Virus record (IMG/VR): IMGVR_UViG_3300037264_005984
Span: 1-34,312 of that record
Source of the DNA: a virus
Length of the DNA: 34,312 nt
Strand: one strand, 5' to 3'
Under the pieces are notes generated by a model. It saw only the letters and a program-made list of their open reading frames with translations. It had not been told where the DNA came from and ran no database searches. The first letter of the stretch is position 1; each line of letters opens with the position of its first letter. Of this stretch, positions 1-34,312 are shown piece after piece. The position numbers were made by a program, and so were the translations under genes.

Positions 1-441
1 CAGTTCAACTGCGTGGGTGAACGGGAGACGCATCCCTACGTCATCCCCGAAATCATCTCGCAATTGTATCGCAACCACATCGTGAAGTTGGGCAACAACT
101 CCTTCCGCGATTTCCAATACGCAGGAGACGCGGTGCGCATGGCCGTGGAGTTGTTGGAGAAAGGAGAGTTCGGTGAGGTCTACAACATGGGCTCCGAAGA
201 AGGTGTCAAGATTTACGACTTGGTGGTGATGCTCGGAGTGTTGATGGGTTGGGGACGTGAACGACCTGTGGTCATTCAGTCGGATCCCGGTCGTGTGCGA
301 CCATGGGAAATCTGGCATCTACAATCTAACAATGCAAAGTTGTACTCCGTGATTGACTACCGTCCGCAGGTGTCCTTGGAGGATGCCTTGAAGAAGACGG
401 TGCAGTATTTTCGTGACTCTCATTGCAGCTGGGGATGGTGA
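1..441 (+). CDS. NAD-dependent sugar epimerase/dehydratase, C-terminal part
   Basis: The reading frame is open from base 1, so the gene starts outside the window and only about 146 C-terminal residues are seen. They match the C-terminal half of extended short-chain dehydrogenases acting on nucleotide sugars: a PYVIPEII segment, an RDFQYAGDAV segment (usual form RDFxYVxDVV), GEVYNMGS, then RPWEIWHLQSNNAKL and SLEDALKKTVQYF, a typical family ending. The NAD-binding Rossmann part and the catalytic YxxxK lie upstream, so substrate and exact reaction (4-epimerase versus 4,6-dehydratase) cannot be decided. The following methyltransferase begins 2 bases after the stop, suggesting one operon for making or modifying a surface or phage-borne sugar. 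Confidence 0.8.
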   Translation, partial: QFNCVGERETHPYVIPEIISQLYRNHIVKLGNNSFRDFQYAGDAVRMAVELLEKGEFGEVYNMGSEEGVKIYDLVVMLGVLMGWGRERPVVIQSDPGRVRPWEIWHLQSNNAKLYSVIDYRPQVSLEDALKKTVQYFRDSHCSWGW

Positions 442-442
442 T

Positions 443-1054
443 ATGGAAAATGACATCTACGAATCGGGTCAAGTTCGCAAGTTCTTTCCCTTCGTGAGAC
501 CGTGTGTGAAACAGTTCATCTTGGGTGGACCCGCTGATGGTGATGAAGCCCAGCTGTTCCACGAAGTCTTTCCCAATGTGCTGGTTACGGGATTCGAACC
601 CCACCGAGAATTCTTCAAGTACCAACAGCGGGTCAACTTCCCGGGTATGCTCTATCCCGTGGCGTTGTGGGATAAGATCGGAGAGCATTCGTTCTTCGAG
701 TTTACGGGTAATGGAGGTCGAGGTAGTCGGATGGGTCAAGGTCTCACCGAGAATTGGTTGGAACAAGATCCAGGTCAGTCCCACACGGTACCCACGGCTA
801 CATTGGATTCCATGTTCCATCCCGCTGAGGAGAAGTCAATCGCTTTGTGGATCGACATTGAGCGAGCAGAGTTGGTGGCATTGAAGGGTGCCAGACAATT
901 GTTGGAGGCTGGTTCGTTCGACGTGATCCTGGTTGAAGCCTTCGACGAAATGATAGATGATATCCGGGCATTTCTCTCCCTCTATAGCATGCGAGAAGTG
1001 GCGAGGATCATTCCCGGAGAGAATGTTTGTAACTACATCTTCTGGAAGTTCTAA
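443..1054 (+). CDS. FkbM-family methyltransferase
   Basis: About 203 residues. The order of elements fits FkbM-type SAM-dependent O-methyltransferases: a degenerate SAM loop (FILGGPADGDEAQLF), the acidic end of strand 2 (VTGFEPHREF), YPVALWDKIGEHSFF, a TATLDS segment, ALWIDIERAELVALKGA (usual form KIDVEGxExxVLxGA) and ILVEAFDE. The usual DVGAxxGxxS loop is replaced by LGGPADGDE, so the SAM site is atypical. ATG 443 follows the previous stop directly; an in-frame GTG at 413 would overlap the upstream gene and is less likely. It probably methylates a sugar or glycan made with its neighbours. Confidence 0.7.
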   Translation: MENDIYESGQVRKFFPFVRPCVKQFILGGPADGDEAQLFHEVFPNVLVTGFEPHREFFKYQQRVNFPGMLYPVALWDKIGEHSFFEFTGNGGRGSRMGQGLTENWLEQDPGQSHTVPTATLDSMFHPAEEKSIALWIDIERAELVALKGARQLLEAGSFDVILVEAFDEMIDDIRAFLSLYSMREVARIIPGENVCNYIFWKF

Positions 1055-1055
1055 G

Positions 1056-2024
1056 ATGGAAACCTACCAACTGTTGGAAAAGGAATTTGGAGCATGGGCC
1101 CGTGTTCACAACACGGTGGCCTGCTCCTCAGGATCTTCGGCACTGCACCTTGCTCTCGAAAGCCTACAGCTTCCGCCAGGGAGCGAGGTGCTGGTGCCGG
1201 AGTTCACGATGGTGGCCTGCGCTCGTGCCGTGACCATGGCCGGACTCAGACCCGTGTTTGTTGACTGCAACGATTCCCTCCTCATGGATCCCGTAGCATG
1301 TACTCAACTAATTACCTCGAACACGCGAGTTATCTTGCCTGTGCATGTGTATGGCCGGGCATGCAACATGAAACTTCTAAACAGGATCGCAAGAGACAAC
1401 GACTTGATGATCGTCGAAGACTGCGCCGAGTTCCATGGCGGTACTCTCAGCGGCCTGGCCGACGCTTCATGCTGGAGCTTCTACTCCAACAAGATCGTAC
1501 ACGGAGAAGAGGGCGGTATGATCGCCTTCGCAAATCCTGAGCGTGCTGCTCTTGCTCGTGTGCTCCGCTGCCAGGGCTTCACTGACAAGCATGACTTCTT
1601 CCACGTGCCACGCGGGATCAATGGACGCCTCTCGAACGTGAACGCTGCGTTGATTCTCAACAGCTTGTCAGATGCTGACTTGCACCTCCTGCAACGTGCT
1701 CAGATTGAAGCGTGGTACAACCAGTACGTTCCATCTGAATGGCACATGCCTCCGCGTGAGGTCTGCTGGGTCTACGACGTGAAGGTTCCCCATGCAAATG
1801 CCTTTGCAGTGGTCACGGCGTTGAACAGGTTCGGGGTCGCTGCACGCGTGGGCTTCAAGCCCATGAGCTTGCAAGAGGAGTATCGACAACCCGAAGGGCA
1901 CATCGTTTATCGAAATGCTCTATACTGGAGTGAGCATGTTCTGTACTTGCCCGTGCATCCTGACATGACGGAGCACCGCGTTCAAGAGATCGCGAGGTTG
2001 CTGCAACTCGCTGTCATGCCTTGA
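1056..2024 (+). CDS. DegT/DnrJ/EryC1-family PLP aminotransferase
   Basis: 322 residues, somewhat short for the family (usually 360-400). Visible hallmarks: VACSSGSSALHLAL (phosphate-binding loop), EVLVPEFTMVACARAV, PVFVDCN, ILPVHVYGRACNM, IVEDCAEFHGG (the Asp binding the PLP ring nitrogen) and FYSNKIVHGEEGGMI with the Schiff-base lysine. INGRLSNVNAALIL matches the family's G-RMxxxxAAxG segment. These enzymes transaminate keto-sugars of nucleotide sugars, the step after a 4,6-dehydratase, which fits the first gene of the window. ATG 1056 lies 1 base after the methyltransferase stop and is the only start giving a normal N-terminus; the open frame extends further upstream without sense. Confidence 0.85.
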   Translation: METYQLLEKEFGAWARVHNTVACSSGSSALHLALESLQLPPGSEVLVPEFTMVACARAVTMAGLRPVFVDCNDSLLMDPVACTQLITSNTRVILPVHVYGRACNMKLLNRIARDNDLMIVEDCAEFHGGTLSGLADASCWSFYSNKIVHGEEGGMIAFANPERAALARVLRCQGFTDKHDFFHVPRGINGRLSNVNAALILNSLSDADLHLLQRAQIEAWYNQYVPSEWHMPPREVCWVYDVKVPHANAFAVVTALNRFGVAARVGFKPMSLQEEYRQPEGHIVYRNALYWSEHVLYLPVHPDMTEHRVQEIARLLQLAVMP

Positions 2025-2035
2025 TCGATCCAGAG

Positions 2036-2096
2036 CCCAGCCCCTCCACCGAGATTGCTTTCGCTCCAAGCAGTGTTGTGTGTTGCAGGGGCTGGG
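2036..2096 (+). repeat. 10-bp inverted repeat, possible end-of-operon hairpin
   Basis: CCCAGCCCCT at 2036-2045 is exactly complementary to AGGGGCTGGG at 2087-2096, with a smaller GCTT/AAGC stem in between. It sits between the sugar genes and the XRE gene and is followed by ACTTTT, so it may be a weak terminator, but the T-run is short. It could equally be an operator or RNA element for the regulator downstream. Confidence 0.4.
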
Positions 2097-2110
2097 ACTT
2101 TTGGAGGCAC

Positions 2111-2116
2111 TATAAT
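2111..2116 (+). promoter_or_regulatory. -10 box of promoter for the XRE gene
   Basis: A perfect TATAAT lies 18 bases before ATG 2134, with GGGAGGAG as ribosome binding site between them. No good -35 is present at 16-18 bases. Similar CTATAAT boxes occur before three other transcription starts in the window. Confidence 0.45.
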
Positions 2117-2133
2117 AACTTGGGAGGAGCATC

Positions 2134-2391
2134 ATGCCTACGACACAATTGAACACGTTCGGAAAACGATTACGACAGGCCCGCTTGTGCCGTGGGCTGA
2201 GCCAAAAGCAGTTTGCAGAAGTGCTCGGCGTCAAGCAGTCCATCGTATCCCGTTGGGAGATAGGCGAAACGAATTCAAAGTTGGCTACCATCCAGCGACT
2301 GGCTGCCAGCCTCTCCGTGTCCCCTGACTGGCTCGCGTTTGGCGGGCCCCTACCCTCGTCTGTAACCGCCTCAGACGAGGAGGTCGGGTAA
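2134..2391 (+). CDS. XRE/Cro-CI family transcriptional regulator
   Basis: 85 residues forming one helix-turn-helix domain: FGKRLRQARLCRGLSQKQFAEVLGVKQSIVSRWE in the classic pattern (helix 1 at residues 9-17, recognition helix near VKQSIVSRWE), ending with SVSPDWLAFG, typical of Cro/CI proteins. There is no dimerisation or LexA-type peptidase domain. It lies at the head of the phage early region and precedes a long non-coding stretch, fitting a repressor of early transcription. The 3' end of the gene itself holds a perfect 9-bp hairpin (2354-2380), and its last 40 bases share unusual words with the primase linker region. Confidence 0.85.
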   Translation: MPTTQLNTFGKRLRQARLCRGLSQKQFAEVLGVKQSIVSRWEIGETNSKLATIQRLAASLSVSPDWLAFGGPLPSSVTASDEEVG

Positions 2392-2412
2392 GAAGACGAG
2401 TCCCGTCTGAGG
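2354..2412 (+). repeat. Nested inverted repeats at the end of the XRE gene
   Basis: CCTCGTCTG (2354-2362) pairs with CAGACGAGG (2372-2380) around a 9-base loop. The overlapping CCTCAGACG (2369-2377) also pairs with CGTCTGAGG (2404-2412), so two alternative hairpins compete for the same bases. Such mutually exclusive pairing is compatible with an operator or with attenuation; there is no T-run. The 12-mer CCTCAGACGAGG recurs at 11114-11125. Confidence 0.6.
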
Positions 2413-2536
2413 ACCCCACACAAACCCCGCTAGGGCCCCTGCGCAGGGGATTCCCGCGGGGGCATCCTCAGCTGGAAGTTTCGCCCCGTTTTTGATCCCA
2501 GCCTAATTCCCGGGAAATCACCCCCTCTACCCGACG

Positions 2537-2561
2537 TAAGTCCTTATTTTACAAGGACTTA
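2537..2561 (+). repeat. Perfect 9-bp hairpin in leader region
   Basis: TAAGTCCTT (2537-2545) pairs with AAGGACTTA (2553-2561) around the 7-base loop ATTTTAC. No T-run follows, so this is more likely a structural or protein-binding element than a terminator. Confidence 0.55.
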
Positions 2562-2654
2562 GAGGTCCCGCAGAACACCCCAAAAAACAGACGACTATAT
2601 TCCCGCTTGACGGGGTACAGCCTAGAGGCTATATTTTGGGTGTAGGTTTGCTCT

Positions 2655-2685
2655 TTGACAACTTGAGACGGCACTGGTCGATAAG
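2655..2685 (+). promoter_or_regulatory. Possible promoter for the early leader
   Basis: A consensus -35 TTGACA at 2655-2660 is followed 19 bases later by GATAAG (2680-2685), a poor -10. If used, transcription would start near 2692 and run about 360 bases before the ribozyme cleavage site. The weak -10 and long spacing limit confidence; a phage factor could assist. Confidence 0.3.
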
Positions 2686-3050
2686 GCGATATACGGCCCT
2701 AGAAAATACGGTAGCCACAGTTCAACCGCGAGGTTCAACTCCTACCCGAAGCCAACAGGCACCGAACGCAGACCGGTCCCCCAGAACGTGATGCACTTCT
2801 TGCACACGGTGGGAAAGCAACCAAGATCCACTCCGCAGCAGATACGCTACCGGACCCATACCCAACCTACCGCAGGATGACGCGGGGGACTGTTCGCCCG
2901 GAAGGGCAGCCTAAGCGAAAGCACAGAGCACACACAGCAACAGTCTCGTCCAGGAAGCACGAGGTGCGACGGCACCTGGAGTGGATCGCCAAGACAGTGC
3001 TGCGTCACGAGGATCGGGAACGATGCCTCACGCAGTGAACAATACTGTCC

Positions 3051-3098
3051 GGGTCACGTGGCATTCGTAGCCACGTCTGATGAGTCACGACGAAACCC
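3051..3098 (+). ncRNA. Hammerhead ribozyme, type III
   Basis: All core elements are present in order. GGGT (3051-3054) is the 5' strand of stem III, followed by C3055 of the GUC cleavage triplet. Stem I is ACGTGGC/GCCACGT (3056-3062 with 3070-3076, 7 bp, loop ATTCGTA). The invariant CTGATGA is at 3077-3083, stem II GTC/GAC with a 2-base loop at 3084-3091, the invariant GAAA at 3092-3095, and CCC at 3096-3098 closes stem III (A3095-T3054 plus three G-C pairs). Predicted self-cleavage is between 3055 and 3056. It lies 18 bases before the first early start codon and 5 bases before its ribosome binding site, so cleavage would set the mRNA 5' end. Stem II is unusually short but all catalytic residues match the consensus. 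Confidence 0.88.
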
Positions 3099-3116
3099 AT
3101 TCCAAGGAGCAAGACG

Positions 3117-3302
3117 ATGAGTAAGAAACTGTCCGACGCGAAGCGCGGCGACAAGATCGAAGTGCGAACATGGTTCGGAGAAATCCAGTCCGGGACCATT
3201 GCGGGGTTTGGTGAGAAAGATGGCGAGCCAGTCATCGACTACAAGACGGCCACTGGCGGAGGCCAATGGTGCTACGCAGAACAAGTTCTTTCTGTCCGCT
3301 GA
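3117..3302 (+). CDS. Small early protein of unknown function
   Basis: 61 residues with a predicted small beta-barrel character: KRGDKIEVRTWFGEIQSGTI then EPVIDYKTA and GGGQWCYAEQVLSV. The alternating hydrophobic pattern resembles SH3/KOW-like or Tudor-like folds, but this is not a family assignment. The start is fixed by AAGGAG at 3104-3109 directly after the hammerhead ribozyme, making it the first gene of the early transcript. The same leader pattern (GAGGAGCAAGAC) precedes the next two genes. Confidence 0.75.
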   Translation: MSKKLSDAKRGDKIEVRTWFGEIQSGTIAGFGEKDGEPVIDYKTATGGGQWCYAEQVLSVR

Positions 3303-3331
3303 GACGAAACCCGAAACGAGGAGCAAGACCA

Positions 3332-4117
3332 ATGACCACGACGAATGAAATCAGTGTCGGTTGCAGGATGATCTTCGTGCCCAGCAGCACCAAGCAGTAC
3401 CGGGCATGCGTGGTGTCGAAGACCACGAAGGCCACGTTCACCGTTCGCTTCGACGACGAGACGGTCGCCGGACCGTTTGCGAAGGTCCTGAGTTGGGGAC
3501 CGGGAACGCAGGGCCACGAGCTGTACAAGTGCCCGCGATATTCTGGCAAGGACCAACGCGTGTACATCGACACCCCGGAGGTGCGAGCTGAGATGGATGC
3601 ACGCCGCATCGAATTGCTTGAGCGTGAGACGGCGCTCATGAGCTCCACTTCGAGGTACGTGACAGTCTTCTTCCCTATCGTAGTCGAACGACCTTCTTCC
3701 AAGCAAGCCGAGCGTGCCAAGCAGCGGAACGAACGCGAGATCGAGATCGCCAAGCAGTTGGCCGAGGTGAAGGAAGCGATGCTGGCTCACGACAATTTGT
3801 TCTGCCTCGGAAGCCACGTGGAACTCATGCCGGACGGCACTCGGTTCTACGTCGTGAACATGCCCGTGCATCTGGCGTACGTGGATCGCAAGGGTGGGTG
3901 GGAAAAGCTGATCGTGGTCTGTAGGGACGTCGAAGACTACGATTGGGATTCTCCTCGTGACAAGGGAGAAGAGCGCAAGAAGATCCGCAAGGTGGAATCG
4001 GCCTACACCTACACGAACGCGTCATCCCATTCTTTCTCGTCCGTCAGCACTTCGAAGTACGACAACGACGAGTCGGCCGTGTGGGACGCCATTCGCCATC
4101 AGTATCACAGTTGGTAG
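3332..4117 (+). CDS. Hypothetical early protein
   Basis: 261 residues, not recognised. The N-terminus (SVGCRMIFVPSSTKQYRACVVSKTTKATFTVRFDDE) looks like a small beta domain resembling that of the preceding 61-residue protein. The middle, around residues 80-150, is rich in E, R, K and A and is probably helical or coiled (QAERAKQRNEREIEIAKQ). Then come a beta-rich stretch and a Ser/Thr/Tyr-rich tail (SSHSFSSVSTSKYD). ATG 3332 is chosen for GAGGAG 13 bases upstream and the leader shared with its neighbours; the frame is open further back without a start of that quality. Confidence 0.7.
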   Translation: MTTTNEISVGCRMIFVPSSTKQYRACVVSKTTKATFTVRFDDETVAGPFAKVLSWGPGTQGHELYKCPRYSGKDQRVYIDTPEVRAEMDARRIELLERETALMSSTSRYVTVFFPIVVERPSSKQAERAKQRNEREIEIAKQLAEVKEAMLAHDNLFCLGSHVELMPDGTRFYVVNMPVHLAYVDRKGGWEKLIVVCRDVEDYDWDSPRDKGEERKKIRKVESAYTYTNASSHSFSSVSTSKYDNDESAVWDAIRHQYHSW

Positions 4118-4153
4118 TTTTCAAGACCCGAATTCAAAATGAGGAGCAAGACA

Positions 4154-4528
4154 ATGACCAAGACCCAAAAACTGCAACGCAACATCAAGAGACTCTCAAG
4201 CATCTTTGGTGTATGTGCACCAAAGACCAGCATCGGCACTGCGGGTAGACGAACCAACGGACTGTACTTCCCACAGCACTTCTTCAAAAACTCCAACGGC
4301 ATGGACGACCAAGCACGTATCATCATCGACCACAGCTTAAGCTTTTCTGATTCACTGGAAACTCAAGCCCACGAGTTCGCTCATCACCTTGATCATCTCA
4401 ATGGTTTAGGATGTGTAGAACCGCCGCATCATCTGCCAACTGTTCGCGAAGCCATTGGGGGCTCGACCCTTCGGCACACTGAACTTCGATGGAGCACGAA
4501 TGATCGAGTTGATTCAAGTTGGCTTTAA
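4154..4528 (+). CDS. Zincin-like putative metallopeptidase
   Basis: 124 residues with an HExxH zinc motif, QAHEFAHHLDHL, at about residues 75-86, where the two His bind zinc and the Glu is the general base. Upstream, GLYFPQHFF and ARIIIDHSLSFSDSLETQ form the usual edge strand and helix of zincins. No clear third zinc ligand (distal Glu, His or Asp) can be assigned with certainty; HH at PPHHLP or Glu in REAIGG are candidates. The protein is short, so it may be a minimal or partly decayed peptidase. Start chosen for GAGGAG at 4141-4146. Target unknown. Confidence 0.6.
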   Translation: MTKTQKLQRNIKRLSSIFGVCAPKTSIGTAGRRTNGLYFPQHFFKNSNGMDDQARIIIDHSLSFSDSLETQAHEFAHHLDHLNGLGCVEPPHHLPTVREAIGGSTLRHTELRWSTNDRVDSSWL

Positions 4529-4540
4529 AGGAACCTGACG

Positions 4541-4828
4541 ATGAAGAAGAAAGTTGCACCGAGATTCGAGTCAGTAACCGACGGCAATCTTGACGATGGC
4601 GCACCACGGCACGCCGACGATGTTCCGCTCAGACCGCTTCGTAAGTGTCGTTGCCGAGAACCCAAGCAGCATCCCGACTGCACCCTGTGCGGCAAGGGCA
4701 TCTTGAAAGACGAGCCCGTTCGCTGCGACATGATTGGCATCGTCCACAACAAGTGCTACAAGGAATTCGAACAGGGCCAAGCACAGATGCGAGACGCCAG
4801 CATCAACCACGAGGGTCCGATTGGTTGA
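4541..4828 (+). CDS. Small zinc-binding protein
   Basis: 95 residues. The centre holds a Cys/His cluster: CRC, then HPDC, TLCGKG, VRCD and VHNKCY, i.e. several Cys pairs and two His spaced like a LIM- or treble-clef-type zinc site. The N- and C-termini are polar and likely disordered. The ribosome binding site AAAGGAA lies 10 bases before the ATG. A role in protein-protein or nucleic acid contacts is possible, but no family is recognised. Confidence 0.65.
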   Translation: MKKKVAPRFESVTDGNLDDGAPRHADDVPLRPLRKCRCREPKQHPDCTLCGKGILKDEPVRCDMIGIVHNKCYKEFEQGQAQMRDASINHEGPIG

Positions 4829-4840
4829 AAGGAAACGACC

Positions 4841-4939
4841 ATGTTGCCGAAGCTGATCAAGTTCGTGGTGGCCGTCGCAATCGTGTCGGCCATCCAGTAT
4901 TGGATCGACCTGTACATCTGCACTACGTTCAACTTTTGA
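4841..4939 (+). CDS. Small single-pass membrane protein
   Basis: 32 residues: MLPKLIKFVVAVAIVSAIQ, then YWIDLYICTTFNF. It has one hydrophobic helix preceded by Lys residues, so probably a membrane-inserted miniprotein. GAAAGGAAACGACC precedes the ATG and the stop lies 13 bases before the AAA+ gene, whose ribosome binding site overlaps the stop. Function unknown; phage early regions often carry such toxic or host-modulating peptides. Confidence 0.6.
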   Translation: MLPKLIKFVVAVAIVSAIQYWIDLYICTTFNF

Positions 4940-4952
4940 GGAGCATTGACCA

Positions 4953-6437
4953 ATGAATACGATTGAACAATTGAAGCATGCACGACGAGCCGGGGTACCC
5001 TTGGTGGCGATCGGAACTCCGGATGCGGCCGCGACGGTGCAAGCCGTGGCGAAAGAAATCAACTCGTCCCCGATCATCATGTGGGACGTGCAACGCGGGG
5101 TCATGCCCGTGAACGAAGCCGGGCAAGACGCGATGGGATTCATCCAGGCGGACAACACCGTGGGCAACCCGCTGGGCATGCTCGACGAGGCTGCGAAGTT
5201 GCCGGAGCGCACCATGCTCTTCGTGCACAACGCCGCGAAGGTTGCCGAGGCAGCCGGACTGCCCTGGATCCAGGGCGTGTGGAACCTGCGGGACCAGTTC
5301 AAGCAAGACCGGCGAACCTTGATCCTGTTGGGTCGGGATTCTGTGGTGCCGGCCGAACTGGAGGGAGACGTGGTGACCCTCGACGAGGAACTGCCTGGCA
5401 AGGAAGAACTGGAAGCAATCGTACGGTCGCTGGACGAGGCTGCTTGCAAATCTGTCTCCGATCGGCCGAAGGCGAAGGAAAGTACGATTGGCCGTGCGGT
5501 CGAAGCAATTCAGGGACTCGCAGCCTTTCCGGCGGAACAGGCAGTGGCCATGTCCGTGAGGGCGACTGGCTTCGACCTCGACCACCTGTGGGAGGTGAAG
5601 CGGTCCATGATCGAAGACACTCCGGGACTCAGTTGTTGGAGGGGCGGGGAGAAGTTCGACGACATCGGCGGACTGGAAAACGCCAAGCAGTATTGCTCGC
5701 AGTTGATCCAGGGCCGCAAACGATACGGTGCAGTGGTCTTCATCGACGAGATCGAGAAGTTGATGGCGGGAAGCACTGGGTCAGACACGAGCGGTGTCAG
5801 CCAAGGATTCCTTCAAGTTCTGTTGACCTACATGCAGGATCACAACGTGAGCGGAATGATCTTCGTGGGTCACCCGGGTGCTGGCAAGAGTATGCTCGGC
5901 AAGGCACTGGGCTCCGAGGCCGGAGTGCCGACCATCGCCCTCGACACCAACGCGATGAAGTCCTCGCTGGTTGGATCGAGCGAGCAGCGAATCCGCTCCG
6001 CGATGAAAGTGATCACAGCGGTGAGCAACGATCGCCCACTGTTCGTAGCAACGTGCAACGCCATCGCGAACCTGCCACCTGAGTTGCGACGGCGGTTCAC
6101 AGCAGGCACGTTCTTCTTCGACTTGCCCACTGAGGACGAACGTCAGGTCATCTGGGACCACTACATCAAGCAGTACAATTTGGAAGAGGATTCCGACGCA
6201 GACTTGCCAGACGACAAGGATTGGACGGGTGCTGAAATTCGTTCTTGCTGCCAGGGTGCGTGGGAGCGAAAAGTGTCTTTGGTTAATGCGGCACAGTTCG
6301 TGGTGCCAGTTGCGAAGGCAGACCCCGAGCGGATCGAACGCCTGCGTAAGGAAGCAGCCGGTCGGTACATCTCGGCCAGTGAATTCGGAACGTACAAGAT
6401 TCCTGAGAAAGCGAAGGCTGGAAGGAAATTGGGATGA
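4953..6437 (+). CDS. Ycf46-like AAA+ ATPase with permuted Walker motifs
   Basis: 494 residues. Residues 1-160 resemble the degenerate N-terminal ATPase-like domain of Ycf46-type proteins (IIMWDVQRGV, RTLILLGRDSVVPAEL, DEELPGKEEL). The active AAA+ domain starts at FDDIGGLENAK (235-245). Walker B, VVFIDEIEK, comes first (261-269), whereas Walker A, GHPGAGKS, comes after it (306-313). Then follow sensor 1 (ATCN, 366-369) and Arg-finger region PPELRRRF (375-382), with FFFDLPTEDERQVIW in normal order. All catalytic residues are present, so it should hydrolyse ATP as a ring remodeller. The DUF1257- and DUF2997-like genes downstream are the usual companions of Ycf46-like ATPases. The motif order is in the DNA itself: no frameshift or stop is seen. 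Confidence 0.85.
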   Translation: MNTIEQLKHARRAGVPLVAIGTPDAAATVQAVAKEINSSPIIMWDVQRGVMPVNEAGQDAMGFIQADNTVGNPLGMLDEAAKLPERTMLFVHNAAKVAEAAGLPWIQGVWNLRDQFKQDRRTLILLGRDSVVPAELEGDVVTLDEELPGKEELEAIVRSLDEAACKSVSDRPKAKESTIGRAVEAIQGLAAFPAEQAVAMSVRATGFDLDHLWEVKRSMIEDTPGLSCWRGGEKFDDIGGLENAKQYCSQLIQGRKRYGAVVFIDEIEKLMAGSTGSDTSGVSQGFLQVLLTYMQDHNVSGMIFVGHPGAGKSMLGKALGSEAGVPTIALDTNAMKSSLVGSSEQRIRSAMKVITAVSNDRPLFVATCNAIANLPPELRRRFTAGTFFFDLPTEDERQVIWDHYIKQYNLEEDSDADLPDDKDWTGAEIRSCCQGAWERKVSLVNAAQFVVPVAKADPERIERLRKEAAGRYISASEFGTYKIPEKAKAGRKLG

Positions 6438-6604
6438 GTGCGATTTCAAACAGGCAGCCCTCTGTCATCATCGAGTATGATGTGAGGGCTGCGAGGCAGC
6501 GGAAGTTGTTTTCTAGTCCGTACGAAGCCCGTCGGTTTTATGTCCAGAAGGACAAGGCGGGCAAGAACCCGAAGGTACTCCATACACAAGGATCGAATCG
6601 ATGA
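6434..6604 (+). CDS. Small protein coupled between AAA+ and next gene
   Basis: 56 residues, overlapping the AAA+ stop by ATGA and the next start by ATGA, which strongly suggests translational coupling. The sequence is basic (RAARQRKLF, SPYEARRFYVQKDKAGKNPKVLH) with a YEARRFYxxK segment typical of small phage nucleic-acid-associated proteins. No family recognised; it may be a subunit or adaptor of the AAA+ complex. Confidence 0.6.
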   Translation: MSAISNRQPSVIIEYDVRAARQRKLFSSPYEARRFYVQKDKAGKNPKVLHTQGSNR

Positions 6605-7449
6605 GTAGCATATTTGAAAAGACCACGTGCCTGTCCATTACGTTCCACATGCCGGGCCGCAGCCGCCACGCCAACAAGGAGTCCATCCAGACCGACGCAG
6701 ACAAAAAGGAACTGGTGTTGACCAAGCGGATCTTCGACAGTGAAAATTATCGCAAGTGCATTCGCATCGCGGTCAAGACACGCAACTGGTTGAACAGTCG
6801 TGCAGTGCCCAGTCCGCTGAAGGAAGGGACGTACTTGATCCCGCTTGCCTTGCTCGACAGTGTGGAAGCCAAGTTGCAAGAAACGATCTCCGAGTACAAG
6901 GAGGCAGTGGCTGAGTTCATCGCTGAGTACCCTCAGTTGATCGAGCAATGGAAGGAGAAGCTTGGCAGCCATTTCGATGCGTCGAACTACCCCTCTCCTG
7001 AGTCGATGAAAAAACGATTCTCGATCGAGCGGATGGTACTCAACTTCAGCCCAGCACGTCCAGACGAGATCAACCAGAGTGCTGAGATCGAGCAAGCGAT
7101 CGTCGAGATCAAAGCAGCCTTGCGGGCAGGACTGTTGGGACTGGTCCAGAAGCTGGCTGGGATGCTTGGGGAACGGAAGGACGGGAAGAAGCGAGGGTTC
7201 CAAGACCAAGCGTTGGATGGCTTCAAAGAATGGATGGAGTTGTTACCCGCTCGGTTGGTAGTGGACGACAAGGAGCTGATGAAGCTGGCTGAACGAGCTA
7301 CGAAGTTGTTGGCAGGCAAGTCGGCAGATGACTTCCGCGACATGGATGACGTGCGTGTCCAAGTGAAGTCGGGTCTCGAGAAGGTCGGGGAACGATTGGA
7401 AGGGTTGTTGAAGTACATGCCCACCAGGGCTTTCGGTTTCGATGAATAA
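6601..7449 (+). CDS. Helical phage protein of the AAA+ module
   Basis: 282 residues, not confidently recognised. It opens with a beta-like segment (TCLSITFHMPGRSRHA) and continues largely alpha-helical. Features include RIAVKTRNWLNSRAVPSPLKEGTYLIPLALLD and YPSPESMKKRFSIERMVLNFSPA, a pattern resembling phage proteins encoded next to AAA+ ATPases. The second half is rich in Lys/Glu helices. It starts by ATGA overlap with the preceding small gene and is followed after 11 bases by the DUF1257-like gene, so it probably acts with the ATPase. Confidence 0.6.
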   Translation: MSSIFEKTTCLSITFHMPGRSRHANKESIQTDADKKELVLTKRIFDSENYRKCIRIAVKTRNWLNSRAVPSPLKEGTYLIPLALLDSVEAKLQETISEYKEAVAEFIAEYPQLIEQWKEKLGSHFDASNYPSPESMKKRFSIERMVLNFSPARPDEINQSAEIEQAIVEIKAALRAGLLGLVQKLAGMLGERKDGKKRGFQDQALDGFKEWMELLPARLVVDDKELMKLAERATKLLAGKSADDFRDMDDVRVQVKSGLEKVGERLEGLLKYMPTRAFGFDE

Positions 7450-7460
7450 GGGGACATGCA

Positions 7461-7772
7461 ATGCCGTGCTACGAAGTCAGAACGATGAACGTCGAGTTCA
7501 AGGTAGAAAATCGCAGGTTGCTGGATGACGCAATCAGAGCATCCGGTTTGCAGGTGACGGACAAGGGGGACAGGACCATCACCTTCGAATGGGGAGAGAT
7601 TGTCCTGGACTTGAAGGCTGGGACAGCCGTTGTGGCTGACGGCAGCCAGGGCAGGTTGAACGAGCTGAAGCGGGCATACTCCAAGGAGTGCGTCAAGGCT
7701 GCAGCAAAGAAGATGTGGTGGGGCGTGAAGCTCCAGGGAAACCAAGCAACTGTCACCAAGGTGAAATGGTAG
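7461..7772 (+). CDS. DUF1257-like protein
   Basis: 103 residues: an N-terminal beta strand (CYEVRTMNVEF), a helix (NRRLLDDAIRASGLQV), then paired strands (RTITFEWGEIVLDLKAGTAVVADG) and a C-terminal amphipathic region with AAAKKMWWGVKLQGNQATVTKV. This layout resembles Ycf35/DUF1257 proteins, which are commonly encoded next to a Ycf46-like AAA+ ATPase and a DUF2997 protein, exactly the arrangement here. The assignment rests on size, pattern and context and is tentative. The ribosome binding site is GGGGACA just upstream. Confidence 0.5.
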   Translation: MPCYEVRTMNVEFKVENRRLLDDAIRASGLQVTDKGDRTITFEWGEIVLDLKAGTAVVADGSQGRLNELKRAYSKECVKAAAKKMWWGVKLQGNQATVTKVKW

Positions 7773-7779
7773 GTGGATG

Positions 7780-8001
7780 ATGAAGAACGAATTCAAAATT
7801 GAAATCCTGGAAGACGGAACGATCAGCGTCGACAGCGATTCGTTCGATCCGACTGTGCACAAGTCGGCCGACGACTTCGTGAGGTACTTGAGCGAGCTGA
7901 TGGGCGGCACAGTGGTTGTGAAGTCGAAGCGAAGCCATTCGAAGACCCACATCCACGTCGGGGCTGCACTCCACGAAGTGGAGGACGGCCACCAACACTA
8001 G
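7780..8001 (+). CDS. DUF2997-like small protein
   Basis: 73 residues: FKIEILEDGTISVDSDSF followed by HKSADDFVRYLSELMGG, then VVVKSKR and a His-rich tail. The short beta hairpin with an 'I-x-I-x-x-DG-x-I' opening followed by a helix and GG is the layout of DUF2997 proteins, companions of DUF1257. ATG 7777 is also possible, but 7780 gives better spacing from AGG at 7771. The gene begins 7 bases after the DUF1257-like stop. Confidence 0.5.
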   Translation: MKNEFKIEILEDGTISVDSDSFDPTVHKSADDFVRYLSELMGGTVVVKSKRSHSKTHIHVGAALHEVEDGHQH

Positions 8002-8011
8002 GAGGTGTTCA

Positions 8012-8224
8012 ATGCAGTACGCTCATGTCAAATACATCAGCCCACTTTATTCAGTGGGCTGGAACGCGTCCATGAACGGAGTCTTCCTCGACCGGCTCTT
8101 GGAGAACCTGTACGAGGAAGACCCGAGTTGCATCCAGGCTTGGTTCCGCCGCTACGACTTGGTGGCCGGATACGTCGGAGCCATTCACTGGATGGACAAA
8201 AGTGACAGGCACATGTTGACTTGA
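8012..8224 (+). CDS. Hypothetical protein
   Basis: 70 residues, preceded by a near-perfect AGGAGGTG ribosome binding site, so expression is probably strong. The sequence has aromatic patches (YISPLYSVGWNAS, AWFRRYDLVAGYVGAIHW) and an acidic helix (LLENLYEEDPS). No family recognised. Confidence 0.6.
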   Translation: MQYAHVKYISPLYSVGWNASMNGVFLDRLLENLYEEDPSCIQAWFRRYDLVAGYVGAIHWMDKSDRHMLT

Positions 8225-8247
8225 TTCAAACACGAAAGGGAGCACCG

Positions 8248-8517
8248 ATGGCAAGAGAAATTGACGACGCATTCTTTTTGAAGCATCACGACGAGTGGCC
8301 CGCATTCCCGGTCTGTCCAGTGAAGCGCTACGAGAAGGACAAGCAAAATACGTGGCCCACCTGCGGCATCGTGTGGGCCGGCAAGCCCACCGTGCTCGTG
8401 GTGAACATGTTTTCCATCTCCGGCATGAACTTCAGCATGGCCAAAGAGAAGGCCGAAGCAGTTTACGAATACGCGTCGTTCGATGACATGGTGGCGGACG
8501 GATGGATCGTTGATTGA
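8248..8517 (+). CDS. Hypothetical protein
   Basis: 89 residues. ATG 8248 is chosen because of AAAGGGAG 8 bases upstream; an upstream TTG has no binding site. Features: KHHDEWPAFPVCPVKRYE, WPTCGIVWAGKPTVLVVNMFSI, and a C-terminal helix-turn that ends FDDMVADGWIVD. It has the look of a small alpha/beta phage protein. Not recognised. Confidence 0.6.
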   Translation: MAREIDDAFFLKHHDEWPAFPVCPVKRYEKDKQNTWPTCGIVWAGKPTVLVVNMFSISGMNFSMAKEKAEAVYEYASFDDMVADGWIVD

Positions 8518-8530
8518 AAAGGAAGTTGAG

Positions 8531-9049
8531 ATGATCGCCATGAATCACAATTTGCATTCTGCAGACGAGACGTACCGAGACGTCGAAAAATTGATTTACA
8601 AGATGTCGTGGCAGGCAGCACGACGATACGGAGGAGACTGGGAAGACTATGCGTCCGCGGCCAACGGGGCATTCATGGATGCCTTCACGTCCTATGACGC
8701 CTCGCAGGGCACGGCGTTCTCCACGTGGCTGTACTGGAAGATCAAAGGAGCTGTACTCCACGAGATCAGAAAGTCGACTGATCAGTTGCACAGAGAAGAC
8801 GTTGATGTGAACACCGTCTCGTGCCGCTGTCATTTTGATTTTGATGAATTCGTGTCCGAGTTGAGTTACGATGCAAGGACAGTCGTTACAATGATAGTAG
8901 AGTCGCCCTTGGAGGTGTACAACTTGTTACATCACAAGGACATTGGGTCGGTGCTGCGGGGAGGTCTGCAACACCAACTCGGATCCATCGGTTGGTCAGT
9001 GGCTAGAATGTCTGAATCGTTTTCAGAGATCAGGAAAGCATTGGAGTGA
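8531..9049 (+). CDS. Phage RNA polymerase sigma-like factor
   Basis: 172 residues. Residues 12-85 match sigma-70 region 2: IYKMSWQAARRYGGDWEDYASAANGAFMDAFTSYD followed by GTAFSTWLYWKIKGAVLHEIRK, the core-binding and -10 recognition helices. The C-terminal part (ELSYDARTVVTMIVESP and IGWSVARMSESFSEIRKALE) has a helix-turn-helix character that could serve as region 4, but it is weak. It probably redirects host polymerase to phage promoters, possibly the CTATAAT-type boxes found in this window. ATG 8531 has GGAAGTTGAG upstream; ATG 8540 is an alternative. Confidence 0.75.
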   Translation: MIAMNHNLHSADETYRDVEKLIYKMSWQAARRYGGDWEDYASAANGAFMDAFTSYDASQGTAFSTWLYWKIKGAVLHEIRKSTDQLHREDVDVNTVSCRCHFDFDEFVSELSYDARTVVTMIVESPLEVYNLLHHKDIGSVLRGGLQHQLGSIGWSVARMSESFSEIRKALE

Positions 9050-9062
9050 AAGGAAGGGAAGC

Positions 9063-9323
9063 ATGTCACAGGTTCAGTACCAATTTGATTTACACGATCC
9101 TACCAAGGTGAGGAATCATCTTCAATCCCTGTTTGATGTCGGACATCTCTGGGAGCGGACGTGTACAGTAGAAGAGGAGATCTCTGGTTTCCTGGCCGAC
9201 CTCTTCAAAGCCGGGTGGAATGATGAGATGGTGGCCACACTTGTTGAGTGGGCATCCGATTCCAGTCACTACGGTTTTCGACACCTGCAGATGGGGAGAC
9301 TGGTTGCGAAGCACCGTATATGA
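9063..9323 (+). CDS. Hypothetical protein
   Basis: 86 residues, mostly helical, starting after AAAGGAAGGGAAGC. FLADLFKAGWNDEMVATLVEWASDSSHYGFRHL is the best ordered segment. It overlaps the next gene by ATGA. No family recognised. Confidence 0.6.
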   Translation: MSQVQYQFDLHDPTKVRNHLQSLFDVGHLWERTCTVEEEISGFLADLFKAGWNDEMVATLVEWASDSSHYGFRHLQMGRLVAKHRI

Positions 9324-9514
9324 ATATGAAATTGAAAACCAAACGCCTCGGCCGGCACTGGTGGATCGTAGGGGACGAAGAAGCGGGTCCCTACGGACCG
9401 TACAAAGACCGAGCCGAGGCTGAAGAGGACAGGCGTGGGTTGATGCGCACGTACGAGAACTTCGACGACCCATCCTTCTGGACCTCAGAGAAACAAGCGG
9501 AGGTGGAGGCGTGA
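9320..9514 (+). CDS. Small conserved-type phage protein
   Basis: 64 residues. It contains RHWWIVGDEEAGPYGPYKDRAEAEEDRRGL, a segment seen in many small phage proteins that precede helicase or replication genes (GPYxxxxEAEEDRRGL). Function unknown. It overlaps its upstream neighbour by ATGA and the helicase by GTGA, so it is translationally coupled to both. Confidence 0.65.
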   Translation: MNMKLKTKRLGRHWWIVGDEEAGPYGPYKDRAEAEEDRRGLMRTYENFDDPSFWTSEKQAEVEA

Positions 9515-10854
9515 AGCCTTTCCCATTTCAAAACGAGTGCGTCCGTGCTGCCGAGTCATTCGGTGGGCGGACGCTTTTTTCGTGTAGCATGGGTCTTGGC
9601 AAGTCGGCGATCAGCCTCTGGTACGCGTCCAGGAACAAGACAGTCCCGGTCGTCGTCGTCTGTCCGTCCTCAGTCAAATGGCAGTGGCAGGCGGAAGTGA
9701 AGAAGGTCCTCAGGTGGAAAGCTCACGTGTGTGAGAGCATGAAGTCTGAACGATTGTCTGGTCGGGTTGTCGTCATCAACTACGATATCCTCGGCGGCTG
9801 GCTGGGAGCACTCAAGAAACTCAAGCCGTCTCTGATCATCCTCGACGAGTGTCAATACATCTTGAACCCGAAGGCCAAGCGAACAAGAAACGTAGCCAAG
9901 CTCTGCAAGGGAGTTCCGCACGTGTTGGCTCTCAGCGGGACGCCGCTGGTCAATCGCCCGATCGAACTCTTCCCGACTTTGAACATCCTGCAACCCGACA
10001 TCTTCCCAAGTCGATTTTCGTACGGGTTGAAATACTGTGCTGGCAAGCGAGGCCACTGGGGATGGGAGTTCAAGGGTGCCACGAAGACGAAGGAATTGAA
10101 TAAGCTGCTCACGGACACGTGCATGGTGAGGCGACGGAAGGAAGATGTGTTGGCTGAGTTGCCGGCCAAGATCCGCCAAGTGGTACCAGTGGACTTGAGG
10201 AACGAATCGACGTACCGAGCAGCCGAAGAAGATTTCATTGCGTGGTTGCGAGAGAAGGATCCGCAGGCTGCACTGCGAGCTATTCGAGCAGAGGCCGTCA
10301 CAAGAGCTGGCTACCTTCTTCGTCTGGCAGCTCAGTTGAAGTGCAAGTCGGTAGTCGATTGGATCAACGAATGGTTGAATGACAGCGAAGGCAAACTGAT
10401 TGTGTTCGCAGTGCATCGGAAAATGATCGAAGCTCTTCAACGAAGGATCACTACCGCGTTGGTCGTCATCGACGGATCCGTTTCGGGGAAGGAACGGAAC
10501 ACAGCTGTACAACAATTTCAGACAGACACGAACACGCGGGTGTTGATCGGGAATGTCCAAGCAGCTGGAGTGGGACTGAACCTGACTGCTGCATCCTCTG
10601 TGGTGTTCACCGAACTGCCGTGGCAACCAGGAGCTGTCGCCCAAGCCGAAGACCGTGCCCATCGCATCGGGCAGAAGCAGTGTGTGAACATCTACTACCT
10701 CGTCGCACGGGACACGGTGGAAGAGAAGCGGTGTCGGATAATAAGTCGGAAGCAGGAGGTTCTCTCAGCCGTGCTTGACGGGGGCCAAGTCAAAAACGAA
10801 TTGGACGTGTTCGACGAGTTCGCAAAGGCGATGTACGATGGTCGGTCTGATTGA
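9511..10854 (+). CDS. SNF2-type superfamily 2 helicase
   Basis: 447 residues with the ordered SF2/SNF2 motifs: CSMGLGKSAISL (motif I, about residue 26), VVVCPSSVKWQWQ (Ia), IILDECQYI (motif II), LALSGTPLVNRPIELF (III), and in the second domain KLIVFAVHRKM (IV), VQAAGVGLNLTAASSVVFTELPWQPG (V) and QAEDRAHRIGQ (VI). This is the compact phage version of Swi2/Snf2 translocases (such as T4 UvsW-like and SMARCAL-like proteins) with no extra domains. It probably remodels forks or recombination intermediates on double-stranded DNA. The start is GTG 9511, coupled by GTGA to the previous stop and preceded by GGAGGTGGAGG. Confidence 0.92.
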   Translation: MKPFPFQNECVRAAESFGGRTLFSCSMGLGKSAISLWYASRNKTVPVVVVCPSSVKWQWQAEVKKVLRWKAHVCESMKSERLSGRVVVINYDILGGWLGALKKLKPSLIILDECQYILNPKAKRTRNVAKLCKGVPHVLALSGTPLVNRPIELFPTLNILQPDIFPSRFSYGLKYCAGKRGHWGWEFKGATKTKELNKLLTDTCMVRRRKEDVLAELPAKIRQVVPVDLRNESTYRAAEEDFIAWLREKDPQAALRAIRAEAVTRAGYLLRLAAQLKCKSVVDWINEWLNDSEGKLIVFAVHRKMIEALQRRITTALVVIDGSVSGKERNTAVQQFQTDTNTRVLIGNVQAAGVGLNLTAASSVVFTELPWQPGAVAQAEDRAHRIGQKQCVNIYYLVARDTVEEKRCRIISRKQEVLSAVLDGGQVKNELDVFDEFAKAMYDGRSD

Positions 10855-11845
10855 GTTCCTCCAGCAGTACAACATCCCTTACAAGGAAGGCGGCACCCAC
10901 AAGCACGTCCGTCCTGGCTGGGTGGGTGTGGACTGTCCGCGCTGCGGTCCCAGGTCCGGTCGCTTCCACGCTGGCATCCGGGAGGACCTCAGCCGGGCGG
11001 CTTGTTGGCAGTGTGGGGGGCTACGACCGTTCGACTTGTTGGGGCAGCTCACGGGGCTGTCCTGGTCCGAAGTCCGCCAGCGTATAGTCCCGTCTGCACA
11101 GCCCCTAGCGGGCCCTCAGACGAGGGTACGGGGACGGGGGCGGGATATACCCCCGAGCGGGTCTCAAGACCCCCAAAACGCCCGTGCGGGATCCCAGACC
11201 GGGCTATTCCCGCAACCAACCGGTCTAAACGGGTTTGTAACGCCGTCTGAGGGGCCGGGGCGGGTATTTATACCCAAAGGGCTAGAGGCTGTTAGAGGGG
11301 CGTACAGACGGTATTTAGAGGGGCGGGGATTCGACCCCGAAATTACCCCCCCTCTGTGGGGTGTGATGGCTACAGGTCCACTTGGGCAGTTGGCCTGGCG
11401 GTTGTGGATCCCGATCACACTGGCTGGCGTGGTGGTCAGCTGGACCACACGTGCGATCGGAACGACGGAGGCTCGCTACGTTTCAGCGGCACCGGATCAA
11501 GAGGCAGTCAATCACAAGACGCTCCTCTACGGAGAGGACAAGACTGGCTCGGCAATCGTTGTCGTCGAGGGTCCGTTGGACGTGTGGGCGATCGGACCTG
11601 GAGCCGTAGCCATCATGGGACTGCAGACAACAGCTGAACAGGTTGAACGGATCGGCAGGCACCCACTGCGTACCATCTGTTGCGATAATGAGCCAGCAGC
11701 TTTGCATCGTGCCAAACGTCTCGCCAAGGTGCTTCGACAGTATCCGGGCGAGACCTACGTAGTGGAACTGGAGACAGGCAAGGACCCAGCTGAAGCAGAG
11801 CGTGGGGAGATCGAAGACATCAGACGCAAATTCCTGGCTCCGTAG
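10838..11845 (+). CDS. DnaG-like primase
   Basis: 335 residues. The N-terminal zinc-binding domain has CPRC (C33, C36) and CWQC (C56, C59). A TOPRIM domain follows with VVVEGPLDVWAIG (E244, D248) and CCDNEPA. Between them (residues about 86-172) lies a Pro/Gly/Arg-rich linker of atypical composition, encoded by a GC-rich, CCC/GGG-laden stretch (11090-11340) unlike the rest of the window. It synthesises RNA primers for the replisome encoded around it. The start overlaps the helicase by 17 bases; ATG 10838 gives a normal zinc-domain N-terminus. Confidence 0.88.
   Translation: MVGLIEFLQQYNIPYKEGGTHKHVRPGWVGVDCPRCGPRSGRFHAGIREDLSRAACWQCGGLRPFDLLGQLTGLSWSEVRQRIVPSAQPLAGPQTRVRGRGRDIPPSGSQDPQNARAGSQTGLFPQPTGLNGFVTPSEGPGRVFIPKGLEAVRGAYRRYLEGRGFDPEITPPLWGVMATGPLGQLAWRLWIPITLAGVVVSWTTRAIGTTEARYVSAAPDQEAVNHKTLLYGEDKTGSAIVVVEGPLDVWAIGPGAVAIMGLQTTAEQVERIGRHPLRTICCDNEPAALHRAKRLAKVLRQYPGETYVVELETGKDPAEAERGEIEDIRRKFLAP
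11090..11340 (+). repeat. GC-island inside the primase linker, related to the 2341-2640 region
   Basis: This stretch is crowded with GGG/CCC runs and short inverted repeats, unlike flanking coding sequence. It shares CCTCAGACGAGG (11114-11125 and 2369-2380), CCGTCTGAGG (11243-11252 and 2403-2412), TATTCCCGC and CTAGAGGCT with the non-coding region after the XRE gene. The reading frame stays open through it and encodes a low-complexity linker, as if a mobile or repeat-derived sequence had been tolerated between two domains. Confidence 0.5.
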
Positions 11846-11870
11846 ACAAGCACTGGCCGGCCCCTATAAT
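11843..11870 (+). promoter_or_regulatory. Promoter after the primase gene
   Basis: -35 TAGACA (11843-11848), 16-base spacer, perfect -10 TATAAT (11865-11870). Predicted transcription start near 11877. The -35 overlaps the primase stop codon. It drives a short structured region and possibly the replication initiator beyond it. Confidence 0.7.
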
Positions 11871-11876
11871 GAGGGC

Positions 11877-12059
11877 GGAGGAGAGGCTTCTTCCTAGTTG
11901 CGGCTAGGTGAAGCAGAAGGAGTAGTGAGCATCGACCCATGAAACATTACATCACAAATCGACAACCAAACGAGTTCTCCTGTACCTTGGTCGGTGCTCC
12001 AGGAACGACTCGTTTGAACCCTGAGCCCACTTCGACCGCAAATCGAAGTGGGCTTTTTT
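11877..12059 (+). ncRNA. Candidate structured small RNA or attenuated leader
   Basis: About 180 bases between a good promoter and a strong terminator, with no convincing gene. Three hairpins can be drawn: GCTTCTTCCTAG (11886-11897) with CTAGGTGAAGC (11904-11914); AAACGAGT (11968-11975) with ACTCGTTT (12008-12015), the latter enclosing a further CCTG/CAGG stem; and the terminator. A possible 5-residue leader peptide (AGAAGGAG, then GTG 11926 to TGA 11942) lies between hairpins one and two, so attenuation of the initiator gene is an alternative to a stand-alone RNA. Confidence 0.5.
12024..12059 (+). terminator. Rho-independent terminator
   Basis: AGCCCACTTCG (12024-12034) pairs perfectly over 11 bp with CGAAGTGGGCT (12044-12054) around a 9-base loop, followed by a run of six T (12054-12059). 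It is the clearest terminator in the window and separates the helicase-primase operon and the small transcript from the initiator gene. Confidence 0.9.
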
Positions 12060-12077
12060 CGTCTACGGAGATGAGAC

Positions 12078-13097
12078 ATGTCTGAATCATTCAAAGGTTT
12101 TGATGTTCCTCAACAAAACTGGTTCAAGCTGCCCAACGAATGGACGGACATCATGCACGGCATGACGTCCATGTCTGAGATGAAAATCGTTTTGTACATC
12201 CTCCGGCACACTTGGGGATTTCACGAGTACGGGCAAAGCAAGAAGATCACCCTCGACGAGTTTATACACGGACGGATGAAGAAGGACGGCATACGGATGG
12301 ACCACGGCACTGGTCTCAGCCAATCTTCAGTGACAGATGGGTTGAGAAGAGCGGCCGACCACGGTTATTTGATCGTTGAAATTGACGACAACGACAAGGG
12401 TCGCATCAAGAAATTCTATACTCCGAGGATGTCAAAAACAGCACCCAAGGATCTAATGGCCAGATCCCTAAGTGTTAGGGAGGGATCCCTAAGTGTTAGG
12501 GATCGTACAGAGAAAGAAACTAATAAGAAAGAGAAGAAAAATACTATGTCCGAGGCTGCCGCCTCTGACCTTGTGAGTAATTCTTCTAAGAAAAAAACCG
12601 AACCTACTGACTGGGACTACCGAGCTGTCGATGAGTTGAACAAGGTGATATCATCTGTCGTGAAGGTCAACAAACGGATGGATCGTAAAAAATGGGCAGG
12701 TGTCTTTCGAACAATGCGTACTACCGATGGGATTCCGAAGCGAGAGATTGGTGAGACGATCAAGTGGTACTCAACTCACATCGGAGGAGAGTATGATGTT
12801 CAAGCATTCTCTGCTCAGTCGTTTCGTGACAAGTGGGAGAAGCTGGTAGCCGCTCGTTGGAAAGACAAAATCAAAGGAGGCAGTCGAATAGTTTCAGACA
12901 TGGGACGTAAAACAGATGCTCACAAACAGAAGATGGCTCTCCGCAAGAAAGTATTCGCTTGGTTGATTGAAGAAGGGTTTTTGAACGATTGGGAGCCGGC
13001 TTCTCCGAGTATGTTGAAAGATGCTCTGGAAGCTCTGGGTGAGAAATCCGATGCGTTGACTACAACGTTCGTTAATTCAGGAGGCAGTGAAGAATGA
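12078..13097 (+). CDS. Phage replication initiator, O-protein-like
   Basis: 339 residues. The N-terminal winged-helix domain (about 1-115) fits phage replication protein O and related initiators: WFKLPNEWTD, MKIVLYILRHTWGFHEYG, ITLDEFIHG, GTGLSQSSVTDGLRRAADHGYL. After it lies a Lys/Ser-rich linker in which the repeat RSLSVREGSLSVRD (residues about 128-142) is encoded by two tandem palindromes. The C-terminal half (WAGVFRTMRTTDGIPKREIGETIKWY, FSAQSFRDKWEKL) is helical and probably loads the helicase encoded next. It should bind the iterons in its own gene and recruit the DnaB-like helicase. The ATG follows GGAGATGAGAC after the terminator; the 3' end overlaps the helicase start by ATGA. Confidence 0.8.
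   Translation: MSESFKGFDVPQQNWFKLPNEWTDIMHGMTSMSEMKIVLYILRHTWGFHEYGQSKKITLDEFIHGRMKKDGIRMDHGTGLSQSSVTDGLRRAADHGYLIVEIDDNDKGRIKKFYTPRMSKTAPKDLMARSLSVREGSLSVRDRTEKETNKKEKKNTMSEAAASDLVSNSSKKKTEPTDWDYRAVDELNKVISSVVKVNKRMDRKKWAGVFRTMRTTDGIPKREIGETIKWYSTHIGGEYDVQAFSAQSFRDKWEKLVAARWKDKIKGGSRIVSDMGRKTDAHKQKMALRKKVFAWLIEEGFLNDWEPASPSMLKDALEALGEKSDALTTTFVNSGGSEE
12464..12560 (+). other. Candidate replication origin: tandem iterons plus A-rich tract
   Basis: Two copies of ATCCCTAAGTGTTAGGGA(T) begin at 12464 and 12485, exactly 21 bases apart (seven codons, two helical turns). Each is a palindrome with arms ATCCCTAA/TTAGGGAT around GTG (the last pair is absent in copy one). Directly downstream, 12508-12545 is an A-rich, purine-only-like tract (AGAGAAAGAAACTAATAAG and onward). 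Iterons plus an easily melted tract inside the initiator gene is the same layout as the lambda origin in gene O. Confidence 0.65.
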
Positions 13098-14506
13098 AGT
13101 TCAAACGGTATGATGGGTCAGGTCTTCGAGCGATCCTCGCGGGGATGGTGGTTGATCGAACGGTGTGCAGTCGGATAGCTAGCCAGTGGCCGACTGATGG
13201 GAGTGGGCTGTTCGATGCGCCTTGGGCCAACTTGGTTGGGGGTTGGTGTGTTGAACACTTGCGGAAGTATGGTGAGCCTCCGAATGGACAGCTTCGTTCG
13301 CTGTACAACGATTGGGCAACAACAACCAAGGCTCCAGATGAGACAGTGCGAGGGGTTGAGACGTTTCTGACAGTGGCTGATGAGGAACGGTCACGAGCGG
13401 AACAGGAGTCTATCAATTCTGATTACGTGTTGGACCAAGCTGACAGGTATTTCAATACAGTTCGTTTGAAGGCTGCGATGGAGCGGGTTGAAGAGCTGTT
13501 GGAAGTTGGCAAGGTGGTTGAAGCCGAGGCAGTGCTGACGAAGTTGTCGCGGGTGCGGCTGTCGAGTCATTCGATGGTCAAGGTGGCTGAGGATTGGGAT
13601 GCGTGGCGGAAGGCATTCGATATTGATCGACAGCGACCGTTGGTCACGTACCCAGGGAGGCTCCAGAATTTTCTAGGGGATTGGTTGCAGCGGGATACAT
13701 TGATCGGGTTCATGGCTCCGGACAAGACAGGGAAGAGTGTGTTCTTGTTGGACCTGGCTGTGCGTGCTCTGAGGAATCGAAATCGTGTGGCGTACTTTGA
13801 TGTAGGAGACAACAGTCAAGATCAGGTGATGCGAAGGCTCGGTTCTCGAGTAGCTCGGCAGCCAGGTCAAGAGAATTTCAGGCAGCAGGTGAAGGTGCCT
13901 ATTTCGATCATCAAGGGAGAGGATGGCAACTACGAAGTTGAAACGAAGACCCGTAATTTCAAAAGACCGGTTACAGTTTCCGCAGCGTTCAAAGCTGTAC
14001 AGCGGTTGAGTCGTGGGGTGGACAGACTCCGTTTGGCTGCCTACCCCAATGGCACTGCGTCGGTAGTGGCCTTGGCTTCTGAGTTGGCTGACTGGGAACG
14101 GGAGGATGGGTGGGTGCCTGATGTCATTGTGATTGACTACGCTGACATCCTAGCAGCTCCGCCAGGCGTGAAGGATACACTGGATCAGATCGATGAGACG
14201 TGGAAGCAACTGCGAAGGTTGAGTCAAGAGAATCACTGTTTGGTTGTGACGGCCACTCAGGCTTCGGCGGCTGCGTACGGGGACAAGGCCACGGTTCTCA
14301 AGAAGCAACACTTCAGTGGACGCAAGACCAAGTTGGCACATGTGAACGGCATGGTAGGCATCAACGTGTCGGTCAAGGATCGAGAGGCAGGGGTCACCAA
14401 GTTGAACTGGGTGGTGCGGCGTGAAGGCCGTTACAGTGAGATGGATCAAGTCATTGTCGCTGGTTGTTGGGAGTGGTATGATCCGGCGGTGCGGGCAGCG
14501 GACTAG
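13094..14506 (+). CDS. DnaB-like replicative helicase
   Basis: 470 residues. The N-terminal 165 residues are helical. The RecA-like ATPase core has a Walker A variant MAPDKTGKSVFLLDLAV (first Gly replaced by Ala), a strand VAYFDVGDNSQDQVMRRLG, Walker B VIVIDYADILAAPP, and a motif H3-like TATQASAAAYGDK with a following loop. The order and length fit DnaB/gp41-type hexameric helicases. The gene overlaps the initiator by ATGA, so loader and helicase are coupled. The atypical P-loop may still bind ATP, since the GK-S/T pair is retained. Confidence 0.8.
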   Translation: MKFKRYDGSGLRAILAGMVVDRTVCSRIASQWPTDGSGLFDAPWANLVGGWCVEHLRKYGEPPNGQLRSLYNDWATTTKAPDETVRGVETFLTVADEERSRAEQESINSDYVLDQADRYFNTVRLKAAMERVEELLEVGKVVEAEAVLTKLSRVRLSSHSMVKVAEDWDAWRKAFDIDRQRPLVTYPGRLQNFLGDWLQRDTLIGFMAPDKTGKSVFLLDLAVRALRNRNRVAYFDVGDNSQDQVMRRLGSRVARQPGQENFRQQVKVPISIIKGEDGNYEVETKTRNFKRPVTVSAAFKAVQRLSRGVDRLRLAAYPNGTASVVALASELADWEREDGWVPDVIVIDYADILAAPPGVKDTLDQIDETWKQLRRLSQENHCLVVTATQASAAAYGDKATVLKKQHFSGRKTKLAHVNGMVGINVSVKDREAGVTKLNWVVRREGRYSEMDQVIVAGCWEWYDPAVRAAD

Positions 14507-14512
14507 AAAAAT

Positions 14513-14545
14513 TTGAAATACGAATTTTGAAACCTATAATAGGTT
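14513..14545 (+). promoter_or_regulatory. Promoter with palindromic -10 region
   Basis: -35 TTGAAA (14513-14518), 16-base spacer, -10 TATAAT (14535-14540). The -10 sits in a perfect palindrome AACCTAT-A-ATAGGTT (14531-14545), suggesting an operator overlapping the polymerase site. The 13-mer GAAACCTATAATA is repeated at the 27122 promoter. It probably drives the winged-helix gene and the 7-deazaguanine cluster. Confidence 0.7.
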
Positions 14546-14603
14546 GAAAGAGGAACGGGTCGGTTGACCCACTTCACAAATGATTCTCGAAAGGAGAATG
14601 AAC

Positions 14604-15218
14604 ATGAGTAGTGTTACGATCACGCGGCGAGATGCAGTGGCCCTGTGTGTTGGACTTGGTTTCAAGACGGCAGCCAAGTGGGACAAGCAACGGATGATCA
14701 TCAAGCTGCAGGAACTGGCTACGATGGTTGCGGACGGGGGCATTGCGGTGCCGGAGGACGCGGAGAATGCGGAGAAGCTGAACAAGACCCTCGCGAAGGT
14801 TGCCAAGTCCAAGGGCGACGTCGAAATCGTCTCGGGAGAAGAGAAAGAGGAGCAGCCCGTTGCGGCCAAGCCGGAGAAGAAGGCCAAGCCGGAGAAGAAG
14901 GCCAAGCCGGAGCCTGAGGCTGACGATGAAGAGGAAGAGGAGGCTGGGGACGAGGATGAAGGGGACGAGGACGAGAAGGTGCCGGCGAGAGCCAAGCCGG
15001 AGAAGAAGGCGAAGGGCGCAGTCGCTCGCGATGCGTTTTCCAATCGTGTCGGGTCCCAGGCTGCCACGATCAATGCAGTGCTCGGGAAGAAGGGGAAGAC
15101 CCGCAAGCAGATTTGTGAGGAGACCGGCCTCGGTCTTGCTCGCATCGCCGGCCATATCAAGTTCTTGGTCGACAAGGGATTCGTCAAGGTCGACGACGAC
15201 AAGATCGTTGTTGTGTGA
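14604..15218 (+). CDS. Winged-helix protein with charged repeat linker
   Basis: 204 residues. A helical N-terminal part (ITRRDAVALCVGLGFKTAAKWDKQRMIIKLQELA) is followed by a long low-complexity linker with AKPEKKAKPEKKAKPE and a Glu/Asp run. The C-terminal winged helix has INAVLGKKGKTRKQICEETGLGLARIAGHIKFLVDKGFVKV. It resembles small DNA-binding regulators with a histone H1-like tail. ATG 14604 has the correct 7-base spacing to AGGAG (14592-14596); ATG 14598 is too close. As the first gene of the operon behind the palindromic promoter, it could autoregulate it. The similar Lys/Pro/Glu style of the SSB tail is noted. Confidence 0.65.
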   Translation: MSSVTITRRDAVALCVGLGFKTAAKWDKQRMIIKLQELATMVADGGIAVPEDAENAEKLNKTLAKVAKSKGDVEIVSGEEKEEQPVAAKPEKKAKPEKKAKPEPEADDEEEEEAGDEDEGDEDEKVPARAKPEKKAKGAVARDAFSNRVGSQAATINAVLGKKGKTRKQICEETGLGLARIAGHIKFLVDKGFVKVDDDKIVVV

Positions 15219-15283
15219 TGTGTGGTTGTTGTTTGAATCGGGGAGGCGCTCGGTGTCACCCCGAGAGGGCAAGGAGAAAACTG

Positions 15284-15718
15284 ATGCCTACAATCACTCG
15301 CAAGTTGGAATGGGACTCGGGTCATCGAGTTCTTGGGCACGAAGGGAAGTGCCGGAACCTTCATGGTCATCGCTACGTCGCAGAGGTGACTGTCTGGTCA
15401 GCTGGTCTCGATCATGTGGGACGGGTCATCGACTTCGGTCTCGTCAAGAAGATCATCGGAGGCTGGATCGACGAGAACTGGGATCACAACATGTTGCTGA
15501 ACAGCAATGATCCGTTGGCTCTCGAGGATGACGAAGCGAGGTTGTGCCTTGTGGGGAGGGAGCCTTTCTTGATGCCGAAGGAGAGCAATCCGACGGCTGA
15601 GGTCATGGTGGAAGTGCTGTTCAAGACAGCGGAGATTCTTCTGCCTCAGTACCTGGTAGTGAAGAAGGTGCGGTTGTACGAGACCCCCAACTGCTACGCG
15701 GAGTACCCAAGCGAATGA
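15284..15718 (+). CDS. queD: 6-carboxytetrahydropterin synthase (QueD)
   Basis: 144 residues. Zinc ligands of the T-fold family are visible: SGHRV (H14) and LHGHRY (H27, H29). The catalytic Cys lies in GKCRNLHGH (C23), followed by DFGLVKKII and WDHNMLL. The terminal YETPNCYAEYP carries the substrate-anchoring Glu region. QueD converts dihydroneopterin triphosphate to 6-carboxytetrahydropterin, the second step to preQ0. AAGGAG lies 8 bases before ATG 15284, whereas the open frame from 15215 gives a meaningless extension. The next gene, QueE, overlaps by ATGA. Confidence 0.92.
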   Translation: MPTITRKLEWDSGHRVLGHEGKCRNLHGHRYVAEVTVWSAGLDHVGRVIDFGLVKKIIGGWIDENWDHNMLLNSNDPLALEDDEARLCLVGREPFLMPKESNPTAEVMVEVLFKTAEILLPQYLVVKKVRLYETPNCYAEYPSE

Positions 15719-16395
15719 ACAACCAAAAAGCAGAAGGGGCTGCCTTCGTCCTGGAACTCGATGTCATTGACATCTGGAATACGATTCAAGGGGAGGGTCC
15801 ATTTGCAGGGACGCCGGCAGTCTTCATCAGACTTGCTGGGTGTACTCTCCAGTGTCCTGGTTGTGATACCAACTACACTTGTGGTCGGAGGCTGTGGACG
15901 GTAGAGGAGGTTGTCCGCAAGGTCTGGCATGTACGAGGAACTTCTGACTTGGTGGTCATCACAGGCGGCGAGCCTCTGAGGCAGTCGGCATGCCTCCAGT
16001 TGTTCCACAGTCTCTCGGCACGAGAGATTCAGTTGGAGACGAATGGGGTGTCTTGTCCTTTCACTATCCCTTGGTTTGTGACAACTGTTTGTTCCCCAAA
16101 GACAACCAAGATCAGTCCGGATGTGGAGGCAGCGGTTTTGAATTGCGGAGCGTACAAGTACGTAGTGGAGTCTGGGTACACTGCGGACGAGGATGGGCTG
16201 CCCCTGCGTGTGTTGGGGAAGGATTGCCATGTAGCACGACCTCCTAGAGGTTTCCGTACGGACAAGATTTTCATCCAACCAATGGACAACGGGGATGTCT
16301 CTGATCGTGCAAACCTCACAGAGGCAGTCAGGGTGTGTAGGAAGTTTGGATACCGTTTGTGTCTGCAGGTTCACAAGATAGTGGGGTTGGCATGA
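15715..16395 (+). CDS. queE: 7-carboxy-7-deazaguanine synthase (QueE)
   Basis: 226 residues. A radical SAM cluster motif CTLQCPGC (C43, C47, C50, CxxxCxxC as in short QueE variants) follows DIWNTIQGEGPFAGTPAVFIRLAG, the QueE-specific opening. VVITGGEPLRQ is the radical SAM GGE motif, and IQLETNGV and VTTVCSPKT complete it. It rearranges 6-carboxytetrahydropterin to 7-carboxy-7-deazaguanine (CDG). It overlaps queD and the FolE fusion gene by ATGA on both sides, so the three form a coupled pathway unit. All catalytic residues look intact. Confidence 0.93.
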   Translation: MNNQKAEGAAFVLELDVIDIWNTIQGEGPFAGTPAVFIRLAGCTLQCPGCDTNYTCGRRLWTVEEVVRKVWHVRGTSDLVVITGGEPLRQSACLQLFHSLSAREIQLETNGVSCPFTIPWFVTTVCSPKTTKISPDVEAAVLNCGAYKYVVESGYTADEDGLPLRVLGKDCHVARPPRGFRTDKIFIQPMDNGDVSDRANLTEAVRVCRKFGYRLCLQVHKIVGLA

Positions 16396-17273
16396 ATGAA
16401 GTACAATTGACTTGGGGCGATGTCGGGTTGTTGGCCATCAAGGTAGCTTGTCAGCTGCCGTCGGACAGGGAGTCGTGTATCTACCCGATCCCAAGAGCTG
16501 GGGTCTTCGCTGCTCTGATGGTTCAGTCGGCAGCGTCTCTTCAGAAGAAGTTCGTGCATCTGGTCGACACTCCACAGGAGGCTACAGCGTACGTCGATGA
16601 TATCATCGACAGCGGGAACACAAGGTTGCGTACGTGCCGGGTGCATGGGGAGAAGCCCTTCTTCGCTCTGTACGAGAAAGTGAGTCCTGGGTGGGTACAC
16701 TTCCCGTGGGACAATGCGATGGGGGATACCGGTCCGGAAGAGAATGTGCGACGGCTCCTCCAGTACATCGGGGACGACCCTACTCGTGAAGGGTTGGCGG
16801 AGACTCCCGCGAGGGTGGTTCGCTCTTACGCAGAGCTGTTCAGTGGCTACTCTGTTGATCCTGGTTCTGTTATCAAGACGTTCAAGGAGGACTCATGCGA
16901 TGAAATGGTAGTGGTGAAGGACGTGGAGTTCTATTCTACATGTGAGCACCACATGCTGCCGTTCTTTGGCAAGGCTCACATTGCCTACATCCCGAATGGT
17001 CGGGTAGTGGGTGTGTCGAAGTTGGTGCGGCTGTTGGAAGTGTTTGCTCGTCGACTCCAAATCCAGGAGCGGTTGTGTGAGCAGGTGACTGCAGCATTGG
17101 ACACGAGCCTCCAGCCCAAGGGATCGGCTTGTGTGTTGGAAGCGAAGCACTTGTGCATGACTGGACGCGGAGTCGGCAAGCAACACTCGGTAATGGTTAC
17201 TTCGAGCTTGACTGGGGTGTTCAAGGATTCCAGCAGCCAAGCTCGGCAGGAATTTCTTTCAATGGTGAGGTGA
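16392..17273 (+). CDS. folE: Phosphoribosyltransferase-GTP cyclohydrolase I fusion
   Basis: 293 residues in two domains. Residues 1-110 look like a type I phosphoribosyltransferase: YPIPRAGVFAAL, the PRPP motif VDDIIDSGNT (68-77), and WVHFPWD near its end. Residues 114-293 are a full GTP cyclohydrolase I: ENVRRLLQYIGDDPTREGLAETPARVV, zinc ligands in STCEHHMLPF (C184 and its His) and HLCMTGRG (C255), plus GVSKLVRL and QERLCEQV. The FolE part makes dihydroneopterin triphosphate from GTP, feeding QueD. The phosphoribosyltransferase part could recycle a purine or 7-deazapurine base to a nucleotide; that is inference. It starts at ATG 16392 by ATGA overlap with queE. Confidence 0.88.
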   Translation: MNEVQLTWGDVGLLAIKVACQLPSDRESCIYPIPRAGVFAALMVQSAASLQKKFVHLVDTPQEATAYVDDIIDSGNTRLRTCRVHGEKPFFALYEKVSPGWVHFPWDNAMGDTGPEENVRRLLQYIGDDPTREGLAETPARVVRSYAELFSGYSVDPGSVIKTFKEDSCDEMVVVKDVEFYSTCEHHMLPFFGKAHIAYIPNGRVVGVSKLVRLLEVFARRLQIQERLCEQVTAALDTSLQPKGSACVLEAKHLCMTGRGVGKQHSVMVTSSLTGVFKDSSSQARQEFLSMVR

Positions 17274-17276
17274 GGT

Positions 17277-17735
17277 ATGAAGTACATTGGGTGGGAGTTG
17301 GAATTAGGTGAGGAAAAGATTTCAAAAACAAGAAAGAATTCTTGTGGGGAGGGGGAATTTGTCGATCAACCAGAAGCGGCAAGAGTATGGTTGAGTCATT
17401 TCAACGGCTCTCCCAAGTCTATTCAGATCATGGTGTATAAATGGCTTGTTGATCTTGTGGGGTGGCGATTTGGGAACAGTGTTTCTTTTCAGAGTGATGA
17501 ATCAGAGGACGGTATATTTGGGTTCGCTTTGCTTAATAATTGGAGGGGTTACACCTTTTCTGAGAAAGACGAGGGAAAAGGTTTGTTTTTGACAATGGCT
17601 TCGTCTCATAGTCCATCTTTGGAAAGTCTTTTGGAGTGCCACAGAAATCAGTGTGAGGGGAATGAAGTAAAGTCAATTTACATTTGCCAAGTGAAGATCG
17701 TCCCGAATGGATGTCATTTTTTGTGTGTGAGGTGA
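17277..17735 (+). CDS. Hypothetical protein in the modification cluster
   Basis: 152 residues, not recognised. It is moderately acidic with an aromatic centre (SIQIMVYKWLVDLVGWRFGNSVSF, NNWRGYTFSEKDEGKG) and a Cys-containing tail (LLECHRNQCEGN, IYICQVKIVPNGCHFLCV). Base composition is a little lower in GC than its neighbours, with T-rich codons, which might mean recent acquisition. It begins 3 bases after the folE fusion and ends 3 bases before the QueD-like gene, so it is part of the same operon and may act on the modified base or its synthesis. Confidence 0.55.
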   Translation: MKYIGWELELGEEKISKTRKNSCGEGEFVDQPEAARVWLSHFNGSPKSIQIMVYKWLVDLVGWRFGNSVSFQSDESEDGIFGFALLNNWRGYTFSEKDEGKGLFLTMASSHSPSLESLLECHRNQCEGNEVKSIYICQVKIVPNGCHFLCVR

Positions 17736-17738
17736 GTC

Positions 17739-18500
17739 ATGGCAGTCATCGTGTGGGTAACGGATACGTTCTACGGGTTCCATCGTTGGAAGGACGCTCC
17801 CTCTGAAGTTGAGTTCCTGCGGGACTTCCATCGGCACCTCTTCCACGTGAAAGTGGGCATGGCGGTCAAGCAGTTGGATCGCGAGATCGAGTTTTTTCTG
17901 TTGAAGGCTGATCTGGCAATGAAATTGGAAGACTACCAAGGGCAACAGTTCGAGAAGTCTTGTGAGATGATTGCTACCGAGATCCTCGAGTGTATGGGAG
18001 CTGAGTTCGTTGAGGTGAGTGAGGATGGAGAGAATGGGGCGACAGTCACTTGGGGCAATCCAGCGTGGGAGACGAAGGGGAAGTGTTTCGTCGGCATCGA
18101 GGCTGAGGGTCCGTGGCGAGGCAGGCAAACTCTGTTCGTCCCTGGGAGTGCCAGTCCGGAGAGGGTGTCGGCATGTTTGCGCAAGTACGAAGTGGCGTGC
18201 GTATATTACGGAGCAGGGAACGATAGGAACCTGCGACACGATACGTTGGACACCATCTGCCGCGAGGCGGGCAAGAGAGGGATGGACGCAGTTGTTGAAG
18301 TGGACGAGACAACTTTCAATGATGGGTGGACTTTGCTTGATGACATGAGTTGGGCGATTGTCATCGGGGTTGGTGTCAGTGGGTACGATTACCTCAAGAC
18401 ATGCAAGGACGACAGAATCATTTGGGAGGATCTCACTGGACGTTGTTGGTTGACGTCGACGAGGGATCCGTACTTTCAGACAGACCTTTACGTGGAGTGA
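17739..18500 (+). CDS. QueD-like paralogue with extra C-terminal domain
   Basis: 253 residues. The first 110 look like a divergent 6-pyruvoyltetrahydropterin-synthase fold: YGFHRW (H15) and FHRHLFHVKV (H31, H33) align with the two zinc-binding segments of QueD, and DREIEFFLLK and SCEMIATEIL follow in the right places, ending with VEVSEDGENGATV. The catalytic Cys that precedes the HxH pair in QueD is absent (EFLRDFHRH), so it should not carry out the QueD reaction. The C-terminal part (VGIEAEGPWRGRQTLFVPGS, VYYGAGNDRNLRHDTLDTI, YDYLKTCKDDRIIWEDLTG) is an unrecognised alpha/beta domain. In this context it could process CDG or another 7-deazaguanine intermediate; phage clusters do carry further dpd enzymes, but I cannot assign which. 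Confidence 0.55.
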   Translation: MAVIVWVTDTFYGFHRWKDAPSEVEFLRDFHRHLFHVKVGMAVKQLDREIEFFLLKADLAMKLEDYQGQQFEKSCEMIATEILECMGAEFVEVSEDGENGATVTWGNPAWETKGKCFVGIEAEGPWRGRQTLFVPGSASPERVSACLRKYEVACVYYGAGNDRNLRHDTLDTICREAGKRGMDAVVEVDETTFNDGWTLLDDMSWAIVIGVGVSGYDYLKTCKDDRIIWEDLTGRCWLTSTRDPYFQTDLYVE

Positions 18501-18504
18501 TACA

Positions 18505-19662
18505 ATGCTGTACTACCTGCCGTTGGAGCCTCTCCAGGAACGGTACACTTGGCAGTGGAGTGCCCCGATCACTGGTTGGTTGGAAAGGAATTGGATTCGA
18601 GCGGGCATCCCTTACCAAAGGATCGACGGTACCCGCCGTGTGCGGGATTATATCGGGACTGGGGTTGTGTTGGATGCGGTAGCGCGTTCGACGTACTGTT
18701 TCTCTCAGATCGAGCAACTCCTCGAGATCGCAGACCGTGGGTTGTTTCATGATGGAGATGTGATCTACCTGGATGACTTTTGGACACCCGGCCTCGAGGC
18801 GTTGCCATACCTGTTGGATCAGATTGGGGCGAAGGTCAAGGTGTACTCGTTCCTGTTTGCTCAGTCTGTTGATGAGTACGACTTCACTTACAAGATGCGG
18901 AGATGGATGCGACCAATGGAAGTTGGTTATGCGTCCATGATGGATGGGATCTTCGTTGCCCATCCTTTGCTGAAGGAGTTGGTAGTGGGGGGTGGCATTG
19001 CTCCCGAGGACAAGGTGTTCGTTTCAGGACATCCCTTTTGCTCTGAGGAGGTAGCGGAACGAATGCCGTGGCGCAGAGGCCCGTGGGAAATGAAACGACA
19101 GGACAAGGTAGTGTTCAGCAGTCGTTGGGATGACGAGAAGAACCCGCTGTTTTTCCTCAGGGTGGCTGCGTTGGTGAAGAGGTGGCGACCGGAGGCGAGA
19201 TTTGTAATCTGCACAGGGTCTCAGAAAGTGAGGTCGAACAATCACAGCAATCTGGTGAAATTGGCCCAAGCGGAAGCGGATGGGATTGTTGAGGTACGGG
19301 AAGGGTTGAGCAAGGAGGAGTACTACCAGGAGGTTGCCGAAGCCAAGGTGCAGATGAATACAGCTCTCCAAGACTTCGTTCCTCTGACATTGCTCGAGGC
19401 GTCAGTGGCAGGGACGTATCCTGTCTACCCATACTTCCGTTCGTTCCCAGATACGTTCCGGCACATGTCTGAGTATCTCTATCAAGCATTCAATGAGGAG
19501 GCTGCTGCTGCGAAGATCATCGGAGTGCTGAACAGGGATGATCTGTGGACAGAGACAGCGATCGAGGCACGCAGTTGGATCCATACTCGCTTTGATGTTG
19601 CTTGGAAGCGGCAGTTGGTTGTGATGGGATTGCTCGGAGGGAAATTCGATGAGCCGCGGTAA
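18505..19662 (+). CDS. GT-B glycosyltransferase (GT4-like)
   Basis: 385 residues. The second Rossmann domain shows the usual glycosyltransferase group 1 run: DKVVFSSRWDDEKNPLFFLRVAALVKRW, ARFVICTG, the loop EVREGLSKEEYYQEVAEAKVQMNTALQDFVPLTLLEASVAG (donor-binding region, with the family Glu in LLEA) and a C-terminal helix. The first domain has VIYLDDFWTPGLEALPYLL and a GIFVAHPLLKELVV segment. The donor and acceptor are unknown. It lies between the QueD-like and DpdA-like genes with 4 bases to one and 14 bases overlap to the other, so modification of the deazaguanine base in DNA is a reasonable guess; glycan work would be the default. Confidence 0.75.
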   Translation: MLYYLPLEPLQERYTWQWSAPITGWLERNWIRAGIPYQRIDGTRRVRDYIGTGVVLDAVARSTYCFSQIEQLLEIADRGLFHDGDVIYLDDFWTPGLEALPYLLDQIGAKVKVYSFLFAQSVDEYDFTYKMRRWMRPMEVGYASMMDGIFVAHPLLKELVVGGGIAPEDKVFVSGHPFCSEEVAERMPWRRGPWEMKRQDKVVFSSRWDDEKNPLFFLRVAALVKRWRPEARFVICTGSQKVRSNNHSNLVKLAQAEADGIVEVREGLSKEEYYQEVAEAKVQMNTALQDFVPLTLLEASVAGTYPVYPYFRSFPDTFRHMSEYLYQAFNEEAAAAKIIGVLNRDDLWTETAIEARSWIHTRFDVAWKRQLVVMGLLGGKFDEPR

Positions 19663-20536
19663 AGCGATTTTGGATTCAGGTGCTCACACACTCTACACTG
19701 AGGAGGTGTTGAAGAAGGGCAACAAGTTGGCTTTCGGTCGACCGGACAAGGGGACAGGCTTCGGGTACTACGAGACCGATGCTTTCTGGGATTACGTTGA
19801 CAAGTACGGGGAGTTCATCAAGGAGTATGGGCAGGGGTTGGATGCCTTTGTGACTGTGGACGTCATCTTCAATCCTGAGATGTCATGGAAGGTACAGAAG
19901 TATTTGGAGAGAGTGTACGGTGTTGTTCCGCTGCCGGTGTTCCATTGGGGTACAGATCAGAAGTGGTTGAAGAGGTATCTCAAGGATGGGCATCAGTACA
20001 TCGGGATTGGCGGCTTGGGCCAAGAGGTGTCGACAGCCAACTACGTTGATTGGGCGGATCGGTTGTTCTCGTACTTGCAAGGCAGTCAATCCGAGGTTAG
20101 GACGCATGGCTTTGCGATGACCTCATTCTTTCTGCTACGGAGGTACTCGTGGACGTCAGTGGATTCAACAACCTGGGTCGTGTTGGCCGGCTATGGGAAG
20201 CTCTTGATACCGCATCTTCGAATGAATTATGCAAAGGGGAGAGAGGAATTTGATTTCTCAGTGTTCCCATATATTCTTACTTCATCTAACAACGAAGGCA
20301 AGGTGAGGATAAAGAAAGGGTTGGGTTATTATTCATTGTCTGGCTTGGAGAATCGTACTGTAGGTATGTGGTTTGAGAAGATTGGACTTGTGCTCGGGGA
20401 TGACAATGAAGAGGGAGTGAGGAACAAGCACAAGCAACGGTGCATTGCCAACCTGAGGTACTTCCTTGAGTTGGAGAAGTGGTTGAAAACTCAAGAACGA
20501 AAAGTGACACCTCGAGAAAGGTTTGGATTGGTATGA
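19649..20536 (+). CDS. dpdA: DpdA-like DNA guanine transglycosylase
   Basis: 295 residues of a TIM-barrel tRNA-guanine-transglycosylase-like protein. Visible landmarks: ILDSGAHTLYT (9-14 DSGAHT, equivalent to the DSGGFQ loop of TGT), FVTVDVIFNPEMSW (68-80), YIGIGGLGQ (117-125, base-binding GGLA loop), RTHGFAMTSFFLL and SWTSVDSTTWV (167-177) with the likely nucleophile Asp at SVDST. The TGT zinc Cys cluster is not visible, as in phage DpdA. It is expected to exchange guanine in DNA for a 7-deazaguanine. It begins abruptly at the DSGA strand: the N-terminal barrel segment usually found before it is missing and appears to lie in the next small gene. GGAGG precedes the ATG. Confidence 0.82.
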   Translation: MSRGKAILDSGAHTLYTEEVLKKGNKLAFGRPDKGTGFGYYETDAFWDYVDKYGEFIKEYGQGLDAFVTVDVIFNPEMSWKVQKYLERVYGVVPLPVFHWGTDQKWLKRYLKDGHQYIGIGGLGQEVSTANYVDWADRLFSYLQGSQSEVRTHGFAMTSFFLLRRYSWTSVDSTTWVVLAGYGKLLIPHLRMNYAKGREEFDFSVFPYILTSSNNEGKVRIKKGLGYYSLSGLENRTVGMWFEKIGLVLGDDNEEGVRNKHKQRCIANLRYFLELEKWLKTQERKVTPRERFGLV

Positions 20537-20736
20537 CGACGATATTTTTCTCTGGAGGCAACACAGGCAACACAACTCCTGAGAAGTTGATTGGTGAGTC
20601 TGCGAATGTGATGCCGTCTTATTGGTACGGAGTGCGCAAGGGAAAGCCCAACAAACGGTTGCAGGGTTTATTTGAAAGGAAAGCAAAGGATGTTGGTACT
20701 GTCAAGGAAAAAAGGCGAGCGGATCAGGATCGGTGA
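20533..20736 (+). CDS. Small ORF resembling a detached DpdA N-terminus
   Basis: 67 residues, overlapping the DpdA stop by ATGA. TTIFFSGGNTGNTTPEKLI and VMPSYWYGVRKGKPNKRLQGLF have the look of the first strand and helix of TGT-like or DpdA-like proteins, which normally precede the DSGA loop. If so, this peptide would complete the barrel of the upstream DpdA in trans, in permuted gene order. The last 15 residues overlap the start of csrA out of frame. The alternative is an unrelated small phage protein. Confidence 0.5.
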   Translation: MTTIFFSGGNTGNTTPEKLIGESANVMPSYWYGVRKGKPNKRLQGLFERKAKDVGTVKEKRRADQDR

Positions 20737-20872
20737 AGACGTGATCATCACCGTGGTTGAAATCGGACATGACAAGGTGCGGCTAGGTATCGAGGCACCC
20801 AAGGAAGTTGCGGTGCATCGAAGCGAAGTATACGACGCAATCAAAAGGGAGCAGAGTGATGGTATTCATTGA
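20690..20872 (+). CDS. csrA: CsrA-type RNA-binding regulator
   Basis: 60 residues matching CsrA/RsmA over its length: MLVLSRKKGERIRIGEDVIITVVEI, then KVRLGIEAPKEVAVHRSEVYDAIKRE. The RNA-contact residues (R6 region LSRK and the LGIEAP/VHR segment) are intact. CsrA dimers bind GGA motifs in mRNA leaders and repress or stabilise transcripts. The phage copy may shift host metabolism or regulate phage mRNAs with AGGA ribosome binding sites. The start ATG 20690 has GAAAGGA at good spacing; the longer frame from 20672 adds residues not in the family. It ends overlapping the next gene. Confidence 0.95.
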   Translation: MLVLSRKKGERIRIGEDVIITVVEIGHDKVRLGIEAPKEVAVHRSEVYDAIKREQSDGIH

Positions 20873-21374
20873 TCAGATTGTTCAAGACGCGACGGAGAAA
20901 TACAAGGACGATATCAGCAAGGCACTGGATGTGGCAGAGCGTGCATTCTGGAAGCATTCGGATCACGACGAGTTTGTGAGGACGTTGGTGCGAGATCAGT
21001 TGCGTGCCTTGATTCACCAATGCCGGCACATGTCGAATACGGACAGGAAGAAGCGATCTGGAGCGTACGGAGGCAAGGCCAAGGTGAACGTGGGCAACAC
21101 GAAGTCGGTGTCCACGGCACACAGGAATTCGTGGTACGATCACTACATCGACGGCATTACGTTGGGGTCCATGACCGGCAAAGATCTGAAGCGGGCAGCG
21201 GAGAATTCCGGTGCTGCCGCTAATGGGTACTTGTTCAACAAGATGTTGTGTGACGAGTTGGCAAGGATGGTGCCGGACGATCAGACTGTTCGAGACGTCG
21301 TGAGCGAGAAGAAGTTGAACTCCATCGTGGAGCGAAGCCAGAGAAAGTATCAGCTGGAGAAGGCCGGCTGTTGA
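20859..21374 (+). CDS. Hypothetical protein upstream of the guide array
   Basis: 171 residues, largely helical and basic. IVQDATEKYKDDISKALDVAERAFWKHSDHDEFVRTLVRDQLRALIHQCRHM is followed by a flexible stretch with KKRSGAYGGKAKV and a C-terminal helical part. No family recognised. AAAAGGGAG lies before ATG 20859, and the gene overlaps csrA. It ends 6 bases before the first hairpin of the array, so read-through of its transcript would carry the array. A link to the guide system is possible only by position. Confidence 0.6.
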   Translation: MVFIDQIVQDATEKYKDDISKALDVAERAFWKHSDHDEFVRTLVRDQLRALIHQCRHMSNTDRKKRSGAYGGKAKVNVGNTKSVSTAHRNSWYDHYIDGITLGSMTGKDLKRAAENSGAAANGYLFNKMLCDELARMVPDDQTVRDVVSEKKLNSIVERSQRKYQLEKAGC

Positions 21375-21379
21375 ATACG

Positions 21380-21423
21380 AACGGGCGATAATCGTCTTGT
21401 AACCGATACGACGAGTGCCCGTT
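21380..21423 (+). ncRNA. Guide hairpin unit 1
   Basis: Stem AACGGGC/GCCCGTT (7 bp). Segment A TAATCGTCT (21389-21397), loop TGTAACCGA (21398-21406), segment B TACGACGAG (21407-21415). A T-run follows the stem. Confidence 0.8.
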
Positions 21424-21432
21424 TTGAAACAT

Positions 21433-21484
21433 GCAGAGGGGACGATTTCGAAAATGTAATCGATGCCCCCTTTGTCCCCTCTGC
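21433..21484 (+). ncRNA. Guide hairpin unit 2
   Basis: Stem GCAGAGGGGAC/GTCCCCTCTGC, a perfect 11 bp. Segment A TTTCGAAAA (21446-21454), loop TGTAATCGA (21455-21463, one change from consensus), segment B TGCCCCCTT (21464-21472). Confidence 0.8.
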
Positions 21485-21496
21485 TTTGGACACAAT

Positions 21497-21546
21497 GTGC
21501 TTAGACGCCCGATGAAGTGAAACCGACCGCCCCATTGTCTCAGCAC
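21497..21546 (+). ncRNA. Guide hairpin unit 3
   Basis: Stem GTGCTTAGAC/GTCTCAGCAC with one mismatch. Segment A CCGATGAAG (21509-21517), loop TGAAACCGA (21518-21526), segment B CCGCCCCAT (21527-21535). The GA before segment A is GC here, so this unit may be decayed. Confidence 0.75.
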
Positions 21547-21561
21547 TTGAAACATGGGAGC

Positions 21562-21599
21562 AGACGATCGGCGAAGTGTAACCGAGATGACGTTTGTCT
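21562..21599 (+). ncRNA. Guide hairpin unit 4
   Basis: Short stem AGAC/GTCT (4 bp). Segment A TCGGCGAAG (21568-21576), loop TGTAACCGA (21577-21585), segment B GATGACGTT (21586-21594). A TTTTT run follows. Confidence 0.78.
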
Positions 21600-21609
21600 T
21601 TTTGAACTT

Positions 21610-21649
21610 TGGGCGATGGTTCAGTTGTAACCGAAGAGAATCATGCCCA
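21610..21649 (+). ncRNA. Guide hairpin unit 5
   Basis: Stem TGGGC/GCCCA (5 bp). Segment A TGGTTCAGT (21617-21625), loop TGTAACCGA (21626-21634), segment B AGAGAATCA (21635-21643). Its 3' stem lies just before the ribosome binding site of the Nop-like gene, so folding of the unit might affect translation. Confidence 0.8.
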
Positions 21650-21669
21650 TCTATTTGAGGAGCGATTCG

Positions 21670-22446
21670 ATGTTGGTGAAGTCAAAGTCAGTGGCGTCCG
21701 TGTTGAGCTTAGGGTTGCAAGGTCTTCAGCGCGAGAGGAGTTGTTTGCTGAAGAGTCAATTGATGATGGAGAACAGGAGGCGTGCCTACGTGGCCACAAG
21801 CATGGGTTACCATGCTGGGCAGGAGGAGGATGAACGCAAGGAGCAATTCAAGAAATCTGATGAGTACATCAAAGGGGTGTTGGAGAACGGGCCCAGCGGA
21901 GAGCGAGTCGATTTTGTAATCTTAGATCTAACCAGTTCGTTGGCGCCGTTGGTGGGGAGTATTCACAACATTGAGAAAGAGATGGTGAAGGCTGCCAAGG
22001 CACTTCCAGTGTTTGACTGGGCAAGCGACGTCAAGGGATTCGGGATCTTGGGACTGGCCAAGATAATCGGAGAGACGGGTGACTTGGACAACTACGCGAA
22101 TCCTGCCAAGGTGTGGAGGCGAATGGGTTGCGCACCCTTCGACGGACACATGGGCAAGACGTGGAAGATTCCGAAGTGGCGTCCGCGGACGTTGGGCGCA
22201 GACGAGTGGGAGGAGTTTGGCTACTGCGGACGACGCAGGTCGACCATGTTCGTGATTGCAGAGGGACTCGTGAAGCAAAACGACGGAGCCTATCGAACTC
22301 GCTATGATGAAGCGAAGGCCAGCGGATTGATCAAGTGGCCTGAGCACGTGAGCAAGGCCGGAACGAGTATGCACGCCCACATGCACGGGATGTTGCTGTG
22401 CGGAAAGTTGTTGCTCAAGGACTTGTGGATCGCGTGGACGCAATGA
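21670..22446 (+). CDS. Nop/IS110-C-terminal-like guide-binding protein (Tas-like)
   Basis: 258 residues. The N-terminal third is basic and helical (LVKSKSVASVLSLGLQGLQRERSCLLKSQLMMENRRR), a central helix contains IHNIEKEMVKAAKAL, and then come SDVKGFGILGLAKIIGETGDLDNYANPAKVWRRMGCAPFDG and YCGRRRSTMFVIAEGLVKQ, DGAYRTRYDEAK. This last part matches the helix-hairpin-helix region of IS110-family transposases and the related Nop domain of Tas proteins. No RuvC (DEDD) and no HNH motif is visible, so it would bind but not cut. ATG 21670 is chosen for GAGGAG at 21658-21663; ATG 21643 would overlap guide unit 5. It is flanked on both sides by guide hairpins. Alternative: a remnant of an IS110-type transposase, less likely because of the arrays. 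Confidence 0.75.
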   Translation: MLVKSKSVASVLSLGLQGLQRERSCLLKSQLMMENRRRAYVATSMGYHAGQEEDERKEQFKKSDEYIKGVLENGPSGERVDFVILDLTSSLAPLVGSIHNIEKEMVKAAKALPVFDWASDVKGFGILGLAKIIGETGDLDNYANPAKVWRRMGCAPFDGHMGKTWKIPKWRPRTLGADEWEEFGYCGRRRSTMFVIAEGLVKQNDGAYRTRYDEAKASGLIKWPEHVSKAGTSMHAHMHGMLLCGKLLLKDLWIAWTQ

Positions 22447-22449
22447 AAC

Positions 22450-22495
22450 AAACGGGCGAATGATGAGCTGTAACCGATACCTTTGGTGCCTGTTT
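22450..22495 (+). ncRNA. Guide hairpin unit 6
   Basis: Stem AAACGGGC/GCCTGTTT (8 bp, one G-U). Segment A ATGATGAGC (22460-22468), loop TGTAACCGA (22469-22477), segment B TACCTTTGG (22478-22486). The stem begins 4 bases after the Nop-like stop codon. Confidence 0.8.
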
Positions 22496-22505
22496 TTCGA
22501 ACTAT

Positions 22506-22555
22506 GTGCTGAGACGAGCACATGAGTGTAACCGATTATCATATTGTCTCAGCAC
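22506..22555 (+). ncRNA. Guide hairpin unit 7
   Basis: Stem GTGCTGAGAC/GTCTCAGCAC, a perfect 10 bp and nearly the same as unit 3. Segment A GCACATGAG (22518-22526), loop TGTAACCGA (22527-22535), segment B TTATCATAT (22536-22544). Confidence 0.82.
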
Positions 22556-22564
22556 TTGAAACAT

Positions 22565-22614
22565 GGGGGTGGGTGATGGATCGCGTGTAACCGATAACCA
22601 ACCTGCCCACCCCC
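22565..22614 (+). ncRNA. Guide hairpin unit 8
   Basis: Stem GGGGGTGGGT/GCCCACCCCC (10 bp, one G-U). Segment A TGGATCGCG (22577-22585), loop TGTAACCGA (22586-22594), segment B TAACCAACC (22595-22603). Followed by TTTTT (22615-22619), terminator-like. Confidence 0.82.
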
Positions 22615-22651
22615 TTTTTGAATCGAATTTGAAAGTGAAGGAGAATGAAAA

Positions 22652-23656
22652 ATGAAAGTGGATCGCAAGTTGTTGCTGAAGGAATTGGAGACAGCCTCCG
22701 CAGGGTTGTCGAAGAGAGTGATCATTGAGCAGGGTGGCTGCTTCGTTTTCAAGGCAGGGGAGGTGTTCACGTTCAACGATGAAGTGGCTGTCAGAACAGC
22801 TTGTACGTTGAAGATCGAGGGTGCTGTTCAAGCGAAGCCCTTGTTGGAACTCCTCCAGAAGATGTCCGAGGACGAGTTGGACATCAGTGTTGTCGAGTCT
22901 GGCTTGCAGGTCAAGGGCAAGGGACGGCGGGGCACGATCCACATGGAGGAGAAAGTGCTGTTGCCGGTCGAAGGCATCGAGGATCCTGGAGAGTGGGGAC
23001 CAATTCCGAAGGGTCTCCTGGCTGCCATGAAAGTAGTGGCGTCGTGTTGCAGTACCGACGAATCACGTTTCGTGTTGACCTGCGTTCACGTTGCCACAGA
23101 TTGTGTGGAGGCCTCTGATGATTTCCAGATGATCCGGTACCCACTCAAAACCAAGATCAAGAAGTCGGCGCTTCTCGTCAAGGACTCGGTGGAGAAGTTG
23201 ACGTCCGTCGATACAACGGAATGGAGTGAGAGTGAGAACTGGTTGCATTTCAGGAACGCTGCTGGGTCGGTGTTGTGCTGCAGGAGGTATGCGGAAACCT
23301 ACCCAGACTTTGGAAATCACTTGGAGGTGGAAGGGCACGAAGTATCGTTCCCGAAGATCCTTGACAAGGCTCTCGACAAGGCTCAGATATTTTCAGCTGA
23401 GGATCCGATCGAAAATAAAGTCACTGTCAGTCTGTCTCCGGGACGGTTGCGGTTGGAGGGTAAGGGTCCGTTGGGCAGCTACCGCGAGCAGAAGAAGATC
23501 GAGTACGACGGGATCGAGCTGTCGTTTCTCATTGAGCCAAGGTTGCTGTTGGAGATCGCTGCCAAGTCGGACAAGTGTGTTGTTGGGAAGACACGGATCA
23601 AGGTGGACACTGGGAAGTTCGTCTACGTCTCCGTCACAACTGCGATCAAGGAATGA
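22652..23656 (+). CDS. DNA polymerase sliding clamp (beta-type)
   Basis: 334 residues, near the length of bacterial DnaN (about 366). The opening MKVDRKLLLKELETASAGLSKR and the repeated domain pattern fit: KPLLELLQKMSEDELDISV, EEKVLLPVEGIEDPGEWGPIPKGLLAAMKVVASCCSTDESRFVLTCVHV, and in domain 2-3 ASDDFQMIRY (equivalent to the 'DxxRL' loop), RRYAETYPDF and FLIEPRLLLEIAAK. The clamp encircles DNA and tethers the polymerase encoded two genes on. GAAGGAG precedes the ATG, and a terminator-like guide hairpin lies just upstream. It overlaps the next gene by ATGA. Confidence 0.85.
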   Translation: MKVDRKLLLKELETASAGLSKRVIIEQGGCFVFKAGEVFTFNDEVAVRTACTLKIEGAVQAKPLLELLQKMSEDELDISVVESGLQVKGKGRRGTIHMEEKVLLPVEGIEDPGEWGPIPKGLLAAMKVVASCCSTDESRFVLTCVHVATDCVEASDDFQMIRYPLKTKIKKSALLVKDSVEKLTSVDTTEWSESENWLHFRNAAGSVLCCRRYAETYPDFGNHLEVEGHEVSFPKILDKALDKAQIFSAEDPIENKVTVSLSPGRLRLEGKGPLGSYREQKKIEYDGIELSFLIEPRLLLEIAAKSDKCVVGKTRIKVDTGKFVYVSVTTAIKE

Positions 23657-24867
23657 CCATGGGCTTCTTCACAGCAGAGGAAATAGGTCAACGGAGAGTA
23701 GTCGCAGGCAACCCGCGGTGTGGTGCCTGTGGACTGAGCAAAGGGTGTCGTACCCCCAAGATCCCATTGGCAGGGGAAGGGGGCAAGGGCATCCTTGTAG
23801 TTGGGGAGGCGCCTGGTGCCGAAGAGGACAGACACGGGAAGCCGTTCATTGGCGAGTCAGGGCAGTTGTTGCAGAAGGCTTTGAAAGCGAACGGCATCAA
23901 CTTCTTTCGTGACTGCTGGGTAACCAACACAGTGGTTTGTCGGCCGCCTGAGAACAGGGACCCAACTTCCGATGAGTTGGAGAACTGCTTGCCCAATCTA
24001 CTCAAGGTAATCCAAGACACGAACCCACGTGTCATCTTGTTGGCAGGCAGGTTTGCGATTGCTCAGGTGATTGGGCAATCGTGGACTGCTAGTGTTGGTT
24101 CTGGGATGCGTTGGCTTGGGTATCAGATCCCGAACATGAAATGGAATGCTTGGTTGTGCCCTGTCTACCATCCAGCCTACATCCAACGTAAGTTGAAAGG
24201 GGACGAAGTCGAAGGGTTGCTCTGGAGGAAGCATTTGAAGGCGATGTCTGAGTTGTACGGCAGGCCGTGGCCAGGAGGTCTTCCGGAGTATGGGAAGCGG
24301 ATACGATGCTTGTATGATTCGCGACAAGCGGCTGCGGCTGTCGAGGATTACATTCGTTGGGGAGCGCCAGTGGCTTTTGATTATGAGTGTGATCGATTGA
24401 AGCCAGATCACGAGGATGCTCAGATTGTCAGTTGCTCTGTGAGCGATGGGGAGTATGCGATCTCCTATCCGTGGGTAGGAGAAGCTGTTGAGGCAACCAA
24501 GAGACTGTTGTGGTCCACTGTTCCCAAGATGGGTTGGAACATCAAATTCGAGGAGCGTTGGACGCGAAGGGTGTTTGGCAAGGGTGTCCGTAATTGGTTG
24601 TGGGATGGGATGCAGGCCACCCACGTGTTGGACAACAGGCAGGATATCAACAGCTTGAAGTTCCAAGCGTTTGTGCAACTGGGTGTCAGCAGTTACAACA
24701 TGAAGATGGCTCCCTTCCTGCGGGCTGATTCGAGTAATGAGAAGAATCGGATCAGGGAAGCTCCTCTCGGAGAATTGTTGTACTACGGCGGCATGGATTC
24801 TCTTTGTACTGCATTGATAGGACAGCGACAAATAGAAAGGATACGTGGTGAAGGCAACAACCGCTGA
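23653..24867 (+). CDS. Family 4 uracil-DNA glycosylase / 3'-5' exonuclease fusion
   Basis: 404 residues. Residues 15-215 are a family 4 (iron-sulfur) uracil-DNA glycosylase: CGAC (C23, C26), GILVVGEAPGAEEDRHGKPFIGESGQLL (motif I), TNTVVCRPPENRDP with C96, C112 and VYHPAYI. Residues 250-404 are a DnaQ/Pol I-type 3'-5' exonuclease: VAFDYECD (Exo I, D and E), MGWNIKFEERW (Exo II) and YYGGMDSLCT (Exo III Y-x-x-x-D). It removes uracil and proofreads for the polymerase encoded next, whose own sequence lacks an exonuclease domain. The reading frames overlap slightly. ATG 23653 overlaps the clamp stop; ATG 23659 is an alternative. Confidence 0.88.
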   Translation: MTMGFFTAEEIGQRRVVAGNPRCGACGLSKGCRTPKIPLAGEGGKGILVVGEAPGAEEDRHGKPFIGESGQLLQKALKANGINFFRDCWVTNTVVCRPPENRDPTSDELENCLPNLLKVIQDTNPRVILLAGRFAIAQVIGQSWTASVGSGMRWLGYQIPNMKWNAWLCPVYHPAYIQRKLKGDEVEGLLWRKHLKAMSELYGRPWPGGLPEYGKRIRCLYDSRQAAAAVEDYIRWGAPVAFDYECDRLKPDHEDAQIVSCSVSDGEYAISYPWVGEAVEATKRLLWSTVPKMGWNIKFEERWTRRVFGKGVRNWLWDGMQATHVLDNRQDINSLKFQAFVQLGVSSYNMKMAPFLRADSSNEKNRIREAPLGELLYYGGMDSLCTALIGQRQIERIRGEGNNR

Positions 24868-26179
24868 TGCGTACAGTCTCTTCCATGATGGTGCCCTTGC
24901 TCTGGCTCGTGTTGAAGCAGCGGGTATGCGGATCGACGTCAAGCGATTGGACGCGATGATTGAGAGGGCAGGGATTCGTATCAAGGAACTGGCAGAGGAG
25001 TTGAAGGAGTCTGCGGAGTGGGAAGTTTGGAAGAAGCGATTCAGAAGTAAGGCTTCACTTGGAAGTCGTACTCAGTTGGGAGTAGTGTTGTTCGAGGAGT
25101 TGGGTTGCAAGGTAGGTACGAGGACAGCATCGGGTCGGGCACAAGTGAACGAGGAGCAGTTAGAAAAGTTGGACGTGCCGTTCGTTCACAAGTACCTCCA
25201 AGCGGAGAAAATGAAGAAGCTGCAAGGCACGTACTTGAAAGGCATTTGGAGGGAAGTGGTAGACGGGTTCATTCATCCGTCGTTCAATTTGCATCTGGCA
25301 CGCACGTACCGTTCCAGCTCCGACTCACCTAACTTCCAGAACATCCCCATTCGTGACCCGAAGATAGGCAAGGTCATTCGTTCGTGCTTCATTCCGCGGG
25401 ACGGTCACGTCTTGGTGGAGATTGATTACGGAGCCCTTGAGTTTCGTGTGTGTGCTTGCTTCTGGCGAGACAAGGCGATGGTGGCCTACGCAAGTGACCC
25501 AGCGCTTGATGTCCATCGAGACATGGCATCCGAGTGCTACGCGATTCCCATTGAGGAGGTGTCCAAGCAAGCAAGGTTCTTCGCCAAGAACAATTTCGTT
25601 TTCCCTACACTGTACGGTAGCTATTACAAGAATACTTCGCAGCACCTGTGGGCTGTGATGGACACACACCAGTTGGTGACAAACTCCGGTCAGCCGTTGG
25701 AGGAGTGTTTGAAAGCGAACAGCATCACGAAGAGGAATTACGAAGAGCACATCCAAGGTGTCGAAAGGAAGTTCCAGGGGAGGTTCCCTGAGTGGACACA
25801 ACGAAAGGAAGTGTGGTGGAAGAAATACTTGAAGTCAGGCGAGTTCCGTTTGATGACAGGCTTCTTGGTTGAAGGTGCCTACAGTCGAAACAATCTGATG
25901 AACTATCCGATCCAAGGCCCAGCGTTTCATATCTTGTTGTGGAGTCTGATTCAGTTGGTCAAGTGGACTGCAGGCAAGCGCACAAAGATCGTCGGGCAGA
26001 TCCATGACTCGATTGTGGCTGACGTGCATCGGGATGAGTTGGATGAGTACCTGGCGGCAGCCAAGCAAGTGATGACAGTTGATGTGCGTAAGCATTGGGA
26101 TTGGATTGTAACTCCGTTGGAGATCGAAGCGGAGGTGGCAGAGGACAATTGGTTCAACAAGAAAGTGGTGGCAGTATGA
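24848..26179 (+). CDS. Family A DNA polymerase, polymerase domain
   Basis: About 443 residues covering thumb, palm and fingers. Motif A is VLVEIDYGALEFRVCA (DYSQIELR type), the fingers motif B is ARFFAKNNFVFPTLYGSYY (R-K-F-YG), and motif C is VGQIHDSIVADV with the catalytic HD. RTYRSSSDSPNFQNIPIRD is the usual RLSSSDPNLQNIP segment. No 5'-3' or 3'-5' exonuclease domain is present; the proofreading domain is supplied by the upstream gene, so together they form a split Pol I. The start is GTG at 24845 or 24848; the latter has better spacing to AAAGG at 24836. It overlaps the clamp loader by ATGA. Confidence 0.92.
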   Translation: MKATTADAYSLFHDGALALARVEAAGMRIDVKRLDAMIERAGIRIKELAEELKESAEWEVWKKRFRSKASLGSRTQLGVVLFEELGCKVGTRTASGRAQVNEEQLEKLDVPFVHKYLQAEKMKKLQGTYLKGIWREVVDGFIHPSFNLHLARTYRSSSDSPNFQNIPIRDPKIGKVIRSCFIPRDGHVLVEIDYGALEFRVCACFWRDKAMVAYASDPALDVHRDMASECYAIPIEEVSKQARFFAKNNFVFPTLYGSYYKNTSQHLWAVMDTHQLVTNSGQPLEECLKANSITKRNYEEHIQGVERKFQGRFPEWTQRKEVWWKKYLKSGEFRLMTGFLVEGAYSRNNLMNYPIQGPAFHILLWSLIQLVKWTAGKRTKIVGQIHDSIVADVHRDELDEYLAAAKQVMTVDVRKHWDWIVTPLEIEAEVAEDNWFNKKVVAV

Positions 26180-27117
26180 ATGAGGAATTGTATCGGAAAC
26201 ATCGACCTACCAGCTTCAGCGATATGTTGGGACAGGACGAGGCTGTCAAGATGATGGCGGACTTTGGCAAGCGGAAGGCCATGCCTCACTGTCTGTTGTT
26301 CACCGGACCCAGTGGCTGTGGCAAGACGACAATGGCTCGTATCCTACGCACGAAGATGAAGTGCGGGGACACTGACTACCGCGAGTTGAACACAGCTGAC
26401 TTTCGCGGGATTGATTCGGTGCGGGAGATCAGGTCGAGGATGGGACTGTCCCCAATGTCTGGCACTGTCCGTATGTGGTTGATTGACGAGGCACACAAGC
26501 TCACAGGGGATGCCCAGAACGCCTTGTTGAAGATGCTCGAGGATCCACCGGACCACGTCTACTTTATGTTGGCCACCACCGATCCCAACAAGTTGCTGCC
26601 AACGATCCGTACGCGGGCAACAGAAATCAAGATGAAGTCGTTGAATGCGAGGGACATGGGTATCTTGCTCAAACGAACTGTAGAGAATGAACAGGGTGCA
26701 GTCATACTGACTGATGAACTCAGAGACAAGATCATCGACTTGGCAGACGGCAGCCCACGTAAGGCATTGGTATTGTTGAATCAAGTTCTCATTGAAGAGG
26801 ACGAGGAAAGTGCGTTGGCTGCTCTGGCTGGAGGGGTGGCTGAGCAGGAAGGGATTGACTTGGCGAGGATGTTGTTGGCGGGCAACACTTCGTGGGCCGC
26901 TGTTGCCAAGGTGTTGAAGGCCATTCCTGATTTGGAGACACAGGCGGAGGGCATTCGCCGCTTGGTGCTCGCGTACATGTCGAGCGTGGCGTTGGGAGGA
27001 GGCAAGGGTGCAGCGAAGGCAGTCGAGGTCATTGATTGCTTCCGGATGCCCTACTACGACACGGGCAAGGCGGGACTTGTTCTGTCGTGCTGGGATGCAA
27101 TTGCGACGGGCAAGTGA
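26176..27117 (+). CDS. Clamp loader AAA+ subunit (DnaX/gp44-like)
   Basis: 313 residues. It opens with LYRKHRPTSFSDMLGQDEAVKMM, the classic RFC/DnaX start. Walker A is FTGPSGCGKTTMA, Walker B is MWLIDEAHKLTGDAQNALLKMLEDPP, and sensor 1 is FMLATTDPNKLLPTIRTRAT with the Arg-finger SRC-like position as TRA. The C-terminal helical collar (ALAALAGGVAEQ and after) is short. It opens the clamp and loads it on primed DNA. ATG 26176 overlaps the polymerase stop by ATGA. A separate small clamp-loader subunit is not seen in the window. Confidence 0.92.
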   Translation: MNEELYRKHRPTSFSDMLGQDEAVKMMADFGKRKAMPHCLLFTGPSGCGKTTMARILRTKMKCGDTDYRELNTADFRGIDSVREIRSRMGLSPMSGTVRMWLIDEAHKLTGDAQNALLKMLEDPPDHVYFMLATTDPNKLLPTIRTRATEIKMKSLNARDMGILLKRTVENEQGAVILTDELRDKIIDLADGSPRKALVLLNQVLIEEDEESALAALAGGVAEQEGIDLARMLLAGNTSWAAVAKVLKAIPDLETQAEGIRRLVLAYMSSVALGGGKGAAKAVEVIDCFRMPYYDTGKAGLVLSCWDAIATGK

Positions 27118-27127
27118 AACCTATAAT
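27101..27127 (+). promoter_or_regulatory. Promoter before the SSB/recombination operon
   Basis: -10 TATAAT at 27122-27127, -35 candidate TTGCGA at 27101-27106 (15-base spacer, short). It shares the 13-mer GAAACCTATAATA with the 14535 promoter. It overlaps the stop of the clamp loader gene. Confidence 0.6.
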
Positions 27128-27146
27128 AATGCAGAGGGGAACGGCA

Positions 27147-27329
27147 ATGCAAGCGAGAGTGAAGTACAGCTTGGGAAGAACGATCAACACGGGCAATTAC
27201 GAAAACGTGAAGATTGAAGTTGGTGTGGAGTTCGTGTGTGATGAATCAGAGGTCGGCAAGATTTTCGACACTGCAAAGGCATGGGTGCGGTCGAAGATCA
27301 AGGCAGAAGAGAAGGAGTGGTTGGCATGA
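27147..27329 (+). CDS. Small conserved-type phage protein
   Basis: 60 residues: RVKYSLGRTINTGNYENVKIEVGVEFVCDESEVGKIFDTAKAWVRSKI. The N-terminal beta pattern with 'GNYENVKI' is seen in small phage proteins near SSB genes. AGAGGGGA is the ribosome binding site. It overlaps the next gene by ATGA. Function unknown. Confidence 0.65.
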   Translation: MQARVKYSLGRTINTGNYENVKIEVGVEFVCDESEVGKIFDTAKAWVRSKIKAEEKEWLA

Positions 27330-27817
27330 AATTCGATCCGAAAGACAGTGATTTCCAAATCGATCGATTCAAGTTGGATGACGAGTGGGTGCGGCAGCCT
27401 GATCTCTTCCGGAGGTATGCTGAGGAGTTGGCGAACGCCAAGCGCGACTACGAGGAGACGAAGAATCAGTTGGGTGTCACAAGGGCGGAAACTGAGTTGG
27501 CTGTCCGCAAGGATCCAGCAGAGTATGACTTGGACAAGGTCACCGAGGGAGTCATCAAGGCAGTCGTTGAAACAGTGGAAGCTGTGATCGACGCAGAGGC
27601 TGTGGTTGTGGATGCCAAGCACAAGGTGAACTTGTTGGAGGCGGCCGTCGGAGCGTTGGATCACCGCAAGAGGGCGTTGTCGGATTTGGTCAGCCTCCAT
27701 TTGTCTGACTACTACAGCAAGCCCGTCGCTCGAGAAGGGGATCGGGAGGCGACACAAGAGATGGGCAAGAAAAAGGCACGGAAGTCGCAGCGTCGTGAGG
27801 TAGAGGACGATGATTGA
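27326..27817 (+). CDS. Helical protein, possible recombination mediator
   Basis: 163 residues: DEWVRQPDLFRRYAEELANAKRDYEETKNQL, then VTEGVIKAVVETVEAVIDAEAVVVDAKHKVNLLEAAVGALDHRKRALSDLVSLH and a Lys/Arg-rich tail. It is almost wholly helical. Its place between a small SSB-associated gene and the SSB and RecA-like genes, plus its size and charge pattern, recalls UvsY-type mediators that load recombinase on SSB-coated DNA. No motif proves this. It overlaps both neighbours. Confidence 0.5.
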   Translation: MKFDPKDSDFQIDRFKLDDEWVRQPDLFRRYAEELANAKRDYEETKNQLGVTRAETELAVRKDPAEYDLDKVTEGVIKAVVETVEAVIDAEAVVVDAKHKVNLLEAAVGALDHRKRALSDLVSLHLSDYYSKPVAREGDREATQEMGKKKARKSQRREVEDDD

Positions 27818-27989
27818 AATCATGTCCTTGGTGATTGTGTTGATTGCTTTGCCGTTCGTTGTGTACATGTCGGTGAAGCTGGGTACCTACGCTTTCTATC
27901 GTGGCAAGCAACTTTTCGAAAGGGAGAATGAGAATGGCAAGAGAGGAACGAAAACGGGCATCAGCTCGTCGCAGGGTCGAGACGCATGA
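27810..27989 (+). CDS. Small membrane protein overlapping SSB gene
   Basis: 59 residues: MIEIMSLVIVLIALPFVVYMSVKLGTYAFYRGKQLFE then a polar tail. One transmembrane helix is followed by GTYAFYRGKQLFE, a pattern seen in small phage proteins next to SSB genes. It begins inside the end of the previous gene and overlaps the SSB start by 56 bases in another frame, so its C-terminus is out of frame with SSB. Function unknown. Confidence 0.55.
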   Translation: MIEIMSLVIVLIALPFVVYMSVKLGTYAFYRGKQLFERENENGKRGTKTGISSSQGRDA

Positions 27990-29208
27990 CAGTGGTGGTG
28001 GCAGCAAGTACATCCGGCTGCCGGAGGGCTACAGCTTCCTCCAGGTCAAGGCTGGTAAGTATCGGCTGGACTTTCTGTCCTATGAAGTGAAGAAGGGGAA
28101 GGGAGACGACGGCGGCAATCCGTACTTCGAAAAGGGCGAGTTGGCTTTCGAGCGTACGTTCTTTGTGCATCGGGACGTGGGTCCGAACAGGGACTGGCAT
28201 CTGTGTGCGGCCAAGACACTTGGACAGCCCTGTCCCATCTGCGAGTTCCGTGCTAAGCAAGCACGTGATCCGAATGCTGACGAGGAAGTGTTGAAGGAAC
28301 TGGCTCCGAAGGAACGGCAGCTCTGGATTGTCAAGGATCTGGAGGATCCGGACGAACTCCATGTCATGGAGTACAGCTACCATCTGTTTGGTAAGCAGTT
28401 GGACGCGAAGATCAGTGCTAGCGATGAAGAGGATGGGTACGAGTTCTTTGCTGACCCGGTGGACGGCATGACAGTGCGAGTCAATTTCGCACAGAGCGAT
28501 CGTGGCAAGTGGGTTGAAGCAACTGACATTGAGTTCCGACCGCGACGGGACAAGTACGATGCAGACATCGTGGAGGAGCAGCCCGATCTGGATTCTCTGT
28601 TCATCATCACTCCGTACGACAAGTTGAAGAGGATATTCCTCCAGACTGAGGAGGAGAAGGAAGACGACGAAGAGGAGAAGCCGGCTGCGAGGAAGAAGTC
28701 TGCCCCTGAGGAGAAAGAGCCAGTGAAGAAGACCAAGAAGATTTCTGTTGCCTCTGACATCGGCTTGGAAGAGGGCGATCGGGTGTACTACTCGGGCGGT
28801 GTGTGCGAGGTCCGCAGGATCAGTAAGGACGGCACCAGCCTCAACTTGGAAGACGATGACGGGGAGTTGATCAAGGGCATTGGGGTCGACGAAGTGAAGA
28901 AGATCGAACCCAAACCTCCGAAGAAGAAACCAGTCGAAGAGGACGAGGACGAGCCTGCTCCGAAGAAGAAGGCACCGGCAAAGAAGAAACCGGAGCCTGT
29001 CGTTGAAGATGACGACGAGGACGAGGAGGAAGACGAGGAAGAAGAGGAGCCGGCCCCAAAGAAGAAGGCACCGGCAAAGAAGTCCAAGCCCGTTGACGAT
29101 GACGAGGAGGAAGACGAGGACGAGGACGAGCCAGCTGCGAAGAAGAAGGCACCAGCGAAGAAGTCCAAGAAGGACGCGGACGACGACAACTGGGACGATT
29201 GGGACTAG
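27934..29208 (+). CDS. Single-stranded DNA-binding protein, gp32-like, with long charged tail
   Basis: 424 residues. The N-terminal core resembles T4-gp32-type SSB: YIRLPEGYSFLQVKAGKYRLDFLSYEV, a zinc site with H79, C91, C100 and C103 (LCAAKTLGQPCPICEF), and the following beta strands (WIVKDLEDP, VMEYSYHLFGKQL). After about residue 265 come a second small beta segment (GDRVYYSGGVCEVRRIS) and a tail with repeated Glu/Asp runs alternating with PAPKKKAPAKK-type Lys/Pro/Ala repeats, ending DNWDDWD. The acidic end is typical of SSBs and recruits partners; the Lys-rich repeats are unusual. ATG 27934 follows AAGGGAG. Confidence 0.85.
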   Translation: MAREERKRASARRRVETHDSGGGSKYIRLPEGYSFLQVKAGKYRLDFLSYEVKKGKGDDGGNPYFEKGELAFERTFFVHRDVGPNRDWHLCAAKTLGQPCPICEFRAKQARDPNADEEVLKELAPKERQLWIVKDLEDPDELHVMEYSYHLFGKQLDAKISASDEEDGYEFFADPVDGMTVRVNFAQSDRGKWVEATDIEFRPRRDKYDADIVEEQPDLDSLFIITPYDKLKRIFLQTEEEKEDDEEEKPAARKKSAPEEKEPVKKTKKISVASDIGLEEGDRVYYSGGVCEVRRISKDGTSLNLEDDDGELIKGIGVDEVKKIEPKPPKKKPVEEDEDEPAPKKKAPAKKKPEPVVEDDDEDEEEDEEEEEPAPKKKAPAKKSKPVDDDEEEDEDEDEPAAKKKAPAKKSKKDADDDNWDDWD

Positions 29209-29211
29209 GCC

Positions 29212-30303
29212 ATGATGATCGAGGGGTTGAAAAGAGCCATGACTGCAAAGCAGGACAAGCCGAGGATTGTTGGGTCTGGACTTGCACTTTCCACTGGGAG
29301 CACCTTGCTCAATCTGGCGATGACAGGGGATCCTCAGAGGGGCTGGGTTGCCGGGCATTACTTTCTGTTCGTCGGCGATTCAGACAGCGGCAAGTCTTGG
29401 TTCATGCACACTGCTTTGGCAGAGGCTTCGATCAACCCCAAGTTCAACAAGTACCGGTTGATCTATGACAACACGGAAGCAAAGAGTTTGATGGACATCA
29501 GTCGGTATTTCGGGGATCGACTCGCCGCCAGGATCACAGCTCCTCGTGAGAGCAACGGCGGGCCGGTCTTTTCTGAGACGACCGAGGAATTCTATTACCA
29601 CGTGGACGATGCGTTGAAGGATGGAAGGCCGTTCATCTACATTCTTGATTCACAGGACTCGTTGACGAGCAACAGGGAGGCAAAGAAGTTTGGGCAGTTG
29701 AAGGCCAAGGCCAGGGGAAAGAAGATCGAGACCAGCGACGGTGATTATTCGGATGGCAAGGCCAAGGTACACAGCAGCCACATGCGGCAATTGATTGCTC
29801 CGCTTGCCAAGCAGAACAGCATCCTGATCGTCGTCAATCAGAGCAGAGACTCGTTTGACATGTACAACAAGGATTCGTTCAGCGGTGGCCGGGCATTGAA
29901 GTTCTATGCCGTGTGTCAACTCTGGTCTTCGCATGGTGGCAAGCTGCAGAAGGTCTACCGAGACAAGAAGCGACAACTCGGCATCAAGTCGAAGATCGTA
30001 ATCAAGAAGAATCACATCACTGGCAAGCAATCGGAGGTGGTTGTTCCGATCTACCACTCGCACGGCATCGACGATGTGGGCTGCTGCATCGACTGGCTGC
30101 TCGACGAGGGCGTGTGGACGAAGAACGGATCGGGAGTCATCAAGGCCACGGGCATCGGTCCAGCCATCGAAGCGAAGTACGAGGCGTTGGTGCACAAGAT
30201 TGAAGAGCACAAGTTGGAAGAAGACCTGCGAGACCTCGTGGGCGAGACGTGGCGGGAGATCGAAGAGGCAACGGCCGTCAACAGGAAATCGAGATATAGT
30301 TAG
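29212..30303 (+). CDS. RecA/UvsX-like recombinase
   Basis: 363 residues. A RecA-like ATPase core: Walker A FLFVGDSDSGKSWFM (55-62), Walker B FIYILDSQDSLTS, a HMRQLIAPLAKQNSILIVVNQSRDS segment (L2-like) and IYHSHGIDDVGCCIDWLLDEGVWTKNGSG. It lacks the long N-terminal domain of bacterial RecA, as do phage recombinases. It is downstream of SSB and a possible mediator, so recombination-dependent replication is likely. ATG 29212 and 29215 are both in frame; the gene starts 3 bases after the SSB stop. Confidence 0.85.
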   Translation: MMIEGLKRAMTAKQDKPRIVGSGLALSTGSTLLNLAMTGDPQRGWVAGHYFLFVGDSDSGKSWFMHTALAEASINPKFNKYRLIYDNTEAKSLMDISRYFGDRLAARITAPRESNGGPVFSETTEEFYYHVDDALKDGRPFIYILDSQDSLTSNREAKKFGQLKAKARGKKIETSDGDYSDGKAKVHSSHMRQLIAPLAKQNSILIVVNQSRDSFDMYNKDSFSGGRALKFYAVCQLWSSHGGKLQKVYRDKKRQLGIKSKIVIKKNHITGKQSEVVVPIYHSHGIDDVGCCIDWLLDEGVWTKNGSGVIKATGIGPAIEAKYEALVHKIEEHKLEEDLRDLVGETWREIEEATAVNRKSRYS

Positions 30304-30311
30304 GAGATGTC

Positions 30312-30737
30312 ATGAATGCATTCATTTGTTTGTTGATGTTGGTTCCTGCCCAAGGATGGGGACCTGCTTGGGAAGGTGCTCATGTGACCGTGGCGTCAGA
30401 CGGCTGGTTGGTGAAAGAGATCGTGAGCAAGACGGCGGTACTTGTGGAGGGACGTGAGTTTGAAACTGATGGAGCTGATATTTTGATTGCTCGCACAGAG
30501 GACTCACGAGTGACGGTGAAGCATTCCAAGGAGCAGGTGCGAGCCAGGGAACTGGCGGTAGTATTGTTGTCAGCACGCGAAGTGAAGAAAATCAAAGTTG
30601 GAGAGAGGATTTTAGCAACTGAAGAACTCTGGTGCTTGGGGCGTCGGAGGTTGCAAACTGCAAAAGGATTTTCAGCGGAGCCGTTGGTGTATTCCAAAGA
30701 GGAACCAAAGACTTCTAAGAAAAGGAAGACTCGATGA
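30312..30737 (+). CDS. Hypothetical protein
   Basis: 141 residues. The first 20 residues are hydrophobic (MNAFICLLMLVPAQGWG) and could be a weak signal or anchor. The rest has alternating beta strands: VKEIVSKTAVLVEGREFETDGADILIARTEDSRVTVK, then ELAVVLLSAREVKKIKVGERIL, and a Lys-rich tail. No family recognised. GGAG lies before the ATG, and the 3' end overlaps the exonuclease start by ATGA. Confidence 0.55.
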   Translation: MNAFICLLMLVPAQGWGPAWEGAHVTVASDGWLVKEIVSKTAVLVEGREFETDGADILIARTEDSRVTVKHSKEQVRARELAVVLLSAREVKKIKVGERILATEELWCLGRRRLQTAKGFSAEPLVYSKEEPKTSKKRKTR

Positions 30738-31561
30738 GTTTGGTACTTGCAATCGATGTATCCAACATGGCATACAGGGCCATGCACACGACCGGAGGGT
30801 TGGCCTTCGATGGTGACTACACGGGGATCATGTACGGCATCTTCCGCGACATCGTTAGCTTCGTGGAGTTGTTCAACTCGGACATGATCGCGTTCTGCTT
30901 CGATGGTGGCTGCGACAAGCGCTGGGAAATCTATTCGGATTACAAGTCCAACCGCAGGGTTAAGAAGGCGGAGATGGACGAGGATGAACGTGAGACTCAC
31001 AGAGGACTGTCCAAGCAGATATATCGTTTGAGGACCAGCGTGCTCAACGAGGTCGGGTTTCGCAACGTGTTCTGGCAAGAGGGATACGAGGCGGACGACA
31101 TCATCGCGTGGCTGTGCGAGAATCATTCACACGACTTCGTCATCGTCAGCACCGATCATGACTTGTACCAATGCTTGTCGCTTGACAGGGTCACCATGTG
31201 GAACCCGATTACAAAGCGTGCCACTACCCAAGAGTCATTCCAGAAGGCGTTTGGAATACATCCGTCGTTGTGGGCACATGTCAAGGCAATTGCCGGCTGT
31301 GCAACGGATGCTGTGCCAGGAGTTCAAGGAGTTGGGGAGAAGACCGCCGCGAAGTACGTGTCAGGCACATTGAAGCCGGACAGCAAGTCATTTCACGCCA
31401 TCGTTTCAAATGTGGCCTTGGTCAATCGAAATTTGGAATTGGTTCGTCTGCCGATGAAAGGCTGCGGGCCGTTCGAGTTGAACGCAGACGACGTGACCCG
31501 GAGATCCTGGGACAAGATGATGACTTCGATGGGCATGCGTAGCTTGGTGGGGAGACGATGA
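30734..31561 (+). CDS. 5'-3' exonuclease (FEN/T5 type)
   Basis: 275 residues. Metal-binding acidic residues are in order: VLAIDVSNMAYRA, IAFCFDGGCDKRWEIYSDYKSNR, QEGYEADDIIAWL (the three-Asp/Glu cluster), FVIVSTDHDLYQCL. The helix-hairpin-helix follows as AIAGCATDAVPGVQGVGEKTAAKYV. This matches phage flap endonucleases and RNase H-like exonucleases that remove RNA primers. As the polymerase has no such domain, this gene completes Okazaki processing. It overlaps the nuclease-like gene downstream. Confidence 0.92.
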   Translation: MSLVLAIDVSNMAYRAMHTTGGLAFDGDYTGIMYGIFRDIVSFVELFNSDMIAFCFDGGCDKRWEIYSDYKSNRRVKKAEMDEDERETHRGLSKQIYRLRTSVLNEVGFRNVFWQEGYEADDIIAWLCENHSHDFVIVSTDHDLYQCLSLDRVTMWNPITKRATTQESFQKAFGIHPSLWAHVKAIAGCATDAVPGVQGVGEKTAAKYVSGTLKPDSKSFHAIVSNVALVNRNLELVRLPMKGCGPFELNADDVTRRSWDKMMTSMGMRSLVGRR

Positions 31562-31896
31562 TGGGTGGTCGGATGTCACGGAACAAAGGGAAGTCAGGAG
31601 AGTTGGAGTTCGCTCATGAATTGACATGGCAGATTGAATGTGAGGCATGTCGCGGTCGTCAGTATCATGGGAGGCAGGATGCTCCTGATGTGCACACTGA
31701 TATCGAGGGTATTCATTTCGAAGTGAAGAGGACAGAGTCTTTGAGTTTGTATTCTGCGATGGAGCAGGCAATGGCTGACGCAGGACTCGCCATTCCGGTT
31801 GTGGCTCATCGGAGGAACGATCGGGATTGGTTGCTGGTGTTGAGATTGGATGACTTGGCGAGGTTTGTGAAGGAGTTGCAAGGGAGAGTAAAATGA
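31558..31896 (+). CDS. Holliday junction resolvase-like nuclease (PDDEXK-type)
   Basis: 112 residues. The layout fits the small PDDEXK-fold nucleases: GKSGELEFAHELTWQI (first Glu), RGRQYHGRQDAPDVHTDIEGIHFEVKRTESLSLYSAM, with D-V as the catalytic Asp segment and HFEVKR as the ExK motif, then IPVVAHRRNDRDWLLVL. It probably cleaves branched DNA during recombination. ATG 31558 is by overlap with the exonuclease; an internal ATG at 31573 (MSRNKGKSGE) is a reasonable alternative. Confidence 0.75.
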   Translation: MMGGRMSRNKGKSGELEFAHELTWQIECEACRGRQYHGRQDAPDVHTDIEGIHFEVKRTESLSLYSAMEQAMADAGLAIPVVAHRRNDRDWLLVLRLDDLARFVKELQGRVK

Positions 31897-32786
31897 TCGA
31901 ACGGATTCAGATACGAAACTTTCAGAAGCACAGCAAGCTCCGTGTGGCCTTCGACGAGAAGATCACGACGATTGTGGGTCCGTCTGACGCGGGCAAGTCA
32001 TCCATCTTAAGAGCAATCCGTTGGGTGGCATTCAACAGGCCACTTGGAGATGGTTTCATTCGGCATGGGGAGGAAGCGTGTTCGGTGAAGCTCTGGGTCG
32101 ATGGGAGGAAAGTCGAACGCCAGAAGACCAAGGGAAAGAATGTCTATTCGATCGATGGCAAGATGTTGTCGGCAGTAGGCACGGATGTGCCCGAGGAGAT
32201 TCAGAGGCTGTTGAACTTGACATCTGAGAACTTCCAAGGCCAACATGATGCCCCGTTTTGGTTCAGCTTGACTGCTGGGGAGGTGGCCAAGCGGCTCAAC
32301 GTAATCGTTGACTTGGAAGTGATTGATCGGTCTGCTACATGGTTAGCCAGTAGGCTCCGCAAGGCGAGGACTGAGCAAGAAGTTGCTGAGAGGAGGTTGC
32401 AGGCAGCCGTCGAAGAGCAGCAACGGTTGGAGTTTGTTCCGGAGCTGGCCAAGGACTTCGGTGCTGTGAAACAGAGTTGGATGGCAGCAAAGGTAACGAC
32501 TGAGAAGAGGGATCAACTCAGACGGGCGTTGGAAATAGCCGTACAAACTTCACAGAGGGCCGGTACGTTGGGTAAGGCTGCCGAGCAGGGACAAGTGGCT
32601 GGGGAGGCAGTGAGTGTGTTAGAGGGGACGTACGACACTTGGAAACAACTGGCAGGGATTGTTGCAGTAGCCACGGTAACGAAGATCAAAGTGGAACGTC
32701 TGAATGCAGAGGTAGCGGAGGCAGAGGCAGAGCTGAATGAGAAAACTGGCGGGGTGTGTCCAGTGTGTGGGGGAGCAATGAAATGA
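31893..32786 (+). CDS. Rad50/SbcC-like ATPase, N-terminal half ending at a zinc-hook motif
   Basis: 297 residues. RIQIRNFQKHSKLRVAFDEKITTIVGPSDAGKSSILRAI (Walker A) is the SMC/Rad50 opening, with QGQHDAPFWFSLTAGEVAKRLN as the Q-loop region. A coiled-coil-like segment (RLRKARTEQEVAERRLQAAVEEQQR and onward) follows, and the protein stops at GGVCPVCGGAMK, a CxxC zinc hook. The C-terminal half with signature motif and Walker B is absent, so alone it cannot form a complete ATPase. A gene that looks like the second half begins at 34131. The SbcD-like nuclease lies between. It overlaps the nuclease upstream by ATGA. Confidence 0.8.
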   Translation: MIERIQIRNFQKHSKLRVAFDEKITTIVGPSDAGKSSILRAIRWVAFNRPLGDGFIRHGEEACSVKLWVDGRKVERQKTKGKNVYSIDGKMLSAVGTDVPEEIQRLLNLTSENFQGQHDAPFWFSLTAGEVAKRLNVIVDLEVIDRSATWLASRLRKARTEQEVAERRLQAAVEEQQRLEFVPELAKDFGAVKQSWMAAKVTTEKRDQLRRALEIAVQTSQRAGTLGKAAEQGQVAGEAVSVLEGTYDTWKQLAGIVAVATVTKIKVERLNAEVAEAEAELNEKTGGVCPVCGGAMK

Positions 32787-32788
32787 AC

Positions 32789-32961
32789 ATGACCGATGAC
32801 AGTCTGATGCCGTTCGGAAAGTACAAAGGTCAACGCATGGGACGATCCCCGCTGAATACTTGGACTGGTTGATCGGACAGCCGTGGATCAAGGATTGGCC
32901 AAAGGTGGAGAAGTACATCGTCGACAACAAGAGTGCCATTGACGAGGAATTGGAGCGATGA
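32789..32961 (+). pseudogene. DUF3820-like small gene with a frameshift
   Basis: The first frame reads MTDDSLMPFGKYKGQRMG and stops soon after. The other frame continues from about base 32842 as TIPAEYLDWLIGQPWIKDW, VEKYIVDNK and EELER, ending at 32961 by overlap with the next gene. Joined, the two parts give a normal DUF3820 protein (MPFGKYKG...DYLxWL). One base seems missing in ATGGGACG (32837-32844), perhaps a G in the GGG run. It may be a sequencing error, a real mutation, or a -1 frameshift; no classic slippery heptamer is present. Confidence 0.7.
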
Positions 32962-33875
32962 AGAAATCCAAGACAGTAGTCGCGGTGCTGTGCTCGGACA
33001 TCCACCTGTGCCACACGTGTCCTCCAGCCCGCTCGAATGAACCGAACTGGTACGATGCGATGGCACGGGTCTTGCATGAGTTGGCCGGGATCGCGGGTCA
33101 CTACAACGTGCCCATCCTCTGTGCGGGCGACGTGTTCGATCGTTGGAACTCCCCTCCGGAGCTCATCAACTTTGCCATCAGCCACATGCCCACGATGCAT
33201 TGCGTTCCCGGTCAACACGACTTGCCTAATCACTCTTTGGAGGACATTAGGCGATCAGCGTATTGGACCCTCGTGGAGACAAAGAAATTGATGAACATTC
33301 CCTTGGGAGGAATTGAAATCAATGACATGTTGGTGCATGCACATCCGTGGGGAGTGCCCATCGAATTGCCCAATGACAACGAAGATGATATGATGAATGT
33401 GGCGTTGAGTCACAGATATGTGTGGAAGAGGGGCAAGGGATACCCAGGGGCTGCGGTGGATGCGATGATTGGGAACATACCGAACTTGGACAACTACGAT
33501 GTGGCCGTTTTCGGTGACAACCACCAGTCGTTTGACTGTAGGAAAAGTCCGACGAGCAAGTGCACGGTAGTCAATCCGGGTTGTCTGATTCCACGCAAGC
33601 AAGACGAACGCAAGTACCATCCCAGCGTCTACCTGCTGCGAGACGACAAGACCGTTCAGGCGTTCGAGCTAGGCACCCTTGAAGACAAGTGGGTCGAAGC
33701 AGATGTGAAGGAGTCTGAACGAGATCTGGATGGGATGGATGATTTCTTGAAGGAACTTGCGAACCTGGATGCCGATTCGTTGGATTTCGAATCAGCGGTC
33801 AAACGGTATTGTGAATCACACAAGGTCAGCAAGTGTACTCAGCAGATGATATCCGATTCAATGTCAGGGAAGTAA
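32958..33875 (+). CDS. SbcD/Mre11-like metallophosphoesterase
   Basis: 305 residues. Calcineurin-type motifs occur in order: VLCSDIHLC (D-x-H), ILCAGDVFDRWN (GDxxD), CVPGQHDLPNH (usual GNHD, here GQHD), MLVHAHPWG and VAVFGDNHQSFD (GxxH). A C-terminal tail of about 70 residues is acidic (DVKESERDLDGMDDFLKEL) and may bind the Rad50-like partner. The Asn-to-Gln change in GQHD is notable, since that residue is usually a metal ligand or phosphate contact. Works with the two SbcC-like halves in end processing. It overlaps the frameshifted gene by ATGA. Confidence 0.88.
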   Translation: MKKSKTVVAVLCSDIHLCHTCPPARSNEPNWYDAMARVLHELAGIAGHYNVPILCAGDVFDRWNSPPELINFAISHMPTMHCVPGQHDLPNHSLEDIRRSAYWTLVETKKLMNIPLGGIEINDMLVHAHPWGVPIELPNDNEDDMMNVALSHRYVWKRGKGYPGAAVDAMIGNIPNLDNYDVAVFGDNHQSFDCRKSPTSKCTVVNPGCLIPRKQDERKYHPSVYLLRDDKTVQAFELGTLEDKWVEADVKESERDLDGMDDFLKELANLDADSLDFESAVKRYCESHKVSKCTQQMISDSMSGK

Positions 33876-33879
33876 AAAC

Positions 33880-34134
33880 ATGACAATCGATTTGAAAGAG
33901 TTCCAGCAGTTGAAAAGTGATATCTCACGTCTGCGGCGGGAAGCTGACAAGGCAGCTGGAGCCCTGTCAGAGCAAATGAAACGATTGAAAGAAGAGTACG
34001 GGTGTGGTACAATAAAGGAGGCAGAGGCACTTCTGAAGAAGTTGAACGTGCAAGCAGATGAATGCGAGGCCAAGTTCAGAAAACTGTTGAAGAAGTTCGA
34101 GGACAACTGGGCAGACATCCTGGAGCAAGCATGA
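33880..34134 (+). CDS. Small coiled-coil protein
   Basis: 84 residues, nearly all helical with heptad-like spacing: LKEFQQLKSDISRLRREADKAAGALSEQMKRLKEEY, IKEAEALLKKLNVQADECEAKFRKLLKKFEDNW. Its site between SbcD and the second SbcC half suggests a part of the coiled-coil arm encoded separately. GGGAAG lies upstream. It overlaps the next gene by ATGA. Confidence 0.65.
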   Translation: MTIDLKEFQQLKSDISRLRREADKAAGALSEQMKRLKEEYGCGTIKEAEALLKKLNVQADECEAKFRKLLKKFEDNWADILEQA

Positions 34135-34312
34135 TGGACTTCCAAGAAGTGACCAAACAGATACAAGGACTTTCAGCCCAATATCTTCAAGTGAATGCCG
34201 CAGTAGAGGCAGAGCACGCGGAAGTCAATCAAGCCAAGCAATGTATTGAAAGCATTTCAGAAGCCCAACTCATCACACAACACATTGCCGAGGAACTCCA
34301 ACGGAAAGGTCA
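34131..34312 (+). CDS. Probable second half of Rad50/SbcC-like ATPase, partial
   Basis: The gene runs off the window; about 60 residues are seen: FQEVTKQIQGLSAQYLQVNAAVEAEHAEVNQAKQ, then IESISEAQLITQHIAEEL. This coiled-coil start followed by a 'QLITQHIAEELQ' segment is as found before the C-terminal ATPase lobe in split phage SbcC proteins. The signature and Walker B motifs would lie beyond base 34312. ATG 34131 overlaps the previous stop; ATG 34134 is also in frame. Confidence 0.5.
   Translation, partial: MMDFQEVTKQIQGLSAQYLQVNAAVEAEHAEVNQAKQCIESISEAQLITQHIAEELQRKG

Follow-up and report, generated by a model that had tools for sequence, protein, structure and literature searches.

We found a type III hammerhead ribozyme at positions 3051-3098 in the early region of a phage, and we consider it fairly probable that this is a working, pseudoknotted ribozyme that follows a structured, boxA-headed leader, precedes the first early gene with its ribosome binding site, and sheds this leader. 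This reading was built on sequence comparison and structure prediction. The window, that is, the whole stretch of DNA that was analysed, is the 34,312 nt of IMG/VR virus record IMGVR_UViG_3300037264_005984 (positions 1 to 34,312), which belongs to a virus of bacteria. All features of the early region given below are on the plus strand.

The ribozyme and its sister group

By its sequence, 3051-3098 is a genuine type III hammerhead. The RNA reads GGGU C/ACGUGGC AUUCGUA GCCACGU CUGAUGA GUCACGAC GAA ACCC, where the slash marks the predicted cut. Three stems surround the core, stem III being open and stems I and II being closed by loops, which is the type III topology. Stem III is formed by GGGU and ACCC (3051-3054 with 3095-3098, 4 bp). 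The stem I hairpin (3056-3062 with 3070-3076, 7 bp) carries the 7-nt loop AUUCGUA at 3063-3069 and is supported by covariation in 21 sequences. The core consists of CUGAUGA (3077-3083) and GAA (3092-3094), with A15.1 at 3095. All invariant residues, read at 3054-3055, 3077-3084 and 3091-3095, are present, namely C3 U4 G5 A6 N7 G8 A9, G12 A13 A14, the pairs A15.1-U16.1 and G10.1-C11.1, and H17. Because H17 is C3055, after GUC, cleavage is predicted between 3055 and 3056, and this site, already proposed in the earlier note, is backed by both the sequence and the homology to the hammerhead core.

A bare core of the CTGATGA..GAAA type should occur by chance roughly once in each window, so the stems are decisive. 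The window has a single such site, and it bears all three stems. The search of 10,000 random windows from a first-order Markov model, which keeps the dinucleotide composition, gave none with stems of at least 7/3/4 bp and 7 with stems of at least 4/3/4 bp. The Rfam model Hammerhead_3 (RF00008) aligned end to end with a score of 25.1 bits (E 0.0027; 301 nt searched with all families), which falls short of its gathering cutoff of 48.5 bits. At gathering score, RF00008 also found no match for sister sites in 16 loci. The tested members lie under the Rfam cutoffs, and annotation by those cutoffs would therefore miss them. A leave-one-out covariance model (R2), built from 20 sister sequences with the window omitted, gave the window ribozyme 65.9 bits (E 1.3e-18). 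With core, stems and topology all present, this score upholds the earlier description of a complete type III hammerhead. Model R2 found no second match in the 34-kb window, and the ribozyme is thus present there as a single copy. Two properties count against the main reading: stem III is just 4 bp long, and in an isolated fold of 3045-3105 an alternative structure was slightly preferred (−15.4 vs −13.3 kcal/mol, with the pseudoknot left out of the calculation).

No exact or near copies of the ribozyme were found in viral contigs and phage records. A first degenerate scan of the viral contigs with CTGATGAG, a short stem II and CGAAAC revealed many contigs with hammerheads of several types. The second scan used CTGATGAG-N6-CGAAAC and required GTC 17-29 nt upstream. 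It yielded a sister group with a 7-bp stem I, a 7- or 8-nt loop I and 6 nt between G10.1 and C11.1. Several whole records have 2-3 copies of the ribozyme, spaced 300-1100 nt apart. A scan of 247 genomes from a single phylum gave two weak hits, which were dropped because inspection revealed no proper hammerhead stems.

The 20 sisters and the window ribozyme were aligned (A2, 21 sequences). Two-sided changes occurred in all 7 pairs of stem I, in 2 pairs of stem III, in 1 pair of stem II and in 2 pairs of the pseudoknot. Pairing in both stem I and stem III had been a condition for choosing the members, which inflates the paired fraction there, and for these two stems only the variety of the pairs is evidence. 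The loop-loop pairing played no part in the selection. This comparison shows that the ribozyme belongs to a covarying, phage-specific and pseudoknot-stabilised hammerhead group.

The alignment also changed the picture of stem II, which the earlier note had drawn as 3 bp with a 2-base loop and called unusually small. The third pair is formed in 5/21 sequences, and the 3-bp form was dropped on these counts. The second pair is formed in 15/21 and covaries (UA in 7, AU in 5 and UG in 3 of 21). Stem II is accordingly given as G3084-C3091 and U3085-A3090 (3084-3091) with the 4-nt loop CACG at 3086-3089. The small size was a misreading, since loop II is engaged instead in a pseudoknot with loop I. 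CGU of loop I (3066-3068) in the window would pair with ACG (3087-3089) as C3066-G3089, G3067-C3088 and U3068-A3087, while the fourth position, A3069/C3086, is mismatched. The corresponding alignment columns 22-46, 23-45 and 24-44 showed 8, 0 and 3 two-sided changes, respectively, and 23-45 was G-C in 19/21. A 4-bp pseudoknot using U3065-A3090 was dropped, since the covariation of column 47 is with column 42, in stem II. What these sequences support is a stem II of 2 bp and a pseudoknot between its 4-nt loop and loop I.

Position, leader and relatives

The Shine-Dalgarno sequence AAGGAG (3104-3109) begins 5 nt past the ribozyme, and the distance from the ribozyme end to the ATG is 18 nt. The first early gene (3117-3302) encodes a 61-aa protein, for which no Pfam or PHROGs match was found. 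We investigated this position among the sites with enough sequence. At 15 of the 20, window included, the ribozyme ends 8-25 nt 5' of an open-frame start preceded by a Shine-Dalgarno sequence, against a background of 10% for random positions on the same contigs (binomial 7e-12, an overstated value as some sites are close kin). The first downstream proteins are small and dissimilar from phage to phage. Thus, one conserved gene cannot account for the placement. Recurrent placement just 5' of a start codon is therefore shown by comparison of the sequences. The same recurrence, together with a distant relative described below, agrees with the earlier proposal that the cut would part the first ribosome binding site from the RNA upstream of it.

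A 27-nt pre-Shine-Dalgarno repeat precedes both gene 1 and gene 2. The copy before gene 2, at 3303-3329, is 81% identical to 3089-3115, bears GACGAAACCC and has no ribozyme. It may be a ribozyme remnant or merely a shared translation-start module.

Another type III group, with about 20 members, was seen in viral contigs. It has a 6-bp stem I, a loop I that is mostly UARRAGU and a loop II that is mostly CARRAG, and usually lies 1-37 nt 5' of a start codon, often after a GC-rich hairpin. Its loci include L153, L159, L183 (two copies), L187, L193, L198, L202 (two copies) and others. Four loci were tested against Rfam, and none gave a hammerhead match at gathering score.

Upstream of the ribozyme, a consensus scan located a sigma-70-like promoter, TTGACG-17-TATATT, at 2607-2635 (10/12 matches), which likely starts the early leader transcript; the end of its −10 element is 420 nt from the cleavage site. 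The location in an early 5' leader, as first proposed, is supported by these positions. Just past the promoter is the boxA-like element TGCTCTTTGACA (2649-2660), assigned by the boxA consensus. It is the sole match in the window and was matched in 0/100 shuffles. The distance from this element to the ribozyme is 407 nt in the window, 353 nt in locus L161 and 422 nt in locus L196.

The predicted 5' cleavage product is a structured leader RNA of 414 nt (2642-3055), its start being inferred from the promoter. Its fold has an energy of −154 kcal/mol with a z-score of −3.84, which was matched by 0/100 shuffles. The last 250 nt gave z-scores of −4.78 in the window and −4.26 in L161, and the minimum-energy fold has a hairpin near the 3' end, at 2993-3049. 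In many sisters a hairpin lies directly 5' of the ribozyme (mean z −1.1 and −1.7), and not all sister leaders fold better than chance.

The leader is probably noncoding. The element is followed by 390 nt without a convincing gene, and the leader has no plus-strand ORF of at least 60 aa. It does hold a 53-aa ATG frame (2877-3038), which has no clear Shine-Dalgarno sequence and no resemblance by eye to the frame in the L161 leader; coding through this frame keeps some probability. Scans of the leader for Rfam families and tRNAs found nothing besides the hammerhead, and no ligand-binding fold was recognised.

Relatives of the phage were sought with the AAA ATPase gene of the early region (4953-6437; Pfam AAA). 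In the L161/L238 phage, an AAA ATPase (40% identical, in L238, 3' of a sister ribozyme) and a DUF3150 protein (32%) are encoded downstream, and the order of boxA, leader, ribozyme and start is that of the window. The window and L161 agree at 90% of 29 nt in the boxA segment, whereas the leader outside this segment is barely conserved. In a distant relative, as judged by the two shared proteins, the ribozyme and the leader are thus kept in place. According to the earlier note, related phages without the core bases at this place would speak against the ribozyme. The single relative with a findable leader has the core. Two nearer relatives, both fragments, give no support: L005 has different genes upstream and no ribozyme was found in it, and L002 begins 3' of the leader. 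L003, matched by the 61-aa protein at 30% identity, is unrelated at the DNA level and was rejected. Tunturi_3 and the bacterial genomes that encode ATPase homologues yielded no ribozyme. Three further sister records have MoxR/CobS-like ATPases nearby, and a DNA helicase is encoded downstream in one record. The sister copies precede different genes inside phage operons.

Proposed role and alternatives

In the process that we favour, the early transcript would begin near 2642, and the ribozyme, once transcribed, would cut between C3055 and A3056. This would release a leader of about 414 nt with a stable hairpin and a 2',3'-cyclic phosphate at its end. The early mRNA would then carry a 5'-OH directly on the stem I hairpin and reach its start codon after about 60 nt. 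Going by E. coli biology, which may not be that of the host, a 5'-OH hairpin end should protect mRNA from 5'-end decay. Such an end would resist the RNase E/RppH-type decay that begins at a 5' phosphate, and cutting would also liberate the stem III strand beside the Shine-Dalgarno sequence. From these two effects, the chief benefit is probably a stable, leader-free early mRNA. The leader may act in antitermination, possibly via boxA, before it is shed, so that its task would be split from translation.

The alternatives mainly concern which product matters. It is less probable, though to be taken seriously, that the upstream product is the point, so that the cut makes the 3' end of a functional noncoding RNA of about 414 nt, for example in antitermination or host takeover, with the trimming of the mRNA as a side effect. 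The strong fold (z −3.84), the recurrence of a structured leader and boxA in L161, and the pre-ribozyme hairpin of many sisters, with its mean z-scores of −1.1 and −1.7, would all suit such an RNA. However, many sisters directly precede start codons, and second and third copies 300-1100 nt apart are a better fit to mRNA processing. Moreover, the leader beyond the boxA segment is barely conserved in L161 and some sister leaders fold no better than chance. An expression switch, in which the uncut stem III would hold the strand adjacent to the Shine-Dalgarno sequence and a cut, which the leader or a ligand might modulate, would license translation of the early genes, seems unlikely to us. The spacing of 5 nt to the Shine-Dalgarno sequence and 18 nt to the ATG, with similar values in the sisters, is what a switch would need, but the leader lacks a recognised ligand-binding fold, and fast, constitutive cutting is typical of natural type III hammerheads that have loop contacts (PMC6155905).

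The two remaining explanations concern the origin of the sequence, and both are very improbable. A chance or decayed look-alike would have taken GACGAAACCC from the repeated pre-Shine-Dalgarno segment and owe the remainder to coincidence. Although 3089-3115 does recur at 3303-3329 without a ribozyme, and the Rfam score is under the gathering cutoff, such an origin is hard to reconcile with the 0/10,000 random windows, the leave-one-out E of 1.3e-18, the intact core and the compensated loops. It is just as hard to credit a mobile or RNA-circle element, retrozyme or satellite-like, that carries hammerheads and was inserted into the leader by accident. The 2-3 copies in several records could be read in this way; however, the window has one copy, the repeat search revealed no flanking element repeats, and the sisters stand before different genes in phage operons.

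The favoured reading, a ribozyme that sheds the early leader, may extend beyond this phage. We suggest only tentatively, and rather doubt, that a "self-shedding early leader", composed of a promoter, a boxA-headed structured RNA of 350-500 nt and a hammerhead before the first start, is common to many unrelated-looking phages. If this is true, the leader would modify RNA polymerase before its removal by the ribozyme. The shed leader would be a functional noncoding RNA, or it would be discarded and leave an early mRNA capped by a 5'-OH hairpin. The place between the folded leader and the start codon is sharply defined, and the idea of mRNA processing can be tested with short constructs. About 20 covarying sisters and the second group of about 20 in a like position bear on the same question.

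Comparison with known systems and further observations

The kind of ribozyme is already known, and the recurring arrangement of leader, ribozyme and start is the notable part. The window ribozyme shares with Hammerhead_3 (RF00008) the topology, the invariant core, the GUC cleavage site and the closed stems I and II. Stem II, longer in the model, is 2 bp and pseudoknotted in the window. Perreault et al. (2011, PMC3088659) have described hammerheads with very short stem II and loop pseudoknots, many of them phage-linked. Phage-associated hammerheads, including pseudoknotted and very short stem II forms, cleave in vitro, and one triple hammerhead arrangement cleaves in E. coli too (PMC3088659). 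They can flank genes in clusters, and processing of long phage transcripts has been proposed (PMC3088659). The window group resembles those pseudoknotted forms in its 1-2 bp stem II, in the loop pairing that replaces the classical loop contacts, in the phage setting, in the clusters by genes and in the proposed transcript processing. It differs in its 7-bp stem I and its fixed place before the Shine-Dalgarno sequence, a comparison of descriptions rather than of sequence datasets, and the window and L161 add a boxA-headed structured leader upstream. In the literature searched, we found no description of a ribozyme group with this fixed place and a boxA-headed leader.

BoxA has a role in antitermination (PMC10250234). 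As in the boxA/Nus leaders (the rrn leader and lambda nut), the boxA-like TGCTCTTTGACA comes right after the promoter, a likeness of sequence. A boxA leader that ends in a ribozyme was not found in the literature searched. The theta (HDV-like) ribozymes of gut phages are likewise self-cleaving and concerned with phage RNA processing; they have another fold and are described as tied to tRNA-based recoding (PMC10879173) rather than to an early leader. In a 2017 review, what hammerheads do in prokaryotes was called an open question, and their phage link persistent (PMC6155905).

Other hammerhead types were also observed. Type I hammerheads are common to the large phage contigs L007, L015, L027, L030, L061, L070, L078 and L083. 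They have an AT-rich start, a 1-bp stem II and the loop ACUGGA or a similar one, e.g., TAAAATTCATACTGATGAGACTGGACGAAAC. The record L235, which also has a sister type III ribozyme, carries two type II hammerheads (RF02276) on the minus strand, at 3742-3803 and 4715-4779.

Elsewhere in the window, FkbM methyltransferase and DegT aminotransferase (surface sugar) genes adjoin an XRE-type regulator at 413-2024, just 5' of the early region. Genes for a 6-pyruvoyl-tetrahydropterin synthase (QueD-like), a radical SAM protein (QueE-like) and GTP cyclohydrolase I are consecutive at 15215-17273, which suggests 7-deazaguanine DNA modification. At 23575-26179, a uracil-DNA-glycosylase domain is fused to a 3'-5' exonuclease domain, and a gene of its own encodes the family A DNA polymerase that comes next; the replication polymerase is split, and the UDG fusion is unusual.

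What the first reader, a model, noticed from the sequence alone, without database searches (positions are those of the whole stretch)
21380..22614. Phage TIGR-Tas-like locus: dual 9-base guide hairpins flanking a nuclease-less Nop-like protein
Eight hairpins all share the layout stem-GA, 9 variable bases, a 9-base loop TGTAACCGA (or one-base variant), 9 variable bases, TG-stem. The exact 9-9-9 spacing holds in every unit while both variable segments differ. They flank a gene whose C-terminal region resembles the IS110/Nop helical domain. As I recall the TIGR-Tas description, it involves two 9-base spacers per guide RNA, box C/D-like motifs and a Nop-domain protein related to IS110. Here each unit has its own closing stem and the protein has no RuvC or HNH domain, suggesting guided binding or silencing, not cutting.
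Basis: partly seen in the sequence, partly recalled or inferred. Interest (0 to 1): 0.95.

Follow-up and report, generated by a model that had tools for sequence, protein, structure and literature searches.

The report
Phage TIGR-TasA locus with guide hairpins
This virus carries a small RNA-guided DNA-binding system of the recently described TIGR-Tas kind (eight two-part guide hairpins around a nuclease-less TasA protein), and comparison with its relatives adds two things I found no report of: an almost always present partner gene, and guide sequences that are completely exchanged while their hairpin frames are copied.

Summary
Eight hairpins (21379-21649 and 22450-22614) share stem - box C (CGA) - 9 nt - TG - 4-nt loop - CGA - 9 nt - TG - stem, aligning without gaps; only the 9-nt segments and the covarying stems vary. 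One unit has CGC instead of CGA. The 258-aa protein between them (21670-22446) is a Tas protein: its AlphaFold2 model's best PDB matches are TasR and TasH, then IS110 recombinases, and it has no room for a nuclease. TasA with stem-loop arrays is already described in the TIGR-Tas paper (PMC12045711), so this is a new member of a known kind, not a new system. Three things go beyond that paper's main text. (1) A second gene (here 20859-21374, 'TasX', not ParB) lies beside tasA in 57 of 70 related loci and co-varies with it. (2) Duplicated guide units keep 88% identical flanks while their spacers are no more alike than unrelated ones (28% vs 27%), so spacers are replaced outright. (3) In some relatives guide units lie inside the tasA reading frame. 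No target was found in the window or in related loci. Most likely role: guide-directed DNA binding without cutting, from one polycistronic operon.

The parts
20859..21374 (+). Companion gene 'TasX' (171 aa, my working name), ATG at 20859
   Evidence: Homologues lie beside tasA on the same strand in 57 of 70 loci; nine loci fetched with TasX queries, three of them new, all carry TasA downstream; profile 98.9% probability match to distant upstream ORFs, 1.2% or less to ParB
21379..21424 (+). Guide unit 1: spacer A TAATCGTCT, loop repeat TGTAACCGA, spacer B TACGACGAG, 7-pair stem
21433..21484 (+). Guide unit 2: A TTTCGAAAA, TGTAATCGA, B TGCCCCCTT, 10-pair stem
21497..21546 (+). Guide unit 3: box C is CGC; A CCGATGAAG, TGAAACCGA, B CCGCCCCAT; 8 of 9 stem positions paired; flanks 26/28 identical to unit 7
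21558..21603 (+). Guide unit 4: A TCGGCGAAG, TGTAACCGA, B GATGACGTT, 6 of 7 stem positions paired
21610..21649 (+). Guide unit 5: A TGGTTCAGT, TGTAACCGA, B AGAGAATCA, 4-pair stem; ends 20 bases before the tasA start codon
21670..22446 (+). tasA gene, 258 aa, Nop-domain protein without nuclease domain
   Evidence: phmmer to TasR 9mty E 2.4e-5; AlphaFold2 pLDDT 81, pTM 0.76; top Foldseek PDB hits TasR and TasH, then IS621
22450..22495 (+). Guide unit 6: A ATGATGAGC, TGTAACCGA, B TACCTTTGG, 7-pair stem; starts 3 bases after the tasA stop codon
22506..22555 (+). Guide unit 7: A GCACATGAG, TGTAACCGA, B TTATCATAT, 9-pair stem
22565..22614 (+). Guide unit 8: box C TGA; A TGGATCGCG, TGTAACCGA, B TAACCAACC, 9-pair stem

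Best explanation
A phage-borne TIGR-TasA system with stem-loop guide array and a companion gene. Shown here: a one-strand cassette TasX - 5 guide hairpins - TasA - 3 guide hairpins; TasA is a Nop-domain Tas protein without nuclease; each hairpin presents two 9-nt spacers between box-C-like (CGA) and box-D-like (TG) motifs; stems are conserved as pairing, spacers are not conserved at all. Inferred from the experimentally studied relatives: the cassette is transcribed as one RNA, TasA dimers capture each hairpin, a host RNase trims the linkers, and each particle binds an 18-bp DNA target whose two halves pair with spacers A and B on opposite strands (order A then reverse complement of B, 0-2 bp gap), unwinding and bending but not cutting it. 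The likely effect is blocking transcription or replication of rival or host DNA. TasX is probably a second subunit or a helper for processing or spacer renewal.
For: Units. Protein. Published precedent, TasA plus stem-loop arrays processed into single hairpins. Target rule and 180-degree bend. The same unit layout was found near tasA across the relatives: 322 units within -3.5/+2.5 kb of tasA against 14 in about 431 kb of further flank; per-locus counts on the tasA strand and the opposite strand are. Stems of units chosen by loop only: 69 of 90 have 6 or more of 7 pairs against 7.5 expected with swapped partners. TasX; TasA and TasX distances correlate, r 0.70 (permutation maximum 0.15, 51 loci).
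Against: No RNA or binding data exist for this locus. No spacer-pair target was found in the window or in related loci; matches in the TIGR order are about as frequent as in three control orders. The TasA family profile alone did not hit TasR or TasH in the PDB by sequence; membership rests on phmmer, fold and the arrays. No sigma-70-type promoter or terminator was seen. Exact scans for two spacer pairs gave 3 and 1 viral contigs, few enough to be chance.
Confidence: 0.9

Rival explanations
1. TasA-guide particles act on RNA: like box C/D snoRNPs they pair the two 9-mers with RNA targets (host or phage mRNA, tRNA or rRNA) and block or mark them.
For: The free-standing stem-loop units resemble snoRNAs more than dual-repeat tigRNAs, and no DNA target was found.
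Against: The studied relatives TasR and TasH act on DNA, and TasR did not act on RNA. Closest folds are TasR, TasH and IS110, with Nop5 and Prp31 only at insignificant E-values. No methyltransferase partner in the cassette.
Confidence: 0.08
2. The hairpins are an IS110-type mobile element: bridge-RNA-like structures used by a transposase remnant.
For: PHROGs and Pfam label the protein transposase-like (phrog_4285 E 3e-10, Transposase_20 below cut-off); IS621 is the next fold after Tas proteins.
Against: The catalytic N-terminal domain of IS110 is absent from the 258-aa ORF, eight units exist instead of one bridge RNA, and neighbours (TasX, arrays) match TIGR loci, not insertion sequences.
Confidence: 0.02
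3. The hairpins are regulatory elements or terminators of a phage operon with no guide function.
For: They sit tightly between genes; several fold well on their own.
Against: Exact 9-9-9 spacing with invariant boxes, recurrence next to tasA across many loci, and spacers exchanged at random between copies with identical flanks do not fit terminators; the terminator scan found none.
Confidence: 0.02

Closest known systems
TIGR-TasA with stem-loop array (Peromyscus leucopus gut contig; PMC12045711)
   Different: Box C is CGA here; the loop is nearly constant in length and sequence; a companion gene (TasX) that the paper's main text does not mention
TIGR-TasR and TasH (dual-repeat arrays)
   Same: Nop fold, two 9-nt (TasR) or 8-nt (TasH) spacers, UG and C-box motifs
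   Different: No RuvC or HNH domain, no alternating edge repeat; each unit has its own stem
TasA-TasParB operons (PMC12045711)
   Same: tasA with a second conserved gene and an array
   Different: TasParB goes with dual-repeat arrays; TasX does not match ParB (hhalign probability 1.2% and 0.3%)
IS110/IS621 recombinases and bridge RNA
   Same: Nop-type RNA-binding domain
   Different: No catalytic domain, no bridge RNA, many units
Box C/D snoRNP (Nop5)
   Same: Nop domain and C/D-like boxes around two guides
   Different: No L7Ae or fibrillarin partner in the cassette; Foldseek match weak (E about 0.9-1.7)

Membership tests
TIGR-Tas, TasA type | Nop-domain Tas protein | tested here: met
   Foldseek top PDB hits TasR (E 3e-5) and TasH (E 1e-4); phmmer to TasR E 2.4e-5
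TIGR-Tas, TasA type | No RuvC or HNH nuclease domain | tested here: met
   258 aa, all-helical N-terminus, no nuclease family found by Pfam or PHROGs
[quoted passage not shown]
   Eight units, 9+9 nt, CGA and TG boxes
TIGR-Tas, stem-loop array | Variable but palindromic stems in place of edge repeats | tested here: met
   Covariation
TIGR-Tas | Spacers variable between units and loci | tested here: met
   Spacer identity at background level even between duplicated units
TIGR-Tas | Array processed into guide RNAs bound by Tas | not testable with these tools
   Needs small-RNA sequencing of a TasA pull-down
TIGR-Tas | Two-strand DNA targeting by spacers A and B | tested here: inconclusive
   No target enrichment in the window or related loci; host unknown
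TIGR dual-repeat array | Alternating edge and loop repeats | tested here: not met
   Only the loop repeat is constant; edges are unit-specific stems
IS110 transposase | N-terminal catalytic domain and bridge RNA | tested here: not met
   Domain absent; eight short units
TasParB (for TasX) | ParB-like sequence | tested here: not met
   hhalign against six ParB-family proteins: probability 1.2% or less; no Pfam match for the window TasX

The most novel reading that the evidence does not exclude
Stem-loop TIGR systems are two-protein systems (TasX plus TasA) that copy guide units as frames and write new 9-nt spacers into them, with TasX taking part in making or renewing guides; in some relatives the effector gene itself carries guide units inside its coding sequence.
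Probability: 0.35. Interest if true: 0.88.

Novelty: new member of a known kind. Interest (0 to 1): 0.6.

Why it matters
How TIGR arrays gain new spacers, and what nuclease-less TasA does, are named as open questions in the TIGR-Tas paper. This class of loci gives a handle on both: a partner gene not mentioned in that paper's main text that can be deleted or purified, and many natural before-and-after pairs in which the hairpin frame was copied and both spacers were exchanged.

Tried and rejected
Single-sequence search of viral contigs found no relatives; the loop-motif scan and a profile did. Self-targeting or targeting of relatives: counts for A+rc(B) about the same as for flipped, same-strand and swapped controls. 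Exact target scans for units 7 and 1 gave 3 and 1 contigs, not followed up, and no control pattern was run. TasX as ParB: rejected. TasX fold: model of low global confidence (pTM 0.46), no significant viral structure match. TasX was not found in isolated phages by tblastn from one relative, though the iterated profile finds it in Rhizobium phage RHph_X2_25. Rfam: no match. No tRNA in the window. Near-identical phages L093-L096 and the 80-87% similar pair L073/L075 were compared in search of recent spacer change; no clean single exchange was isolated.

Full report
What is there. The window is a 34,312-base IMG/VR virus record with no named host. Between 20859 and 22614 lies a cassette on one strand: a 171-aa ORF (TasX), five hairpins, a 258-aa ORF (tasA), three hairpins, then the gene of a polymerase-clamp-like protein. 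A scan for the loop motif alone finds eight sites and no others. All eight units align without a gap: stem, box C (CGA; TGA in unit 8, CGC in unit 3), 9 nt, TG, 4 nt, CGA, 9 nt, TG, stem. Nine of ten stem positions covary; 81% of cells pair against 60% with shuffled partners (0/500) and against 46-58% with slid partners. Unit 5 (4 pairs) and unit 4 (no better than shuffles) are the weakest.

The protein. Best sequence match in the PDB is TasR 9mty, E 2.4e-5. In an alignment with five relatives AlphaFold2 gives pLDDT 81, pTM 0.76, almost all helical with a long coiled-coil-like N-terminal part. The eleven best Foldseek hits are all TasR or TasH (probability 1.00), followed by IS621 and other IS110 structures; Prp31 and Nop5 come later without significance. 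There is no nuclease domain, so it is a TasA.

Known precedent. The TIGR-Tas paper (PMC12045711) describes, besides dual-repeat arrays, stem-loop arrays with variable palindromic stems, box C/D motifs and two 8-12 nt spacers, exemplified by a TasA without nuclease, with RNA pull-down showing single processed hairpins. The window fits that description point by point.

Relatives. A loop-motif scan and a TasA profile brought in relatives: 64 loci from viral contigs and 3 from bacterial genomes in the profile searches. The loop-motif units of the window's clade recur in ten or so loci with the same spacing. A general form of the layout (32-nt core, stem, C-like boxes CCA or CGA, TG or CG box) gives 322 units within -3.5/+2.5 kb of tasA against 14 in about 431 kb of further flank (this search requires a stem). 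Where the stem was not required, 69 of 90 units had six or more of seven pairs, against 7.5 expected when partners are swapped. The Microcystis phage Mvi-JY20 next to its TasA has a dual-repeat array of period about 36, an internal contrast.

Companion gene. The ORF directly upstream of the array has homologues next to tasA in the related loci, whereas the clamp, the tRNA-ribosyltransferase-like and the glycosyltransferase genes of this phage do not. An iterated profile finds it in 57 of 70 loci, near-duplicate contigs included, upstream on the same strand in all but one. Seven of the 13 without a match have little or no upstream sequence; in several others (L062, L064, L103) the upstream ORF looks like a diverged version by eye, which I did not score. 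Searching from TasX instead of TasA returned nine loci, three of them not seen before, all with TasA following. Close and distant TasX profiles match each other at 98.9% probability and neither matches ParB (1.2% and 0.3%), so this is not the TasParB of the paper, which goes with dual-repeat arrays. TasA and TasX distances correlate over 51 loci (r 0.70, best of 999 permutations 0.15), which shows shared history; it does not by itself show a physical complex. [quoted passage not shown] its supplement could not be read here.

Spacer turnover. In the window, units 3 and 7 have 26 of 28 flanking bases in common but 6 of 18 spacer bases. Over all loci 189 pairs of units with nearly identical flanks (mean 88%; loop plus box 87%) have 27.6% spacer identity, against 27.2% for unrelated pairs; several pairs have 28/28 identical flanks. 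Many pairs come from one locus (L070), but the same holds in L047, L050, L055, L058, L065 and L102. Accumulated point mutation would leave intermediate values; the best pair has 10 of 18. So the frame is copied and both spacers are exchanged. The mechanism is unknown.

Guides inside genes. In L047, L053 and L055 complete units lie inside the tasA reading frame, at the variable-length loop just before the GPYR motif in L047, L053 and one of the L055 units, always in the one frame that reads the loop repeat as ...ETD/E and avoids its stop. The window's tasA has no insertion there.

Targets. No match of the TIGR order A + reverse complement of B stands out in the window or in related loci against three control orders. 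The host is unknown, so targets in the host or in rival phages were not testable. The order itself is my reading of the published cut geometry (8-nt 3' overhangs).

Mechanism, with status. Array, boxes, pairing, Tas fold, missing nuclease, partner gene and spacer exchange: shown by computation. One polycistronic transcript: inferred from spacing (unit 1 begins 5 bases after the TasX stop, unit 6 three bases after the tasA stop) and strand. Processing and two-strand DNA binding: inferred from the studied relatives. Blocking of rival or host DNA: inference, as the paper itself suggests for TasA. TasX role: open.

Noticed in passing
L047:3521, L053:8114, L055:8633, 8702, 8765: Complete guide hairpins inside the tasA coding sequence, some directly before a conserved GPYR motif, read in the same frame (peptide ...ET(D/E)...).
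   Followed up: partly
L064:3423-4403: The ORF upstream of tasA looks like a diverged TasX with an ...SSVETQATGARP... stretch that resembles the embedded-guide peptides.
   Followed up: no
L003:5538-5803 (Microcystis phage Mvi-JY20): Dual-repeat TIGR-like array, period about 36, directly after a TasA gene annotated as hypothetical in an isolated phage of known host; no TasX found.
   Followed up: partly
L002:4186-5690 (Rhizobium phage RHph_X2_25): Isolated Sinorhizobium phage with TasX, TasA and stem-loop units in which the TG box is CG; a candidate for target searches with a known host.
   Followed up: partly
L082:8524-8810: Array with period 46 whose edge part is near constant (about TGCCATAAGATTTGGGCC), perhaps intermediate between stem-loop and dual-repeat arrays.
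   Followed up: no
L112 (Falsiroseomonas tokyonensis): TasX-TasA-stem-loop locus with CCA boxes in a sequenced bacterial isolate.
   Followed up: partly
window:15215-17273 and 19649-20536: QueD-like (PTPS), radical-SAM (QueE-like) and GTP cyclohydrolase I genes plus a queuine-tRNA-ribosyltransferase-like gene: probable 7-deazaguanine modification of the phage DNA.
   Followed up: no
window:23575-26179: Uracil-DNA-glycosylase domain and 3'-5' exonuclease domain in one ORF, followed by a separate ORF with DNA polymerase I matches.
   Followed up: no
window:413-2024 and 18505-19662: FkbM methyltransferase, DegT-type aminotransferase and glycosyltransferase genes: sugar-modification cargo.
   Followed up: no
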